DNA of 64,000 nucleotides. Origin: Nocardioides sp. W7. GTDB lineage: Bacteria > Actinomycetota > Actinomycetes > Propionibacteriales > Nocardioidaceae. The DNA is taken from positions 930,001-994,000 of the forward strand of contig NZ_CP095078.1 in the NCBI RefSeq assembly GCF_022919075.1, given 5' to 3'. Of this stretch, positions 1-64,000 are shown piece by piece. A program made the translations under genes and the position numbers. How positions within the stretch are numbered: the first letter of the stretch is position 1; every line of letters starts with the position of its first letter. A model generated the notes under the pieces. That model did not search any database, was not told the origin of the DNA, and worked only from the letters and a program-made list of their open reading frames with translations.

Positions 1-4
1 GGGG

Positions 5-1156
5 ATGGCTGAGCGTGACGTCCCTCGAGAGCCACACGACGGCAACTCGGATCCGGAGCACGACCGGGTGGAGCAGGAGCTGGAGGACTTCCTTCGGGAG
101 CATTGCGCGGTGGTCCGTGGCGACCTGAGCCTGACCGTCGAGCAGCAACGAGCGTCCGACCGCAACGCTGCGGACGCACTCGCTCGAATCACCTCGACGG
201 TGCCTCCACGGGCGAAGCGACCACCTGAAGGTCGACGCGGGCGCTCGTCTTCCCGCGCGATCGCGCTGGCAGCGGCGGTCCTGTTGGCTGTCGGGGTGGT
301 GGTCGAATGGCGTGACGCACCGTCGGCGGTCGCCCATGCGTCGACGCCCCCCCTGCTCCAGATCGATGGTCTCGAGCCCGACAGCTACCCCCTGGTGGGG
401 ACCGAGGCCGACCCTCATCTGGAACGAATCGCACGGCTGGTCGCTGCCCAGCCACCTGTTCCTGGCTCCGGCGCCGTCGAGCGCATCGCCCGCGTGGGCT
501 GGTGGTTGGACGTCGATGAAGACGAGAGTCACGCCGCGGGCAGAGTGTCGGCACAGCGACGAGTTGTTCCTGTCGAGACCGAGACCCTGCAGCTGCCGGG
601 CAGAGTGACCCGGGTACGGGTCCGGCGGGGGCAGCCGATGGAGGTGAGTGGGCAACTGGACGACGTCCGCCCCGGACCGATCACCAGCGATGAGACCTTT
701 CCCCTGGACTCGACGGATCCGCTCAACTCCCCTGAGCGGCTCCCGCATCGTCCCTCGGCGCTGAGAACTGCCCTGCTCGGCAGGGACGCGGACTGTGGCG
801 GCATGGAGGCGTACTGCCTGTTCGAGAGCGCGAGCATGTTGAATCTGACCTTCTTACTCAGACCGCAGTTAGAAGCCGGCTTGACCCGCGCGTTCATTCA
901 GGCCCCCGATATCAGGTACGCCGGTGCGGGTCGCGACAGAATCGGCCGCAATGTCGAGGTCTTCGTCATCGACGATCCCGATCGCGAGCGCCAATACCTT
1001 CTGCTTTTCGATGAGGCGACTGGCAAGTACGTCGGTAAGGAGACGGTACTCATTGTTGCCCAGCCCGATCTGCGTGATGTCGACGCGCCCGCCGTGGTCG
1101 AGTTCGCTGCTGTGACGAGCCGAACCCGCATCCCCGAAACCGACGTACCTGAGTAG
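5..1156 (+). CDS. Single-pass membrane protein, anti-sigma-like
   Basis: Hypothetical protein of about 383 residues. The first 83 residues are charged and cytoplasm-like. One membrane helix follows at about residues 85-102, then a long extracytoplasmic domain holding one likely disulphide pair near residues 262 and 270. This cytoplasmic-stub, helix, outer-domain layout is that of membrane partners encoded behind SigE-type ECF sigma factors in actinobacteria. If so, its sigma gene lies outside the left edge; that is inference. Only four bases precede the first ATG, so the true start may be upstream of the window. It converges on the MacB-type permease gene with an 11-nt gap. No catalytic motif was recognised. 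Confidence 0.6.
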   Translation: MAERDVPREPHDGNSDPEHDRVEQELEDFLREHCAVVRGDLSLTVEQQRASDRNAADALARITSTVPPRAKRPPEGRRGRSSSRAIALAAAVLLAVGVVVEWRDAPSAVAHASTPPLLQIDGLEPDSYPLVGTEADPHLERIARLVAAQPPVPGSGAVERIARVGWWLDVDEDESHAAGRVSAQRRVVPVETETLQLPGRVTRVRVRRGQPMEVSGQLDDVRPGPITSDETFPLDSTDPLNSPERLPHRPSALRTALLGRDADCGGMEAYCLFESASMLNLTFLLRPQLEAGLTRAFIQAPDIRYAGAGRDRIGRNVEVFVIDDPDRERQYLLLFDEATGKYVGKETVLIVAQPDLRDVDAPAVVEFAAVTSRTRIPETDVPE

Positions 1157-1167
1157 AGCGGCGATCC

Positions 1168-2346
1168 TCAAGCGGTGGCAAGAGCGACGGTAGGAGATTC
1201 TCTGCTCGCCTTGCGGGCCGGATAAAGTCCGGCGACGGTGCCGACCAGAGCGGTGAGACCGATTGCTGCCGCGGCCACCCATAGAGGCAAGCTGAAACCC
1301 CAGTGCTGAGTGCTCGCATAGATGCCGGTGACCAGGTATCCGACCAGGCAGCCGACCGCTCCGCCCGTGGCGGACATGAGCATGGATTCCGAGAGGAACT
1401 GCGCAGCGATGTTGCCGCGGGTCGCCCCCAGGGCGCGGCGCAGTCCGATCTCGGCGCGCCGTTCGATGACGGCGATGATCATCGTGTTGCTCACTCCGAT
1501 GCCGCCGACCACCAACCCGAGGGTGGCCAGACCGATGAGTAGCCGGTTCAAGGTTCGGTCCGCGGTGAGCTGTGCGCTCAGGGCATCCGACGGCCGGTCC
1601 ACCCCGACCTGCTCGGGATGCTGGGGGGAGGCGGTGGCGGCGGCCACCTGGGCCACGTTGACGACCTGGTGCTCGTCGGCACGCAAGTAGACACCGGTGT
1701 GGCTGCCGTCGAAACCGAAGAAGGCACGCGCAGCTGGGTCCGGCAGCATCGCTGCCCCGTCAAGCTCGCCGGCGAGCAGAAGCGGGTCGAGGATCCCGAC
1801 CACGACACACCACTGGTCCTCGATCCACACCCTCGTACCGGGCGTGTCGATTGCGAGCCGATCGGCGGCTGCGCTGCCGAGGACGACGGTGGGGAAGGCG
1901 GTATTGGCCTGGGTGAACCAGTGTCCGCGAGCAACGGTGCCGTGAAGGGTGCCGATCAGGGTCGGGTCGACCGCGGTGACGACGATGCTGTTGGTGTTGC
2001 CGGCGGGCACGAACGGCGATCGGTAGACACCGACGTCGGTGAGTTCGCCGACGCCGCTGGCATGGGTGATCGGGCCGACGTTGCCCAGCATCACCCTCGC
2101 CGTCTCGGGGAGCCTGGTGGGTGTTCCCTGGAGATCGGGGGTGGGGTACACGCGCAGCAGATTGGTACCGAGCCGGGACAGGAGGTCGTCGAGCTCGACG
2201 CGGCTGGACTGAGTGATGCCGGCGACGGCAACCATCGAGGCGACCCCGATGGCGATCCCGAGTGCCGAGAGCGCGAAGCGCAGGGGGTGCCCGCGCAGTC
2301 CCCTGGATGCGAGACGGGCATGGTCGGCAAGAGTCAGCGTGGTCAT
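1168..2346 (-). CDS. MacB/FtsX-type ABC transporter permease
   Basis: Membrane permease of 392 residues with the MacB layout: one N-terminal helix (about 25-45), a large extracytoplasmic domain (about 50-255) and three C-terminal helices (about 270-385). The segment ERRAEIGLRRALGATRGNI before the second helix is the typical FtsX/MacB cytoplasmic coupling loop. Its start overlaps the stop of the ATPase gene by ATGA, so the two are translationally coupled. With the upstream adaptor gene it forms a tripartite-like exporter or mechanotransmission complex; in Gram-positives such sets export peptides or drugs or respond to envelope stress. The substrate cannot be read from the sequence. Confidence 0.88.
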   Translation of the reverse strand: MTTLTLADHARLASRGLRGHPLRFALSALGIAIGVASMVAVAGITQSSRVELDDLLSRLGTNLLRVYPTPDLQGTPTRLPETARVMLGNVGPITHASGVGELTDVGVYRSPFVPAGNTNSIVVTAVDPTLIGTLHGTVARGHWFTQANTAFPTVVLGSAAADRLAIDTPGTRVWIEDQWCVVVGILDPLLLAGELDGAAMLPDPAARAFFGFDGSHTGVYLRADEHQVVNVAQVAAATASPQHPEQVGVDRPSDALSAQLTADRTLNRLLIGLATLGLVVGGIGVSNTMIIAVIERRAEIGLRRALGATRGNIAAQFLSESMLMSATGGAVGCLVGYLVTGIYASTQHWGFSLPLWVAAAAIGLTALVGTVAGLYPARKASRESPTVALATA

Positions 2347-3188
2347 CGCCGGCCGCCGTCGACATCGGTAGCGTGGTGGGCGCCCCGGGTGGAGTCGGCC
2401 TGATCGAGGAGCCCGTCACGTAGGGAGATGCGCCGGTCCATGGCCGCCGCGACCTCGTGATCGTGGGTGATCACCACGACGGCCGTGCCTTCAGCCGCGA
2501 GGTCGCGCAGGATCTCGATGACAATCCGACCGTTGTCGGTATCGAGGTTCCCGGTGGGCTCGTCCGCCAGCACCAAGGAGGGATTGCCGACGATGGCACG
2601 GGCGATCGCGACACGTTGGCGCTCCCCTCCCGAGAGCATGTGAGGACGATGGGTGAGACGGTGACCCAAACCGAGGCGGTCGAGGGCCTCGACGGCGCGC
2701 CGCTGGCGCTCTCGGTGACGCACACCCGCATACAGGAGGCCCTCGGCCACGTTGTCGCGCACGCTCATCATCGCTGACAGGTGAAACTGCTGGAAGACGA
2801 ATCCGATGGTGTGGGCACGCATCCGGGACAGTGCTCGGTCGCGCAGGGTGGCCACGTCGGTACCGGCGATCCTGACCGTCCCGGCGGTCGGGCGGTCCAG
2901 GGTGCCCATCAACTGCAGCAGCGTCGTCTTGCCCGAGCCGGACGGGCCGACGATGGCGGTGAAGTCGCCGGCGCCGACGGTGAGGGTGATACCCCTCAAC
3001 GCCTGGACGTCGCCCGGATAGTGCCGGCTGACGTCGAGGCACTCCACCACCGGACCTGAGCGTGAGGACGGCGGCCACGGGTCTCCTCGGTGCGCCGACG
3101 CGGCCCTCGGTCCGACAGCGGGCTCGTGGCCCGTCTCCGTACCGGGGGCAGGTGTCGAGGCCCGCGCCGGATGACCTCCCCCGGTCAT
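2343..3188 (-). CDS. MacB-type ABC transporter ATP-binding protein
   Basis: ATPase of 281 residues. Walker A GPSGSGKTT lies at about 81-89, signature LSGGERQR at about 185-192, Walker B LVLADEP at about 205-211, and the H-loop THD near 241. The family is LolD/MacB-like (o228). A longer open frame runs upstream into the adaptor gene, but the ATG at 3188 gives an ATGA overlap with the adaptor stop, so I chose it. This leaves a proline-rich N-terminal extension of about 45 residues before the conserved fold (VVECLDVSRHY), which is longer than usual. A start inside that extension is possible. It pairs with the permease downstream. Confidence 0.88.
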   Translation of the reverse strand: MTGGGHPARASTPAPGTETGHEPAVGPRAASAHRGDPWPPSSRSGPVVECLDVSRHYPGDVQALRGITLTVGAGDFTAIVGPSGSGKTTLLQLMGTLDRPTAGTVRIAGTDVATLRDRALSRMRAHTIGFVFQQFHLSAMMSVRDNVAEGLLYAGVRHRERQRRAVEALDRLGLGHRLTHRPHMLSGGERQRVAIARAIVGNPSLVLADEPTGNLDTDNGRIVIEILRDLAAEGTAVVVITHDHEVAAAMDRRISLRDGLLDQADSTRGAHHATDVDGGRR

Positions 3189-4324
3189 CTGGGAACTCGG
3201 ATCTTGGCACCGGGCTCGATGTCGCCCGAGATCTCGACCGTGCCGTCGGCGTAGAGACCTGGAACGACCGGCACGAAGGTGCCCGAGGAGTCGGCGAGCT
3301 GAATGCCGTAGCCGCCCTCGGCCAGCGCGACCAGCGCCGTGACCGGAACAGTCAGCACGTGACGGGCTCGCTGGGCGATGTAGGAGACGGTCACCGTCCC
3401 GGACGTGGGAGCGCGTTCGGGATGGGCGAACCGCAACCGGACGGACGACTCTGCCTCGTCGCCGGTCACCACCGAATCGACGGATGCGACCACCGTGCGC
3501 TGACTGGGAAGCGTGACCCTCACCTTGGCACCCGGCTCGGCCCATCCCAGCGACTCGGACGATGCGGTGGCGGTGATGACCTTCTCGGTCGAGGTCTGCT
3601 GCACCGCGGTGCTCGGAGACTCTCCGCCGAGGGCGGCCGGGTCGGTGACGAGCCGAATGGGGCCGGGCACGACCAGGACGTCGCCCAGCTCGACCCGTCC
3701 TGTGGGGGGCACGCCCAGATCTCGCTGCCAGGCCCTGATCGCCTCGGTGGTGTTGGACGTGAACTCCTCGTCGACGTCGAATCCGCGATAGCCCAGTGCG
3801 GAGAGATTCTCCTCCAGTTCCTCGACATCGGACCCGACGAGGGGTGCTGGGGGCGGGGCTACCGGTGGAGCCTGTTGGTCGGCCGCTTCGGAGCTCCCGT
3901 GGTCACCACCGAAGGCGCCTGTGGGCTCCCTGGCGTCATCGATGATCTCCGTCGCGGTGTCGTGGAGAGCACGATACGAAGGCGTGGACCCGTACATCAG
4001 GACCACGGGCTTCTCGTCGACGCGCATCAGCACTCCACCGCGCGCGATGTTGACACCGCTGCGTGGGAGCCATGTGACGGTTCCGCTCGCCCTGATGGGG
4101 AGGTCCGTGGGTGTGCCGTAGCCGATCTTCCCGTTCACGCTCGCGCCCACGGTCAGCGTCTGGCGCTTGACCTCGACCACCTGGTGGCCGATCTGAGGAG
4201 GGGCACTGCTCCCGTCTGCTCCGCCGCCCCTGAAAACGAACCAACTCCCGAGGAGGCCTCCCAACACCAACAGCGCGAGGCCACCGTAGAGCGCCTTCCG
4301 GGCTGCCGGCCCACGGTCATCCAA
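3185..4324 (-). CDS. HlyD-like adaptor with peptidoglycan-binding domain
   Basis: Membrane-anchored adaptor of 379 residues. It has one N-terminal helix (about 11-31), a first beta-rich half, a peptidoglycan_binding_1-type segment (about 165-205: LEENLSALGYRGFDVDEEF then AIRAWQRDLGVPPTG), and a C-terminal beta-barrel half ending in a typical adaptor hook (VPVTALVALAEGGYG). Actinobacterial MacAB-like sets often carry such a PG-binding domain in place of the long hairpin of Gram-negative MacA. The start is TTG at 4324, with no clear ribosome site, so the start is the weak point. It lies 63 nt after the anti-sigma-like gene and is coupled to the ATPase. Confidence 0.8.
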   Translation of the reverse strand: MDDRGPAARKALYGGLALLVLGGLLGSWFVFRGGGADGSSAPPQIGHQVVEVKRQTLTVGASVNGKIGYGTPTDLPIRASGTVTWLPRSGVNIARGGVLMRVDEKPVVLMYGSTPSYRALHDTATEIIDDAREPTGAFGGDHGSSEAADQQAPPVAPPPAPLVGSDVEELEENLSALGYRGFDVDEEFTSNTTEAIRAWQRDLGVPPTGRVELGDVLVVPGPIRLVTDPAALGGESPSTAVQQTSTEKVITATASSESLGWAEPGAKVRVTLPSQRTVVASVDSVVTGDEAESSVRLRFAHPERAPTSGTVTVSYIAQRARHVLTVPVTALVALAEGGYGIQLADSSGTFVPVVPGLYADGTVEISGDIEPGAKIRVPR

Positions 4325-4387
4325 GGCCGAAACCCACGAGTCCGACCCTCGAACCCGGCGTGATGGGCTGGGACTGCCGACCGTCGG

Positions 4388-5179
4388 TCACGGCAACCAC
4401 GCTTCATTCAGTGCGAGGAGGGCAAGCACATCCACCGACACGCTGCTGGGGTTGCGACTCATGGCCCGAACGATCCAGCCACTGTCGGCAATCAGCGTGG
4501 CCGCGGCCGAGCTGCCGGGTCCCGCGCTGTCATCCTTGCCCTGGAGGTAGAGCAGACCCGAGGCGGTCTTGGAGAACGCCCCGCTGAAGTCGGAAGTGGC
4601 GACGGCCTGCTGAACCGCAGACGGGTCGGCCTTCGGGTTGCGCAATCGCTGCACGATCACGGCGACGTCGACGCGCTCGCCGCCCTTCCAGTAGCTGACG
4701 GCGCCAGCACGCGTGTCCGAGACGTGCGGTGCGATCTCCTTCGTCGGATAGCGGAGCTCAGCGGCGCTGCGGGCAACCCACCGGGGCGAGGCGCCACTGT
4801 CGATCCGGACGCCATCCGGGTGCGCCGGGAGAACGGACTGGGCGAGAAGGTCGACGAGTTTCTCCCCCATCCCGGCCGGTTCCACCCCGAACTCGTCCGC
4901 GACGTCTTCAGCAGTCGGCGTCCCTCCATCATGCGCGTCACCCATGTTCGTGGTCGCGAGCGTCGCCGCGCTCCCGATGACCGCGGCCGTGGCAGCCGCT
5001 GCGACCAGATGACGAAGGCGCTGACGCCGGGTACGACGGATGCCGTCCTCGATGCTGACGTCGATCACCGATCGTGGACTCGGTGGCATGGTCGAGCTCG
5101 CGCGGTGGAGCAGGTCGATCAGCCTCACTTCCTCGGCTGACGGGTGACCCTGGTCCCGCTCGGCCCGGCGGTCAGTCAT
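4388..5179 (-). CDS. Membrane partner of the ECF sigma factor
   Basis: Protein of 263 residues with a charged cytoplasmic N-terminus (about 1-55, containing EEVRLIDLLHRA), one membrane helix (about 58-78) and an extracytoplasmic domain. It overlaps the preceding sigma-factor gene by 8 nt, so it is probably its anti-sigma or co-regulator. No zinc-binding HxxxCxxC motif is visible, so it is not a classical ZAS-type anti-sigma factor. The closest described group is the CU044_5270-like membrane proteins found behind SigE-family sigma genes; that assignment is from layout. It is followed by the adaptor, ATPase and permease genes, suggesting that the sigma factor controls this exporter. Confidence 0.7.
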   Translation of the reverse strand: MTDRRAERDQGHPSAEEVRLIDLLHRASSTMPPSPRSVIDVSIEDGIRRTRRQRLRHLVAAAATAAVIGSAATLATTNMGDAHDGGTPTAEDVADEFGVEPAGMGEKLVDLLAQSVLPAHPDGVRIDSGASPRWVARSAAELRYPTKEIAPHVSDTRAGAVSYWKGGERVDVAVIVQRLRNPKADPSAVQQAVATSDFSGAFSKTASGLLYLQGKDDSAGPGSSAAATLIADSGWIVRAMSRNPSSVSVDVLALLALNEAWLP

Positions 5180-5774
5180 GACCCCGCCCCGCTTGCTCGT
5201 CTGACTGTCGATGCCCGTTGACGGGGGTTGGGATCGCTGAGATGCCGCCGTGCCTGGTGGTCACTCCACGGAGCTTCGTCAGCGCCCGACTCGCACGAAC
5301 CCGGACATTGCCCGGCGTGCAGCCGACGGCGGCTGCGACGTCCTCGGCACTGCGGTCCTCGAGGTAGCGCATGACGACGATGGCACGGTCGAGGTCGTTG
5401 AGACCTGCGAGGGCCCGCTGGAGATCGAGCCGTGCGGCGATATCGCTGTCGTCGTACGCGACTTCGGGGACCGTGTCGACCGGATACTCGGTCGAACTGC
5501 GCCGGCGTCGAGAGGAGAGAAAGACACGGGTGAGGGTGGTGTGCGTGTAAGCGACCGGATCATGGATCGGGCGACGTCCCCAGGCCAGGTACACGCGAGT
5601 GAGCGCTTCTTGGACCAGATCCTCCGCGAGAAATGGGTCTCCAACGAGAAAGACCGCGGACCGGTGAAGAGCAGGCAATCGGGCGGCGGCGAACGCCCGG
5701 AAACTCTCGTGGTCCTGCACCACCTGCTCGCTCCTCTTTGTCTCTCGGCCGTTCCCACTGCGCGGGTCCTTCAT
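5172..5774 (-). CDS. SigE-family ECF RNA polymerase sigma factor
   Basis: Sigma factor of 200 residues. Region 2 lies at about 22-90 (FRAFAAARLPALHRSAVFLV then AEDLVQEALTRVYLAW) and region 4 at about 120-175 with the helix-turn-helix RSAEDVAAAVGCTPGNVRVR. The opening FRAFAAARLPALHRSAVFL is typical of the actinobacterial SigE/SigL-like ECF family. It recruits RNA polymerase to promoters, probably of this cluster. The last codons overlap the membrane partner gene. It lies 80 nt after the upstream lipoprotein gene, so both could share a transcript. The start at 5774 is the first ATG; no strong ribosome site is visible. Confidence 0.88.
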   Translation of the reverse strand: MKDPRSGNGRETKRSEQVVQDHESFRAFAAARLPALHRSAVFLVGDPFLAEDLVQEALTRVYLAWGRRPIHDPVAYTHTTLTRVFLSSRRRRSSTEYPVDTVPEVAYDDSDIAARLDLQRALAGLNDLDRAIVVMRYLEDRSAEDVAAAVGCTPGNVRVRASRALTKLRGVTTRHGGISAIPTPVNGHRQSDEQAGRGHD

Positions 5775-5854
5775 TAGGAAAGACGCGGTGGCCCCGCCCT
5801 GTCGTTACGTTAGGCCTCAAAAGCGCGGAACGGAGTGACGCTGACGCCATGGTG

Positions 5855-6478
5855 CTAGCCGACACCGGGCCCTTCCACGACCGGGTCCCCGATGATCGAT
5901 GCGCACGAACTCGAAGCGCGCTGGGCGCCCGCCGACGTCTGGTCCCAGGGGGCCTCACCGGGCAGTCCATTGGGCAACGGGTCCGGGAAGTCTGCGGCGC
6001 CGTTGTCCTGCATGCAGGTCGCGTACTGGGCGTAGACATGCTTCTGGGCATCGGTCAACGCCGACGCGTCGGCATTGTCGATCAGAGCCTTGACTTCGGA
6101 GGGCATCGGTATGGCGAGCTTCTCGCACGCCAGTTGCGCCTGGTGGGCGACTGCTGGGTCCGGGGCGGTCTCCTGGGTGACCAGGATCTGACCGAACTGG
6201 TTCGGATCGGCCAGATCCGGCAAGCCGTTGCTCCGCAGACAGTCCGCGTACTTCTGCATGTCGTCGATGTAGGTCTCGAGAACCGATCGCGAAGGCGCAA
6301 CCGTCTGTTCCGAGGCCGAGGCATCGCCTCCCGGCGAGGCCGACTGCGCGGTCGCCACCTGCGACCGAGCGGTGTCGTCCGACCCTCCGCAGCCGCTCAG
6401 GAACCCCATTGACAGCACACAGGCAGCGAACAGCACCCCGCCCCGGCGAAGGTCGATGGTGGGTGGTGTCGTCGTCAT
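5855..6478 (-). CDS. Lipoprotein with duplicated C-x-N-G-DP motif
   Basis: Secreted lipoprotein of 207 residues. The signal peptide ends in lipobox LSGC with the modified cysteine at residue 30. The mature part has two related segments: CLRSNGLPDLADPN near residue 80 and CMQDNGAADFPDP near residue 150, each preceded by a Tyr-Ala pair and followed by another cysteine, so two disulphide-linked repeats are likely. Lipoproteins with C-M-R-x-H/N-G-x-x-FPDP repeats commonly accompany MacAB-like ABC exporters in actinobacteria, which fits this neighbourhood; their role is unknown. A good ribosome site (GGAGGA) precedes the ATG. Confidence 0.8.
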   Translation of the reverse strand: MTTTPPTIDLRRGGVLFAACVLSMGFLSGCGGSDDTARSQVATAQSASPGGDASASEQTVAPSRSVLETYIDDMQKYADCLRSNGLPDLADPNQFGQILVTQETAPDPAVAHQAQLACEKLAIPMPSEVKALIDNADASALTDAQKHVYAQYATCMQDNGAADFPDPLPNGLPGEAPWDQTSAGAQRASSSCASIIGDPVVEGPGVG

Positions 6479-6663
6479 GGTGCTCGTCCTCCGTGAGTTC
6501 CGGTCTCCAGCAGGTACTGGTAATGACGCTCAGCGCTCTGCGCGGCGTTACGCGGACGCCCGAAGAAGGGTCAGGCGCAGTCGCGCGGCCCACCGCTGGG
6601 CACAGCGACAAGGCGCGCGAGGCGGGGGTGGACAGCGCTGGGCCGGCCACCCCCGCGGTCGAG

Positions 6664-7032
6664 TCAGCAGGGGTTGATCGTCCAGATGTCCAGGTTGTCG
6701 ACCCGGACCCAGCCGACCTTGCCGTTGGTGATGTCGCGCAGGTGGTTCCAGTTCCACGAACCGTTGTAGTTGTTGCAGTGCAGCAGGGTGTCGTGCCCCG
6801 GCTGGCCCTGGCCGATCGGGGTGCAGTTGACGCTGTCACCGGTCCGAATGTTCACCCCACCCGTCGAGAAGTTGTTGTTGACCCGGGTGTTGACGACATT
6901 GGACCAATTGTTGTTCGGGCAGGTGCCCGCCGCGGATGCCGGCTCGAGCACAGCGCCCGCGACGATGAGCGAGCTGCCCGCCATACCGACGGCGGAGAGG
7001 CCGACGGCGATCTTCTTCACAATCCTCTTCAT
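6664..7032 (-). CDS. Secreted SH3-like domain protein
   Basis: Exported protein of 122 residues. I chose the ATG at 7032 rather than the longer frame because a signal peptide begins there (KRIVKK then a hydrophobic stretch, ASA-A cleavage near residue 34) and GGAAAG lies about 11 nt upstream. The mature part contains VNIRTGDSVNC near the middle and KVGWVRVDNLDIW at the end, the usual start and end of a bacterial SH3b fold, which binds cell-wall peptides. Four cysteines suggest two disulphides. It is the most upstream gene of the minus-strand envelope cluster. Whether it shares the transcript of the lipoprotein 185 nt downstream is not clear. Confidence 0.75.
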   Translation of the reverse strand: MKRIVKKIAVGLSAVGMAGSSLIVAGAVLEPASAAGTCPNNNWSNVVNTRVNNNFSTGGVNIRTGDSVNCTPIGQGQPGHDTLLHCNNYNGSWNWNHLRDITNGKVGWVRVDNLDIWTINPC

Positions 7033-7320
7033 CTGAGTCGCTGCTTTCCGTGAGAGTGACGGCGGACCTCGTGCCCGCCTCCGACTCTCTAATGTCAGGT
7101 GGCGGGCGAATTCCACGCGGTGCAGCGAATCTCGCTATTCAGGTCGGGGAAAGTGTGCCGGCGACGACATCCCACCTTCATCCGCGCGTCCGGATGTGGT
7201 CCAGGGAATCCGACTGCGCCGGTGATCCCCTGCCGCTTCGGAGCACTCGCGATCCGATCAGCCGTCGCCGGGTCTCGCCGGACCACTGACCCCGGTGGCG
7301 TGGGGCCCTAGGGTGCGCAG

Positions 7321-7737
7321 ATGGAGACCAGCGAGACCGGAGGTCGCCGCAGCCCCGCGGCCGAGGACCGGGAGAAGTACGACGGCCGCAGCGGCTTCGA
7401 CCGGTTCGTCGAGGCGACGTACCTCCAGGTGAGCCGGGCCCCGTTCTTCGGGATCTGCGTGCTGATCGTGGTGGCCTGGCTCGCGAGCTTCCCACTCTTC
7501 CCGGATGCGAAGTCCTGGCAGGTGGCCATCCACACCGTCGCCAGCGTGTTGTCCCTGCTGTTGCTGGTGCTGCTGGAGAACGCCGGCCGGCGCAGCGAGG
7601 AGGCGGCCCAGGAGAAGCTGAACGTGATCGCGGAGGCGCTCTCGGACCTGATGGAGTCCCGGGCGCGGCAGGACCCCGAGCTCACGGAGTCGGTACGTCG
7701 CCTCCGCGACGCCGTCGGTCTCGAGGAGCGGCACTGA
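7321..7737 (+). CDS. Low-affinity iron permease family membrane protein
   Basis: Small membrane protein of 138 residues. FDRFVEATYLQVSRAPFFG, two helices (about 43-62 and 68-86) with W-x-x-x-F-P-L-F between them, then ENAGRR and a charged amphipathic tail match the Iron_permease (low-affinity iron permease) family. Bacterial members are short, and transport has not been shown for most, so the name is by family only. A -10-like TAGGGT at 7309-7314 lies 6 nt before the ATG, and no Shine-Dalgarno site is present, so the mRNA is probably leaderless. It is followed after about 90 nt by the DGPF-protein gene. Confidence 0.75.
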   Translation: METSETGGRRSPAAEDREKYDGRSGFDRFVEATYLQVSRAPFFGICVLIVVAWLASFPLFPDAKSWQVAIHTVASVLSLLLLVLLENAGRRSEEAAQEKLNVIAEALSDLMESRARQDPELTESVRRLRDAVGLEERH

Positions 7738-7828
7738 GAGACCGGTCGCAGGATGTCGAGAACCCGGGACCGGCTCCGTCCCAGGGGTGAGCGACGCCGA
7801 GGGCGGCGTCCGGACGAAGGAGACAGAG

Positions 7829-8242
7829 ATGGCCAAGTACCTGCTGCTCAAGCACTACCGCGGCGGACCCGAGCGGATGCCCGACGGCGACGTCCCGATG
7901 GACCGGTGGACGCCGCAGGAGGTCTCCGACCACATCGCGTTCATGAACCACGTGGCCGACACCCTCGCCGAGCGGGGTGAGTTCGTCGACGCCCAGGCGC
8001 TCTCGCCCGAGGGCACCTTCGTGCGCTTCGACGGCGAGGGGAGGCCGCCGGTGACCGACGGGCCGTTCGCCGAGACCAAGGACCTGATCGCGGGCTGGAT
8101 GCTGATCGACGTCGACAGCGTGGAGCGGGCGCACGAGGCGGCGGCGTACCTCTCCTCCGCGCCGGGGCCGGGCGGCCGCCCGATCAAGGAGTGGATCGAA
8201 GTGCGGCCGTTCCTCGAGCACCCCGAGACCGTCACCGAATAG
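7829..8242 (+). CDS. YCII-related DGPF-domain protein
   Basis: Protein of 137 residues of the YCII-related superfamily with the hallmark DGPFAETKD near residues 79-87. The start at 7829 is set by GAAGGAG 6-8 nt upstream. It sits 4 nt before the sigma factor gene. DGPF proteins are the standard genomic partners of ECF42 sigma factors, where they are thought to be targets or co-players; their biochemical role is not settled. The fold is a ferredoxin-like barrel that usually dimerises. Confidence 0.9.
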   Translation: MAKYLLLKHYRGGPERMPDGDVPMDRWTPQEVSDHIAFMNHVADTLAERGEFVDAQALSPEGTFVRFDGEGRPPVTDGPFAETKDLIAGWMLIDVDSVERAHEAAAYLSSAPGPGGRPIKEWIEVRPFLEHPETVTE

Positions 8243-8246
8243 CCCG

Positions 8247-9374
8247 ATGACCGAGCTGCTGCGGGACCTGGCGCCCCAGGTCCTGGGCGTCCTCGTCCGC
8301 CGCGGGGGTGACTTCGCGGTGGCCGAGGACGCCGTGCAGGAGGCGCTCATCGAGGCGGTACGACGCTGGCCCGACCACCCGCCCGCGGACCCGAAGGCCT
8401 GGCTGGTGACCGTTGCATGGCGCAAGCTCGTCGACGCGCAGCGCTCGGAGGCGGCCCGCCGTACCCGCGAGGAGCGGGTGGCCGAGGAGCCGGCGGCGGG
8501 GCCGGCGGAGCAGCACGACGACACCCTGCTGCTGCTCTTCTGGTGCTGCCACCCGGCGCTGACGCCCGCCTCGGCCGTGGCCCTCACGCTACGCGCGGTC
8601 GGCGGGCTGACGACCCGGCAGATCGGGGCGGCCTACCTCGTTCCCGAGGCGACGATGGCCCAGCGGATCAGCCGGGCGAAGCGGACCGTGGCCCGCCAGG
8701 GGGTCGGCGCGACCGGCGACCTCCGCGACGTGCTGAAGGTGCTCTACCTGATGTTCAACGAGGGCTACTCCGGCGACGTCGACCTCGCGGCCGAGGCGAT
8801 CCGGCTGACCCGGACCCTGGCGCGGGCCAGCGCCGAGCCGGAGGTGGCTGGGCTGCTCGCGCTGATGCTGCTGCACCACGCCCGGCGGGCGGCCCGGTTC
8901 GCGGCCGACGGATCGCTGGTGCCCCTGGCCGATCAGGACCGTTCCCGGTGGGACACGACCCTGATCACGGAGGGCGTCGACGTGCTCCAGGCGGCACTCG
9001 CCGTCGACCGGCTGGGCGAGTACCAGGCCCAGGCCGCCATCGCCGCCCTGCACTGCGACGTACCGACGGCCGCCGACACCGACTGGACCCAGGTCCTGGA
9101 GTGGTACGACGAGCTGCTGCGGCTCACCGACTCCCCGGTGGTCGCGCTGAACCGCGCGGTCGCCGTCGGGGAGGTGGACGGCCCGCTGGCCGGGCTGCGC
9201 GCGCTCGAGGCGGTGCCGGTCGACGTACCCCGTCGGACGGCGGTGGAGGCGTGGCTGCGCGAGCGGGCGGGGGAGACCGCGACGGCGCGGGCGCTGTACG
9301 CCCGCGCCGCCGAGCTGGCCACCAGCGTGGCCGAGCGGACCCACCTGACGCGGCAGGCCGCCCGGCTCGGCTGA
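8247..9374 (+). CDS. ECF42-type RNA polymerase sigma factor with long C-terminal domain
   Basis: Sigma factor of 375 residues, about twice the usual ECF length. Region 2 occupies about 1-75 (EDAVQEALIEAVRRWP) and region 4 about 95-155 (LTTRQIGAAYLVPEATMAQR). The rest (about 165-375) is a helical TPR-like domain containing the family landmarks LYLMFNEGYSG and NRAVAVGE. ECF42 members need this C-terminal domain for activity and are encoded next to DGPF proteins, as here. No anti-sigma gene is nearby, which is normal for the group. It ends facing the hydrolase gene, and the gap is covered by a small hairpin. Confidence 0.9.
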   Translation: MTELLRDLAPQVLGVLVRRGGDFAVAEDAVQEALIEAVRRWPDHPPADPKAWLVTVAWRKLVDAQRSEAARRTREERVAEEPAAGPAEQHDDTLLLLFWCCHPALTPASAVALTLRAVGGLTTRQIGAAYLVPEATMAQRISRAKRTVARQGVGATGDLRDVLKVLYLMFNEGYSGDVDLAAEAIRLTRTLARASAEPEVAGLLALMLLHHARRAARFAADGSLVPLADQDRSRWDTTLITEGVDVLQAALAVDRLGEYQAQAAIAALHCDVPTAADTDWTQVLEWYDELLRLTDSPVVALNRAVAVGEVDGPLAGLRALEAVPVDVPRRTAVEAWLRERAGETATARALYARAAELATSVAERTHLTRQAARLG

Positions 9375-9397
9375 GGCCGGAGCCGGATCGGCTCAGC
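9370..9397. terminator. Hairpin across two convergent stop codons
   Basis: GCTGAG (9370-9375) pairs with CTCAGC (9392-9397); with one bulged base the stem extends by CCG/CGG. It includes the TGA of the sigma gene and the stop of the hydrolase gene on the other strand. No U-tract is seen. A bidirectional terminator is inferred from position. Confidence 0.4.
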
Positions 9398-10358
9398 GGA
9401 TCGGGGCCGCCAGCGGCAGGCTCCGGTCGACCAGGTCCTTGACCTTCGAGCCGCAGGTGGAGACGACCGCCGCGTCGGTGCAGTAGTACGCCGACGTCTT
9501 CGTGCCGGTGGCCAGGTCCTTGGCCCAGGTCGAGCCGAAGTCCCGCAGCCGGGCGGTCTGGGTGGTGTTGGCGCTGCACAGCGCGCCGGCGACGCCGATG
9601 ATGTCGGTGTTCTCGCCCTCGACGTCGATGTGGCAGCTGCCGCCGACCGGCATGCCGAGGACGTACTTCTCCCACACCAGCTGGATGCCGACGTAGGGGT
9701 TGGTCAGCCCGATCAGGGCGCCGTGCGAGTTGTTGAACAGGTTCGTCACGCTCGGTCGCGCGGTCACGGCCAGCACCGGACGGGTGCCGCCCGCGGAGAT
9801 CGTCTCGAGGTTGGCGGTGAAGTCGCCGGAGGCGACGGGGTCGAAGAGGACGGCGCCGGCGAGGTCGCCGTACCCGTTCGCGACCAGGCGCGCGCCGAGC
9901 TCGCTGGCGAAGTGGCCGCCGGCGGAGTGGCCGCCGACGATGTAGCGCTGCGGCAGCGGCTTGCCGGCCGGCGGCGTGATCGTCCGGGCGCTGAGCAGGT
10001 CACCGAGCGCGTCGGCGAGCTCGGGGTTGCCGGCGGTCAGGTCGCCGTTGACGCACAGCACCATCACGCCCTTCTGGGCGATCGCCTTGCTGGTGCCGCG
10101 CAGGTTGCCGCAGCCGCGGCTGAAGCCGTGCTCGAGGACCATCAGCGCGGACGCGGTGCCGTTCGGCAGGTACCAGTCGACGCTGTGGCTCTCCCCGTCG
10201 ACGACGAGCTGGCTGTTCACGCAGGTGCTGGTCGTGGAGCTGTAGGTGTTGCACGCGACGTCCGCTGCCTGGGCGGCGGGTGAGATCCCCACCAGCCCGG
10301 CGAGAAGCGTGGCTCCCGCGACTGCGGCGGCACCGATCGTGGCTCGTACGTTCTTCAC
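9393..10358 (-). CDS. Secreted alpha/beta hydrolase (lipase-like)
   Basis: Exported hydrolase of 321 residues. The start is GTG at 10358, with GGGAG upstream, because the signal peptide begins there (KNVRAT, hydrophobic core, AAQA-A cleavage near residue 32); the longer open frame upstream is not protein-like. The mature enzyme has the nucleophile elbow GHSAGG with Ser at about 145. A Cys-His-Asp stretch near residue 250 (GSCHIDVEGE) probably brings the catalytic His. Several cysteine pairs fit an extracellular fold. It resembles PET-hydrolase/cutinase-like and chlorophyllase-like secreted esterases only in general layout; the substrate is unknown. Confidence 0.82.
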   Translation of the reverse strand: MKNVRATIGAAAVAGATLLAGLVGISPAAQAADVACNTYSSTTSTCVNSQLVVDGESHSVDWYLPNGTASALMVLEHGFSRGCGNLRGTSKAIAQKGVMVLCVNGDLTAGNPELADALGDLLSARTITPPAGKPLPQRYIVGGHSAGGHFASELGARLVANGYGDLAGAVLFDPVASGDFTANLETISAGGTRPVLAVTARPSVTNLFNNSHGALIGLTNPYVGIQLVWEKYVLGMPVGGSCHIDVEGENTDIIGVAGALCSANTTQTARLRDFGSTWAKDLATGTKTSAYYCTDAAVVSTCGSKVKDLVDRSLPLAAPIR

Positions 10359-10659
10359 AGACTGCTCCCTTGGTCGATGTGGACCCCCGGCCCACCCGGC
10401 CCCCCGCAGCGGAACGTAGCGGCGCGGGTACGTCCTCCGGCAAGGGTCGATCGCGGGCCTGGACCGGTCTGGACCAGACCAGTCGACGGACCGCCGCAAC
10501 CCGGTGCCCGCCTTGCGCGAACTGTCATCGGGACGAAACAGAGCGGTCTTAGAGTGGCCGTCGAGGTGACCGTGGGCCGCATCGCCAACGGGGGGCGAGG
10601 CCAGGGGAGACGGTCGCCTCGACCAGTTGTGCACACCCTCGACCCGGAGCCGATGCCCG
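10359..10659. other. 301-nt divergent intergenic region with a 15-nt palindrome
   Basis: The region separates the hydrolase gene (minus) and the DUF6221-like gene (plus). It must hold both promoters. The only clear structure is GGTCTGG-A-CCAGACC at 10466-10480, a perfect 7-bp-arm palindrome of operator type. No open frame with plausible coding character was seen. Confidence 0.5.
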
Positions 10660-10956
10660 ATGCCCGACACCCGCTCCTCCGGCGGCCTGACCGGTCACGA
10701 CGCCGGAGTCGACAGTCTCTTCGAGTTCCTGCACGCGCGGATCTGCGAGTCCGTGGGCATCGCCGCGGCTCGCGGCGACGAGCCCGTCGAGCGGTTCTCG
10801 CGGCAGACCCTCTCGATCCTCGACGACATGCGCCGCGACCTCGACGAGGATCCGCGGCGCGCCGACGAGGTGGCGCGCTTCCTCTACCGGATGGCCGCGG
10901 CGTACGTCGACCACCCGGACTACCGGAGCTACTGGACGCTCTTCAGCGGTCCCTGA
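10660..10956 (+). CDS. DUF6221-like small protein
   Basis: Protein of 98 residues. It starts at the ATG at 10660 (MPDTRSS), with GGAG upstream. It is largely helical: SLFEFLHARICESVG, then LSILDDMRRDLDEDPRRAD, ending in AAAYVDHPDYRSYW. The YADHPDY-x-x-W ending and the LxxFLxARLxE beginning are those of DUF6221, a small actinobacterial family of unknown function. The 3' end overlaps the convergent SRPBCC gene by 14 nt. Confidence 0.65.
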   Translation: MPDTRSSGGLTGHDAGVDSLFEFLHARICESVGIAAARGDEPVERFSRQTLSILDDMRRDLDEDPRRADEVARFLYRMAAAYVDHPDYRSYWTLFSGP

Positions 10957-11425
10957 CCGAGGCCAGCACCCGGTCGTCCGCGCAGGCCCGGGCGAAGGCG
11001 GCGATCCGGGCGCGGATCTCGCGGCCCAGCAGCCAGCGGCCGACCCGGTCCGCGACCGGGGCGAGCCAGGCGGGCCGTCCCGACCATGTGTACTTCCAGA
11101 CCGTGCGGGTGCCGGCGACGCCGTCGCGCTCCTCGGGGGTGAACCGCCAGCCGCCGCCGAAGGAGGCGAAGAACCACGGGCCCTTCTCCATCGTCATGCC
11201 GACCGAGGTGGGCGGACGGTAGGAGACGTACCTGCTGACCATCGACGGGCCGACCCGTGCTCGGGTGAAGGTGTGCACGCCCGTGTCGGGGCGCTCGGCG
11301 TCCAGGAGGTGCTGGTGGCGGATGAACGGGTCCCACGAGAGCCGGACCGCGCCGGTGGTCTGGGACACCGCGAACGCCGTCTCGGGCGGGACCGGCACCC
11401 ACGTCTCGGCAGTCACCTGTGGCAT
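10943..11425 (-). CDS. SRPBCC (START/Bet v1-like) family protein
   Basis: Protein of 160 residues. The start at 11425 (MPQVTAETW) is supported by the conserved beginning of the fold (VPVPPETAFAVSQTTGAVRL) and by CAGGCT 6 nt upstream, so it is probably leaderless. SRPBCC proteins form a helix-grip cavity for hydrophobic ligands; related cyclase/dehydrase-type members have diverse roles. It ends in a basic helix. Its start is only 83 nt from the divergent SDR gene, so the two may share a control region. Confidence 0.75.
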   Translation of the reverse strand: MPQVTAETWVPVPPETAFAVSQTTGAVRLSWDPFIRHQHLLDAERPDTGVHTFTRARVGPSMVSRYVSYRPPTSVGMTMEKGPWFFASFGGGWRFTPEERDGVAGTRTVWKYTWSGRPAWLAPVADRVGRWLLGREIRARIAAFARACADDRVLASVRDR

Positions 11426-11508
11426 GGACCGAGCCTGCCCGGTCGCGGACCGGGCGAACCCTGTGCACGGCCGCCGCCACCCGCCCATCCTCCTGGCAAC
11501 CTGGGGCC

Positions 11509-12480
11509 ATGGCGATCTCCCACCTCCTCGACACGGCGCTGGACCGCTCCGTCGTGCTCGGCTACACGCGACTCGGCTCACGGCTGCGCCGGCGGTGGTG
11601 GCCGGCCGACCCCGCGCCCGGCTCGATGGTCGGCAGGCGGGTCCTGGTCACCGGCGCGACCTCCGGGATCGGGGAGGCGATGGCGGGCTCGTTCGCCGCT
11701 CTGGGGGCCACGGTGCACGTGCTGGGCCGCAACGCCGAGAAGCTCGCGGGGGTCGCGCGCGAGCTCCGGGTCGCCCATCCCACCACCGAGATCGTCGAGG
11801 AGATCTGCGACGTCGGCGACCTGGAGGCGGTCCGGGCCTGGGGCGAGGCCTTCGCCGACCGGGTGCCGGGGCTCGACGGGCTCGTCCACAACGCCGGCAC
11901 GGTGACCGAGACGCGCACCGAGAGTCCGCAGGGTCACGAGCTCCAGCTCGCCGTCCACGTCCTCGGCCCGCACCTGATGACCGAGCTGCTGCTGGACGCG
12001 CTCACCGCCAGCCGCGGGATGGTCGTGTGGATGTCGACGGGCGGGATGTACGGCGCCGGCCTGGAGTCCACACCGGACGGGATCGAGTACCGCGACGGCG
12101 ACTACCGCGGCCTGCAGGCGTACGCCCGGACCAAGCGGATGCAGGTCGTGCTGGCCGACGCGTGGGCCCGGCGGTACGACGGCACCGACGTCCGCGTCGA
12201 GAGCATGCACCCGGGCTGGGTCGAGACGCCCGGGGTCGCCACCCACCTGCCCACCTTCCGCAAGCTCACCCGACCGGTGCTGCGCACCGCCGAGGACGGC
12301 GCCGACACCGCCGTCTGGCTGATCGCCACCCGCCCGGAGTCGGGGCCCGGGCACTTCTGGCACGACCGGGTCCAGCGGCCCACCACCTTCGGCTGGCAGC
12401 GCGAGGAGGACCCCGCCGCGGTGGCGGCGTTCCTCGAGTACGTCGCGGTCAGCACCGAGACGCCCCCCGACTGGGACTGA
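11509..12480 (+). CDS. Short-chain dehydrogenase/reductase
   Basis: NAD(P)-dependent oxidoreductase of 323 residues. It has the Rossmann motif TGATSGIG (about 48-55), HNAG near 127-130, and the catalytic YxxxK as YARTK (Tyr205, Lys209), with STGG near 176 supplying the catalytic Ser. An N-terminal extension of about 40 residues precedes the Rossmann fold. The family resembles retinol-dehydrogenase-like or DHRS12-like SDRs; the substrate is unknown. CAACCT ends 6 nt before the ATG, so the mRNA is probably leaderless. The gene is followed by a triple-arm palindromic repeat and a strong terminator. Confidence 0.88.
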   Translation: MAISHLLDTALDRSVVLGYTRLGSRLRRRWWPADPAPGSMVGRRVLVTGATSGIGEAMAGSFAALGATVHVLGRNAEKLAGVARELRVAHPTTEIVEEICDVGDLEAVRAWGEAFADRVPGLDGLVHNAGTVTETRTESPQGHELQLAVHVLGPHLMTELLLDALTASRGMVVWMSTGGMYGAGLESTPDGIEYRDGDYRGLQAYARTKRMQVVLADAWARRYDGTDVRVESMHPGWVETPGVATHLPTFRKLTRPVLRTAEDGADTAVWLIATRPESGPGHFWHDRVQRPTTFGWQREEDPAAVAAFLEYVAVSTETPPDWD

Positions 12481-12485
12481 CAGGA

Positions 12486-12540
12486 GGGCCGAGTCAGCAC
12501 CAGTAGTGCTGACTCGGCCCCCTACTTCTGCTGACTCGGC
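12486..12540. repeat. Three-arm palindromic repeat, family A copy 1
   Basis: Arm 1 GGGCCGAGTCAGCAC (12486-12500) and arm 2 GTGCTGACTCGGCCC (12506-12520) form a perfect 15-bp hairpin with a 5-nt loop. After 8 nt a third arm TGCTGACTCGGC (12529-12540) repeats arm 2. The same design with the same arms recurs at 47985-48038. It lies 6 nt after an SDR stop codon. It may act as a terminator or be a dispersed REP-like element. Confidence 0.85.
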
Positions 12541-12550
12541 GTTGCCAAGC

Positions 12551-12584
12551 AGACAGGGCCGGCCCCGGAGGGCCGGCCCTGTCT
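12551..12584. terminator. Strong bidirectional hairpin terminator
   Basis: AGACAGGGCCGGCC (12551-12564) pairs perfectly over 14 bp with 12571-12584 around the loop CCGGAG. It sits between the convergent SDR gene and the giant DUF11 gene. No U-tract is present, as is common for actinobacterial terminators. Confidence 0.8.
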
Positions 12585-12608
12585 GGCGGTGGTGCGGTGG
12601 GTGGTGCG

Positions 12609-15600
12609 TCAGCCGATCCGGAACCGGCGGGCCCGGTCGTGGCGGACGTCCTGGCGGAACCGCTTCTTGATGGTGACCCGGACCCGGTCGGTGCCGCCAG
12701 CGAGGACACGGTAGCGGGCGGTGCCGATGACGATGCGCTTCGCCCGGCCGTGCCGCTTGGCGATCACCGCGGTCAGGGTGACCGTGCCGGTGCAGACTCC
12801 GCTGCCCGCGCAGGCGACCCGGACCGTAGCGCCCCTGCTCGCCGAGACGACCCGGAACGCGCCGACGGCCGAGACCGGGGCCGCGGGTGCCGGGGCCGGC
12901 CCGGGCGCGGGCGCCGGGGTGACGCTGCCGGCGGCGCGGGCCAGGGTGACCGTGGCCGAGCCGGTGTCGTTCGCCGCGTCCGCGTCGTACGTCGTGGTCG
13001 CGACCTCGGCGATGTTGACCACGGTCAGCACCTCGGCCAGCTCCGGACCGGTGCGGATCCCGATGCACTCCAGGTCGAGCAGCACGTCGAGCGGCCCGTC
13101 CGTGGTGTTGAGCAGACGGAAGTCCCGGTTGACCGGCTGCGGCTCGTGGCCGAGGGGCAGTACGCCGGCGGGCAGGTCATACGTCGCCGTGATGCCCTTG
13201 AAGCCGACCGGGCAGCCGACCCGCTCGACGCTCTCCCCGGGGGCCAGCGTCACGGTCCGGGTCACGTGCTCCAGGTCGAGCCCGTGCAGGTGCGACGGCG
13301 TGCCGCCCATCGCGGTCCGGGTCTGGAGCGCCCGGATGCTGAGCGTGGCCTGGGCCGGGGTGATCACGTCGACCGTGAATCGCCAGCCGCCGGCGACCGG
13401 CTCCGCCGCGACCAGGCGGGCCTGGCCGCTGAGCACCTCGATGCCCGGCGCGACCGCACGGGTGCCGGCGGCGACCGGCAGCGTCACGTCGTGCCGGCCG
13501 ACGGCGAGCGCGCCGGTGCCGAGGGTCTGCAGCGAGCCGACCGCGATGTCGTGGGCGTGGCCCGCGACGGTGGTCGTGCTGCCCGCGAGGCAGGTGCCGA
13601 AGAGCTTCACCTGGGCCTGGCCGGTGGCGTGGTTGGTGACCACGAACCGGTAGGTGCCGAGGCTGGTCGAGCGGGCCTCGCGGACCACGACGTCGGCCTT
13701 GGTGCCGGTGCCCTGGTCGACGCTCATCACCCCGACGGAGCCGTCGGTCATGGTGGCGCCGCCGGTGCAGCTCAGGTCCTGGGTCCGGGTCTCGCCGGCC
13801 TGCAGCGAGACGTACTGCTCGGACTTGGACACGTCGAGCTGGTGGTCGTGGCTGTCGACGGCCGGCACCGGCGGGGTGCCCTTGGCCTTCGCGGCGATCG
13901 TGACGGTCCGCTCGGCGCCCGGTGCGAGCGCGCCGAACGCGCAGCTCACCGTGCCGGCGGCCTGCGTGCAGGTCGGCGCGCCCGGAGTCACCGACACGAA
14001 GGTCAGGTCGGCCGGGAGCGGGTCGGTGAGCGTGACGTTCTGAGCCGTCGACGGGCCGTCGTTGCGGGCCACGAGGGTGTAGGTGACGGTGTCGCCGCCC
14101 TCGTAGTCCACGCCGTCGGCCGTCTTGGTGACCGACACGTCGGCCACCGGGGTGACCGGCGTCGTGACCTGGCTGTGGTTGTTGCCCGGCGCCGTGTCCG
14201 GCGTCGTCGTCGTCACGTCGACCGCGTTGGTGACCGGGGTCGTCCGGGCCGGGTCGACCTGGACGGTGACGTGCACCGTGCGGGTCGCGCCGGGCGCCAG
14301 CGTGCCGTAGTCGCAGCTGACGACCTGACCGGTCACCGAGCACCGCTCCTCGTCGTCGAGCGAGACGAAGGTGAGGTACGCCGGCAGCGTGTCGGTCAGC
14401 GTCGACGCCAGCGCGTCCGACGGACCGACGTTGGTGGTGGTGAGCGTGTAGCCGAGCTGCTCACCGGCCAGCACCGAGGTCTTCGACGCCGTCTTGATGA
14501 CCTTCAGGTCGGTCTTGGTGCCGACGACCAGCGAGCCGGTGTCGGTCTTGTCGGTCGGCACCTCGTCGGCGTGCGTCGACGCCGTGTTGGTCAGCGTGGT
14601 GCCGGTGGCGACGTCGGAGCCGACCCGGGCGACGACCGTGATGGTCTTCGACGCGCCAGGGGCCAGGGTGCCGATCGTCCAGTCGACGGTCGAGCCCGAG
14701 GCCGTGCCGGAGGGGGTGCTGCTGACGTAGGTCAGCCCCGCCGGGAGCACGTCGTGGACCACGACGCCGTGGGCGGTGGCGTGGGCGTCGGTGTTCTTCA
14801 CCGTGATCGTGAAAGTCGCGTCCTCGCCGGCCGTCGCGGCGCCGTTGTCAGGCGTCTTGGCGATCGTGAGGTTCGGCTTCACGACGGTCAGGGTGACCGT
14901 GTCCTGCGGGCCGACGTACTCGCGCCAGGGGTTGTCGCCGTCCCCGGTGCGGGTGGCGGTCGAGGCCCCGAAGTACGACGGGATCGCCGCGGTGTTGGTG
15001 ACCTGGTCGCCCGCGTTCAGCTGGGCGCCCGGCTTCACCTTCGCCGTGTACGTGAAGGTGACGGTGGCACCCGCGGCGATCGGGCCCGGGACCAGCCAGC
15101 GCAGGTCCGGGTCACCGGCGGTCCAGCCGTCGGTGCTCAGGGCCGCACCGCCGACCAGGGTGACGTCGACGAGCTCGGTGTCGGGCTGGTCGGTGACGAC
15201 GACGTCGTACGCCGGCCAGGAGCCGGTGTTCTTGACCTTCACCGTGTAGGTGACGGTGTCGTCGCCCTCGACCCGCGGGCCCTTGTCGGCCGCCTTGTCG
15301 ATCGTGAGCGTCGGCTCCTTGACCGCCGTGGTCGCGGTGGCCGGGGTGACCGTGTCGGAGTACGAGGCCGGCACGCTGGTCGGCGTCGCCGGCATCGTGT
15401 CGGTCCGGTTGGTCCGCACGGTCGCCTGGTTGGTGAACGACACCGGCGCAGTGACGCTGCCGCCGCCGCGCTTGGTGGACAGCACGTGCCCGGTCAGGAC
15501 CAGCTCGTAGGTGCGCTGCTGCGCGGCCGGGGCGAGGTCGCCGAGGAACCAGGCGGCCTGCTGAGTCGCGCCGCTGGTGGTCACCGGGAAGGTGCTGACG

Positions 15601-18600
15601 GCCGGGTCGGTGCCGGGGCAGCCGGCGGTGCAGGTGATCGCGCCGTACCCGTCGACGGCGAGGCCGTCCGGCACGGTGTCGACGACCGTGGTGTCGAAGT
15701 AGCGGACGTTCGCGGGCACGGTGACCCGGACCGTCCAGGTGAGGTTGTCGCCGATCGTGGCGGTCGTCGGGCTGACGTCCTTGGTGATCCCGGGCAGCAC
15801 CACCGAGATCGTCTTCTCGGCGGTGGCGTCGTAGTCGCCGGCCGTGGTCGCCGTCGAGGCGGGCGTGCGGACGCCGCCCGTGGCGTTCGGCTGGCTGGTC
15901 GACGTCGCGAGCACCGTGTTCTTGTACGTCGTGCCGCCGACCGCCGGGTCCTCGACCTGCACGGTGTAGGTGAACGCCGTCGAGGCGCCCGGCGCGAGCG
16001 AGGCGTGCGTCCAGGTGATGGTCCGAGTGGCGGAGTTCCAGACGCCCCCGTTGTGGATCGTCACCGGCTCGGTGCCGGCCGGCAGGGTGTCGACGACCAC
16101 CACGTCGTGGGCGGTCGAGACGTTGCTGCCGCTGGTGTTCGACGCGGTGACGGTGAAGGTCTTGACCTCGCCCGAGGTCACGACGGTCGGCCCGGCGACC
16201 GTCTTGGCGACGGCGATCTTGGGCTCGACGATCGTGGTGTTGACCGTGCCGGAGCGCGTGTGCGGGGCGCCGTCCTGGTCGGTGTAGGCCAGGGTCGCGG
16301 TGTTGCCGAGGTTCGTGCCTCGGGTGTTGGCGGCGACGTCGAGCACCTTCGCCTGGAAGGTCAGGACCAGCACGCCGTCCGTCGCGGTGGGGGCGGCGTA
16401 CGTCGCCGGCAGCGTGGCGAGCACGGTGTTGGCGGGCGACTCGGTAACGCCGCCGAAGGCGACGCCGTCGAGCGTGCAGCCGTTCACGCAGAGGCTGCCC
16501 GGCACCAGGGTCTGGCGTGACCCGAGCGGGTCGGTCACCTTGGCGCCGTACGTCGTCGTGTTCTTCGGGATAGTGGTGACGACCGTGTAGGTCACGACCT
16601 CGCCGATCGTCGCCTGGCTGCCGGCGTTGTTGCCCGACTCGTTGACCGAGGTGGTGCGGCCCTTGACGACGTTCGCGTCCCGGGTGCGGATCGTCTCCGT
16701 CGCCTCCGCGGCCGGCATGTTCGGCGTCGGCAGGAACGGGTCCTTGACGACCGGGTTGGCCGGGATCAGCTGGTACGTCGTACCGCTGTTGGTCGTGTAG
16801 CCGTACTCCACGACGCCGACCCGGTTGGTGTAGGCCACGCCCGGGCTGACGTCGGAGGGGACCGTGACGGTGTACGTCAGGTTCTTCGTGGCGCCCGCGG
16901 CGACGTCGACGCCGGTCCAGGTGATCCGGCCGCCGGTGCAGGAGCCGCCGTCCGAGATCGTGGAGATCTCGGCGCAGGTGAAGCCGGAGGGCAGCACGTC
17001 CCAGACGCGCGCGTCCTGGGCCGGGGCGGTGCCGGTGTTGCGGACGCCGACGGTGTAGCCGACGGCCTGGCCGGCCTCGACCTCCTCGTCGTCGGCGGTC
17101 TTGGTGACGCCGAGCTCTGGGAGCGTGAGCTCGAAGTCGACCAGGTCGCGCAGCGTGAACGCCTTGCCGGCGGTGTTCTGGTACGAGAACTTCTGCAGGT
17201 TGCCCTCGACGTCACCGGAGTGGTGGCCGAGCGGGGAGCCCACGGTGGTCTTGAGGGTGACCTCGAAGATCTCACCGCCGGTGTCGACGTCGGTCCCGCC
17301 GCCACCGATCTTCCAGCCGAGCCGGCCGGCGGTGTCGTCGGCGGTATCGTCGAACGCGGTGATGTCGACGGTGTTGTTGGTCGTCTCCTGCCAGGTGCCC
17401 GGCACGTAGGACAGCGAGGCCGGCAGGATGTCGAAGACGTCCTGGCTGAACGTGTCGAGGTGGGTCGGGAAGGTCAGCCGGAGCTTCCAGCAGACCAGGT
17501 CGCCCGGGCCGTACGCCGGCACCGTCTTGCCGTAGTCGGCCGCGACCAGGTCGTCGCAGTCGCCGCTGGCGGGGTACGTCGCCGCGACCTGCTTGAGGAT
17601 CGCGGGGCCCTCGGCGGCCTTGCCCGACTGCGAGACGTCGAAGTCGAGCTCGCCGTCGGTCTCGTCGTGGTCGAGTTTGGTGCCCGAGCCGGCGCAGGTC
17701 GGGTCGGCCGGCGCGCAGCGCACCCAGTCGACGCCCTCGGTGGCGATGTTGTTGGTGACCGCGTCCTTCGACAGCACGGGCGTGGTGTCGAGGAAGCCGC
17801 CCTGGTAGTTGGCCCGGGTGCGGGTCCAGAAGGTCAGCTGCCGGGTCGCGCTCGGCGCGAGACGGGCCAGCGCGGGGTACGTCGACTCGTCCCACACGAT
17901 GGCGAAGGTGCCGTCCGACTGCTCGGCGACCGAGCTGTACGGCTGGCTCGGGAGCTTGCCCGCGGTCGGGGCGCACTCGGCGTCGGTGGCGTTGTTCTGG
18001 GTCGTCAGGTTGCCGGTCCCCAGCGGGCACAGGCCGTTCGGCACGGTGTCGCGGACGACGACGTGGTCGACGTAGCGGTACTCCGAGACCTGCAGGTCCA
18101 CGGTCCACTTGGTCAGGTCGCCCTGCTCGAGCCCGTTGTTGTCGTTGCTCTTCTGGATCGCGATGTCCTCGGCGGTCCGGAGCAGGGTGCCCTCGTCGCT
18201 GACGGCCCGCGGACCGTCGATCGGCGACTGGTAGTCGCCGGCCGCGATCGCGCCGTTGAGCAGCGGCTGCTCGTCGTACGTCTCCGGGCCGGAGTTGTTG
18301 TCGAGGTTCACGGCCTGGGCGCCGGTGGTGGCGGGGGTGCCGCCGGGCGTGGTCCAGGTCAGGGTGTTCTCGCGGATCGGGATCGCCGCGGCGTAGCGGA
18401 TCTTCTTCACCTGGTCGGCACCGAAGCCGCCGAGGTGGGTCCAGCGCACGTGGGTGTAGACGCCGGCCGGGAGCGGGCCCGAGCCGTCGGGGTCGGTGTC
18501 GACCGTCTCGACCAGGACCGGGTCGACGCAGTCGGTGGTCGGCTGGCTGACGACGATCGGTCCCGAGCCGGCGTACTCCTCGGCGGAGCCGGGGTTGGTC

Positions 18601-19409
18601 GGGGCGTCGGTGGTGTGGTCGGCGGTGCCGGCACAGCCGAGGAACTCCAGGCCCGCGGGCAGGTAGTCGTCGACGGTGACGCCCGTCGTCGGGTTCACCT
18701 TGTTGTTCGTGACGGTCAGCGTGTAGACGGTCTGGTGGTCGTGCACGCCGCGCGGGATCTCCCCCTCGGGGTGCGGCTCGGACTTCTCGATCTCGATCGC
18801 CGTGAGCTTGGTGATCGTGCTCTTCGCGGCGTGACCCGAGTAGGAGTCCGGGCCGGGCTGCGGGACGCCGAGGGCGCTGAAGTCGGCCAGGTCCCGCGGG
18901 TCGCTCGAGAGGTAGGCGCCCATGTCGATCGCGAGCGGGCTGCCGACGTCGTACCTCGGCGGCGTCGCCGCGGCCGTGGTGTTGTAGCGGACCTCGAAGG
19001 CCAGCGTGTGGCTCGCGTTCGCGACCAGGTCGTAGGTGTTCGGCCAGATCAGCGTGGTCTTGCCGCTGGTCGGCGCGTCGGCGAGGACGGTCGGCTCGCC
19101 GGCCTCCTCACCCGCGGAGGCTCCGACGTACGACGTGCCGGCGGGCAGCACGAACCGATAGGCCAGGTTGTAGCCCTTCGGCGCGCCCGCGGGCAGCGAC
19201 GCGGTCAGCGCGACCGGCACGGTCTCGCCGTACAGCACGTCGGCCGCCGGGCCCCCGCTCAGCTGCAGGTCCGGCGAGCCGGCCGCCTGCGCGGGAGCGG
19301 CGCCGAGCAGCGCCGTGGTGACGGCGAGCATGCCGCTCACCAGTGCTGCGACCACCAGGTGGGTCAGCAGACGGAAACCGCGCGCGTGCGCGGACATAGA
19401 ACGACTCAT
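12609..19409 (-). CDS. Giant secreted DUF11-repeat surface protein
   Basis: Exported protein of 2266 residues from the ATG at 19409, which has a G-rich ribosome site 9 nt upstream (an in-frame ATG at 19448 is less likely). A signal peptide covers about 1-42 (APAQAA). The first 750 residues hold fimbrial D2/isopeptide-type beta domains (for example EIEKSEPHPEGEI near 200). At least six DUF11-type units follow, each opening with a Lys-Thr-Ala/Pro pair such as VTKTADDEEVEAGQ, near 770, 1070, 1370, 1515, 1640 and 1760. A further unit rich in HDH motifs lies at about 1850-2150, then a Pro-Ala hinge and a final basic beta domain. No LPxTG sorting signal or C-terminal membrane helix is present, so the anchoring mode is unclear. 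A stalk-like adhesin or wall protein is inferred. Confidence 0.85.
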   Translation of the reverse strand: MSRSMSAHARGFRLLTHLVVAALVSGMLAVTTALLGAAPAQAAGSPDLQLSGGPAADVLYGETVPVALTASLPAGAPKGYNLAYRFVLPAGTSYVGASAGEEAGEPTVLADAPTSGKTTLIWPNTYDLVANASHTLAFEVRYNTTAAATPPRYDVGSPLAIDMGAYLSSDPRDLADFSALGVPQPGPDSYSGHAAKSTITKLTAIEIEKSEPHPEGEIPRGVHDHQTVYTLTVTNNKVNPTTGVTVDDYLPAGLEFLGCAGTADHTTDAPTNPGSAEEYAGSGPIVVSQPTTDCVDPVLVETVDTDPDGSGPLPAGVYTHVRWTHLGGFGADQVKKIRYAAAIPIRENTLTWTTPGGTPATTGAQAVNLDNNSGPETYDEQPLLNGAIAAGDYQSPIDGPRAVSDEGTLLRTAEDIAIQKSNDNNGLEQGDLTKWTVDLQVSEYRYVDHVVVRDTVPNGLCPLGTGNLTTQNNATDAECAPTAGKLPSQPYSSVAEQSDGTFAIVWDESTYPALARLAPSATRQLTFWTRTRANYQGGFLDTTPVLSKDAVTNNIATEGVDWVRCAPADPTCAGSGTKLDHDETDGELDFDVSQSGKAAEGPAILKQVAATYPASGDCDDLVAADYGKTVPAYGPGDLVCWKLRLTFPTHLDTFSQDVFDILPASLSYVPGTWQETTNNTVDITAFDDTADDTAGRLGWKIGGGGTDVDTGGEIFEVTLKTTVGSPLGHHSGDVEGNLQKFSYQNTAGKAFTLRDLVDFELTLPELGVTKTADDEEVEAGQAVGYTVGVRNTGTAPAQDARVWDVLPSGFTCAEISTISDGGSCTGGRITWTGVDVAAGATKNLTYTVTVPSDVSPGVAYTNRVGVVEYGYTTNSGTTYQLIPANPVVKDPFLPTPNMPAAEATETIRTRDANVVKGRTTSVNESGNNAGSQATIGEVVTYTVVTTIPKNTTTYGAKVTDPLGSRQTLVPGSLCVNGCTLDGVAFGGVTESPANTVLATLPATYAAPTATDGVLVLTFQAKVLDVAANTRGTNLGNTATLAYTDQDGAPHTRSGTVNTTIVEPKIAVAKTVAGPTVVTSGEVKTFTVTASNTSGSNVSTAHDVVVVDTLPAGTEPVTIHNGGVWNSATRTITWTHASLAPGASTAFTYTVQVEDPAVGGTTYKNTVLATSTSQPNATGGVRTPASTATTAGDYDATAEKTISVVLPGITKDVSPTTATIGDNLTWTVRVTVPANVRYFDTTVVDTVPDGLAVDGYGAITCTAGCPGTDPAVSTFPVTTSGATQQAAWFLGDLAPAAQQRTYELVLTGHVLSTKRGGGSVTAPVSFTNQATVRTNRTDTMPATPTSVPASYSDTVTPATATTAVKEPTLTIDKAADKGPRVEGDDTVTYTVKVKNTGSWPAYDVVVTDQPDTELVDVTLVGGAALSTDGWTAGDPDLRWLVPGPIAAGATVTFTYTAKVKPGAQLNAGDQVTNTAAIPSYFGASTATRTGDGDNPWREYVGPQDTVTLTVVKPNLTIAKTPDNGAATAGEDATFTITVKNTDAHATAHGVVVHDVLPAGLTYVSSTPSGTASGSTVDWTIGTLAPGASKTITVVARVGSDVATGTTLTNTASTHADEVPTDKTDTGSLVVGTKTDLKVIKTASKTSVLAGEQLGYTLTTTNVGPSDALASTLTDTLPAYLTFVSLDDEERCSVTGQVVSCDYGTLAPGATRTVHVTVQVDPARTTPVTNAVDVTTTTPDTAPGNNHSQVTTPVTPVADVSVTKTADGVDYEGGDTVTYTLVARNDGPSTAQNVTLTDPLPADLTFVSVTPGAPTCTQAAGTVSCAFGALAPGAERTVTIAAKAKGTPPVPAVDSHDHQLDVSKSEQYVSLQAGETRTQDLSCTGGATMTDGSVGVMSVDQGTGTKADVVVREARSTSLGTYRFVVTNHATGQAQVKLFGTCLAGSTTTVAGHAHDIAVGSLQTLGTGALAVGRHDVTLPVAAGTRAVAPGIEVLSGQARLVAAEPVAGGWRFTVDVITPAQATLSIRALQTRTAMGGTPSHLHGLDLEHVTRTVTLAPGESVERVGCPVGFKGITATYDLPAGVLPLGHEPQPVNRDFRLLNTTDGPLDVLLDLECIGIRTGPELAEVLTVVNIAEVATTTYDADAANDTGSATVTLARAAGSVTPAPAPGPAPAPAAPVSAVGAFRVVSASRGATVRVACAGSGVCTGTVTLTAVIAKRHGRAKRIVIGTARYRVLAGGTDRVRVTIKKRFRQDVRHDRARRFRIG

Positions 19410-19450
19410 GGTCGAGGCCCCCCAGCCACTTGAAAACATCGTGCTCATCG

Positions 19451-19468
19451 ACCACGTGGAGACGTGGT
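19451..19468. promoter_or_regulatory. Inverted repeat upstream of the giant surface protein gene
   Basis: ACCACGT-GGAG-ACGTGGT is a perfect 7-bp-arm palindrome 41 nt upstream of the chosen start, in the 172-nt region shared with the divergent gene at 19582. It could be an operator; no regulator gene adjoins it. Confidence 0.4.
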
Positions 19469-19581
19469 GCCATCGCGCCTACGGCGCGGATCCGCACCAT
19501 CATCGCAAGGATCGTCCGCGGGCGGCAACGTTCGGCAGAACTGCCGCGGGTGAACTGACGGGTGACCCGCATACTGCTCGC

Positions 19582-20280
19582 ATGTCCACACCCGCCGCCT
19601 CCGGCCCGGTTCCGCGGCCGGACCAGCCCCGGCGGCCGCTCGCCCTGGTGCTGGCCGTGGTGGTGCTGGTGCTGGTCAACCTGCCGCTGGCGCACAGCAC
19701 CTGGCTCGAGCGGCAGGTCGAGCGGTCCGGGGTCGAGGTGCAGGCCGAGGTCGCCGACGACACCGTCGAGGACGGGCGCTCCCTCGTCGCGTTCGTACTG
19801 CCCGAGGAGGTCGGGGGAGAGCGGCTCGCCGACCACGAGCGCGGCTGGACCGTCGAGGTCACCGACGAGGTCCGCGAGGCGGCGGTCGACGCCGGCGAGC
19901 TGACGGTCCGGGTGCTGCCCGGCAACCCCTCGGCGTACTCCGTCGAGGGCCAGGTCCGGGGCTCGGGCGCGCTGGTCGTGACGGCGGTCGCCGACGCGCT
20001 GCTGCTGCTGGTCGGGCTGCTGCTGTGGCGGTTCCGTCGGCGGCTGCGCCCCCAGCTGGTGCTCGTGGCGAGCGGCGACGTCGAGCGCTGCGCGCCGGGC
20101 GCGGTGCTGGACCGGGTCGAGGGCGACGAGTACGTCGTGGCCGGCGAGGTCGAGTCGATCGAGGACGACCGGGTGGTGCTGCTGGTCGACGACCGGCGCG
20201 TGGTCGTGGAGCTCGCCGGCCACCACAACCCGGTCGGTCACCAGCAGAGCGCGCGGGTGCGCGGCCGGATGATCGGTTGA
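19582..20280 (+). CDS. Two-helix membrane protein of unknown function
   Basis: Protein of 232 residues. Helix 1 lies at about 20-38 and helix 2 at about 133-151. The loop between them is about 95 residues, acidic and predicted outside; the C-terminal 80 residues after RFRRRLRP are cytoplasmic and beta-rich. I do not recognise the family. CATACT ends 6 nt before the ATG, so the start is probably leaderless. It is followed 47 nt later by the glutathione peroxidase gene. Confidence 0.7.
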   Translation: MSTPAASGPVPRPDQPRRPLALVLAVVVLVLVNLPLAHSTWLERQVERSGVEVQAEVADDTVEDGRSLVAFVLPEEVGGERLADHERGWTVEVTDEVREAAVDAGELTVRVLPGNPSAYSVEGQVRGSGALVVTAVADALLLLVGLLLWRFRRRLRPQLVLVASGDVERCAPGAVLDRVEGDEYVVAGEVESIEDDRVVLLVDDRRVVVELAGHHNPVGHQQSARVRGRMIG

Positions 20281-20327
20281 GCGGGACTTCCGGACGGGAC
20301 CGGGCTCGTGCTGGCAGACTTTCCGGC

Positions 20328-20828
20328 ATGCCGACCCCGACGACTCCGACGACCCTGGCCGACTTCGCCGCCCGCTCGATCGAGGGCCAGGACATCGACC
20401 TGGCGTCGTACACCGGTCAGGTCGTGCTGGTCGTGAACACCGCCTCGAAGTGCGGCCTGACGCCCCAGTTCGAGGGACTGCAGCAGCTGCACGACCGCTT
20501 CGACGGCCGGGGCTTCACGGTGCTCGGCTTCCCGTGCGACCAGTTCCGCCACCAGGATCCCGGCGACGACGCCGAGATCGCCGGCTTCTGCCAGCGGAAC
20601 TTCGGCGTCACGTTCCCGATGTTCTCGAAGATCGAGGTCAACGGCGACGGGGCGCACCCGCTGTACCAGTGGCTGCGCTCGGAGAAGGGCGGGGTGCTCG
20701 GCGACAAGATCAAGTGGAACTTCACCAAGTTCCTGATCGGTCGCGACGGCTCCGTCATCGCCCGCTACGCGCCGACGACCAAGCCGGAGAAGATCGCCGC
20801 CGACATCGAGAAGGCGCTCGCGGGGTAA
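20328..20828 (+). CDS. Glutathione peroxidase family protein (first copy)
   Basis: Peroxidase of 166 residues. The peroxidatic cysteine is in NTASKCGLTPQ (Cys42, where animal enzymes have selenocysteine); FPCDQF supplies the Gln and a second cysteine, and KWNFTKFL the Trp-Asn pair. Bacterial cysteine members usually use thioredoxin rather than glutathione and reduce organic peroxides. CAGACT ends 7 nt before the ATG, so a leaderless start fits. A second paralogue is encoded at 49912-50400. The next gene starts 10 nt downstream. Confidence 0.93.
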   Translation: MPTPTTPTTLADFAARSIEGQDIDLASYTGQVVLVVNTASKCGLTPQFEGLQQLHDRFDGRGFTVLGFPCDQFRHQDPGDDAEIAGFCQRNFGVTFPMFSKIEVNGDGAHPLYQWLRSEKGGVLGDKIKWNFTKFLIGRDGSVIARYAPTTKPEKIAADIEKALAG

Positions 20829-20838
20829 CGACGGGCTC

Positions 20839-21315
20839 ATGACCCGGTTCACCGCCTCGACCTCGGCCGAGGCCGTGGTGCCCGCACCCCGTCAGCAGAT
20901 CTGGGACCTGCTGGTCGACCCGGCCACGATCGCCGCGCTCACGCCGTTCCTCAAGCGGGTGAGCGCCGACGGCGAGCACTGGCGCTGGGAGATGACCGGC
21001 CTCGACGTACTCGGGGTGAAGGTGGCGCCCGCGTTCACCGAGCGGATGGTCTTCGTCGACCTCGAACGCATCGAGTTTCACCACGACCCACCGCCCGGGG
21101 TCAAGGAGCGCTCCGGAGTCGAGGGCTGGTACGACCTCGCCGACGCCCCCGGTGGCACGCACCTGGCGACCAGCCTCGAGATCACCCTCGACCTACCCCT
21201 GCCCCGACTCGCCGCCCCGGCCGTCAGCTCGGCCATGAGGGGCGTGATGGCCACCATGGGCGACCGGTTCTCGGCCAACCTGCTGCGCGAGCTCGGGGTC
21301 GAGCAGGCGGGGTAG
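20839..21315 (+). CDS. SRPBCC family protein
   Basis: Protein of 158 residues with an SRPBCC helix-grip pattern: VVPAPRQQIWDLLVDPATIA at the start, a beta sheet in the middle, and a long final helix (SSAMRGVMATMGDRFSANLL). The ligand is unknown. It lies 10 nt downstream of the glutathione peroxidase gene, so probably in the same transcript. Its TAG stop codon is inside the left arm of a 20-bp palindrome. Confidence 0.75.
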   Translation: MTRFTASTSAEAVVPAPRQQIWDLLVDPATIAALTPFLKRVSADGEHWRWEMTGLDVLGVKVAPAFTERMVFVDLERIEFHHDPPPGVKERSGVEGWYDLADAPGGTHLATSLEITLDLPLPRLAAPAVSSAMRGVMATMGDRFSANLLRELGVEQAG

Positions 21316-21374
21316 TCCGTCACACCAGCGGGGTCTTCGTGGGCCTTCGGCCCCCTGGTGTGACGGACTACCCC
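21309..21374. repeat. Palindromic repeat with perfect 20-bp arms, family B copy 1
   Basis: GGGGTAGTCCGTCACACCAG (21309-21328) is the exact reverse complement of 21355-21374. The loop contains an inner GGGCC-TTC-GGCCC hairpin. The TAG of the SRPBCC gene is part of the left arm. It lies between convergent genes, so it can serve as a terminator for both. The right arm is identical over 20 nt to 46862-46881. Confidence 0.9.
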
Positions 21375-21386
21375 GGCGATCGGGCC

Positions 21387-23714
21387 TCAGACCTGGACCG
21401 ACTCCGACTCCGGGTCACGTTCGCCGAGGGCGTCGTCGGCGTACGTCCGCAGGTGCGGCCGGTCGAGCTTCTCGCCCTCGACATCGACGTTCGGGAGGAT
21501 CCGGTCCAGCCAGGCGGGCAGCCACCAGGCCTTCTCGCCCATCAGGTACATCAGCGCCGGGATCAGGGTCATCCGCACCAGGAACGCGTCGAAGAAGACC
21601 GCCACGGCGAGGGCGAAGCCGATCGATCGGATGATCGGCTCGTCGATCAGGATGAACGCGGAGAACACGGCGATCATGATCGCGGCGGCGGCGGTCACGA
21701 CCCGGGCGCTGTTGCGGAAGCCGTCGACGACGGCCTCGCGGGTCGACATGCCGTGCACGTGCGCCTCACGCATCCGGGTCACCAGGAACACCTGGTAGTC
21801 CATCGCGAGCCCGAAGACCAGGCCGATCAGGAAGATCGGCATGAAGCTGACGATCGGCTGACCCTCCATCAGCCCGAACGCGCCCTCCTGGAAGACGGCG
21901 ACCGTCGCGCCCAGGGTGGCGAGCACCGTGAGCAGGAAGCCGAGCGTCGCCGTGAGCGGGATCAGGATCGAGCGGAAGACGATCATCAGCAGGATGAACG
22001 CCAGCCCGATCACGACGGAGAGGTAGATCGGCAGTGCGCCGCTCAGCCGCTCCGAGACGTCGGTGGTGATGGCGGTCAGGCCGGTGACCCCGGTGGTCGT
22101 CCCGGTCTCCTCCTCGATCTGCTCCTGACCGTCCCGCAGGGCGGTGAGCAGGTCCTCGGTGGCCGTGTCCTCGGCGCCCGTCTCCGGGGTGATCAGCACC
22201 TGGGCTCCGGTGCCGTCCTCGTTGGTGCCGACCAGCTGGGCGTTGCGGACGTCGTCCTGACCGGCGGCCCAGGCGACCACGTCGTCGTACGCCGTCGTCC
22301 GCGCGTCGGCGTCGGGCAGCTCCCGGCCGTCGATCACGACGATCATCGGCGCGTCGCGGCCGGGACCGAAGGAGTCGGCGATCAGGTCCGACGCCTTGCG
22401 CTGCGTGGTCTCCGGCGAGGCTGTGCTGTCGGTCGGGAACGCGAGGTGCAGGTTGCTCAGCGGCAGCGCGAGGGCGCCGAGGGCGATCACGGTCAGGAGT
22501 ACGGCGGTGATCGGTCGCCGGCCGATGAGCCGGGCCCACCGGACCCCGTTGTTCATCACCAGGCCGTCGGTGTCGCGGGTGGGTCGATAGTGCCGAACGG
22601 TGCCCCCGAAGGCGCGCTTCTTCAGCAGGCCGAGCACCGCCGGGAGCAGGGTCAGCGCCACCAGGACGGCGATCAGCACCGTGGCGCCGGCCGCGAGGCC
22701 CATCGAGGTGAGGAACGGGATCTGGACCAGGGCCAGGGCCGACAGCGCGATGAGCACGGTGAGGCCCGCGAAGACGACGGCGGAGCCCGCCGTACCGACC
22801 GCGACGCCGACCGCCTCCTCGCGGTCGCTGGTGTGGTGCAGCTCGGTGCGGTAGCGCGCCAGGATGAACAGGGTGTAGTCGATGCCGACCGCGAGCCCGA
22901 TCATCGTGGCGAGCATCGGGGTCGTCGATCCGATGTCGAAGAACGCGGTGCTGGCCGTGATGCCCGTGATGCCCAGCCCCACGCCGACCAGTGCGGTGAC
23001 GATGGGCAGGCCGGCGGCCATCAGGGAGCCGAAGGTGAGGATCAGCACCAGGAGCGCGACGGCGATGCCGATGAGCTCGGAGGTCCCGCTGATCTCGGTC
23101 ATGCCGGCCGAGCCGGAGCCGTTGGCCTCCACGACGAGCCCGTTGGTGCTCGCGTCGTCCATGACCTCGCCGAGCGCGGTGATCGTGGCCGGCTCGACGT
23201 CGGTGACGGTCTCCACGTCGAAGTCCCAGGTGATGGTGCCGACCCGGCCGTCTTCGGAGAGCGGCGAGAGCGCCTGGGCGTTCACCTGCGCCGCGGCCAC
23301 GTCGCCGCCGGCCTCGGTCGCGGCGTCGACGATCGCCTTCTCCTGCTCGGCCGCCGCGGTGGTCGGGTCGGTCAGCGGGGCGTCCGGCATCTGCGGAAGG
23401 CCCTCGAGGCCGGCGATCAGGTCCTCGACCTGCGCGGCGTACTCGGGCTCCGCGAGGGTGTGCCCCTCGGGGGCGGCGACGACGACCTTGACCGAGGCCT
23501 GGTCGAAGGCGTCGACCGCGTCGGGGAAGAGCTCGGCCTGCATGTCGGCGGCCTTCTCCGACGGGATGCCCGGGATCGAGAACGCGTCGGTCATCGGCTT
23601 GGACATGGTCCCCGCGAAGATGCCGACCGCGACGAACGCGATGAGCCACGCGGCGATGAAGAACGGCCAGCGGCGGTACGCCGTCTTGCCGAGGCGGTGG
23701 AGCAGGGTGGCCAT
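21387..23714 (-). CDS. MMPL/RND-family transporter
   Basis: Integral membrane exporter of 775 residues. The start at 23714 (MATLLHRLGKTAYRRW) has AGGAG about 9 nt upstream. The protein shows the MMPL duplicated layout: helix 1 (about 16-36), a large outer loop, five helices (about 190-330, with GLAVGIDYTLFILARYR), a second outer loop, and a second six-helix bundle containing GLVFGLAMDYQVFLVTRMREA. MMPL proteins use the proton gradient to export lipids or hydrophobic compounds. The TetR gene is encoded 34 nt upstream on the same strand, so both are probably under its control. Confidence 0.92.
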   Translation of the reverse strand: MATLLHRLGKTAYRRWPFFIAAWLIAFVAVGIFAGTMSKPMTDAFSIPGIPSEKAADMQAELFPDAVDAFDQASVKVVVAAPEGHTLAEPEYAAQVEDLIAGLEGLPQMPDAPLTDPTTAAAEQEKAIVDAATEAGGDVAAAQVNAQALSPLSEDGRVGTITWDFDVETVTDVEPATITALGEVMDDASTNGLVVEANGSGSAGMTEISGTSELIGIAVALLVLILTFGSLMAAGLPIVTALVGVGLGITGITASTAFFDIGSTTPMLATMIGLAVGIDYTLFILARYRTELHHTSDREEAVGVAVGTAGSAVVFAGLTVLIALSALALVQIPFLTSMGLAAGATVLIAVLVALTLLPAVLGLLKKRAFGGTVRHYRPTRDTDGLVMNNGVRWARLIGRRPITAVLLTVIALGALALPLSNLHLAFPTDSTASPETTQRKASDLIADSFGPGRDAPMIVVIDGRELPDADARTTAYDDVVAWAAGQDDVRNAQLVGTNEDGTGAQVLITPETGAEDTATEDLLTALRDGQEQIEEETGTTTGVTGLTAITTDVSERLSGALPIYLSVVIGLAFILLMIVFRSILIPLTATLGFLLTVLATLGATVAVFQEGAFGLMEGQPIVSFMPIFLIGLVFGLAMDYQVFLVTRMREAHVHGMSTREAVVDGFRNSARVVTAAAAIMIAVFSAFILIDEPIIRSIGFALAVAVFFDAFLVRMTLIPALMYLMGEKAWWLPAWLDRILPNVDVEGEKLDRPHLRTYADDALGERDPESESVQV

Positions 23715-23748
23715 GGAGGATCTCCTGGGGAGGGTCGGGGAAGGCGGG

Positions 23749-24336
23749 TCAGGCGAGCAGGTGCCGGGCGACGCGGAGGTTCTCGTCGAACAGCTCGAGG
23801 ACCGGGCGCTGGTCACCGCAGACGAACTCGCGCATGGAGACCTCGAAGACCGCGACCAGGAGCCGGATCAGCAGCCGGGCGTCGGCGGTGGCGATCCGGT
23901 CGCCCTCGCGCTCGACGATCAGATCGGTGAACGTGCCGAGGATCTTCTCGAAGCGCTCGCCGGCGATCAGCACGAGACGGGGTTCGTTGACGACGACCCG
24001 CTTGGCGCGCTCGACGTCCTCTCGCTCGACGTCGTGGGACTCGAAGAGCTCCCTCGCGATCTCCGAGAGGTCGTTGACGAGATCGCCGTGCGGCCCGCCG
24101 GCGACGAACGTGGCCCGGACCTCGTCCGACATGGTCGGGACCGGGCCGAGCACCGCGTCGAGCTTGCTCGGGAAGTAGTTGAACAGGGTCCGGCGGGAGA
24201 CCTCGGCGCGCTCCGCGAGCTCGTCCAGGGTGAAACCGTCGAGACCGCGCTCCTCGGTGAGCTGCTGCGCGCAGCGGCAGATCCGCCGCTCGGTCTGCAG
24301 CCGCTTCACCTGGCGGATCGTTGCACTCTCGGACAT
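23749..24336 (-). CDS. TetR-family regulator of the MMPL exporter
   Basis: Repressor of 195 residues. The helix-turn-helix is at about 28-55 (FTLDELAERAEVSRRTLFNY, preceding FPSK), and the remainder is an all-helical ligand domain. The start at 24336 (MSESATIRQ) is preferred over an upstream in-frame ATG because AAGAAT lies 7 nt upstream. GAGTGCA half-sites surround the start, so autoregulation is likely. The downstream MMPL exporter is the expected target. Confidence 0.85.
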   Translation of the reverse strand: MSESATIRQVKRLQTERRICRCAQQLTEERGLDGFTLDELAERAEVSRRTLFNYFPSKLDAVLGPVPTMSDEVRATFVAGGPHGDLVNDLSEIARELFESHDVEREDVERAKRVVVNEPRLVLIAGERFEKILGTFTDLIVEREGDRIATADARLLIRLLVAVFEVSMREFVCGDQRPVLELFDENLRVARHLLA

Positions 24337-24337
24337 G

Positions 24338-24355
24338 GAGTGCATTCTTGCACTC
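24338..24355. promoter_or_regulatory. Candidate TetR operator
   Basis: GAGTGCA-TTCT-TGCACTC is a perfect 7-bp-arm palindrome directly upstream of the TetR start and overlapping its -10 region. TTGCACTCTC occurs at 24320-24329 and again at 24348-24357, and another AGTGCA at 24367-24372, so several half-sites cluster here. Confidence 0.6.
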
Positions 24356-24487
24356 TCGACCAAGAAGTGCATAATTGTGATGGCGGTCACGCCGCTCTGT
24401 GGAACGCGGCCGACCCCGCCGTGCGGTTCATCACGGCGGGGCGGCTGTGACTTGCTGGTAACCGAGCGGGGGGCGGAAAGTGGTCGG

Positions 24488-25876
24488 GTGTCTTCCCCCC
24501 GCACCGCCACCCCGTCGTCGTACTCCATCACCATGCGGCTGCACACCGCTCCTGACCACGCGGTGGTCGGAGCGGTCGCCACCGCGATCGCGGCGTCGGG
24601 GGGCATCGTGACCGCCATCGACGTCACCGAGTCCAGTCACGAGCGTCTCGTGGTCGACGTGACCTGCTCCGCGATCGACGCCGACCACGCCAAGGTCCTC
24701 GAGGGCATCGTCGACGAGATCGAGGGCGTGGAGGTCTACCGGGTCTCCGACCGGACCTTCCTGCTGCACATCGGCGGCAAGATCGAGGTCTCCTCCAAGG
24801 TGCCGCTGCGCAACCGCGACGACCTCTCGATGGCCTACACCCCGGGCGTCGGCCGGGTCAGCATGGCGCTGGCCGAGCACCCCGAGGACATCCGTCGGCT
24901 GACCATCAAGGGCAACTCGGTCGCGGTCGTCACCGACGGGTCCGCCGTACTGGGGCTCGGCAACATCGGTCCGGGCGCGGCGCTGCCGGTGATGGAGGGC
25001 AAGGCGGCGCTCTTCAAGCGGTTCGCCGACATCGACGCCTGGCCGATCTGCCTGGACACCCAGGACACCGACGAGATCGTCCGCGCGGTCGAGCTGATCG
25101 CCCCCGGTTTCGGCGGCATCAACCTCGAGGACATCGCGGCGCCGCGCTGCTTCGAGATCGAGCGACGGCTGCGCGAGAGCCTCGACATCCCCGTCTTCCA
25201 CGACGACCAGCACGGCACCGCCATCGTCGTCCTCGCGGCGCTGACCAACGCGCTGCGGGTGGTCGGCAAGAAGCTCCCCGAGGTGCGCCTCGTGGTCTCG
25301 GGCGCCGGTGCGGCCGGCACCGCCATCGTGACCCTGCTGCTGGCCGCCGGGGTGACCGACGTCGTCGTCTACGACCGGGTCGGCTGCCTGGTGCCCGACC
25401 TCGAGGGTCTCTCGCCGGCGCAGGTGCAGCTCGCCGAGGCGACCAACCCGCGCAGGGTGCGCGGCGACCTGCGCGCCGCCCTGGCCGACGCCGACGTGTT
25501 CATCGGCGTCTCCGCCCCCGGCGTCCTGCAGGCCGAGTGGATCCGGGACATGGCCACCGACCCGGTCGTCTTCGCGCTGGCCAACCCCGACCCGGAGGTC
25601 GACCCCGCCGAGGCCGACAAGTACGCCGCCGTCGTGGCCAGCGGCCGCTCCGACTACCCGAACCAGATCAACAACGTGCTGGCCTTCCCCGGCGTGTTCC
25701 GCGGCCTCCTCGACGCGCGGGCCACCGACGTCACCATCGACATGCTGCTCCGCGCGGCCGAGGCGATCGCGCTCGTGGTCAAGGACGAGGAGCTCAACCC
25801 GAGCTTCATCATCCCCACCGTCTTCCACCCCGACGTGTCGAAGGCGGTCGCCGCCGCCATCCGCGCCGACCGCTAG
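24488..25876 (+). CDS. NAD-dependent malic enzyme with N-terminal ACT-like domain
   Basis: Oxidative decarboxylase of 462 residues converting malate to pyruvate and CO2. I chose the GTG at 24488, with GGAAAG upstream. The first 90 residues form an ACT-like regulatory domain. The malic domain follows with [29 protein letters not shown] and [11 protein letters not shown] (metal and substrate residues), then the NAD-binding fold with GAGAAGTAI. The ending [12 protein letters not shown] is also conserved. The gene is monocistronic and convergent with ppgK. Confidence 0.95.
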
Positions 25877-25891
25877 CCACGACGGACAGGG

Positions 25892-26647
25892 CTATCCGCG
25901 GGCGTCGGCTGCGTAGAGCGCCGCGCCGACGACGCCCGCCTTGTTGCGCAGCGTCGCCGGCACGATCTCGGTGTCGAGGTCGAGCAGCGGCAGGAACTCC
26001 TCCGACCGCTTGCTGATGCCGCCGCCCACCACGAACAGGTCGGGCGAGAACAGCATCTCGAGGGTGCGGTAGTAGCGGTTCAACCGCTTCGCCCACTCCT
26101 CCATGCCCAGGTCCTCGGCCTCGCGGGCGCTGTTGGCCGCCCGCGACTCCGCGTCGTGCCCGTCGATCTCGAGGTGGCCGAGCTCAGCGTTCGGGACCAG
26201 CACCCCCTCGTGCACCAGCGCCGAGCCGATACCGGTGCCGAGGGTCGTCACGATGACCAGGCCGCCTCGGCCCGCGGCGGCGCCGTACCGCACCTCGGCG
26301 AGGCCGGCGGCGTCCGCGTCGTTGACGACGTGTACGTCGCGGCCGGTCGCCTTCGTGAACAGGGCGTCGGCGTCGGTGCCGATCCAGGCCTTGTCGATGT
26401 TGGCCGCCGAGCTGACCACGCCGTGGCGGACCACGCCCGGGACGGTGACGCCGACGGGACCGGCGGAGTCGGGGAACGCCGCGAGCAGCTCGACGAACAC
26501 CTCGGAGACCCGCTCGGGGGTCGACGGCGAGGGGGTCTTGAACCGGACCCGCTGCCCGGCGAAGTCGCCGGACTCGAGGTCGACGGGTGCGCCCTTGATG
26601 CCCGTGCCGCCGAAGTCGATGCCGAAGGGGACGTCTTTGCTCGCCAT
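25892..26647 (-). CDS. ppgK: Polyphosphate glucokinase
   Basis: Kinase of 251 residues in the ROK family that phosphorylates glucose with polyphosphate or ATP. The phosphate loop is [15 protein letters not shown] (about 9-23). Substrate residues are in [12 protein letters not shown] and the second phosphate motif is [11 protein letters not shown]. The length and the lack of the CxCGxxGC zinc motif of typical ROK proteins both fit PPGK, an actinobacterial hallmark. TAAGGT ends 6 nt before the ATG on this strand, so the mRNA is probably leaderless. Confidence 0.93.
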
Positions 26648-26791
26648 CCCCCGACCTTAGGGCGCGGTGAGCGATGAGAAGTCGACGGTGGCCGGGTCTG
26701 CCGCATGGCGGACCGAAATCGGTTGACCGCGGGCCGCGGCGGCACTGCTACTGGAGGACGACATGAACCCCGATCGGGCGGAGGGCAGCGG

Positions 26792-27780
<989 letters not shown>

Positions 27781-27784
<4 letters not shown>

Positions 27785-28536
27785 CCGGCTTCCTGCGCGA
27801 CAGCGGCATCGTGTTCCGGCGCCAGATCCGGATGAACCTGCGCAACCCCGCCTGGGTGATCATCGGGATGCTGCAGCCGGTGCTCTACCTGCTGCTCTTC
27901 GGCCCGCTGCTGGAGCCGGTGATCGGCCAGCTCGGCGGCAACAAGTACACCTGGTTCGTGCCCGGCATGCTCGTCCAGCTCGGCATCTTCGGCGCCTTCT
28001 TCGCCGGCTTCAGCCTGATCGGCGAGTGGCGCGAGGGGGTCATCGAGGCGGAGCGGGTCACGCCCGCCAGTCGGGCGGCCCTGCTGTTCGGCCGGCTCTA
28101 CCGCGACCTGCTCCAGCTGTTCGTGCAGGCGGTGATCCTGGTCGGGCTCGGGCTCGCCCTCGGCATGGACTTCAACCCCGCCGGCATCGTGCTGGGCGTC
28201 ATCCTGACGATCCTGCTCGGCGGCGCCTGCGCCGCGGCGTCCAACGCCTTCGCGCTCACGGTGAAGAGCGAGGACGTGATGGCACCGGTCGTCAACCTGG
28301 TGATGATGCCGGTGCTGCTGCTCTCGGGGATCCTGCTGCCGATGAGCTTCGGCGCGGCCTGGCTCGACAGCCTGGCCAACTTCATGCCGATCCGGCATGT
28401 CGTCGACGCCGTCCGTGGCGCCTTCTTCGGCGACTACGACCTGGCGACCCTCGGCTGGGGAGTGGGCTGGACGTTCGCGCTCTTCGGGCTCGCGGTCTGG
28501 TGGGGCGTCGCGGTGTTCCGACGGGAGAACGCCTGA
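27781..28536 (+). CDS. DrrB-like ABC-2 type permease
   Basis: Membrane permease of 251 residues with six predicted helices. The first is at about 25-45 (WVIIGMLQPVLYLLLFGPLL), and the ABC-2 signature region EWREGVIEAERVTPASR is at about 83-99. It starts at a GTG overlapping the ATPase stop codon. It completes a DrrAB-type exporter. The frameshifted ATPase gene follows after 34 nt but has its own promoter-like -10. Confidence 0.9.
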
Positions 28537-28570
28537 CGGGGCCCTGTCCGGGCCTGGTTAACCTGCCCGG

Positions 28571-29354
28571 GTGAGCGACAACGCCCTGGAGCTGACCGGC
28601 GTCACCTCCATCCGCGATGCGCGTCCTCTGCTGGAGGACGTGGACCTCGTCGTTACGACGGGGCGAGCAGTGGGCGTTGGTCGGCCCCAACGGTGCGGGC
28701 AAGAGCACCCTGCTGAACCTGTGCGGGGCGGTGACCTTCCCCAGCCGTGGACAGGTCCGGGTGCTGGGTCACCGGCTCGGCTCGATCGACCTGCGCGAGC
28801 TGCGGCGCTCCATCGGCTTCGTCAATCCGCGCCACCCGCTGCGCTCGGATCTCCCGGTCGAGGAGGTCGTCCTCACCGGCGCCACGGGATCGATCGAGAC
28901 GGTGCCCCGCTGGACGCCCACCGACGTCGAGCGCGACCGGGCCCGACACCTGATGAAGTCGCTGGGGCTGGACGCCGACGGCCCGCTGCGCTGGCACACG
29001 ATGTCGCAGGGCGAGCGCGGCCGGACCCTGATCGCCCGCGCCCTGATGACCGATCCGCCCCTGCTGCTCCTCGACGAGCCGAGCACCGGCCTCGACGTGG
29101 CCGCCCGCGAGCAGATGATCCAGACCATCGACGGACTCCCCGCGGTGATCCCCGGCCTGACGACCCTGATGGTCACCCACCACTTCGAGGAGCTGCCGGC
29201 CACGACCACGCACGCTGCGCTGCTGCGCCTCGGGCGGGTCGTCGCCGCCGGGCCGGTCGACGAGGTGCTGACCACCGAGCTGGTCACCGCCTGCTTCGCG
29301 CACCCCATCGAGGTGCACCGCCACCGCGGGCGCTGGTCGGCCACCGCCGGCTGA
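28571..29354 (+). pseudogene. ABC transporter ATPase, frameshifted near its N-terminus
   Basis: The N-terminal coding begins at the GTG at 28571 (MSDNALELTGVTSIRDARPL then LEDVDLVV). It then leaves frame at TT in 28653-28654. The rest continues in another frame as RRGEQWALVGPNGAGKSTLL through a signature-like MSQGERGR and LLLLDEPSTGLD to a stop at 29354. Deleting one T restores an uninterrupted protein of about 260 residues. TAACCT at 28559-28564 lies 6 nt before the GTG, supporting that start. The shift may be a recent mutation or a sequencing error. Translation from the ATG at 28617 would give a 245-residue protein that keeps Walker A. The family resembles iron/molybdate-type or YlmA-like ATPases. 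Confidence 0.75.
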
Positions 29355-29367
29355 GCGTCGGCGGCGT

Positions 29368-30552
29368 TCAGCCGCCCGTCTCCTGACGGATCCAGGCGGC
29401 GAAGCCCGGCACCGTGAACCGCAGGGCGCCCCGGCCGGCCACCTCGATGAGTCCCTTGTCGAGCAGGCCGCGTCGGGGGACGCTCAGGTCGTTGCTGGAC
29501 AGGCCGAGGTGGTCGGCGAGCTCGCCCCGGCGTACGTCGGTCTCGGTAGGGCCGGCCAGCTCGGCCATGCCCGTGAGCACGCGCTGCTCGCCCGGGGTGG
29601 CCTTGACCCACCGGGCGCGGAACATCGTCGCCAGCTCCTCGTCGACCCGGGCGCGGGTGCGGTCGAGCAGGTCGTGACCGAGCTCGTCGCCCTCGGTGGG
29701 CGCGGCCTCGCGCCACACGGCGTCGCCGTAGAGCTGGAGGAAGTAGGGGTAGCCCTGGGCCAGGTCGACGACCTCGGCGAGCAGGTCGGGGTGCCACCGC
29801 ACCCGCTGGTCCCGGGCGGGGGCCTCGAGGACCTCCGTCGCGTCACCCTCGCCGAGCCGCTCCAGGGTGCGGAAGGCGAACCGCTCGCTGAACGTCACGG
29901 CCGCGGTCAGCACGTCGGGGGTGTTGGGCAGGCCGGCGGCGATGACCAGCGCGGGCGGCTCGGGGCTCGCCTGCTGCAGCTCCTGCCAGGCGTAGGCGAG
30001 GGTGCGGAGGTCCTCGCGGGGCGCGGCCTGGATCTCGTCGACCAGCAGGCAGAGCCCCGCCGAGCCCCGGTCCCGGGCGGCCGCGGCCGCCAATGCCACG
30101 AAGTCGCCGAAGGCGGCCGACGCCGCGCCGGTGCCCGGCCCGGCCGCCGGGCTGACGTCGAGCTCGACGCCGGCACTGGCGGGCCAGGCGCCGAGCTTGA
30201 GGGTGAGCGACTGCATCCGCTCGCTCAGCCGGGATCGGCGGGCGACGTCGACGCCGATGTCATCGAGTGCCCGGGCGGTCGCGGCGACGAGGGCGGCGAC
30301 CAGGCTCTCGTCGCCCCGGGCGGTCACCCAGGCCACGACGGCCCCGGCCCGGCCCGCCTCGTCGCGCACGACCTTGAGCAGGGAGGTCTTGCCGACCCCG
30401 CGGGACCCGACGTGCACGCGCACCCGGCCCAGGAACCGGCCGTAGGTCGCCAGCAGAGCGAGGTCGGCCTGGGCGTCCGCGAGCTGGGCGCCGCGTCCGA
30501 CCAGGACGGGCGGCGCCTCGCCGGGGGTGTACGGGCTGGGGAGCGGACTCAC
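29368..30552 (-). CDS. AAA-type ATP-binding protein with C-terminal winged helix
   Basis: ATPase of 394 residues. Walker A GSRGVGKTS is at about 48-56, Walker B LCLLVDEIQ at about 168-176, and a sensor-like AAGLPNTP at about 205. A C-terminal winged-helix-like region (about 315-390) contains RGELADHLGLSSNDLS. The arrangement recalls ORC/Cdc6-like or STAND-type ATPases of unknown target. The start is GTG at 30552, with AAGGAA 6 nt upstream. It is divergent from alkB across a 145-nt region containing GGTTC-type palindromes, so a control role towards alkB is possible but not shown. Confidence 0.7.
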   Translation of the reverse strand: MSPLPSPYTPGEAPPVLVGRGAQLADAQADLALLATYGRFLGRVRVHVGSRGVGKTSLLKVVRDEAGRAGAVVAWVTARGDESLVAALVAATARALDDIGVDVARRSRLSERMQSLTLKLGAWPASAGVELDVSPAAGPGTGAASAAFGDFVALAAAAARDRGSAGLCLLVDEIQAAPREDLRTLAYAWQELQQASPEPPALVIAAGLPNTPDVLTAAVTFSERFAFRTLERLGEGDATEVLEAPARDQRVRWHPDLLAEVVDLAQGYPYFLQLYGDAVWREAAPTEGDELGHDLLDRTRARVDEELATMFRARWVKATPGEQRVLTGMAELAGPTETDVRRGELADHLGLSSNDLSVPRRGLLDKGLIEVAGRGALRFTVPGFAAWIRQETGG

Positions 30553-30573
30553 ACGGTTCCTTATGAAGGTCGG

Positions 30574-30668
30574 GGTTCATCAAGAACCGTAAACCTGGCC
30601 GCCGACCTTTACATCTGATGCGTACTTGTCAAGCAGATTGACATCTCCTAGGGTTCTGTAAACCCGGC
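30574..30668. promoter_or_regulatory. Divergent control region of the AAA ATPase and alkB genes
   Basis: GGTTC-ATCAA-GAACC (30574-30588) is a perfect palindrome. GAACCGTAAACCTGGC (30584-30599) recurs in diverged form as GTTCTGTAAACCCGGC (30653-30668), and the second copy includes GGTT-CTGTA-AACC. TTGACA at 30638-30643 could be a -35 box for alkB. Binding by a dedicated regulator (the TetR downstream of alkB or the AAA protein) is inference. Confidence 0.5.
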
Positions 30669-30697
30669 AGCGACGCCGACCGAGGAGGCAGCACCGA

Positions 30698-32164
30698 ATG
30701 GCCATCGACGACAGCCCCGCCGACAGGACCGCCAACTGCACCGTGCCCGACGGCTCGACCGAGACCTGGCACGACCCCAAGCGCCATCTGTGGCTGATCG
30801 GCCTGGTCGTCCCGTCGCTGGCCTTCCTGGCGTACGCCGGCTGGGCCGCCACCGGCGTCGGCGCGTTCTTCTGGATCGGACCGGCCGTGATCCTGGTGGT
30901 CGTGCCCGCGATCGACCTGGTGGCCGGCCTGGACCGGTCGAACCCGCCCGACGACATGATCGAGCGCCTCGAGAAGGACCGCTACTACCGGTGGATCACC
31001 TACCTTTTCCTGCCGGTCCAGTACGCCGGCTTCCTCGGCTCGATGTACCTCATCGCGCGGGGTGACCCGCTCGGACTCCAGGGCGATCTGGCCACCGTCG
31101 ACAAGCTCGGCCTGGCGGTCTCGATCGGCTGCATCGGCGGGATCGGCATCAACACCGCCCACGAGCTCGGTCACAAGAAGGAGAGTCACGAGCGCTGGCT
31201 GTCCAAGATCGCGCTGTCGCAGAGCTGCTACGGCCACTTCTACATCGAGCACAACCGCGGCCACCACGTCCGGGTCGCGACGCCGGAGGACCCGGCGAGC
31301 AGCCGCCTCGGTGAGACGTTCTACGCCTTCTGGCCGCGCACCGTCACCGGCTCCCTGCGGAGTGCCTGGCGGCTGGAGAAGCGCCGCTACGCCCGCAGGA
31401 AGCAGCACCCGTTCCGGATCGGCAACGACGTCCTCAACGCCTGGCTGATGACGGCGGTGCTGTGGGGTGCCGTGGTCGGGTGGCTCGGCGTCGGCGTACT
31501 GCCGTACCTCCTCGTCCAGGCCGTCGTCGGCTTCTCGCTCCTGGAGGTCGTCAACTACATGGAGCACTACGGGATGCTGCGCCAGAAGGTCGGTGTGGGC
31601 GAGCGGCAGCGCTACGAGCGGGTCGACCCCTCGCACTCCTGGAACTCCAACAACATCGCCACCAACGTGCTCCTCTACCACCTGCAGCGGCACAGCGACC
31701 ACCACGCGAACCCCACCCGCCGCTACCAGACGCTGCGCGACTTCGAGGAGAGCCCGGTCCTCCCGACGGGGTACGCCGGCATGATCGTGCTCGCCCTCGT
31801 CCCGCCGCTGTGGCGCCGCGTCATGGACCCCCGCGTGCACGCGCACTTCGGCGGCGACCTGTCCCGGGCCAACCTCCAGCCGAGCAAGCGCGCGCGACTG
31901 CTCGCGGCCTACCCGCCCCCACCGGTGGTCGAGCCGGTTGCGCAGCAACCGTCTCGGAACCACGGTGCCGTCGAGGAGGTCCTGGCGGCTCGCTGCCCCG
32001 GCTGCTCCTACGTGTACGACGTCGCCGCGGGCGACGAGCACGAGGGGTTCGCGGCCGGCACCGCCTGGGCCGACATCCCGAGTGACTGGTGCTGTCCCGA
32101 CTGCGGCGTCCGGGAGAAGGTCGACTTCGTCGCGTTGTCGGGCACGCCCCAACCCGCCAGCTGA
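30698..32164 (+). CDS. alkB: Alkane 1-monooxygenase fused to rubredoxin
   Basis: Integral membrane diiron hydroxylase of 488 residues that oxidises the terminal carbon of alkanes. Several helices precede the histidine boxes HELGH (155-159), EHNRGHH (184-190) and LQRHSDHHA (329-337), with the extra NYMEHYG motif at 286-292. After a Pro-rich linker a rubredoxin domain brings its own electron carrier: CPGC at 433-436 and CCPDC at 465-469 bind the iron. AlkB-rubredoxin fusions are known in Nocardioides, Dietzia, Gordonia and relatives. GAGGAGG precedes the ATG. The downstream TetR gene probably controls it. Confidence 0.95.
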   Translation: MAIDDSPADRTANCTVPDGSTETWHDPKRHLWLIGLVVPSLAFLAYAGWAATGVGAFFWIGPAVILVVVPAIDLVAGLDRSNPPDDMIERLEKDRYYRWITYLFLPVQYAGFLGSMYLIARGDPLGLQGDLATVDKLGLAVSIGCIGGIGINTAHELGHKKESHERWLSKIALSQSCYGHFYIEHNRGHHVRVATPEDPASSRLGETFYAFWPRTVTGSLRSAWRLEKRRYARRKQHPFRIGNDVLNAWLMTAVLWGAVVGWLGVGVLPYLLVQAVVGFSLLEVVNYMEHYGMLRQKVGVGERQRYERVDPSHSWNSNNIATNVLLYHLQRHSDHHANPTRRYQTLRDFEESPVLPTGYAGMIVLALVPPLWRRVMDPRVHAHFGGDLSRANLQPSKRARLLAAYPPPPVVEPVAQQPSRNHGAVEEVLAARCPGCSYVYDVAAGDEHEGFAAGTAWADIPSDWCCPDCGVREKVDFVALSGTPQPAS

Positions 32165-32246
32165 GCACCGGTCCGCACCCGGCCGGACCCAGGGCCCCCA
32201 GGAAGCCGGGCAGCCCCCGCGGGAGTGGATACCTAGACTGGTCCGC

Positions 32247-32813
32247 ATGGCAGTCAGCACCCGCGAGCGCGTCGTCGACGCGGCGGTGCGGCTGACGGTC
32301 GACATCGGCTGGTCCCAGGTGACGATGGCCAAGCTCGCCGACCGGGTGGGCGTGAGCCGGCAGACGGTCTACAACGAGATCGGCACCAAGCCCGGGCTCG
32401 CGGAGGCGATGATCCTGCGGGAGCTGGAGCGCTTCCTGCACGTCGTGTCGGTGGCGTTCGACGAGCATCCCGACGACCTCGTCGAGGCGATCCGGGCCAG
32501 CGCGCGCGGAGTGCTCGAGCACGCCCACGACAACCTGCTCCTGCACGCGGTCGTCTCCGCGACGCACGGGGCCGACACCGAGCTGCTGCCGCTGCTGACG
32601 ACCCACGCCGAGTCGCTGCTGGCCGCGGCCAAGGCGGTGGTGGCCGAGCGGCTGGCGCCGTACGACGTCGACCTGGGTCCCGCCCACCTCGACGCCGCCA
32701 TCGACATGGTGGTGCGGGTGGTGCTCAGCCACGTCATGCAGCCCTCGGGCACGCCGGCGGCGACGGCCGACGACATCGCGTGGATCGCGGCGCGGGTGCT
32801 ACGTGGTCAGTGA
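32247..32813 (+). CDS. TetR-family regulator next to alkB
   Basis: Regulator of 188 residues. The helix-turn-helix lies at about 25-50 (VTMAKLADRVGVSRQTVYNE). The N-terminus and its place directly after alkB-rubredoxin match the AlkB-associated TetR proteins of actinobacteria. TAGACT lies 7 nt before the ATG, so it has its own leaderless promoter. The 3' end overlaps the convergent ferritin-like gene by 15 nt. Candidate operators are the GGTTC palindromes upstream of alkB. Confidence 0.85.
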   Translation: MAVSTRERVVDAAVRLTVDIGWSQVTMAKLADRVGVSRQTVYNEIGTKPGLAEAMILRELERFLHVVSVAFDEHPDDLVEAIRASARGVLEHAHDNLLLHAVVSATHGADTELLPLLTTHAESLLAAAKAVVAERLAPYDVDLGPAHLDAAIDMVVRVVLSHVMQPSGTPAATADDIAWIAARVLRGQ

Positions 32814-33671
32814 ACCGGCGCGGCGTGCGGCGGCCTTCTCCACGGCCTCGCGGAAGGCGGCGACGACGTACGGCGGGACCTTGAGCCCGCGCCGCTGCGC
32901 CCACAGCAGCTCGGCCTCGACCCGGGAGATCTGGGCGGCGAAGTCGTCGACCTGGGCGGTGATGCCCAGGGTCGCCATCAGCTCGCCGAAGTCGGCCAGC
33001 TGGTCGCCGTTATTGGCGCCGACCGGGGCGAAGGAGAGGGTGCGCAGCCGGCGGACGAACCACTTCTGCCAGCCGGCCAGCTCGGCCCAGAGGCCGCGCG
33101 CGGAGAGCTGGTAGAAGGCGTAGTGGCCGGGCTCCTGGCGCTTGATCGGCGCGACGATCGTCTCGGCGACCGCGGACTCCCGCATCTCGACGACGCCGTC
33201 GTGGAGCAGGTTGTAGGCGAGTACGGCGGACCGCTCGGTGGCCATGCCGGTGAGGTAGTAGATCATCCGGCTGACGTCCTGGAAGGCCGGCCAGCGACCG
33301 AGCGCCCCGAGAACCTTCAGCTTGGAGCCGATCGAGGTCAGGTCGGCCTCGGCGCTCGGGCGGCCGAGCTCGACCTGGAGCCGGTCCAGGATCAGCCCGT
33401 GCCGGGTCTCCTGCGGCTGCCAGACGTCGGCGTAGAAGCGGCGGTCGATCTCGGGCGGGTCGGGGAGCATCGTCATCAGCTCGAGCACGTTGCGGTCGAC
33501 CTCGAGCTCGACGCGTGCCATGTAGTCGAGGACGTGGCCGAAGCGCTCCTCGAACTCGACCGGGCGGCGTACCGTCCAGTCGACGCTCCCGAGGTCGATC
33601 GGGGGGTGCTCGGCCTCCAGCCGGTCGACGTGCCGAGCCAGCCGCAACGCGGTCCGGGTCCCCTCAGCCAT
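32799..33671 (-). CDS. Ferritin-like diiron protein (acyl-ACP desaturase-like)
   Basis: Protein of 290 residues, mostly helical. QPQETRHG near 85-92 and RQEPGHYAFY near 178-187 resemble the two E-x-x-H iron motifs of stearoyl-ACP desaturases and other ferritin-like diiron enzymes; TERSAVLAYNLLHDG and VELEVDRN carry further acidic ligand candidates. A role in fatty-chain or hydrocarbon modification next to alkB is plausible but unproven. TAGCCT ends 7 nt before the ATG, so the mRNA is probably leaderless. Its start lies only 20-23 nt from that of the divergent MFS gene. Confidence 0.7.
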   Translation of the reverse strand: MAEGTRTALRLARHVDRLEAEHPPIDLGSVDWTVRRPVEFEERFGHVLDYMARVELEVDRNVLELMTMLPDPPEIDRRFYADVWQPQETRHGLILDRLQVELGRPSAEADLTSIGSKLKVLGALGRWPAFQDVSRMIYYLTGMATERSAVLAYNLLHDGVVEMRESAVAETIVAPIKRQEPGHYAFYQLSARGLWAELAGWQKWFVRRLRTLSFAPVGANNGDQLADFGELMATLGITAQVDDFAAQISRVEAELLWAQRRGLKVPPYVVAAFREAVEKAAARRAGSLTT

Positions 33672-33678
33672 GAAGGAA

Positions 33679-33688
33679 AGGCTACCGT
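33679..33688. promoter_or_regulatory. Overlapping divergent -10 elements
   Basis: On the minus strand TAGCCT (33679-33684) lies 7 nt before the ferritin-like start. On the plus strand TACCGT (33683-33688) lies 6 nt before the second ATG of the MFS gene. The two hexamers share the TA at 33683-33684, so one short site may fire in both directions. Confidence 0.6.
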
Positions 33689-33694
33689 TCCATG

Positions 33695-35131
33695 ATGCGT
33701 GAGCGCGCAGCGGTCGGGGTGGTCCGGATGGGCACTCCTGGCGGTCGAGCGGTCGTCGCGGCGGCGACCCTGGGCTCCGGGATGGCGCTGCTCGACGGCA
33801 CCGTGGTCAACGTCGCGCTCAAGACGATCGGGGAGGATCTCGACGCGAGCCTGGCCGAGCTGCAGTGGGTGGCCAACGGCTACCTGCTCTCGCTCGCGAG
33901 CCTGATCCTGCTGGGCGGGTCGCTGGGTGACCGGTTCGGCCGGCGGCGGGTGTTCGTGTGGGGGACGGTCGGGTTCGCGGCGGCCTCGGTCCTGTGCGGA
34001 CTGGCCCCCAACCCGGAGGTGCTGATCGCCGCGCGCCTGCTGCAGGGAGTGGGCGGGGCGCTGCTCACCCCCGGCAGCCTGGCGATGATCCAGGGCGCGT
34101 TCGTGAAGGACGATCGGGCGGCGGCGATCGGCGCCTGGTCCGGGCTGGGCAGCATCGCGGCCGCCATCGGCCCGTTCGTCGGCGGCGCGCTGGTCGAGCA
34201 CGCGAGCTGGCGCTGGATCTTCTGGATCAACCTCCCGCTGGCCGTGGTGACCGTGGTGATCGCCCAGCGCTCGGTGCCCGAGACCCGGGACCCGAACGCC
34301 GCCACGCACCTCGACCTCGGCGGCGCGGTGCTCGCCGCGGTGGCGCTCGGCGCGACGTCGTACGCCCTGATCCAGTGGGGCGGTCCGCTCGCGCCGTGGG
34401 CGGGCGTCATCGCCGTCGTGACCGCGGTGCTCTTCCTGGTCGTCGAGAAGCGGGTGCGCGAGCCGATGCTGCGCCTCGACATCTTCCGGGACCGGACCTT
34501 CAGCGCCTCGAACGCGATGACCTTCCTCGTGTACGGCGCGCTGGGGGCGGTGCTGTTCTTCCTCACCCTGCAGCTGCAGACCGTGGGCGGGTACGACGCT
34601 CTCGCGGCCGGGCTGGCCAGCCTTCCGGTGACGATCTGCATGCTGCTCCTCGCGGCCCGGGGCGGCCGGCTGGCCACCCGGATCGGGCCGCGGGTGCCGA
34701 TGACGTTCGGCCCGCTGGTGATGGCTGCCGGCACCCTGCTGATGCTGGGGGTCGACGCCGACGTGAACTACTGGCGCGACGTGCTGCCCGGCATCACCGT
34801 CTTCGGTCTCGGCCTCGCGCTGATGGTCGCCCCGCTCACCGCGACCGTGCTCGCCGCTGCGCCCGACGAGCACGCCGGCATCGCCAGTGGCGTGAACAAC
34901 GCCGTCGCCCGCGCCGGGTCGCTGCTCGCCGTCGCCGCGCTCCCGGTGCTGGTCGGCCTCGGCGGGGAGGAGTACGCCGACCCCGTCGCCTTCGACGCGG
35001 CGTACCGCTCGGCGATGGTCGCCTCCGCCGCGCTGCTGACCGCGGGCGGGCTGGTGTCGTGGTTCGCGATCGGCAACCGGGTGCTGGGGGAGCGGGGGGT
35101 GGAACTTCCGCGGTCTACCGGGGAAGTCTGA
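33695..35131 (+). CDS. DHA2-type MFS drug exporter
   Basis: Membrane transporter of 478 residues with 14 predicted helices, in the EmrB/QacA (DHA2) family. Motif A GDRFGRRRVF follows helix 2; LLDGTVVNVAL in helix 1 and the motif C-like GPFVGGALVEHASWRW are also typical. I place the start at the second of two adjacent ATGs (33695), which lies 6 nt after TACCGT; 33692 is the alternative. The substrate is unknown. The stop codon lies in arm 1 of the triple-arm repeat that follows. Confidence 0.88.
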   Translation: MRERAAVGVVRMGTPGGRAVVAAATLGSGMALLDGTVVNVALKTIGEDLDASLAELQWVANGYLLSLASLILLGGSLGDRFGRRRVFVWGTVGFAAASVLCGLAPNPEVLIAARLLQGVGGALLTPGSLAMIQGAFVKDDRAAAIGAWSGLGSIAAAIGPFVGGALVEHASWRWIFWINLPLAVVTVVIAQRSVPETRDPNAATHLDLGGAVLAAVALGATSYALIQWGGPLAPWAGVIAVVTAVLFLVVEKRVREPMLRLDIFRDRTFSASNAMTFLVYGALGAVLFFLTLQLQTVGGYDALAAGLASLPVTICMLLLAARGGRLATRIGPRVPMTFGPLVMAAGTLLMLGVDADVNYWRDVLPGITVFGLGLALMVAPLTATVLAAAPDEHAGIASGVNNAVARAGSLLAVAALPVLVGLGGEEYADPVAFDAAYRSAMVASAALLTAGGLVSWFAIGNRVLGERGVELPRSTGEV

Positions 35132-35172
35132 CGTTCTCAGGCAACGCGACGCCCCAGAACGTCACGTTCTGG
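35129..35172. repeat. Three-arm palindromic element
   Basis: TGACGTTCT (35129-35137) is complementary to AGAACGTCA (35156-35164). The latter overlaps CCAGAACGT (35154-35162), which pairs with ACGTTCTGG (35164-35172). Arm 2 can therefore pair with arm 1 or with arm 3, but not both. The TGA of the MFS gene is the first triplet of arm 1. Confidence 0.7.
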
Positions 35173-35231
35173 CCGAGAAGTCCGACGGGCGCGACCAGAC
35201 CACCTACCCTGGACGACCGGGGAGGGGACAG

Positions 35232-36470
35232 ATGCGACTGCGGCAGGCACTCGGGGCCGCCGGGATGACCGGCGCGCTCCTGCTCGTCGCTGCCTGCGGT
35301 GGCGGCGACGGCGCGAGCAGCACCGAGCCCGACGCGTCGCCGAGCACGGTGGGGGCCTCGGCTTCGGCCTCGGCGTCGACCCCGGGCACGACCGGGTCGA
35401 CCGAGGACCCGTTGGCGCCGTACGCCATGGACCCGCCGGGACCGCGGAAGGGCCGGCTGACCTACGTCGACATCCTGGTCAACGGTCGCGAGCCGATCAG
35501 CGACGAGGTCCTGGACGCGGTCCGGGGCGTCCCGAACGTCGCGGCGGTCGAGCGGATCTCGCTGGCCCAGGTCAGCGTCGACAACACGCTGCTGACGGTC
35601 GCGGCCGTCGACCCGGCGACCTACCGCAACTTCGCCGACGCCGGCAGCGCCGACACCCAGGAGGTCTGGGACCGGGTCGCGGCGGGGGAGATCGCCGTCG
35701 ACCCGGCCGTCCAGGAGAAGCTGCCCGTCGATGCCGACGGGTTCCTCAAGCTCGGCAGCGACAAGGACGCGCCCCGGGCCCACGTCGGCTCCTACGCGCC
35801 CCAGGTCGAGGGCGGCATCGACGCCGTCGTCAACCAGGAGTGGGTCGACGCCCTCGCGATGACGCCCGGCAACGCGTTGCTCGTCTCGGCGCCGGGTTTC
35901 GACCCGCAGGTCGTCGGCAAGGAGGTGCGGAAGGCCGTCGGGGCGCAGCGGCCGCTCGGCTTCGTCGACGCGGTCGCGCGCTACGGGCTCAAGCCCGGCG
36001 CCCAGCTGGTCGCCGTCGTCGTCGGCGCGAGCGCCGACGCGGTCGGCACCTACACCTACACGGTGCTCGCCGGCGGGAAGGTCGCCCCGGACCCGCAGTG
36101 GGTCGCCAGCCACATCGCCACCGAGCAGGTGCCGATCCTGGGCAGCGTCACCTGCAACCGGCTGCTCTTCCCGCAGCTGCGCGCGGCCCTGCAGGAGGTC
36201 GTCGACCGCGGGCTGGCCGACAGGATCCACCCCGACGAGTACGCCGGCTGCTTCTACCCGCGGTTCATCGCCGGGTCGACCAAGCTCTCCAACCACGCCT
36301 TCGGCCTGGCGCTCGACATCAACGTGCCCGGCAACGGCCGGGGGAGCGCCGGGGCGATCGACCGCAGCGTGGTCGGCATCTTCAAGAAGTGGGGCTTCGC
36401 CTGGGGCGGCGACTGGAGCTACACCGACCCGATGCACTTCGAGATGAACGCTCTCGTCGATCCCCGGTGA
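35232..36470 (+). CDS. Lipoprotein, M15 D-Ala-D-Ala/L-Ala-D-Glu peptidase-like
   Basis: Wall-facing lipoprotein of 412 residues. The signal peptide ends at LVAAC (Cys22). A Ser/Thr-rich linker and a domain of unknown role (about 70-290) follow. The C-terminal 90 residues form an M15 zinc peptidase: His355 and Asp362 in SNHAFGLALDIN and His402 in DPMHFE would bind zinc, with the usual KKWGFAWGGDW between. It should cut peptidoglycan stem peptides. GGAGGGG precedes the ATG and a TACCCT -10 lies further upstream, so this gene has a leader. Confidence 0.88.
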   Translation: MRLRQALGAAGMTGALLLVAACGGGDGASSTEPDASPSTVGASASASASTPGTTGSTEDPLAPYAMDPPGPRKGRLTYVDILVNGREPISDEVLDAVRGVPNVAAVERISLAQVSVDNTLLTVAAVDPATYRNFADAGSADTQEVWDRVAAGEIAVDPAVQEKLPVDADGFLKLGSDKDAPRAHVGSYAPQVEGGIDAVVNQEWVDALAMTPGNALLVSAPGFDPQVVGKEVRKAVGAQRPLGFVDAVARYGLKPGAQLVAVVVGASADAVGTYTYTVLAGGKVAPDPQWVASHIATEQVPILGSVTCNRLLFPQLRAALQEVVDRGLADRIHPDEYAGCFYPRFIAGSTKLSNHAFGLALDINVPGNGRGSAGAIDRSVVGIFKKWGFAWGGDWSYTDPMHFEMNALVDPR

Positions 36471-36497
36471 GGGCTGGTCCCGGCTAGCCTCGCGGGC

Positions 36498-37481
36498 ATG
36501 CGAGCCGTCCAGGTCATCACGCCCACCGGTCCCCGCGACGTCGAGGTCCGCGACGTCCCCGAGCCCACCGCCGGTGCCGGTCAGGTGCTCGTCGAGGTGC
36601 ACAGCGTCGGGATCTCCTTCCCCGACCTGCTGCTGAGCAAGGGTGAGTACCAGCTCAAGCCCGAGCCGCCGTTCACGCTCGGCGTCGACTTCGCGGGCGT
36701 GGTGGTCTCGACGGGCTCGACCGACGGGGCGCGCCGCTTCGAGCCTGGGCAGCGGGTCTGCGGCGTCGGCGGCTGGGGCGGGGCGGCCGAGCTGGTGGTC
36801 AGCCAGGCCGACTTCACCTTCGCGCTGCCCGACGCGACGTCGTACGACGAGGGCGCGGCGCTGCCGATGAACTACCTGACCGCCGACTTCGCCCTGGCCG
36901 AGCGGGCGGGGCTGCGCACCGGCGAGACCGTGCTCGTGCACGGCGCTGCCGGCGGCGTCGGTACGGCGTCGATCCAGGTGGCCCGCGGCATGGGTGCCCG
37001 GGTGATAGCGGTGGTCAGCACCGAGGAGAAGGCCGCGGTCGCGCGCGCCGCGGGCGCCGACGACGCGGTGCTCCTCGACGGGTTCAAGGACGCGGTCCTG
37101 GCGCTGACCGACGGGGTCGGCGTCGACGTCGTGGTCGACGTGGTGGGCGGCGACGCCTTCACCGACTCGCTGCGCGCGCTCGCCCCGCAGGGCCGGCTGC
37201 TGGTGGTCGGCTTCGCCGCCGGCGCCGGAATCCCGCAGGTCAAGGTGAACCGGCTGCTGCTCAACAACGTCGACGTCCGCGGCGTCGGCTGGGGGGCCTA
37301 CGCGATGGCGCGACCCGGCTACATGCAGGAGCAGTGGGCCCGGCTGCTGCCGATGCTCGAGTCGGGGGTCGTGAAGCCGCCGGTCGGTGCGACGTACCCC
37401 CTCGAGGACTTCGGCCGGGCGCTGATCGATATGGAGGAGCGGCGCACGCTCGGCAAGTCGGTGGTGCGGGTCCGCGGCTGA
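36498..37481 (+). CDS. NADPH:quinone oxidoreductase family protein
   Basis: Zinc-independent MDR enzyme of 327 residues. The N-terminal GroES-like domain contains VGISFPDLLLSKGEYQ and PPFTLGVDFAGVV. The nucleotide-binding motif is VHGAAGGVGTASIQ (about 149-162). No structural-zinc cysteine cluster is present. Such enzymes reduce quinones or enoyl groups with NADPH. TAGCCT lies 7 nt before the ATG, so it is probably leaderless despite the short gap to the peptidase gene. Confidence 0.9.
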   Translation: MRAVQVITPTGPRDVEVRDVPEPTAGAGQVLVEVHSVGISFPDLLLSKGEYQLKPEPPFTLGVDFAGVVVSTGSTDGARRFEPGQRVCGVGGWGGAAELVVSQADFTFALPDATSYDEGAALPMNYLTADFALAERAGLRTGETVLVHGAAGGVGTASIQVARGMGARVIAVVSTEEKAAVARAAGADDAVLLDGFKDAVLALTDGVGVDVVVDVVGGDAFTDSLRALAPQGRLLVVGFAAGAGIPQVKVNRLLLNNVDVRGVGWGAYAMARPGYMQEQWARLLPMLESGVVKPPVGATYPLEDFGRALIDMEERRTLGKSVVRVRG

Positions 37482-37524
37482 GGGCCGCCGGCCGGTCCCA
37501 CCGCCGACCCGGCAGGATGTGGTC

Positions 37525-37857
37525 ATGAGCCACGACCACGAGCACGACCACGACCACGACCACGACGGTCCGGACGAGGACCTGGTCCGCCGAGCCGGCC
37601 ACATCATCCTCGACGGGGTCACCGCCAGCGACGTCGACAACGAGGACGCGATGGAGCTCGCCTTCGGCAAGCTGCTCGAGATCGATGCCATCGAGGTCAC
37701 GATGGACGAGGACGAGGGTGAGCTCGAGCTCGACATCTCGCCCCTGATGAGCGGCGTGCTGCTGGTCGTCGGCGAGCTGGTCGACGAGGTGGCCCAGCGC
37801 GACGGTCTCAGCCGCGAGGACGTGCTCGCGCGGATCCGCACCCGCATCGACGGCTGA
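37525..37857 (+). CDS. Small protein with His/Asp-rich N-terminus
   Basis: Acidic protein of 110 residues. Residues 2-16 alternate His and Asp (SHDHEHDHDHDHD), a likely metal-binding tail. The rest forms two or three helices and a short acidic strand (VTMDEDEGELELDIS). I do not recognise the family. CAGGAT lies 6 nt before the ATG at 37525, which favours it over the ATG at 37519. It might be a nickel, zinc or cobalt buffer or chaperone; no transporter or metalloenzyme assembly gene adjoins it, although an M13 zinc peptidase follows 183 nt later. Confidence 0.6.
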   Translation: MSHDHEHDHDHDHDGPDEDLVRRAGHIILDGVTASDVDNEDAMELAFGKLLEIDAIEVTMDEDEGELELDISPLMSGVLLVVGELVDEVAQRDGLSREDVLARIRTRIDG

Positions 37858-37915
37858 CTCGCGGTCGGGGGCCCGGGCCGGGGCCGGCGGTCGGGGCGCG
37901 GCCCCTCCGACCCCA

Positions 37916-38003
37916 GGTTCATCACGGTATGCAGACGAGCCTGCACCTCCCACGGTGGGTACGCCGTGGGAGGCGCCAACTGATCTGCATACCGTGATGA
38001 ACC
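37916..38003. repeat. Long palindrome with perfect 20-bp arms and nested hairpin
   Basis: GGTTCATCACGGTATGCAGA (37916-37935) is the exact reverse complement of 37984-38003. Inside it CCTCCCACGG pairs with CCGTGGGAGG around 8 nt. It lies between two same-direction genes, 59 nt after the His-rich protein gene and 37 nt before the M13 peptidase start. Confidence 0.88.
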
Positions 38004-38040
38004 GGCAACAGCCCTCCCCCCATGTCCTACGCTCGACCGC

Positions 38041-39984
38041 GTGACGATCCTCGACGACGCCCGCGAGGGCATGAACCTCGACATCCGTCCTCAGGACGAC
38101 CTGTTCGGCCACGTCAACGGGCGCTGGCTCGACGAGACCGAGATCCCCTCGGACCGCTCGAGCTGGGGCCCGTTCGTGCAGCTGGCCGACGGCGCGGAGG
38201 CGCACGTCCGCGAGATCATCGAGAGCCTCGCAGCGGGTGACGCGGCCACGATGACGGAGGACGCCCGCAAGATCGGCGACCTGTTCGCCTCCTTCATGGA
38301 CACCGAGGCGATCGACGCCAAGGGCCTGCGCCCGGTGCGGCCGCTGATCAACGCCGTCGACGCGCTGCGCGACGTCCGGGACCTGGCCGCGTTCCTGGGC
38401 GAGTTCGAGCGGATCGGCGGGCACGGCCTGTTCGGCTCCTACGTCGACTCCGACGACCGCAACTCCGACCGCTACCTCTTCCACCTGGTCCAGGGCGGGC
38501 TGGGGCTGCCGGACGAGTCGTACTACCGCGAGGAGAAGTTCGCCGAGATCCGCGAGAAGTACGTCGGCTACCTCACCCGCCTGTTGACCCTGGGCGAGCA
38601 CCCCGACCCCGAGGGCGCGGCCGCGACGGTTCTCGCGATCGACGCCCGGCTGGCCGCGGGCCACTGGGAGCGCGCGGAGACGCGCGACGTCCAGAAGACG
38701 TACAACCTGCTGACCGCGGCCGAGCTGAAGGACCTGTGCCCGTCCTTCAACTGGGACGCCTACGTCACCAACCTCGGCGGGGACGACCTGACGATCGCCG
38801 AGTCCTGCGTGCGGCAGCCGTCGTACTTCGGCCACCTCTCGACCGTCCTCGACGAGGTCCCGATCGAGGAGTGGAAGGTCTGGCTGCTCACGCACGTGCT
38901 GCGCTCGGCGGCGCCGTACCTCACCGACGACTTCGTCGAGGTCAACTTCGACTTCTACGGCCGCTCCCTCAACGGCACGCCCGAGCTGCGCGCCCGCTGG
39001 AAGCGCGGGGTGGCGCTGGTCGAGGGCGCGATCGGCGAGGCGGTCGGCAAGGAGTACGTCGCCCGGCACTTCCCGCCGACGTCCAAGGCGCTGATGGACG
39101 AGCTGGTCGCCAACCTGCTCGCGGCGTACCGCGTCTCGATCGAGGCGCTGGACTGGATGACCGAGGAGACCAAGGCGCGGGCCTACGAGAAGCTCGAGAC
39201 GTTCCGGCCCAAGATCGGCTACCCGGAGAAGTTCCGCGACTACTCGGCGCTGCGGGTCAGCAAGGACGACCTGCTCGGCAACGTCGCGTCCGCGTCGTCG
39301 TTCGAGACCGAGCGCCAGCTGGCCAAGATCGGCAGCCCGGTCGACCGCGACGAGTGGTTCATGCTCCCGCAGACGGTCAACGCCTATTACAACCCCGGCA
39401 CGAACGAGATCTGCTTCCCGGCCGGCATCCTGCAGAAGCCGTTCTTCAGCCCCGATGCCCTCGCCGCGGAGAACTACGGCGGCATCGGCGCGGTCATCGG
39501 CCACGAGATCGGGCACGGCTTCGACGACCAGGGCGCGCAGTACGACCCGCACGGCAACCTCGACGACTGGTGGACCGCCGACGACAAGGCGGCCTTCGAG
39601 GTGAAGACGAAGAAGCTCGTCGAGCAGTACGACGGCTTCGAGCCGCGCAGCCTGCCCGGCGAGAAGGTCAACGGCCAGCTGACGGTCGGCGAGAACATCG
39701 GCGACCTCGGCGGGCTGACCATCGCCCACCGGGCGTTCCTGATCTCGCAGGGCGGCACCGCCTCGGTCGAGGACCGGCGGCGGCTGTTCAGCAACTGGGC
39801 CTACGTGTGGCGGACCAAGCGCCGCACGGAGCAGGAGCAGCAGTACCTCACCATCGACCCGCACTCCCCGCCGGAGTTCCGGGCCAACATCGTGCGCAAC
39901 CTCGACGAGTTCCACGAGGTGTTCGAGACCGCGCCCGGCGACGGGCTGTGGCTCGACCCCGACGACCGGGTCCGCATCTGGTGA
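38041..39984 (+). CDS. M13-family zinc metallopeptidase (PepO/neprilysin-like)
   Basis: Peptidase of 647 residues, full length for the family. The zinc motif HEIGH is at 488-492 in VIGHEIGHGFDDQGAQYDP, the third ligand Glu551 in GENIGDLGG, and NAYYNPGTNEICFPAGIL forms the substrate-binding strand. No signal peptide is seen, so it is probably cytoplasmic and degrades oligopeptides. The GTG start is 7 nt after TACGCT, consistent with a leaderless mRNA. Confidence 0.95.
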   Translation: MTILDDAREGMNLDIRPQDDLFGHVNGRWLDETEIPSDRSSWGPFVQLADGAEAHVREIIESLAAGDAATMTEDARKIGDLFASFMDTEAIDAKGLRPVRPLINAVDALRDVRDLAAFLGEFERIGGHGLFGSYVDSDDRNSDRYLFHLVQGGLGLPDESYYREEKFAEIREKYVGYLTRLLTLGEHPDPEGAAATVLAIDARLAAGHWERAETRDVQKTYNLLTAAELKDLCPSFNWDAYVTNLGGDDLTIAESCVRQPSYFGHLSTVLDEVPIEEWKVWLLTHVLRSAAPYLTDDFVEVNFDFYGRSLNGTPELRARWKRGVALVEGAIGEAVGKEYVARHFPPTSKALMDELVANLLAAYRVSIEALDWMTEETKARAYEKLETFRPKIGYPEKFRDYSALRVSKDDLLGNVASASSFETERQLAKIGSPVDRDEWFMLPQTVNAYYNPGTNEICFPAGILQKPFFSPDALAAENYGGIGAVIGHEIGHGFDDQGAQYDPHGNLDDWWTADDKAAFEVKTKKLVEQYDGFEPRSLPGEKVNGQLTVGENIGDLGGLTIAHRAFLISQGGTASVEDRRRLFSNWAYVWRTKRRTEQEQQYLTIDPHSPPEFRANIVRNLDEFHEVFETAPGDGLWLDPDDRVRIW

Positions 39985-39996
39985 TCACGGTGCCGG

Positions 39997-40078
39997 GGCC
40001 GAGCGAAGCGAGGGGCCGGGGGCACGCCGGGAGGTCGAGTAGCGTCGACGGGACCGAGCGAAGCGAGGGACCGTGACG
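39997..40078. repeat. REP-like element at the start of the comB-like gene
   Basis: GGGCCGAGCGAAGCGAGGGG (from about 39996) recurs as GGGACCGAGCGAAGCGAGGG (from about 40050). Between them lies GGTCGAGTAGCG, and CGCGTATC follows at 40077. The order GTCGAGTAG ... GAGCGAAGCGAG ... CGTATC resembles REP-like elements of high-GC actinobacteria. The last copy supplies the GAGGGA ribosome site and abuts the GTG start of the next gene. Confidence 0.6.
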
Positions 40079-40843
40079 CGTATCCAGGCCGCCCACGCCC
40101 AGGCCGGCTTCGACGTCCGCTTCGACTGGGGGCTGACCGGGGCCCGGGCGGTGGCGGCCGACGTGACGGTCGTGGTCGACGTGCTGTCGTTCTCGACCAC
40201 GTTGTCGGTGGCGGTCGAGCGGGGGATCGAGGTCTTCCCGCTCGGCTGGCGCGACGTGCGCGCGACGACGTACGCCGCCACCCGTGACGCGGTGCTCGCG
40301 GTCGGTCGTCGCGAGGCTGCCGAGGGGCAGGTCAGCCTGTCACCGCTGACGGTCCGCGCGTCGTCCGGCGTGGAGCGGCTGGTGCTGCCGAGCCCGAACG
40401 GGTCGAGCATCTGCTTCGGACTGGCCGAGGCCGGCGTCGAGGTGCTGGTCGGCTGCCTGCGCAACGCCCGGGCCGTGGGTGCCGCGCTGGCCGACCGGCT
40501 GCGGGACGGCGCGTCGGTCGCGGTCGTGGCCGCCGGCGAGCGGTGGCCCGACGGCTCGCTGCGCCCGGCCGTCGAGGACCTGTGGGGAGCGGGCGCCGTG
40601 CTGGCCGCGCTCGCGGACGCCGGAGTCGGCCGGCCGAGCCCCGAGGCCCGGGTCGCGGCGGCGGCGTACGACGTGGTGGCCGGCGACCTGAGCGCCGCCC
40701 TGCACGACTGCGCGAGCGGCCGCGAGCTCGTGGAGGGCGGCTTCGGAGGTGACGTGGCCGTGGCCGCCGAGGTGGACGCGACGGACGTCGTACCCGTGCT
40801 GTCGGGTGAGTCGTTTCGCGACGGGCCGCGCTCGGATCCGTGA
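40073..40843 (+). CDS. comB: 2-phosphosulfolactate phosphatase-like protein
   Basis: Phosphatase-family protein of 256 residues. FDWGLTGARA, VVVDVLSFSTTLSVAVERG, VLPSPNGSSICF and GCLRNARAV match ComB. ComB removes phosphate from 2-phosphosulfolactate in the coenzyme M pathway of archaea; actinobacterial homologues are widespread, and their substrate is not settled. The GTG start at 40073 directly follows a REP-like repeat. Only the first few residues could derive from it; the conserved fold begins with QAGFDVRFDWG. Confidence 0.85.
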   Translation: MTRIQAAHAQAGFDVRFDWGLTGARAVAADVTVVVDVLSFSTTLSVAVERGIEVFPLGWRDVRATTYAATRDAVLAVGRREAAEGQVSLSPLTVRASSGVERLVLPSPNGSSICFGLAEAGVEVLVGCLRNARAVGAALADRLRDGASVAVVAAGERWPDGSLRPAVEDLWGAGAVLAALADAGVGRPSPEARVAAAAYDVVAGDLSAALHDCASGRELVEGGFGGDVAVAAEVDATDVVPVLSGESFRDGPRSDP

Positions 40844-40847
40844 TGCT

Positions 40848-41249
40848 GTGCCGGTGAACCTCGTCTACGTCGTCGTCGCAGCTCTGGTCCGGGCCCTGGT
40901 CGTGGTCGTCCTCTACGCCGGCTTCGTCGAGGTCCTCGACCGCAGTGACAGCGACGACGCGCTCGGGGCCGGGCTGCTGTACTTCCTGCTGGTCGTGGTG
41001 CTCGCGCTGTGCTGGGCGATCTGGGACGGCTGGCGTCGCGGACTGCCGACCGCGGCGATCGTCTGGCTGATTGCGGGAGCGCTCACGGGCCTCGGGATCC
41101 CGGTGGTCTCGATCGCGCTCGACGTGTCGGGTGCGACCCTCGCCGACGAGCTGCGCGACGGCTGGCTCTTCCTGGCCCTGCTGGTGGCCGTTCCCGCGCT
41201 GGTCGGGGCGGTGCCGGGCGGGATCGCGCGCCGGGCGCGGGCGGCCTGA
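40848..41249 (+). CDS. Small four-helix membrane protein
   Basis: Protein of 133 residues with four predicted helices (about 3-22, 38-55, 62-85, 100-122). The start is taken as GTG at 40848, 4 nt after the comB-like stop, so translation may be coupled; GTG at 40854 is an alternative. Family not recognised. Confidence 0.55.
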   Translation: MPVNLVYVVVAALVRALVVVVLYAGFVEVLDRSDSDDALGAGLLYFLLVVVLALCWAIWDGWRRGLPTAAIVWLIAGALTGLGIPVVSIALDVSGATLADELRDGWLFLALLVAVPALVGAVPGGIARRARAA

Positions 41250-41395
41250 GCCGTCCGGCGAGGGTGCCGGCTCGTCAGGGACGGCGGTTGGCGGGCGGGC
41301 GCCCGGGCGGTGAGGTGCGCACCTTCCCGCGCGACAGATCGGTGGCTGACCCACCGCCCGATCGGTCACCCTTGGCTGCATGACGCAAGCGTGTA

Positions 41396-41408
41396 ATGAT
41401 GTAATCAT
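41396..41408. promoter_or_regulatory. Palindrome overlapping a leaderless start
   Basis: ATGAT-GTA-ATCAT is perfect and covers both the -10 hexamer AATGAT (41395-41400) and the ATG at 41407. TGTAATGA and TGTAATCA also form a direct repeat here. A repressor bound here would block both transcription and the start; autoregulation by the gene product is a guess. Confidence 0.5.
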
Positions 41409-41940
41409 GATTCAGGACGAGACTCGAGAAGTGATCCGCGGCTGGTTCACCGGCCGCCTCCCGGAGGCCTGGACCGCCGGCCCGGCCGAGATCGCCGTCG
41501 ATCGCGAGGAGATCACCGTCCGGCTGAGCGTCCCCGACGTCGCCGTCGCCGAGGGGGCCTCGCCGGCCGAGGTCGCCGAGGCCCGGGCCGGCCGCGCCAA
41601 GGCGTTCCGCGAGGACACCCGCGAGGCCCGGATGGCCATCGCCCGGGAGGCCGAGCACCGCTACGCGCGCAAGGTCTCCTGGGGGGTGCGCCTCGGGGAG
41701 GACGAGGACGCCCACGGCGAGCTGTGGACCCACCTGGCGACGCCGGTGATGACCCGGCTGCGCCAGCCGCAGCGACAGGTCCTCGACACCCTCGTCGACG
41801 CCGGCGTGGCCCGCTCGCGAGCCGACGCGCTGGCCTGGTGCGTGCGCCTGGTCGGGCAGCACGAGGGCGACTGGCTGGCCGAGCTGCGCGACGCCACCGG
41901 CCGGGTCGCCGACGTCCGGGCGAAAGGCCCGGCGGCCTGA
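41407..41940 (+). CDS. Conserved actinobacterial protein of unknown function
   Basis: Protein of 177 residues. The N-terminus is REVIRGWFTGRLPEAWTAGP. The middle is charged and helical (AEARAGRAKAFREDTREAR). The C-terminal part has the conserved stretch HRYARKVSWGVRLG, then PVMTRLRQPQRQVLDTLVDA and GVARSRADALAWCVRLVG. The last segment resembles a ribbon or helix DNA-binding tail, but this is only an impression. I chose the ATG at 41407 because a -10-like hexamer ends 6 nt upstream; the alternative is 41380. Confidence 0.65.
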   Translation: MIQDETREVIRGWFTGRLPEAWTAGPAEIAVDREEITVRLSVPDVAVAEGASPAEVAEARAGRAKAFREDTREARMAIAREAEHRYARKVSWGVRLGEDEDAHGELWTHLATPVMTRLRQPQRQVLDTLVDAGVARSRADALAWCVRLVGQHEGDWLAELRDATGRVADVRAKGPAA

Positions 41941-41954
41941 CTACGCTGGCGTCC

Positions 41955-42251
41955 GTGACCTTCCCCGAGCCGGTCGTCGCCGCGGTGCTCGCGCACATGA
42001 ACGACGACCACACCCACGACAGCCTGCTGATCGTCCGCGCCTTCGCGCTCCCCGACGCGGTCGACGCGACCATGACCGGCCTCGACGAGGACGGGGGCAT
42101 GTGGTCGGCGACGACCGCCGGCGGCGCCGAGGAGGTCCGGGTCCCGTGGCCCGCGGGCGGGATCACCGAGCGTGCCGAGGTCCGCCGCGAGATCGTCGCG
42201 CTGTACGACGCCGCGTGCGAGCGGCTCGGCGTCGAGGCGCGCCCGCACTGA
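41955..42251 (+). CDS. DUF2470 domain protein
   Basis: Stand-alone DUF2470 protein of 98 residues. PEPVVAAVLAHMNDDHTHDS is the typical opening; in larger proteins this domain sits at the C-terminus of heme-utilisation or pyridoxamine-oxidase-like flavoproteins, and its histidines suggest heme or metal handling. The start is GTG at 41955, 7 nt after TACGCT (leaderless). It follows the previous gene by 14 nt. Confidence 0.85.
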   Translation: MTFPEPVVAAVLAHMNDDHTHDSLLIVRAFALPDAVDATMTGLDEDGGMWSATTAGGAEEVRVPWPAGGITERAEVRREIVALYDAACERLGVEARPH

Positions 42252-42270
42252 ACGAGGGGTCTTCAGCCGG

Positions 42271-42417
42271 TCAGCGACCCTCGTGGGTGGTCACCAGGCC
42301 GGTGTCGACGGGCCCGGTGTCGACGGGCGCGGTCGGGGCGGCCGCCAGCACCAGGTAGACCGACAGCGCCAGCAGCCCGGGCAGGGTCGCGAGGAAGCGG
42401 CGTACGGGGTGGTCCAT
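42271..42417 (-). CDS. Possible 48-residue single-helix membrane peptide
   Basis: A minus-strand ATG at 42417 opens MDHPVRRFLATLPG, continues through a hydrophobic helix (LLALSVYLVLAAA) and ends in a tail with a PVDTG duplication and THEGR. The basic-then-hydrophobic start is peptide-like, and no other gene occupies the region. The ribosome site is weak, and TACTCC upstream is only a partial -10. It may instead be non-coding. Confidence 0.4.
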   Translation of the reverse strand: MDHPVRRFLATLPGLLALSVYLVLAAAPTAPVDTGPVDTGLVTTHEGR

Positions 42418-42556
42418 GCCTGGGAGTACCCGCAAGCCGCATCGGTCTCACCCACTCGGGGGCATCGGCGACGGACCCTCACCCGACCCGGGTGAAATCC
42501 GCTCCGGAACCGCTCGGACCATCGGCACCGGGGCGCGCAGGCCCTACCGTCGAACC

Positions 42557-42814
42557 ATGCTCATCCTTGCGATCATCGTGTTCGGCATCCTCGCGGGCGG
42601 TCTCGCCCAGCTCGCGCTGGGCAGCCGGATGGACTCCGTGAACTGGTCGATGGCCATCGTCGCCGGCCTGGCCGGCTCCTTCGTGGGCGGCCTGCTGGTC
42701 AGCCTGCTCGCGGGCGACGGCCTGCAGCTGCGGCCCAGTGGCCTGATCGGCTCCTTCGTCGGCGCGCTCCTGGTCACGTTGGGGTGGAACGCCTTCCAGG
42801 GCCGCCGGGCCTGA
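42557..42814 (+). CDS. GlsB/YeaQ/YmgE-family membrane protein
   Basis: Small membrane protein of 85 residues with three helices and the glycine-rich patterns GILAGGLAQL, GLAGSFVGGLL and LIGSFVGALLV of the transglycosylase-associated (GlsB/YeaQ/YmgE) stress family. Function unknown; often stress-induced. TACCGT ends 6 nt before the ATG, so it is probably leaderless. Confidence 0.85.
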   Translation: MLILAIIVFGILAGGLAQLALGSRMDSVNWSMAIVAGLAGSFVGGLLVSLLAGDGLQLRPSGLIGSFVGALLVTLGWNAFQGRRA

Positions 42815-42873
42815 ACGAAACGTGGCCCCGCCCGGCGCGCTGGGCTGGGGGCGCCCGCTGGTAGACACGGGGC

Positions 42874-44982
<2,109 letters not shown>

Positions 44983-45076
44983 CCCCCCGCCGAGCGCGCG
45001 GACGTCGTACGAGCTGGGCGTCCGGCGTCCCGGAACGCATGACGTCCCGAGATCGCGCCGGCCCTAGGCTCCTCGC

Positions 45077-45967
45077 ATGCGCATCGGCCTCACCCTCCTG
45101 ACCGATCAACCCTGGGCCGAGGCGGCGCCGCGGTGGCGCGCCACCGAGGAGCTGGGCTTCGACCACGCCTGGACCTACGACCACCTCACCTGGGGCGGGC
45201 TGCCGGAGTCGCCGTGGGCGGGCGCGACGCCGACCCTCGCCGCCGCGGCGTCGGTGACCGAGCGGATCGGGATCGGCACCCTCGTCTCGGCGCCGAACTT
45301 CCGGCACCCCTACCTGCTCTTCCGCGACGCCCAGGCGATCGAGGACATCTCGGGCGGCCGGTTCCTGCTCGGCCTCGGCACCGGCGGCGACCTGGACTCC
45401 CGGGTGCTGGGCGCCGGCGACCTGTCGGTGCGCGAGCGGGTCGACCGGTTCCAGGAGTTCGTGGGTGTCCTGGAGCAGCTGCGCGACGGCGACCACGTCA
45501 CCACGGAGGGACGCTGGTTCTCGACCGCCGATGCGCGCACCCGCCCGGGCCTGCCGCGCACGCCGTACCTCCTCGCGGCCAACGGCCCTCGCTCACTGCG
45601 CTTCGCCGCCGAGCACGGCGGCGGCTGGATCACGACCGGGCCGTACGTCGCCGACTCCGTCGACAGCTGGTACGCCGGCCTCGCCGAGTCGGTCCACGTC
45701 TTCGACGACGCGCTCGCGGACTTCGGTCGCGACCCCGGCCTGGTGCCTCGCTACGTGCTGCCCGACGCCACCCCGCACCTGTCCGGGACGGGGCGCTTCG
45801 CCCTGTCGAGCGTGGGGTTCTTCGAGGAGATCGCCGGCCGGGTCGCCGAGCTCGGCTTCACCGACCTGGTCACGCACTGGCCGCGCCGGGAGACGGCGTA
45901 CGTCGGCGACGAGGCCGTGCTGGAGGCCGTCGCCCGCGACGTCCTGCCCCGCCTGCAGAAGGGCTAG
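45077..45967 (+). CDS. LLM-class flavin-dependent oxidoreductase
   Basis: Luciferase-like TIM-barrel protein of 296 residues. FDHAWTYDHLTWG near 30, GIGTLVSAPNFRHPYLLFRD near 70-90 and GGRFLLGLGTGGD near 96 are typical of the bacterial luciferase/F420-dependent family. The cofactor (FMN or F420) and substrate cannot be told. TAGGCT lies 6 nt before the ATG (leaderless). Its TAG stop starts the left terminal repeat of a 168-nt element. Confidence 0.88.
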   Translation: MRIGLTLLTDQPWAEAAPRWRATEELGFDHAWTYDHLTWGGLPESPWAGATPTLAAAASVTERIGIGTLVSAPNFRHPYLLFRDAQAIEDISGGRFLLGLGTGGDLDSRVLGAGDLSVRERVDRFQEFVGVLEQLRDGDHVTTEGRWFSTADARTRPGLPRTPYLLAANGPRSLRFAAEHGGGWITTGPYVADSVDSWYAGLAESVHVFDDALADFGRDPGLVPRYVLPDATPHLSGTGRFALSSVGFFEEIAGRVAELGFTDLVTHWPRRETAYVGDEAVLEAVARDVLPRLQKG

Positions 45968-46131
45968 TGCCGCGGGTCAGAAGTTCTTGTGCGCTTCGCG
46001 CACCCAGAGCACGCGCCTCGCGGCGTTGCCGACGCTCGCAGGACGAACAGGTACGGCGTCGCGCCGACGCCTGGCGAGCCACCCACCCTGAGCACGCCAA
46101 CCGGTCAACAACTTCCGACCCGCGGCACTAG
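45964..46131. repeat. 168-nt element with 26-bp terminal inverted repeats
   Basis: CTAGTGCCGCGGGTC (45964-45978) is matched exactly by the complement of 46117-46131, and the match continues inward to 24 of 26 positions. The element fills the gap between two convergent genes, beginning at one stop codon and ending 4 nt from the other. It contains small inner hairpins (TGCGC-TTC-GCGCA at 45990-46002) and no open frame of note. A MITE-like element or large terminator is inferred. Confidence 0.75.
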
Positions 46132-46135
46132 CGGC

Positions 46136-46723
46136 TCACCAGCGGACGGTGCCGACCGCCCGGATCGCGTTGACCGCGGAGCCCAGCGGCAGGTCGAACT
46201 CGACCGCCTCGGTGCCGACCACCACGACCGGCGGCGGGGTGGCGGACACGTCGACGAACCAGGTGCGGTCGTCGACCTCGGTCGCCGGGGTCAGGTACAG
46301 GTCGAAGGCCTCCCACGACTCGATCTCGCCCGTCTCGCCGCGGCGGTGCAGGTCGGCGAGGTCGTAGCGCCCGGGGCCGTCGTACGCCGGGACGGCCAGC
46401 GAGAGGGCCGCCAGGGCGGTGGTCCCGAGCAGCACCGGGTCGGGCGCCTCGAGGCGGAGCCGCCACCAGCCGTCCGCCTCTTCGCGCTCGCACGGGAGGG
46501 TGATCGTGAGCGTGCCCTGCTCGCCGCCGCTGAGCGTGATCGTCAGCTCGGCCGTGGCGCCCGCCGCGGACCGGTCCGCGAGCCGGTCGCGACGCTCGGT
46601 CTCCGCGCGGGCCTCGCTCTCGGCCTCGCGCGCCGCGACGGCCTCGGGGCGGTACTCCTCGGCCTTCTCCTTCAGCTCGGACACCAGTCCGGTGGCCAGC
46701 TTGGCGACGTCCTTCCAGCCCAT
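46136..46723 (-). CDS. Hypothetical protein with N-terminal coiled coil
   Basis: Protein of 195 residues starting at 46723 with GAGGAG about 9 nt upstream. MGWKDVAKLATGLVSELKEK and about 40 charged residues form a likely coiled coil; the remaining 140 residues are beta-rich (LTITLSGGEQGTLTITL) and contain an acidic patch DDRTWFVDV. No signal peptide or membrane helix. Family not recognised. Confidence 0.65.
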   Translation of the reverse strand: MGWKDVAKLATGLVSELKEKAEEYRPEAVAAREAESEARAETERRDRLADRSAAGATAELTITLSGGEQGTLTITLPCEREEADGWWRLRLEAPDPVLLGTTALAALSLAVPAYDGPGRYDLADLHRRGETGEIESWEAFDLYLTPATEVDDRTWFVDVSATPPPVVVVGTEAVEFDLPLGSAVNAIRAVGTVRW

Positions 46724-46820
46724 CTGTCTGTCTCCTCGTGCGTGGTCGGGGGGACAACCTAGGCCGCGACCGCCCGGACCCGCTCGATGATTTCCGTGGA
46801 AGTCAGTGCGAGCGCCGGGA

Positions 46821-46881
46821 TAGTCCGTCACATGAGGGGGTCCTGCCGCCGGATCGCCCCGCTGGTGTGACGGACTACCCC
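46821..46881. repeat. Palindromic repeat, family B copy 2
   Basis: TAGTCCGTCACA (46821-46832) pairs perfectly with 46866-46877. The right side CTGGTGTGACGGACTACCCC (46862-46881) is identical to the right arm of the copy at 21309-21374; the left arm differs at three of 20 positions. Here it lies between divergent genes, so it is not a convergent terminator. Confidence 0.8.
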
Positions 46882-46910
46882 AGCGACCGACCCGGCCCTG
46901 GACACCGAAC

Positions 46911-46928
46911 TGAAACTCGTTCTAGTTT
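46911..46928 (+). promoter_or_regulatory. KstR-type operator overlapping a -10 element
   Basis: TGAAACTCGTTCTA (46911-46924) fits the KstR box TNNAACNNGTTNNA exactly. TAGTTT (46923-46928) follows as a -10 hexamer 7 nt before the ATG of the DapB-like reductase gene. KstR is the TetR-type repressor of steroid catabolism in mycobacteria and rhodococci. No kstR gene is in the window. Confidence 0.6.
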
Positions 46929-46935
46929 GCCCGGC

Positions 46936-47976
46936 ATGACCCGACCCCTGCGCGTGATCCAGTGGACGACCGGCAACATCGGACGACGCTCGCTGCACGC
47001 GATCCTCGCCCGCCCGGACCTCGAGCTCGTCGGCGTCTACGCCCACGGCGCGGACAAGGTCGGGAAGGACGCCTCCGAGCTGTGCGGTTGGCCGGAGCCG
47101 ACGGGCGTGCTGGCGACCAACGACGTCGAAGCGCTGCTCGCGCTGGGCGCCGACGCGTGCTGCTACAACCCGTTGTGGCCCTCGGTCGACGAGCTCTGTG
47201 CGCTGCTGGAGGCCGGGGTCAACGTCTGCTCCAGCGCGGCCTGGATCACCGGCGGGAAGCAGTCACCCGAGGACCTGGAGCGGGTCCGCCAGGCCTGCGA
47301 GCGTGGCCAGTCGACGATCTTCGGCAGCGGCGCGCACCCGGGAATGACCAACCTGGTCGGCATGGTGCTCAGCGGCTCCTGCGAGCGGGTCGACGAGATC
47401 CGGATCACCGAGTCGGTGGACTGCTCGACGTACGAGTCGGCGGGCACGCAGACCGCGATGGGCTTCTCGCAGCGGCCGGACACGCCGGGCCTGGCCGAGT
47501 CGGTACGCCGCGAGTCCGAGGTCTTCGCCGAGTCGGCCGCGATGATGGCCGACGCGCTCGGCGTGACCCTGGACCGGATGACCTTCGACGTCACCTTCAC
47601 CGAGGCGACCGGCGACACCGACCTCGGCTTCATGACGATCCCGGCCGGCACGGTCGGGGGCGTGATGGGCTACCACCGCGGCTGGGTGGGGGACCGCAAC
47701 GTGGTCAGCGTCGGGTTCAACTGGACCATGGGCGAGCACGTCGTACCCCCGAAGCCGCTGGCGCACGGCCACGTCATCCAGGTCTTCGGCGTGCCGAACA
47801 TGCGTACGGTCATCCACTGCCTGCCCCCGAAGGACTGGGCGGAGGGGTTCATGGACCTCGGGATGATCTACACCGCGATGCCGGTCACCAACGCGGTGCC
47901 GTACGTCGTCGCCGCCCCGCCGGGGATCGTCACCCTGGCCGACCTGCCCCCGATCACCGGCCGCGTCGCCCCCTAA
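46936..47976 (+). CDS. Dihydrodipicolinate reductase-like NAD(P)-dependent oxidoreductase
   Basis: Protein of 346 residues. VIQWTTGNIGRRSLHAIL (7-24) is the Rossmann motif of the DapB-like/amine dehydrogenase group; SGAHPGMTNLVGMVL and ESVDCSTYES follow. True DapB is shorter (about 245-270) and has a KKRHH-type motif not seen here, so lysine synthesis is unlikely. In steroid- and lipid-degrading actinobacteria such genes lie in catabolic regulons, which the KstR-type box supports. A leaderless start fits TAGTTT at 46923. Confidence 0.82.
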   Translation: MTRPLRVIQWTTGNIGRRSLHAILARPDLELVGVYAHGADKVGKDASELCGWPEPTGVLATNDVEALLALGADACCYNPLWPSVDELCALLEAGVNVCSSAAWITGGKQSPEDLERVRQACERGQSTIFGSGAHPGMTNLVGMVLSGSCERVDEIRITESVDCSTYESAGTQTAMGFSQRPDTPGLAESVRRESEVFAESAAMMADALGVTLDRMTFDVTFTEATGDTDLGFMTIPAGTVGGVMGYHRGWVGDRNVVSVGFNWTMGEHVVPPKPLAHGHVIQVFGVPNMRTVIHCLPPKDWAEGFMDLGMIYTAMPVTNAVPYVVAAPPGIVTLADLPPITGRVAP

Positions 47977-47984
47977 CCCTGAAA

Positions 47985-48038
47985 GGCCGAGTCAGCACTA
48001 CTGGTGCTGACTCGGCCCGCCACTTCTGCTGACTCGGC
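47985..48038. repeat. Three-arm palindromic repeat, family A copy 2
   Basis: GGCCGAGTCAGCAC (47985-47998) and GTGCTGACTCGGCC (48004-48017) form a perfect hairpin with a 5-nt loop; a third arm TGCTGACTCGGC follows at 48027-48038. The layout and arm sequences match the copy at 12486-12540, including ACTTC before the third arm. It lies between convergent genes, 9 nt after one stop codon. Confidence 0.88.
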
Positions 48039-48050
48039 GAGGGGTCGGAC

Positions 48051-49526
48051 TCAGTGGCCGGCGAGCAGGGTGGGGTCGATCGCGTGGTCGGCCTTCTTGC
48101 GCGGCAGGAAGAACGCCGGGATGAGGACCAGCAGCACCATCACCGCGGCCACCCAGAAGACGCCGCTGAACACGCCGGCCAGGTCGCCGACCGGGTCCAC
48201 CGGGCCGATGTCGTTCTTGACGCCGTTGGTGAGCAGCACCGAGAAGATCGCGGTGCCGATCGACGCGGCCACCTGCTGGATGATGTTCATCAGGGTGGAG
48301 CCGCGGGCGATGGTGTGCTCGCGCAGCGTCTGCATCGCGGCGGACATGATCGGCATCATGGTCGCGCCCATGCCGAGGCCCTGGATGAACAGCGCCAGGC
48401 CGAGGAACCAGTACGACGTGCTGTCGTCGAGCATGGCGTAGAGCCCCATGCCGACGGCGATGGTGGCGACGCCGGTCAGCACGATCTTGCCGGGACCGAT
48501 CTTGTCGCTCAGTACGCCGGCGATCGGCATCGTGAGCATCGCGCCGATGCCCTGCGGGGCCAGCAGCAGACCGGCCATCATCGCGGACTCGCCGCGCACG
48601 CCCTGGTAGTACTGCGGGAACAGCAGGCTGGCGCCGAAGAACGCGATCGCGAAGAGCGACATGGCGATCACCGCGAACGTCAGGGTGCGGTTCGCGAAGA
48701 GGCGCAGGTCGACCAGCGGGTGGGCGTTGCGGCGGTCCAGGGCCCACGGGACGAACGCGGTGATCAGGGCCAGGCCGAGGATCGCGGGCACCAGCACCTC
48801 GGCGTCCCAGGCGGTGCCAGTCTCGGGGATCGTCGAGATGCCGAACAGGAACAGGGCCAGGCCGGGGGAGAGCAGCACCATGCCCAGCCAGTCGAAGCTC
48901 TCCGACGGCGTCGGGTTGTCGGCGGGGAGCACCTTGTAGGAGTAGACGAGGGCGCCCACGCCGATCGGGACGTTGATCAGGAAGATCCAGTGCCACGAGG
49001 CGTTGTCGATGAGCGCGCCGCCGAGGATCGGCCCGGCGATCGGGCCGAGCAGCATCGGGATGCCCATCACGGCCATCACCCGGCCGATCCGCTCCGGGCC
49101 GGCGGCCCGGGTCAGGATCGTCATGCCGAGCGGCACCAGCATGCCGCCGCCGAAGCCCTGCAGCACCCGGAAGAACACCAGCATCTCCAGCGACGTGGCG
49201 GCGGCGCACAGCGTCGAGCCGGCGGCGAAGAGGCCGATCGCCATCAGGTAGAGCCGCTTGGTGCCGAACCGGTCGGAGGCCCAGCCGGTCAGCGGGATCA
49301 CGCTCGCCAGGGCGAGCGTGTAGGCGGTCATCGTCCACGCGACCTGGGCGGTCGAGGCGTCGAACTCGCGCTCGAAGGTCCGCAGCGCGACCGAGACGAC
49401 GGTGATGTCGAGGATCGACATGATCGCCCCGAGCACCACCACCCCCGCGACGAGGAGGACGCCGCGGTCGAGCTTGTCGGGACTGGTGCTGGGAGAAGGA
49501 GGGCTGGTGGAGGGAGCAGAGGTCAC
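48051..49526 (-). CDS. DHA2-type MFS multidrug exporter
   Basis: Transporter of 491 residues, EmrB/QacA family with 14 predicted helices. LDITVVSVALRTF is in helix 1, motif A-like GWASDRFGTKRLYL between helices 2 and 3, and the motif C-like GPIAGPILGGALIDNASWHW in helix 5. The N-terminal 20 residues are Ser/Pro-rich. The start is GTG at 49526, supported by TAGCCT ending 6 nt upstream. The substrate is unknown; it is not adjacent to an obvious regulator. Confidence 0.88.
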   Translation of the reverse strand: MTSAPSTSPPSPSTSPDKLDRGVLLVAGVVVLGAIMSILDITVVSVALRTFEREFDASTAQVAWTMTAYTLALASVIPLTGWASDRFGTKRLYLMAIGLFAAGSTLCAAATSLEMLVFFRVLQGFGGGMLVPLGMTILTRAAGPERIGRVMAVMGIPMLLGPIAGPILGGALIDNASWHWIFLINVPIGVGALVYSYKVLPADNPTPSESFDWLGMVLLSPGLALFLFGISTIPETGTAWDAEVLVPAILGLALITAFVPWALDRRNAHPLVDLRLFANRTLTFAVIAMSLFAIAFFGASLLFPQYYQGVRGESAMMAGLLLAPQGIGAMLTMPIAGVLSDKIGPGKIVLTGVATIAVGMGLYAMLDDSTSYWFLGLALFIQGLGMGATMMPIMSAAMQTLREHTIARGSTLMNIIQQVAASIGTAIFSVLLTNGVKNDIGPVDPVGDLAGVFSGVFWVAAVMVLLVLIPAFFLPRKKADHAIDPTLLAGH

Positions 49527-49911
49527 CGAGCAAGGCTAAGAGGGGTCCCCAACCCATCGCACCCGACTTTGGTCGCGCTGCGGCGTGTCTTCGCTCACGC
49601 CCGGGGCCCGCCGGGCCGCCGCAATCAACACAAGGACGTCGAGCGGCAGCTGATCGGGTCGCGGAACCGGGTCAGGAGCACCGTGAGCGGCCCGGGCAGG
49701 TCGCCGAGCGACTCCGAAGGCATGCACCTCTGGCGCGGACGTCACCGCCCGCACCTGTCCGGCTGCGTGTTGTCTCAGGCGCCTCTGGGGTCACACCTAT
49801 GTCGGGAAACCCGCGCCTGTGTCGAGATGTTTCACGACGTAGGCGTGAGTTTCGCCGCCCAGGCGGAGAAACTCACTCGCCGAGCGAGCCCTCACCCCCG
49901 GCCCCGCGCGG
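49527..49911. other. 385-nt intergenic region with two hairpins
   Basis: The part at 49527-49790 holds the promoter of the MFS gene and no convincing open frame. At 49791-49849 TCACACCTATGTCGGGAAAC pairs with GTTTCACGACGTAGGCGTGA at 17 of 20 positions around an 18-nt loop. At 49845-49876 GTGAGTTTCGCCGCC pairs with GGCGGAGAAACTCAC at 14 of 15 positions. The second hairpin sits downstream of the glutathione peroxidase gene and may end its transcript. Confidence 0.6.
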
Positions 49912-50400
49912 TCAGGCGGTGATCGCCTTGACCGCGTCGACCAGCGCGGGGTCGCTCGGCTCCACCCGGGGACCGAACCGCGCGACCACGGTGCCGTCGG
50001 CGGCGACCAGGAACTTCTCGAAGTTCCAGGCCACGTCGCCGGCCTCGCCCTGCTCATTGGGGATCGAGACCAGCTCGGCGTAGATCGGGTGCCGGTCGTC
50101 ACCGTTGACGTCGATCTTCTCCGTCATGGGAAAGGTCACGCCGTACGTCGCCGAGCAGAACTCCGCGATCTCCTCCGAGGTGCCCGGCTCCTGGCCCATG
50201 AACTGGTTGCACGGCAGGCCGACCACGGTGAAACCGGCGCCGGCGTACTCCTCGTGGAGCTGCTCGAGGCCGGCGTACTGCGGGGTCAGCCCGCACTTGC
50301 TCGCGACGTTGACCAGCAGGGCGGGCCGGCCGCCGGTGATCTCGCCGAGAGTGGCGGGGGTGCCGTCGAGACGGGCGATGGAGGTGTCGAGGATGCTCAT
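49912..50400 (-). CDS. Glutathione peroxidase family protein (second copy)
   Basis: Peroxidase of 162 residues. The peroxidatic Cys36 is in NVASKCGLTPQYAGLEQL, the second cysteine and Gln in LPCNQFMGQEPG, and the Trp-Asn pair in VAWNFEKFLV. The same fold and active site as the copy at 20328-20828, with clearly different sequence elsewhere, so an old duplication or separate acquisition. TAGTCT lies 8 nt before the ATG. It is divergent from the SNF2 helicase gene. Confidence 0.93.
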   Translation of the reverse strand: MSILDTSIARLDGTPATLGEITGGRPALLVNVASKCGLTPQYAGLEQLHEEYAGAGFTVVGLPCNQFMGQEPGTSEEIAEFCSATYGVTFPMTEKIDVNGDDRHPIYAELVSIPNEQGEAGDVAWNFEKFLVAADGTVVARFGPRVEPSDPALVDAVKAITA

Positions 50401-50464
50401 GAGAGCCGAGACTAGTGAGTACGGCGAAGCCGGGGTGTCGGCGTTCCGGGCTACGGTCCCTTCC

Positions 50465-53185
50465 GTGAGTTTCGTCCCCGTCTCCGGCCCGGCGACGTTC
50501 CGTGCGGCGCAGCCGCCGCGCGAGGGGACGGTCGAGTTCAGCGACGAGCGGCGCACCGTCGTGCTGCCGATCCGCTCGGCGATCCCGATCCTCACCAAGG
50601 CGCAGGCCCGCGACGACCTCCATCCAAGCGTCTCGCTTCTCGCCGGGGCGGCGCTGCTGGGGCTGCGGCTGGTCGCGGCGGGCAAGCTGGAGCCGGCGAG
50701 CGGGCCGGTCCCGAGCTGGCAGGTGACCCCCCTGGACGCCGACGACCGCGAGCGGATCAGCCTCCTGGCCGGCAGTCGCGGCGCCATCGGCCTGGAGCCG
50801 GCGGCCGCGACCGAGCTGGTCCGCTCGGTGCTCGCCGCCGTCGTCGACGCCGTCCCGCGCACGGCGCCGGGGCCGGCGCGGCCCGACCCCGCGCCCGACT
50901 TCCGGTCCCGGCTGAAGCGACGCATCGAGCAGCACCGCGAGGAGCCGCCCGACCAGCGCCCGCAGCTGGTGTCGATCTCGCTGCGGGTCGAGGCCGACGA
51001 GGAGGAGCTGGTCGACGGCGCCGTGCGCGTGGTCCTGCAGGTCCACGACGAGCAGAACCCCCTGCACGTCAGCGATGCCGCGGTGCTGTGGGCCGAGGGC
51101 GGCGCCGACGCGAGCCACGGGTTCGGCGACCGGGCCCGCACCCACGCCACCATCGCGCTGCGGGCCGCGGCCGAGGCCTGGCCGGTGCTCGACCGGCTCC
51201 TGGAGCTGCGGGTGCCCGACCAGCTCACCCTCGACGGCGCCGAGATCGCCAGCCTGCTCGAGGACGGCGTGGCCGCGCTGCGTGACCGAGGTGTCGACGT
51301 GCTCTGGCCGCGCTCGCTGGGCCGTGACCTCACCACCCGCGCCGTGCTCGACCGGGCTCCCTCGTCCACCGGGCCGCGCGAGGAGCAGCTGCAGACCGGC
51401 CTGTTCGGTGCCGGCGAGATGTTCGCCTTCAACTGGCAGGTCGCCCTGCACGGCGACCCGCTCACCGACGAGGAGATGGAGCAGCTCGCCGAGTCCGCCT
51501 CGCCCCTGCTCAAGCTGCGCGGCAGCTGGACGGTCATCGACCCTTCGGTCGCCCGCCGCGCCCGCAAGCGGCTGCTGCGCCGGGTCAGCGCCGGCGAGGC
51601 GGTCGCGGCCACTCTCACCGGCACCGCCCTGGTCGCCACCCCCGGCGGCGAGGCGCAGGAGACGCAGGTCATCGTCGGGGCGTCCCTGCTGAAGGTGCGC
51701 GAGCGGCTCACCGTCGCGGCGACCCGCGACCCGGTGCCGGTGCCGGCCGCCCTGCAGGCCACGCTGCGCGACTACCAGCGCCAGGGGCTGACCTGGCTCG
51801 CCGAGATGACCGACCTCGGCCTGGGTGCCTGCCTGGCCGACGACATGGGCCTCGGCAAGACGGTCACGCTGATCGCGCTCCACCTCCATCGGGTCTCGAC
51901 GGGCGCCACCGGTCCGACGCTCGTGGTCTGCCCGGCCAGCCTGCTGGGCAACTGGGAGGCCGAGATCGAGCGGTTCGCCCCCGGCACCCAGGTCCGCCGC
52001 TTCCACGGCGGCCAGCGCTCGCTCGAGGGCTACGACGAGCCCGACCTGCTCGGATCGGCCGGCGGCGGGTTCGTGCTGACGACGTACGGCACGATGCGGG
52101 TCTCGGCCGAGGAGCTCGCCGCGGTGCCGTGGGACCTGGTGGTCGCCGACGAGGCGCAGCACATCAAGAACTCCCGCTCCTCGACGGCGCGGGCGCTGCG
52201 GTCCATCCCGAGCGCGGGCCGGGTGGCGCTGACCGGCACCCCGGTCGAGAACGACCTCACCGAGCTGTGGTCGATCCTCGACTGGGCGACGCCGGGACTG
52301 CTCGGCAGCCGCAACGCCTTCCGCAAGGTCTGGGCCGCGCCCATCGAGTCCGGGCAGGAGCCGACCAAGGCCAAGCAGTTCGCCGAGCTGGTCGAGCCGT
52401 TCCTGCTGCGCCGCCGCAAGTCCGACCCCGGCATCGCGCCGGAGCTGCCGCCCAAGACCGAGACCGACCACCCGCTGCGCCTGACCCGGGAGCAGACGGT
52501 GCTCTACGAGGCGTTCGTGCGCGACACCATGGAGCGGATCGAGCGCGCCGACGAGGACGCCCGGCGCGGGCTGGTGCTGATGCTGCTCACCGGCCTCAAG
52601 CAGATCTGCAACCACCCGGCCCACTTCCTCAAGCAGTCGGGTGCCGCGCGGCTGGCCGGACGCAGCGAGAAGCTCGACCTGCTCGACGAGCTGCTCGCGA
52701 CCGCCCTCTCCGAGGACGGCGCGGTGCTGGTCTTCACCCAGTACGTCGCCATGGCCCGCCTCCTGGAGAGCCACCTCGACCGCACCGGGGTCGCCCACCA
52801 GCTGCTGCACGGCGGCACGCCGGTGCGACAGCGCGAGGCGATGGTCCGCAGCTTCCAGGCCGGCGACACCCCGGTCTTCCTGCTCTCGCTCAAGGCCGGC
52901 GGCACCGGCCTCAACCTCACCCGCGCCGACCACGTCGTCCACATCGACCGCTGGTGGAACCCCGCGGTCGAGGACCAGGCCACCGACCGGGCCTACCGGA
53001 TCGGCCAGACCAAGCCGGTCCAGGTGCACCGGATGATCACCCGCGGCACCATCGAGGAGAAGGTCGCCGAGCTGCTCAAGCGCAAGCGCGCCCTGGCCGA
53101 CGCCGTGCTCGGCCGCGGCGAGGCCGCTCTGACCGAGCTCAGCAACGACGAGCTGCGCGACCTGGTCACCCTGCGACCGAGCTGA
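50465..53185 (+). CDS. SNF2-family DEAD/DEAH helicase
   Basis: ATPase of 906 residues. The first 450 residues form the SNF2-associated N-terminal region of HelZ-type bacterial proteins. The motor has DDMGLGKT at 459-466, DEAQHIKN from 562, ALTGTPVENDL, and the C-terminal RecA fold with SLKAGGTGLNLTRAD and ATDRAYRIGQTKPV. The GTG start at 50465 lies 7 nt after TACGGT (leaderless). It is translationally coupled to the SWIM protein gene (TGATG). Roles in DNA repair or remodelling are inferred from family. Confidence 0.92.
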   Translation: MSFVPVSGPATFRAAQPPREGTVEFSDERRTVVLPIRSAIPILTKAQARDDLHPSVSLLAGAALLGLRLVAAGKLEPASGPVPSWQVTPLDADDRERISLLAGSRGAIGLEPAAATELVRSVLAAVVDAVPRTAPGPARPDPAPDFRSRLKRRIEQHREEPPDQRPQLVSISLRVEADEEELVDGAVRVVLQVHDEQNPLHVSDAAVLWAEGGADASHGFGDRARTHATIALRAAAEAWPVLDRLLELRVPDQLTLDGAEIASLLEDGVAALRDRGVDVLWPRSLGRDLTTRAVLDRAPSSTGPREEQLQTGLFGAGEMFAFNWQVALHGDPLTDEEMEQLAESASPLLKLRGSWTVIDPSVARRARKRLLRRVSAGEAVAATLTGTALVATPGGEAQETQVIVGASLLKVRERLTVAATRDPVPVPAALQATLRDYQRQGLTWLAEMTDLGLGACLADDMGLGKTVTLIALHLHRVSTGATGPTLVVCPASLLGNWEAEIERFAPGTQVRRFHGGQRSLEGYDEPDLLGSAGGGFVLTTYGTMRVSAEELAAVPWDLVVADEAQHIKNSRSSTARALRSIPSAGRVALTGTPVENDLTELWSILDWATPGLLGSRNAFRKVWAAPIESGQEPTKAKQFAELVEPFLLRRRKSDPGIAPELPPKTETDHPLRLTREQTVLYEAFVRDTMERIERADEDARRGLVLMLLTGLKQICNHPAHFLKQSGAARLAGRSEKLDLLDELLATALSEDGAVLVFTQYVAMARLLESHLDRTGVAHQLLHGGTPVRQREAMVRSFQAGDTPVFLLSLKAGGTGLNLTRADHVVHIDRWWNPAVEDQATDRAYRIGQTKPVQVHRMITRGTIEEKVAELLKRKRALADAVLGRGEAALTELSNDELRDLVTLRPS

Positions 53186-53856
53186 TGACCCGCCACCTGC
53201 ACCCGCGCATCGCGCCCCGGCGCTCCACGGCCCGGGCGACGACCTGGTGGGGCAAGGCTTGGGTGCGCGCGGTCGAGGAGTCGGCGTTCGCGCACGAGGA
53301 CCTGGCCGGCGCGCGAAAGCTGGCCCGCAGCGGCCGGGTCGGCCAGATCGCCGTCGAGGAGGGCGGCTACTACGCGGCCGTGGAGGACGAGGGCGGGATG
53401 GTCACGGTCGCCGGGGTGCTGCCGGTGCTCGACGCCGACGGCCGGGCCACGCTGGTCGAGGTGGTCGCGGCCGAGGCCGGCCGGATCGCCGCGCTGATGT
53501 CCGGCGAGCTGCCGCACCTGCTCGTCGAGCACGCCGACGAGGCCGGCGTCGAGCTGCTGCCGTACGGCGGGGAGCTGGGCTCGGCCTGCACCTGCGACGC
53601 CTGGGCCGACCCGTGCCGGCACGCGCTCGCGGTGCTCTACCAGCTCGCCTGGCTGGTCGAGGTGGACCCGTTCGTGCTCCTCCACCTGCGCGGCCTCGCC
53701 CGCGAGGAGCTGCTCGCCCGCCTGCACGAGCGCGAGCAGGTGCCGCCCGAGCACGCCGACGGTGACCTGGAGTCGGCGCTCGACGCCGCGCTCCGCGCCG
53801 CCCGGCTCCTGGAGCTGCTCGACGACCCCGACAGCCGGGTCGACCACCTGCTCTAA
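53185..53856 (+). CDS. SWIM zinc-finger protein coupled to the SNF2 helicase
   Basis: Protein of 223 residues. The SWIM motif CxCx6CxH appears as Cys135, Cys137, Cys144 and His146 in ACTCDAWADPCRHALAV. The N-terminus contains TTWWGKAWVRAVEE, common in these SNF2 partner proteins. SWIM domains bind DNA or proteins through zinc. The start overlaps the helicase stop, so equal production is likely. The 3' end overlaps the convergent AfsR-like gene by 4 nt. Confidence 0.9.
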   Translation: MTRHLHPRIAPRRSTARATTWWGKAWVRAVEESAFAHEDLAGARKLARSGRVGQIAVEEGGYYAAVEDEGGMVTVAGVLPVLDADGRATLVEVVAAEAGRIAALMSGELPHLLVEHADEAGVELLPYGGELGSACTCDAWADPCRHALAVLYQLAWLVEVDPFVLLHLRGLAREELLARLHEREQVPPEHADGDLESALDAALRAARLLELLDDPDSRVDHLL

Positions 53857-56741
53857 CGCTTCACGAGCGCGGGGAGCACGTCGAGCAGCTGCCGTCCGGC
53901 CTCGGCGGGGGTCCGGCCGGCACCGGCCGCCCAGGCCTCGGCGTACGACTGCTCGCCGAGCGCGGCCCGGGCGTGCCGCAGACCGGCGTCGAGCCGCACC
54001 GCCTCGGCGCCGTACGCCGCGTCGGTCCCGGAGGTCGCGGCGACCAGCTCCACCAGCTCCCGGGCCGCCCCGAGCCGCTCCAGCAGGGGTACGACGTTGC
54101 GCAGGCAGGTGAGGAAGAGCACCGCGTTGCCGGACGCGATCCAGTGCCGGACCGCCCGGCAGGTGTGGTCGACGGTGTCGGTCGTCAGCGGCCCGACCCG
54201 GCAGCGGATGGCGGTGTCGACGGTGGTGGCGATGCCGAGCACCAGCCGGTTGTCGACCGGCGTGGCGATCCGGATCGCGGCGGCCGTGGCGGCGAGGGCG
54301 CGCTGCGGGTCGGAGTCGGCCAGCACCTCGGCCTCGGCGTACCGCACGAACGCCGACCAGGTCGGGTTGCCGGACCGGGTCGCGGCACGGTGCGCGACGG
54401 CGAGCAGGTGGGTGGCGTCCCGGCCGGCGTACGTCTCGGCGAGCACCATGCCGACCGCGGCGGCGGCCGCGTGCGACCAGGCTCCGGCGGCGTTGGCGGC
54501 GTCGTACCCCTCCTGGCTGCAGCGCATCGACTCGTCGAGGTCGCCCACGGCGAGCGCGATGTCGGACAGTGCGTCGAGCGCCCGGGCCGCGGTCACCGAG
54601 CCGGGCTCCGCGAGCGCCACGGCCCGCTCGCCGTGGGCACGGGCGTCGTCGTGCGCGCCCGTCATCCAGTGGTACGACGCCGCGCAGACGTGCAGCGCGG
54701 CCGTCTCGGCGGCGCCGCCGAGCGCGAGCACGTCGAGCGACCAGCGCAGCGCGTCGGGTCGCAGCCGGTAGTACGCCCAGCGGTCGAGGCCGCCGACCAG
54801 CCGCGCGGCGAGCGCGGCCTCGCCGCCGGCGACCGCCCAGCGGACCGCCGCGGCGACATCCGCGTGGGCGGCGTCCAGGCGTGCCCCGCACGCTGCCTCG
54901 TCCGGGCCGAGCAGGCCGACGGCGGCCTCCTCGACCAGGTCCGCGGCCCAGCCGGCGTGCGCCCGGCGCCCGGTCGCCCGTTCGGCGTCGTCGAGCCGGC
55001 TGTGGGCGTAGGCCCGAAGCGTCTCGAGCATGCGGTACTCGCCGTGGCCCACGGGTCCGGGCCGGACCAGCAGGGACCGCTCGGTGAGCACGCCGACGAG
55101 GTCGTCGGCGTCCGGACCGAGCACCGCCTCGGCGGCGTCGAGGTCGAAGCGCCCGACGAAGACCGAGAGCCGCAGGAAGGCCGAGCGCTCCTCGGCGGCG
55201 AGCAGGTCGACCGACCAGGCGATCGTCGCGCTCAGGGTGTGCTGGCGACTGGGCCCGCGCCGCCCGGTGGAGCGGAGCAGGTCGAGCCGGTCGATCAGCC
55301 GGGCGTGCAGGTCGTCGAGGGTGAACGCGCCGACCCGGCCCGCGGCGAGCTCGATGGCGAGCGGGAGGCCGTCGAGGTGGCGGACCAGGTCCGCGATGGT
55401 CCGCAGCGTGGTGTCGTCGACGACCAGGTCGGGTGCGACCGCCCGAGCCCGCTCGACGAAGAGCGCGACCGCCGGCGACTCGGCCTGACCCGTCCCGGTG
55501 ACCGGCAGCTGCAGCGGGGGCAGCGGGAGGACCTGCTCCCCGGTGGCCGCCAGCCGCTCCCGGGAGGTGGCGAGCACGCGGACGCGGGGGCCGGCGGCCA
55601 GCAGGTCCTCGGCGAGCTCGGTGAGCACGCCCAGCAGGTGCTCGCAGTTGTCGAGCACCAGGATCCGGTCGGCCGACGCCACCCGGTGCCGGACCGCCTC
55701 CGCCAGGGTCGCGCCCGGGAAGGCCTCGACGCCGAGGGCCCCGGCGACCGCGGGCAGCACGTCCGTCGGGTCGGTGACGGTCGCCAGGTCGACCCACCAG
55801 TGCCGACGCTCGCGGACGACGTGGGCGGCGAGCGTCGTCTTGCCGACCCCGCCCGGACCGACCACGGTGACGCAGCGGTGCAGGCCGAGCAGCCGGTCCA
55901 GGGAGGCGATCTGGGCGTCGCGGCCGTGCAGTCGCGGCCCGGCCGGCCGCTCGGGCGGGGTGTGCGTCCCCGTCGTCCGGGGGCGTACGACGCTCAGCCG
56001 GCGCGCCGGCGCGGGCCGGCGCTGCAGCAGCTCCTGCTGCAGCGCGACCAGCTCGGGGGAGGGGTCCAGCCCGAGCTCGTCGGCGAGCAGCCGGCGGTGC
56101 GAGGCGAACGCGGCGAGCGCACCGGCCACGTCGCCGGTGTGGTGCAGCGCGGTCATCAGCAGGCCGACGCCGCGCTCGCGGAGCGGCTCGTCGGCGACCA
56201 GCAGGCGCAGCTCGCCCAAGGCCCGGTCGGCGCGGTCCGCCTCCAGCAGCGCGGCGGCCCGCTCCTCCAGGGCCGCCAGTCGCGCCTCGGTCAGCCGCAG
56301 CGACTCGCCGGCGGCCAGGTCGGTGGCCAGCGCGCCCCACGCGGGTCCCCGCCACCGGGCCAGCGCGGCGTCGTACCTCTCCACGCGGGCGGCGGCGCCC
56401 TCCCCGGCGACCGGGGCGACCTGGGTCAGGAAGTCGTCGGAGTCCAGCCGCAGGCCGGCGGCGTCGATCCGGTAGCCCGACCCGGTCCGCTCCACCAGGG
56501 CGGCCCGCTCGGCCAGCGCCCGGCGTACCCGCGCGACCGTCGTGTGCAGGGCCGCCCGGGCGTCGCCCGGCGGGTCGGTGCCCCAGACGTCGTCGACCAG
56601 CCGCTCGGCGCCCAGCACCCGGCCCCGGGCGAGCACCAGCGCGGCGAGCAGCCGCCCCGGCCGTCCCGCGGGGAAGGGCGTCGGCCCGCGCGCCAGCACG
56701 AGCTCGGGCTCGCCGAGCACGCGCACCGACACGGGGGTCAT
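53853..56741 (-). CDS. AfsR/SARP-type transcriptional regulator with NB-ARC ATPase
   Basis: Regulator of 962 residues. An OmpR-like winged helix spans about 1-90 (GRLLAALVLARGRVLGAERL then TTVARVRRAL). The BTAD helical domain spans about 95-245. NB-ARC follows with GPGGVGKTT at 285-293, LVLDNCEHLLG near 352 and GLPLAIELAA. The C-terminal 400 residues are TPR-like. Proteins of this type activate secondary-metabolite or stress genes when ATP and partner signals allow. The start at 56741 (CATCCT 6 nt upstream) is divergent from the methyltransferase gene, a likely target. Confidence 0.9.
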   Translation of the reverse strand: MTPVSVRVLGEPELVLARGPTPFPAGRPGRLLAALVLARGRVLGAERLVDDVWGTDPPGDARAALHTTVARVRRALAERAALVERTGSGYRIDAAGLRLDSDDFLTQVAPVAGEGAAARVERYDAALARWRGPAWGALATDLAAGESLRLTEARLAALEERAAALLEADRADRALGELRLLVADEPLRERGVGLLMTALHHTGDVAGALAAFASHRRLLADELGLDPSPELVALQQELLQRRPAPARRLSVVRPRTTGTHTPPERPAGPRLHGRDAQIASLDRLLGLHRCVTVVGPGGVGKTTLAAHVVRERRHWWVDLATVTDPTDVLPAVAGALGVEAFPGATLAEAVRHRVASADRILVLDNCEHLLGVLTELAEDLLAAGPRVRVLATSRERLAATGEQVLPLPPLQLPVTGTGQAESPAVALFVERARAVAPDLVVDDTTLRTIADLVRHLDGLPLAIELAAGRVGAFTLDDLHARLIDRLDLLRSTGRRGPSRQHTLSATIAWSVDLLAAEERSAFLRLSVFVGRFDLDAAEAVLGPDADDLVGVLTERSLLVRPGPVGHGEYRMLETLRAYAHSRLDDAERATGRRAHAGWAADLVEEAAVGLLGPDEAACGARLDAAHADVAAAVRWAVAGGEAALAARLVGGLDRWAYYRLRPDALRWSLDVLALGGAAETAALHVCAASYHWMTGAHDDARAHGERAVALAEPGSVTAARALDALSDIALAVGDLDESMRCSQEGYDAANAAGAWSHAAAAAVGMVLAETYAGRDATHLLAVAHRAATRSGNPTWSAFVRYAEAEVLADSDPQRALAATAAAIRIATPVDNRLVLGIATTVDTAIRCRVGPLTTDTVDHTCRAVRHWIASGNAVLFLTCLRNVVPLLERLGAARELVELVAATSGTDAAYGAEAVRLDAGLRHARAALGEQSYAEAWAAGAGRTPAEAGRQLLDVLPALVKR

Positions 56742-56804
56742 CCGCTCAGGATGGGCCCGTCCGGCGCCCCGCGCCACGGGATTCCCCGGCCGCTCGCGGC
56801 GGGT

Positions 56805-56818
56805 GTCAGCCGGCTGAC
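56805..56818. promoter_or_regulatory. Perfect palindrome between the AfsR-like and methyltransferase genes
   Basis: GTCAGCCGGCTGAC is a perfect 14-nt palindrome in the 141-nt divergent region, with a further CTGTCAG half-site at 56825-56831. It could be the operator of the AfsR-like regulator or of another protein. Confidence 0.4.
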
Positions 56819-56882
56819 CGCCGCCTGTCAGTCCGGCCGCGCACGCTGCGAGCAGGAACCGACCCGATCAGCTGGAGGACCC

Positions 56883-57944
56883 ATGAAGACCGACGACCTC
56901 GCCGAGCGCCTGTTCGGCTCCGTGCTCGGCGCCCTGGACGTGCTGTCGCTGCACGTCGGCGACCAGCTCGGCCTGTACCGCCTGCTCCACCAGCGCGGAC
57001 CCTGCACCGTGGCGGAGGCCGCGGTCGGCGCCGGGATGCAGGAGCGCTACGCCCGGGAGTGGCTCGAGCAGCAGACCGTCGCCGGGCTGCTGGAAGTCGA
57101 CGACCCGGCGCTGCCCGCCGACGTCCGCCGCTACGCGATCCCCGACGAGCACGTGCCCGTCCTCGTCGACCCCGACTCGGTCGCCTACTTCACGCCGTTC
57201 GCCCGGATGGTCGCCGCGGCCGCGGCCCAGCTGCCGGCACTGCTCACGGCGTACCGCGAGGGCGGCGGCGTCGGCTGGAGCGAGTACGGCGCGCTGATGC
57301 GTACCGCCCAGGCCGACGCCAACCGGCCGCTGTTCCTCAACCTGCTCGGCCACGAGTGGCTGCCGGCGGTGCCGGACGTGCACCGGATCCTGAGCGAGGG
57401 AGGACGGGTGGCCGACATCGGCTGCGGCGACGGCTGGTCCTCGATCGGGATCGCGCTGTCCTACCCCGCCGCCCGGGTGACCGGCTTCGACGTCGACCCC
57501 GACTCGGTGGACGCGGCCCGCAGGAACGCGGCGTCGTACGGCCTCGACGACCGGGTCGGCTTCCACCTGGTCGACGCCGCGGAGGCCCCCGGTGCGGGCA
57601 CCTTCGACCTGGCGACCGCCTTCGAGTGCGTCCACGACCTGCCCGATCCGGTGGCGGTGCTCGCGGGCGCGCGCCGGCTGCTGAGGGAGGGCGGCTCGCT
57701 GATCGTGATGGACGAGCGGGTGCCCGAGGAGTTCACCGGCCCCGGGGACCCGGTGGAGCAGCTGATGTACGGCATCTCGCTGCTGGTCTGCCTGCCCGAC
57801 GGGTTGTCGCACGAGCCCTCGGTCGGCACCGGCACCGTGATGCGACCCGCCGTGCTGCGGGGGTACGCCGAGCAGGCCGGCTTCGGCTCGGTCGAGGTGC
57901 TCCCGATCGAGCACGAGATGTTCCGCTTCTACCGGCTGTCGTGA
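56883..57944 (+). CDS. Class I SAM-dependent methyltransferase with N-terminal winged helix
   Basis: Methyltransferase of 353 residues. The first 90 residues are a helical/winged-helix dimerisation region (YARE-WLEQQTVAGLLEV). The SAM-binding motif I is VADIGCGDG at 176-184, with an acidic post-motif (FDVDPDSV) and FECVHDLPDPV as motif II-III. The layout resembles the mycobacterial Rv2258c group of unknown substrate. A clear GGAGGA ribosome site lies 5-8 nt upstream. It is divergent from the AfsR-like gene. Confidence 0.88.
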   Translation: MKTDDLAERLFGSVLGALDVLSLHVGDQLGLYRLLHQRGPCTVAEAAVGAGMQERYAREWLEQQTVAGLLEVDDPALPADVRRYAIPDEHVPVLVDPDSVAYFTPFARMVAAAAAQLPALLTAYREGGGVGWSEYGALMRTAQADANRPLFLNLLGHEWLPAVPDVHRILSEGGRVADIGCGDGWSSIGIALSYPAARVTGFDVDPDSVDAARRNAASYGLDDRVGFHLVDAAEAPGAGTFDLATAFECVHDLPDPVAVLAGARRLLREGGSLIVMDERVPEEFTGPGDPVEQLMYGISLLVCLPDGLSHEPSVGTGTVMRPAVLRGYAEQAGFGSVEVLPIEHEMFRFYRLS

Positions 57945-57945
57945 G

Positions 57946-58695
57946 TCAGGAGTAGTCGTAGAGCGGGCACCCGGCGCTGGTGACCCGGCTCCACACCTGC
58001 TTGTCGAGGACGCCGTTCTCCGGCAGCTTCGCGTTGGCGCGCACCACGTTGACGCGGTCCGCCGTGGGGCGGTCGTACACGCCGGTGCGGTTCGCCTCCG
58101 TGAGCCGGACCGCCTCGTCCGCGCGCAGCTCGGCGTCGATGGTGATCAGCATGTCCTGCAGCTCGCCGATCCAGATCCGGTTGCCCGGGTCGCTCGCTGC
58201 GGGTGTCCCGATCTCGAGAGGCGGGGCCGCGTCGGCCGCGACCTCGCACAGGCACATGGCCCGCTGGTCGCTGCCGGCGCGCAGGAACGTCACGTTGTCG
58301 CGCTGGTGGGCCCGCTCGGTCAGCCGGGCCAGGCAGAGGTCGGTGCGGTCGCCGGGGCCGGTGTAGACGACCCACCGAGGGGCCGCCGTGGAGCGAGCCG
58401 GGGTCCAGCGGGCGTCGCAGGAACGCTGGGTGTCGAGGTAGCGGAGGTCCTCGTCGGGGGTGTTGACGACCTCGGTCCGCAGCGCCGCGGGTCGGTCGCC
58501 GAAGCCCACGACCAGGACGGCCTCGCCGGTGCACTCGAGGTTGACCAGCGGGAGGTTGATGCCGAGCGGATCGGCGACGGGGGCCGGACGCGGGTCCCGG
58601 GCACCCCCATCCTCGTCGTCGAGCAGGGCGGTCGTGACACCGCCGCCGGCGCCGAGCACGGCGGCAACGACGAGAGCGACGAGCCGGGCACGCAT
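57946..58695 (-). CDS. Secreted protein with C-terminal peptidoglycan-binding-like segment
   Basis: Protein of 249 residues with an N-terminal signal or anchor helix (about 4-26). The middle has several cysteines (LECTG, RSCDARW, DLCLAR, MCLCEV). The C-terminal 45 residues (GVYDRPTADRVNVVRANAKL then NGVLDKQVW) resemble the PG-binding helix bundle. TAGGGT ends 7 nt before the ATG. It is convergent with the methyltransferase gene across 1 nt. Confidence 0.65.
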   Translation of the reverse strand: MRARLVALVVAAVLGAGGGVTTALLDDEDGGARDPRPAPVADPLGINLPLVNLECTGEAVLVVGFGDRPAALRTEVVNTPDEDLRYLDTQRSCDARWTPARSTAAPRWVVYTGPGDRTDLCLARLTERAHQRDNVTFLRAGSDQRAMCLCEVAADAAPPLEIGTPAASDPGNRIWIGELQDMLITIDAELRADEAVRLTEANRTGVYDRPTADRVNVVRANAKLPENGVLDKQVWSRVTSAGCPLYDYS

Positions 58696-58705
58696 GGCCC
58701 TGACC

Positions 58706-59275
58706 CTACGAGACCCCCAGCGCTCCGAGGGCCATCCGCACCAAGAGCTCGTGCATCGGCTCGTCGGGCAGCAGTCCGCTGTGCGGGGTGGAGTTGATCA
58801 GCCCGAACGCGGCGTGGGCCATCGCGCGGGCGGGGTCGAGGGCGAGTCCGGCGTGCACCCGGCGCAGCTGGTCGGCCCACAGGTCGACGTAGGCGCGCTG
58901 CAGGGCGCGGACCTGTTCGCGCGCGTCGTCGGGCAGTGACTCCCAGTCGCGGTCCTGGACGACGATCAGCGCCCGGTGCCGCAGCGCGAAGTCGGCGTGC
59001 CAGTCGACGAGGGCCCGGACGGCGCCGGTGGCGCTCGTCGCGCGCCCGGCCCGCTCGCGCCCGACCGCGAGCAGCTCCTCGCTGATCGAGACCAGCATCG
59101 CCGCGAGCACGGCGTCCTTGGACGGGAAGTGCTTGTAGAGCGCCGGACCGGAGATGCCGCAGGCCGCGCCGAGGTCGGCGACGGAGACCCCGTGGAACCC
59201 GCGGGCGGCGAACAGCTCGGCAGCCGTCGCGAGGATCTGGTCGCGCCGCGTGGGGGCCTCGGCGGCGCTGGTCAT
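58706..59275 (-). CDS. TetR-family regulator of the leucine-catabolism operon
   Basis: Regulator of 189 residues. The helix-turn-helix is at about 30-55 (VSVADLGAACGISGPALYKH, preceding FPSK). It is divergent from the methylcrotonyl-CoA carboxylase-type genes, the usual place for their TetR repressor. TAGCCT lies 6 nt before the ATG (leaderless). The near-perfect palindrome at 59335-59352 is the expected operator. Confidence 0.85.
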   Translation of the reverse strand: MTSAAEAPTRRDQILATAAELFAARGFHGVSVADLGAACGISGPALYKHFPSKDAVLAAMLVSISEELLAVGRERAGRATSATGAVRALVDWHADFALRHRALIVVQDRDWESLPDDAREQVRALQRAYVDLWADQLRRVHAGLALDPARAMAHAAFGLINSTPHSGLLPDEPMHELLVRMALGALGVS

Positions 59276-59334
59276 GGGCTCAGGCTATCGGCGTGCGGCC
59301 CTGCCCCCGCGACGGCGTCCGCCCTGGCGCCGGC

Positions 59335-59352
59335 GGTTAACGATCGCTAACC
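59335..59352. promoter_or_regulatory. Candidate TetR operator overlapping the carboxylase -10
   Basis: GGTTAACGATCGCTAACC is palindromic at 16 of 18 positions. Its right half overlaps TAACCT (59348-59353), which lies 6 nt before the GTG of the carboxyltransferase gene, so bound repressor would block RNA polymerase. Confidence 0.65.
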
Positions 59353-59359
59353 TGGGCCC

Positions 59360-60880
59360 GTGGCAGACATGAGGGACCTGGTCGTCGAGCTGCGCGAGCG
59401 ACTGGCGGTGGCCCGGCAGGGCGGCAGCGAGGCCGCTCGCCGCAAGCACACCGACCGCGGCAAGCTGCTGGTGCGCGAGCGGGTCGACCGGCTGCTGGAC
59501 CCGGGCAGCCCGTTCCTGGAGCTGAGCCCGCTGGCGGCGTACGACCTGTACGGCGGGGGAGTGGCCGCCGCCGGCGTGGTCACCGGGATCGGCCGGGTCC
59601 ACGGTCGCGAGGTGGTGGTCGTCGCCAACGACGCCACGGTGAAGGGCGGCACCTACTACCCGCTGACGGTCAAGAAGCACCTGCGCGCGCAGGCCGTCGC
59701 GTCCGAGAACCACCTCCCGTGCGTCTACCTCGTCGACTCCGGCGGGGCGTTCCTGCCGATGCAGGACGAGGTGTTCCCCGACCGCGAGCACTTCGGTCGG
59801 ATCTTCTTCAACCAGGCCAATCTCTCCGCGCGCGGGATCCCGCAGATCGCGGCGGTCATGGGCTCGTGCACCGCGGGCGGCGCCTACGTGCCGGCGATGA
59901 GCGACGAGACCGTGATCGTGCGCGACCAGGGCACGATCTTCCTCGGCGGCCCGCCGCTGGTGAAGGCCGCGACCGGGGAGGTCGTGACCGCCGAGGAGCT
60001 CGGTGGCGGCGAGGTGCACGCGCGCACCTCCGGCGTCGTCGACCACCTCGCCGACGACGACGCGCACGCGCTGGCCATCGTGCGGGGGATCGTGGACACC
60101 CTTCGACCGGCGCCCGTGGCCCCCTGGGAGATCCGGCCGGTCGAGGAGCCGCTGGAGGACCCGGCCTCGCTCTACGACGTCGTCCCGGCGGAGGTCCGCT
60201 CGCCGTACGACGTCCGCGAGGTGATCCGCCGCGTCGTCGACGGCTCGCGGTTTCAGGAGTTCAAGAGGCTGTACGGCGAGACGCTGGTGACCGGCTTCGC
60301 GCACATCTGGGGCCACCCGGTCGGGATCGTGGCGAACAACGGGATCCTGTTCAGCGAGTCGGCGCTCAAGGGCGCGCACTTCATCGAGCTGTGCAACCAG
60401 CGCGGCATCCCGCTGGTCTTCCTGCAGAACATCTCCGGCTTCATGGTCGGCCGGGAGTACGAGAACAAGGGCATCGCCCGCGACGGCGCGAAGCTCGTCA
60501 CGGCGGTCGCGTGCAGCGTGGTCCCGAAGTTCACCGTCGTGATCGGCGGCTCGTTCGGGGCGGGCAACTACGGCATGTGCGGGCGGGCCTACGACCCGCG
60601 GTTCCTGTGGATGTGGCCCAACGCGCGGATCTCGGTGATGGGCGGGGAGCAGGCCGCGTCGGTGCTCGCGACCGTCGCCGGTCGCCCTGAGGACGAGGAG
60701 TTCAAGGCCCCGATCCGCGACCAGTACGAGTCCCAGGGTTCGCCGTACTTCGCCACCGCCCGGCTCTGGGACGACGGCATCATCGACCCCGCCGACACTC
60801 GCCGGGTGCTCGGCCTGGGGCTCGCCGCCGCGGCGAACGCGCCGGTGCCGGAGCCCTCCTACGGCGTCTTTCGGATGTGA
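59360..60880 (+). CDS. Acyl-CoA carboxylase beta subunit (methylcrotonyl-CoA type)
   Basis: Carboxyltransferase of 506 residues that moves CO2 from biotin to the acyl-Co[38 protein letters not shown] and [14 protein letters not shown] (oxyanion and acyl-CoA sites), [15 protein letters not shown] and [19 protein letters not shown] are all typical of MccB. Methylcrotonyl specificity is inferred from these and from HMG-CoA lyase downstream. The GTG at 59360 is supported by the -10 spacing; ATG at 59369 is the alternative. The gene for the biotin subunit follows after 64 nt. Confidence 0.92.
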
Positions 60881-60890
60881 GGGCCGCAGT

Positions 60891-60930
60891 GACGCACGAG
60901 GAACGAGCGCGTCGAAACCCGCCGACGTTC
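60891..60930. repeat. Degenerate REP-like element between the carboxylase genes
   Basis: GTGACGCACGAGGAACGAGC followed by GCGTCGAAACCC resembles the 3' half of the 45-bp unit repeated at 61331-61510 (GTGAGGAACGAGCGGGCGTA then TCGAGATTCCC). It lies in the 64-nt gap between the two carboxylase genes, just upstream of the GAGGAGA ribosome site. Confidence 0.5.
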
Positions 60931-60944
60931 ACCGAGGAGAGTTG

Positions 60945-62984
60945 ATGATCGAGTCCCTCTGCATCGCCAACCGCGGCGAGATCGCCGTCCGCGTGATGCG
61001 CACCGCGGCCCGCCTCGGCATCCGCACCGTCGCCGTGTTCACCGAGCCCGACGCCACGGCCCCGCACGTCCGGGCCGCGGACGAGGCGGTGCTCGTGGCG
61101 TCGTACCTCGATGTCGACGCGGTGGTCGCCGCCGCCGTCGCCACGGGTGCGGACGCGGTGCACCCGGGCTACGGCTTCCTCTCCGAGCGAGCCGCCTTCG
61201 CCCGTGCGGTGCTCGACGCCGGCCTGCTCTTCGTCGGCCCGTCGGCCGAGGTGATGGACGCGATGGGACGCAAGGACGCGGCCCGCGAGGTCGCCATCGC
61301 GGCCGGGGTGCCGGTGGTGCCGAGCGACTCCGGAGGTTTCGGTGATCGAGTAGCCCGTGAGGAACGAGGGGGCGTCGGAGGTTTCGGTGATCGAGTAGCC
61401 CGTGAGGAACGAGGGGGCGTCGGAGGTTTCGGTGATCGAGTAGCCCGTGAGGAACGAGGGGGCGTCGGAGGTTTCGGTGATCGAGTAGCCCGTGAGGAAC
61501 GAGCGGGCGTATCGAGATTCCCGGTCCTGGTGAAGGCGGCCGCCGGCGGCGGCGGCAAGGGCATGCGCGTCGTCCGCTCCGCCGAGGAGATGGAGGAGGC
61601 GGTGGCCGCCGCGAAGCGCGAGGCCCTCAGCGCATTCGGCGACGACACCATGCTGGTCGAGAAGTACGTCGAGCGCGGCCGGCACGTCGAGGTCCAGGTG
61701 CTGGCCGACACCCACGGCACGGTGCTGCACCTGTTCGAGCGCGACTGCTCCACCCAGCGCCGGCACCAGAAGGTGCTGGAGGAGGCGCCCGCACCCACCA
61801 TCACCCCCGAGGTGCGCGAGCTGGTGACGTCGTCGGCCGTGGCGCTCGCCCGCCAGGTCGGGTACGTCGGCGCGGGGACCGTGGAGTTCCTGGTCGACGA
61901 CGAGACGGGCGAGGCGTACTTCCTGGAGATGAACACCCGGCTCCAGGTCGAGCACCCGGTCACCGAGCTCGTCACCGGGCTGGACCTGGTCGAGCTGCAG
62001 CTGCGGGTCGCCGCCGGTGAGCCGCTGGGGCTGACCCAGGACGACGTCCGCTGCGAGGGGCACGCCATCGAGGCCCGGGTGTACGCCGAGGACGCCTTCG
62101 GCGGCTTCCTGCCCCAGGCCGGGGCGACCTCCATCGTGCGCTGGCCCGCGAGCGCCCGCGTCGACCACGCCCTGGAGCCGGACCAGGTCGTGAGCACCTC
62201 GTACGACCCGATGCTGGGCAAGGTGGTCGTGCACGGCCCGGACCGCGAGTCGGCCCGGCGGGCCCTGGTCGCCGCGCTCGACGAGACGGTGATCCTCGGG
62301 CTGACCACCAACACCGGGTTCCTGAGGGCGCTGGCCGCGGGCGAGGCGTTCCGTGACGCGGCCATCGACACCGCCTGGCTGGACCGGCACGAGGTGGCTC
62401 CGCCCGACCCCGACCTCCCGCGTCTCTTCGTGGCCTGGGTGAGCGCGCTGCTCACCGTGGTCGGCGACACCGGTCACCCGTTCCAGGCCGACGGGTTCCG
62501 GCTGGGTGCGCCGCCCGCGCCGACGCTGGTCGCGCTCGAACGGGAGGTCGTCGTGGACCGGCACGCGGGCACCGTCGACGGCGTACCCGTGCGTCAGCTG
62601 GCCGCCGCCGACCACGTCCTGGAGCTGGCCGTCGACGGCCGCCGGGTGCGGATGGTGGTGAATGTGCAGCGGGACGTCGCCGAGGCGTCGTACCAGGGTC
62701 AGCGGTTCGTCTTCGCCCGTCCCGACGCCCTGGCCGACCACGGTCCGCTCGCCGGCGACGGCCTGGTCACCGCCCCGATGCCCGGCACGGTCCTCGAGGT
62801 CCGGGTCGAGCCGGGCACGACTGTCGCGGAAGGCGACCCGCTGGGCATGCTGGAGGCGATGAAGATGGAGCTCACCCTGCGCGCGCCCTTCGCCGGCACG
62901 GTCGTCGCGGTCGACGTCGCCGCCGGCCAGCGGGTCGCCCTCGGTGCGGTCCTGTTCCACGTGGAACCGGAGGAGGTCACATGA
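60945..62984 (+). CDS. Biotin carboxylase/BCCP alpha subunit with in-frame repeat insertion
   Basis: Protein of 679 residues that carboxylates its own biotin. The N-terminal biotin carboxylase domain begins IANRGEIAVRV. The ATP-grasp region has KAAAGGGGKGM near 195, then QRRHQKVLEEAPAP and EMNTRLQVEHPVTE. The C-terminal biotinyl domain has EAMKM with the target Lys at 640. Residues 130-189 are four tandem copies of GGFGDRVAREERGGV, which replace or extend the short linker that normally lies between VPVVP and the first ATP-grasp strand (FPVLVKA). A single copy would match normal linker length. The start at 60945 follows GAGGAGA; a TTG directly before it is rejected. Confidence 0.92.
   Translation: MIESLCIANRGEIAVRVMRTAARLGIRTVAVFTEPDATAPHVRAADEAVLVASYLDVDAVVAAAVATGADAVHPGYGFLSERAAFARAVLDAGLLFVGPSAEVMDAMGRKDAAREVAIAAGVPVVPSDSGGFGDRVAREERGGVGGFGDRVAREERGGVGGFGDRVAREERGGVGGFGDRVAREERAGVSRFPVLVKAAAGGGGKGMRVVRSAEEMEEAVAAAKREALSAFGDDTMLVEKYVERGRHVEVQVLADTHGTVLHLFERDCSTQRRHQKVLEEAPAPTITPEVRELVTSSAVALARQVGYVGAGTVEFLVDDETGEAYFLEMNTRLQVEHPVTELVTGLDLVELQLRVAAGEPLGLTQDDVRCEGHAIEARVYAEDAFGGFLPQAGATSIVRWPASARVDHALEPDQVVSTSYDPMLGKVVVHGPDRESARRALVAALDETVILGLTTNTGFLRALAAGEAFRDAAIDTAWLDRHEVAPPDPDLPRLFVAWVSALLTVVGDTGHPFQADGFRLGAPPAPTLVALEREVVVDRHAGTVDGVPVRQLAAADHVLELAVDGRRVRMVVNVQRDVAEASYQGQRFVFARPDALADHGPLAGDGLVTAPMPGTVLEVRVEPGTTVAEGDPLGMLEAMKMELTLRAPFAGTVVAVDVAAGQRVALGAVLFHVEPEEVT
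61331..61510 (+). repeat. Four tandem 45-bp units of a REP-like element inside a coding sequence
   Basis: Units start at 61331, 61376, 61421 and 61466 with no spacers. Units 1-3 are identical; unit 4 differs by GAGCGG for GAGGGG and continues into TATCGAGATTCC. Each unit contains GATCGAGTAGCCCG and GAGGAACGAG. As 45 is divisible by three, the reading frame is kept in all copies on the plus strand, and the minus strand is open as well. Confidence 0.95.
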
Positions 62985-63005
62985 GTCCCACGGGCAACTG
63001 TGGTT

Positions 63006-63079
63006 GCTGTAACGCGATGTTCGCCGCACTGGCCGCATGCTGCAGCGGCCGGGTAGTGGGGCGAACATCGCGTTACAGC
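63006..63079. repeat. Long palindrome with perfect 20-bp arms inside the leucine operon
   Basis: GCTGTAACGCGATGTTCGCC (63006-63025) is the exact reverse complement of 63060-63079. Pairing continues inward for four of the next five bases, and GGCCGC/GCGGCC form a nested hairpin. It lies in the 130-nt gap between the biotin carboxylase and HMG-CoA lyase genes, so it may tune or end transcription within the operon. Confidence 0.88.
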
Positions 63080-63114
63080 CCGAGCGCCCGCCGCGCCCAC
63101 CCCGGAGCCCTCCG

Positions 63115-64000
63115 ATGACCCCCGGCCTGCCGACGGTCGTCCCCGAGCCCGGGCTGCCCGAGCGGGTGACGATCTACGAGGTCGGCCCACGCGACGGGCT
63201 GCAGAACGAGCAGGCCCTGGTGCCGACCGAGGTGAAGGCCGAGTTCGTGCAGCGCCTCGTCAGAGCCGGGCTGCCCGTCGTGGAGGCGACCAGCTTCGTC
63301 CACCCGCGCTGGGTGCCGCAGCTGGCCGACGCCGAGGAGCTGATGGGCCTGCTGGGCGAGGCCGGCCGGCGGCACCCGGTGCTGGTGCCCAACGAGCGCG
63401 GGCTGGACCGCGCGCTGGCCCTGGGGCTGGAGCACGTCGCGATCTTCGGCTCGGCCACCGAGACCTTCGCCCAGAAGAACCTCAACCGCAGCCTCGACGG
63501 CCAGCTGGAGATGTTCGAGCCGACGGTACGTCGCGCGCGCGACCACGGGCTCGACGTCCGGGCCTACGTCAGCATGTGCTTCGGCGACCCCTGGGAGGGG
63601 CCGGTGCCGGTCGAGCAGGTCGTCGCCGTCGGCACTCGGCTGCTGGACCTGGGCGCGAGCCAGCTCAGCCTCGGCGACACGATCGGCGTCGGCACCGCCG
63701 GGCAGGTCACCGCCCTGGTCGCGGCGTTCGACGCGGCCGGGGTCGGCGTCGACCGGCTCGCGCTGCACTTCCACGACACCTACGGCCAGGCCCTGACCAA
63801 CGCGTACGCCGCGCTCCGGGCCGGCATCACCACCTTCGACGCGAGCGCCGGCGGGCTGGGCGGCTGCCCCTACGCGAAGAGCGCCACCGGCAACCTCGCG
63901 ACCGAGGACCTGGTGTGGCTGCTCACCGGTCTCGGCATCGAGCACGGTGTCGACCTGGCGGCGCTGGCGGCCACGAGCACCTGGCTGGCCGACCGGCTCG
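63115..64000 (+). CDS. mvaB: Hydroxymethylglutaryl-CoA lyase (3' end outside window)
   Basis: The first 295 residues of a TIM-barrel lyase that splits HMG-CoA into acetoacetate and acetyl-CoA, the last step of leucine degradation. YEVGPRDGLQNE carries the catalytic Arg26 and Asp27; EATSFVHPRWVPQLADAEEL, HFHDTYGQALTNAY and GGLGGCPYAKSATGN (metal His and catalytic Cys) are all present. The ATG at 63115 has GGAG about 9 nt upstream. No stop occurs before the window ends; about 10-20 residues are probably missing. Confidence 0.93.
   Translation, partial: MTPGLPTVVPEPGLPERVTIYEVGPRDGLQNEQALVPTEVKAEFVQRLVRAGLPVVEATSFVHPRWVPQLADAEELMGLLGEAGRRHPVLVPNERGLDRALALGLEHVAIFGSATETFAQKNLNRSLDGQLEMFEPTVRRARDHGLDVRAYVSMCFGDPWEGPVPVEQVVAVGTRLLDLGASQLSLGDTIGVGTAGQVTALVAAFDAAGVGVDRLALHFHDTYGQALTNAYAALRAGITTFDASAGGLGGCPYAKSATGNLATEDLVWLLTGLGIEHGVDLAALAATSTWLADRL

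Follow-up and report, generated by a model that had tools for sequence, protein, structure and literature searches.

In the genome of Nocardioides sp. W7 the gene for a biotin-dependent carboxylase alpha subunit carries an in-frame array of four 45-bp units that belong to a dispersed palindromic family. We consider it likely that a REP-type palindrome landed once in a linker of five to six residues and grew there by tandem duplication, probably through slippage; it is predicted to be tolerated as a disordered loop. The reading with most support makes this case one of repeated colonisations of carboxylase loops in Nocardioides.

The four-unit array and its host gene

Using TRF we detected a repeat at 61331-61510 of the window (the whole stretch of 64,000 nucleotides analysed), with a period of 45, 4.0 copies and 99% matches, whose score of 353 was the highest of the 11 TRF rows in the window, the runner-up scoring 76. 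The four 45-bp units lie head to tail and in frame and add 60 amino acids (array residues 130-189), and both TRF and the ORF agree with the first-pass annotation, which had described four such units with the first three identical. Unit 1 (61331..61375, + strand; peptide phase GGFGDRVAREERGGV) stops short of the element's right end, units 2 (61376..61420, +) and 3 (61421..61465, +) are the same as unit 1 over 45 nt, and this identity supports the expansion by tandem duplication that had been proposed. Unit 4 (61466..61510, +) differs at 1/45 positions (GAGCGGG vs GAGGGGG in units 1-3), has an intact inner stem and runs into the right end, which units 1-3, being truncated at the right, do not reach. 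The sole complete palindromic element of the array, TCGAGTAGCCCGTGAGGAACGAGCGGGCGTATCGAGA, was located by pattern search at 61481..61517 (+; G000:C1:991481-991517). Ahead of the first left end lies the flank CGGAGGTTTCGGTGA (61331..61345, +), which recurs before units 2-4, and the duplicated unit thus takes in sequence upstream of the left end of the element. The codons S-D-S (61323..61331, +) stand between PVVP and the first unit.

The host is a 679-aa ORF (60945..62984, +), a biotin carboxylase/biotin carrier alpha subunit of the 3-methylcrotonyl- or acyl-CoA carboxylase type, in which Pfam recognised Biotin_carb_N, CPSase_L_D2, Biotin_carb_C and Biotin_lipoyl domains, and its closest solved structure is 3u9s, the alpha subunit of 3-methylcrotonyl-CoA carboxylase (MccA; E 4e-141). 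Alignments to solved carboxylase alpha subunits break within the array, jumping from query residue 145 to 186 with 3u9s and from 129 to 191 with 9yx0, which supports the earlier placement of the insert at the boundary that precedes the ATP-grasp (B) domain. A second loop of the host protein (RW-PASA-RVDHAL; 62145..62156, +) is short here and carries repeat-derived inserts in several homologues. Upstream lies a 506-aa ORF (59360..60880, +) named as the carboxyltransferase beta subunit gene by similarity to a beta-subunit query, which matched at G000:C1:989384-990103 and 990131-990877; the ORF downstream of the carboxylase presumably encodes HMG-CoA lyase.

Other repeat-like sequences were also observed nearby. 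Between the beta and alpha subunit genes, the stretch at 60889-60925 with GCACGAGGAACGAGCGCGTCGAAACC is apparently a degenerate relative of the element, and a further REP-like stretch, with GGTCGAGTAGC and GCGAAGCGAGGGACCG, lies at 40001-40110 of the window. Directly behind the carboxylase stop codon, at 63006-63079, there is a second dispersed palindrome with 37-nt arms that are 84% complementary and no loop, found at nine further places in the genome (E <= 0.001). No Rfam match reached the gathering score in window positions 60500-63500; three matches below that score fell on this palindrome (63003-63082), with weak ones to two microRNA families.

A dispersed palindromic family with one-sided arrays

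The array is no chance repeat. A genome search for the unit had been suggested by the first-pass annotation, and the genome, 5.51 Mb in one contig, contains 14 further places that match the 180-nt array at E <= 0.001. Searching for complete elements with the pattern TCGAGTAGC..CGTATCGAGA, and with the reversed pattern as control, we obtained 35 matches in the genome against 0 for the reversed pattern; the description of the unit as REP-like is therefore well founded, the element being a dispersed palindrome with 35 complete copies. A core of the window's kind (loop GAGGAACGA or a near variant, with co-varying arms) is present in 21/35 copies, and the remaining 14/35 represent a partner palindrome that shares its ends. 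Counted from the match list, there are 8 opposite-strand pairs within 200 bp among the 35 copies, each formed of one window-type core and one partner palindrome. The inner arms vary together (CCCGC/GCGGG, CCGCC/GGCGG, CCGTCGC/GCGACGG and CCGGT/ACCGG around GAGGRACGA or the like), and among the 30/35 copies examined, 27 have G-C as the next outer pair and 3 have A-T. The position of GTAG at the foot of the inner stem is built into the search pattern, and the outer arms extend past it. A scan of the genus found the pattern in 55/196 genomes, that of the window included, with 0 matches to the reversed control in each.

Mobilisation by a RAYT was considered and dropped, as a search for the Y1 (RAYT) transposase, PF01797, gave matches in 0/15 element-bearing genomes, the control giving matches in 5/14 genomes. 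A putative TTC target-site duplication was likewise dropped, since many copies share the sequence (TCGxyGG or TCGGTGA) that immediately precedes the left end.

We assessed how arrays are distributed around complete copies by counting exact ends, with an unpaired left end defined as TCGAGTAG within 110 bp of a complete copy. Extra left ends lie upstream of 11/35 complete copies in the genome and downstream of 0/35, and unpaired right ends were found beside 1/35 copies, again upstream (L239). An array at L056 was discarded as spurious, being counted only when one mismatch was allowed. We also examined 56 stretches (L243-L298) taken from the top of the genus-scan match list, which represent six other genomes; here left ends lie upstream of 17/75 complete copies and downstream of 1/75, and right ends lie downstream of 2/75 copies (L291, L294). 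Among the 11 arrays of the window's genome, 4, that of the window included, repeat 15-16 of the 16 flank bases ahead of every later unit, and the remaining 7 repeat just 7-11 of 16.

The upstream left ends and the recurring flanks fit a mechanism in which synthesis would stop in the hairpin and restart upstream, leading to repeated copying of the flank and the left part of the element; the few unpaired right ends and the 7 arrays with poorly recurring flanks speak against it. In the carboxylase, the left part of the element and 15 bp of flank would thus have been duplicated in tandem into four 15-residue units, probably by polymerase slippage at the hairpin, after a single in-frame insertion of the dispersed palindrome into the five- to six-residue linker. 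The one-sided arrays offer a testable mechanism for the in-place multiplication of hairpin repeats.

Empty and filled linkers, and competing explanations

From 7968 proteins we collected 120 homologues, the window protein included, at E <= 1e-100, and defined the linker as the residues between PVVP and [FYL]PVLVK. It is 5-6 residues long in 66/120 homologues and 12 residues long in 22/120, and lengths above 24 residues occur only in the window protein (65) and P0002 (35). The first-pass annotation had supposed that a single unit would give about the normal linker length; this is not borne out, the commonest linker being one of 6 residues without a unit (61/120). It had also named unrelated linkers of 60 residues in homologues as evidence that would speak against its account, and there are none among the 120, the next longest measuring 35 residues, made up of a doublet of this same element, and 24 residues.

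The peptide GDRVAREERAG, allowing up to two differences, occurs in 5/120 homologues, and the linker lengths of these carriers are 65 (5 + 4 x 15) in the window protein, 35 (5 + 2 x 15) in P0002, 20 (5 + 15) in P0006 and 21 (6 + 15) in P0021 and P0031. As short linkers prevail and the carriers fall at 5-6 + 15n residues, the usual state of the linker is empty and not one unit, each unit adding 15 residues. In addition, P0040 has a weaker one-unit copy, and P0035 and P0067 look decayed; the placing of P0085 in the decayed group is probably a false call. In genome G120, a fragment of which is identical to P0006, the DNA of locus L149 contains one complete unit at the linker site. One site thus shows steps of the process: an empty linker, one unit, two, four, and decayed look-alikes.

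We next considered whether this recurrence could be inheritance, with a single insertion in an ancestor of many Nocardioides followed by many losses, which would be compatible with growth in place. In P0001, P0002, P0006, P0021 and P0031 the insert occupies one site in one frame and has one kind of right-hand junction (..SRFPVLVK or ..SRFPVLIK), as expected under this explanation, and P0035, P0040 and P0067 can be taken as decayed look-alikes. On a tree of the 120 homologues with both loops removed, the five carriers require four changes, four being forced by well-supported branches, although a fewest-changes count does not separate gains from losses. Nor are the carriers clustered, with 4 changes against a shuffled mean of 4.6 and counts as low in 176/500 shuffles. 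P0003 and P0004, which have no unit, are the sisters of the two-unit P0002, and the window protein falls outside them, so that one insertion and growth are insufficient and the pattern calls for a loss, an exchange of alleles or another gain. Against a single ancestral event, the nearest homologues of P0006 keep short linkers (5/6 other rows of its clade have five residues, TDASV, TDTSS or TGASS, the sixth, P0071, having an 11-residue linker that looks like another repeat), the carriers differ in the remainder before the unit (TDAGA, SGEPET, SGDPTS), and other families occupy the same loop, which indicates that the loop accepts new inserts. We therefore regard a lone ancestral insertion as unlikely, if still deserving of some weight. 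As a separate observation on the closely related P0002-P0004, the two-unit linker insert is in P0002 alone, and an insert of the window's family is in the second loop of P0002 and P0004 and not of P0003.

A multi-unit composite could instead have been built elsewhere and entered the gene ready-made. Elsewhere in this genome, locus L044 has two units in an array of period 45 that shares the A/T subfamily ends and is 91% identical over 82 nt, so that a doublet may have been inserted as such, and P0002 has two units. However, the later units of the window repeat 15/16 of the bases that precede the first unit, the L044 spacer matching its own flank at just 9/16, and homologues with one unit exist at the same site; entry as a finished composite is in our judgement improbable, and growth within the carboxylase gene remains the preferred reading.

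The same family enters other genes of this genome. Coding sequence continues on both sides in one open frame for 5/35 complete copies (L040, L041, L049, L050 and the window's L052), and with L051 there are six in-frame copies among the 35, in five genes. These comprise a pair (L040, L041; C1:259772-259890) in an IcmF-like mutase whose best solved match is 4xc6, a partner palindrome in a DUF2126 gene (L049; C1:698927-698958), a copy in a carboxyltransferase beta subunit gene (L050; C1:742951-742987) and one near the start of a short-chain dehydrogenase (SDR) gene (L051; C1:754846-754886). The insert region of the mutase is 98 residues long compared with 65-92 in 18 relatives, one more being unreadable. 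The DUF2126 gene (G000:C1 about 697400-700450) also encodes the peptides VSTSSTTG and VSTGSTTG, apparently in-frame copies from a different repeat family.

Selection for a functional variable linker in the carboxylase would account for the kept frame, the identity of units 1-3 and the presence of the same peptide at one place in homologues. Yet most homologues manage with the 5-6 residues given above, unrelated repeats and lengths are found in the same loop, and four further, unrelated genes of the genome carry the family or its partner palindrome in frame. Furthermore, only 1/3 frames of the window subfamily is open in the forward orientation, from which the sameness of the peptide in distant homologues would follow, and identical units can simply be young. 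The earlier suggestion that the enzyme uses the insert as a variable linker thus gains no support, as homologues have 0, 1, 2 or 4 units and the insert is predicted to be disordered. We consider selection for function very improbable and the insert to be presumably neutral.

The AlphaFold2 model of the protein (26 homologues; mean pLDDT 76.8, pTM 0.73) matches the alpha chains of PCC and MCC, and residues 130-190, the array, form its longest stretch with pLDDT < 50. Low pLDDT is weak evidence of disorder, as repeats often model poorly, and the enzyme is predicted from this model to tolerate the insert as a disordered loop. Columns that are invariant among the 26 homologues are kept in the host protein, GGGG and EAMKM included, consistent with the earlier view that the rest of the protein and its biotin site are intact (GGGGKG at 201, EAMKM at 637). 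Three identical units in one assembly might raise suspicion of an assembly artefact, or of a decaying gene, but this is barely credible given a one-contig genome that is 100% complete, an array of only 180 bp, an ORF open over 679 aa with these columns preserved, and two-unit and one-unit homologues from other assemblies.

Other repeats in carboxylase loops and known systems

We finally assessed inserts in carboxylase loops of relatives, for which the linker-locus DNA set comprised 140 loci, of which 139 were extracted and 123 were distinct; the label 'other REP-like' for homologue linkers denotes motifs read by eye. Palindromicity was tried as a general marker and rejected: by folding energy, z <= -2 occurred in 7/58 long linkers against 25/290 control pieces, with no clear excess. 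An ungapped palindrome score >= 9 occurred in 5/59 long linkers against 18/1180 control pieces, a weak excess, and the window array itself scores just 5. As these general tests were unclear or weak, copy number in the genome of origin was used instead.

Other repeats occupy the same linker in the DNA of L082, L087, L126, L156, L160 and L169, and L087 has another repeat family in both carboxylase loops. In the second loop (RW..RVDHAL), the peptide of P0002 and P0004 is, at the protein level, another frame of the window's family, and at the DNA level L084 carries the window's family and L013/L071 the partner palindrome. Likewise, a loop of the carboxylase beta subunit, compared at 30 loci, is 20-22 residues long in 16 and 25-50 in 12, with 2/30 not readable, and that of the window's genome has 48 residues holding an inverted pair. 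At the beta-loop loci L180, L183, L185 and L187 we observed lengths of 37-50 residues and unrelated palindromes, each with further copies in its own genome, the cores being CCCCGGGTACCCGGGG in L187 and GCACGCCATGGCGTGC in L183. When 19 inserts were searched against their own genomes, with no control pieces, 13 had other copies among the matches listed, ~80-100% identical over the matched part (L071, L084, L087, L022, L132, L149, L156, L169, L180, L183, L185, L186 and L187); the L181 insert found only itself in its own genome, and that of L182 at most one other match, and L126, L160, L188 and L190 make up the rest of the 19. These copies indicate that several unrelated families occupy the loops outside the window's genome.

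On a broader generalisation we are evenly balanced, namely that in Nocardioides many unrelated palindrome families repeatedly insert in frame into a small set of loops in acyl-CoA carboxylases and other core enzymes, as safe harbours, and grow one way by whole residues as replication restarts upstream of the hairpin, which would make the genus a natural insertion-scanning record. Because loops are shared by different repeats, genomes could reveal which loops accept inserts.

We found no report of in-frame palindromes in Nocardioides among the literature matches listed, and intragenic REPs and the Rickettsia palindromic elements (RPE) are precedents for the present case. According to the available part of one study, REPs of the GTAG and CGTC types occur within ORFs, clusters are repeated together with their flanking DNA, and recB of two Xanthomonas species has different REPs at about the same site (PMC3733652); its main text contains neither nocardioid- nor actinobact-. 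Going by that part, our family resembles GTAG REPs in being a short palindrome with GTAG (set by the search pattern) at the stem foot, co-varying arms, paired elements, flank-reiterating clusters and intragenic copies. In contrast to GTAG REPs, GTAG appears not to be terminal here, as the outer arms continue the palindrome, and Y1 (RAYT) genes were found in 0/15 element-bearing genomes, and for these reasons we do not file the family as a RAYT-linked REP. The enterobacterial RU-1/RU-2/RU-3 elements are described in the abstract of PMC2759123 as non-autonomous small repeats of 103-168 bp with open frames, inside gene loci. To judge from that abstract, they are likewise small elements whose open frames are joined to genes, although they are longer, and the tandem growth in an enzyme loop seen here does not feature in it.

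Protein-coding palindromes are best known from Rickettsia, and the present case extends them to a high-GC actinobacterial genus. According to the portions available, RPE lie in frame in unrelated metabolic genes, belong to several families and were about 150 bp as first reported (PMC10969869), and the product of an insert-bearing gmk gene is active (PMC2229807). The likeness to our elements that we claim, dispersed palindromes in frame in protein genes (6/35 copies here, in five genes), is one of behaviour. Unlike the rickettsial elements of about 150 bp, the units described here are about 40-50 bp and reside in a high-GC actinobacterium, where they show tandem growth within a gene by 15-residue steps and where several families share one enzyme loop across the genus.
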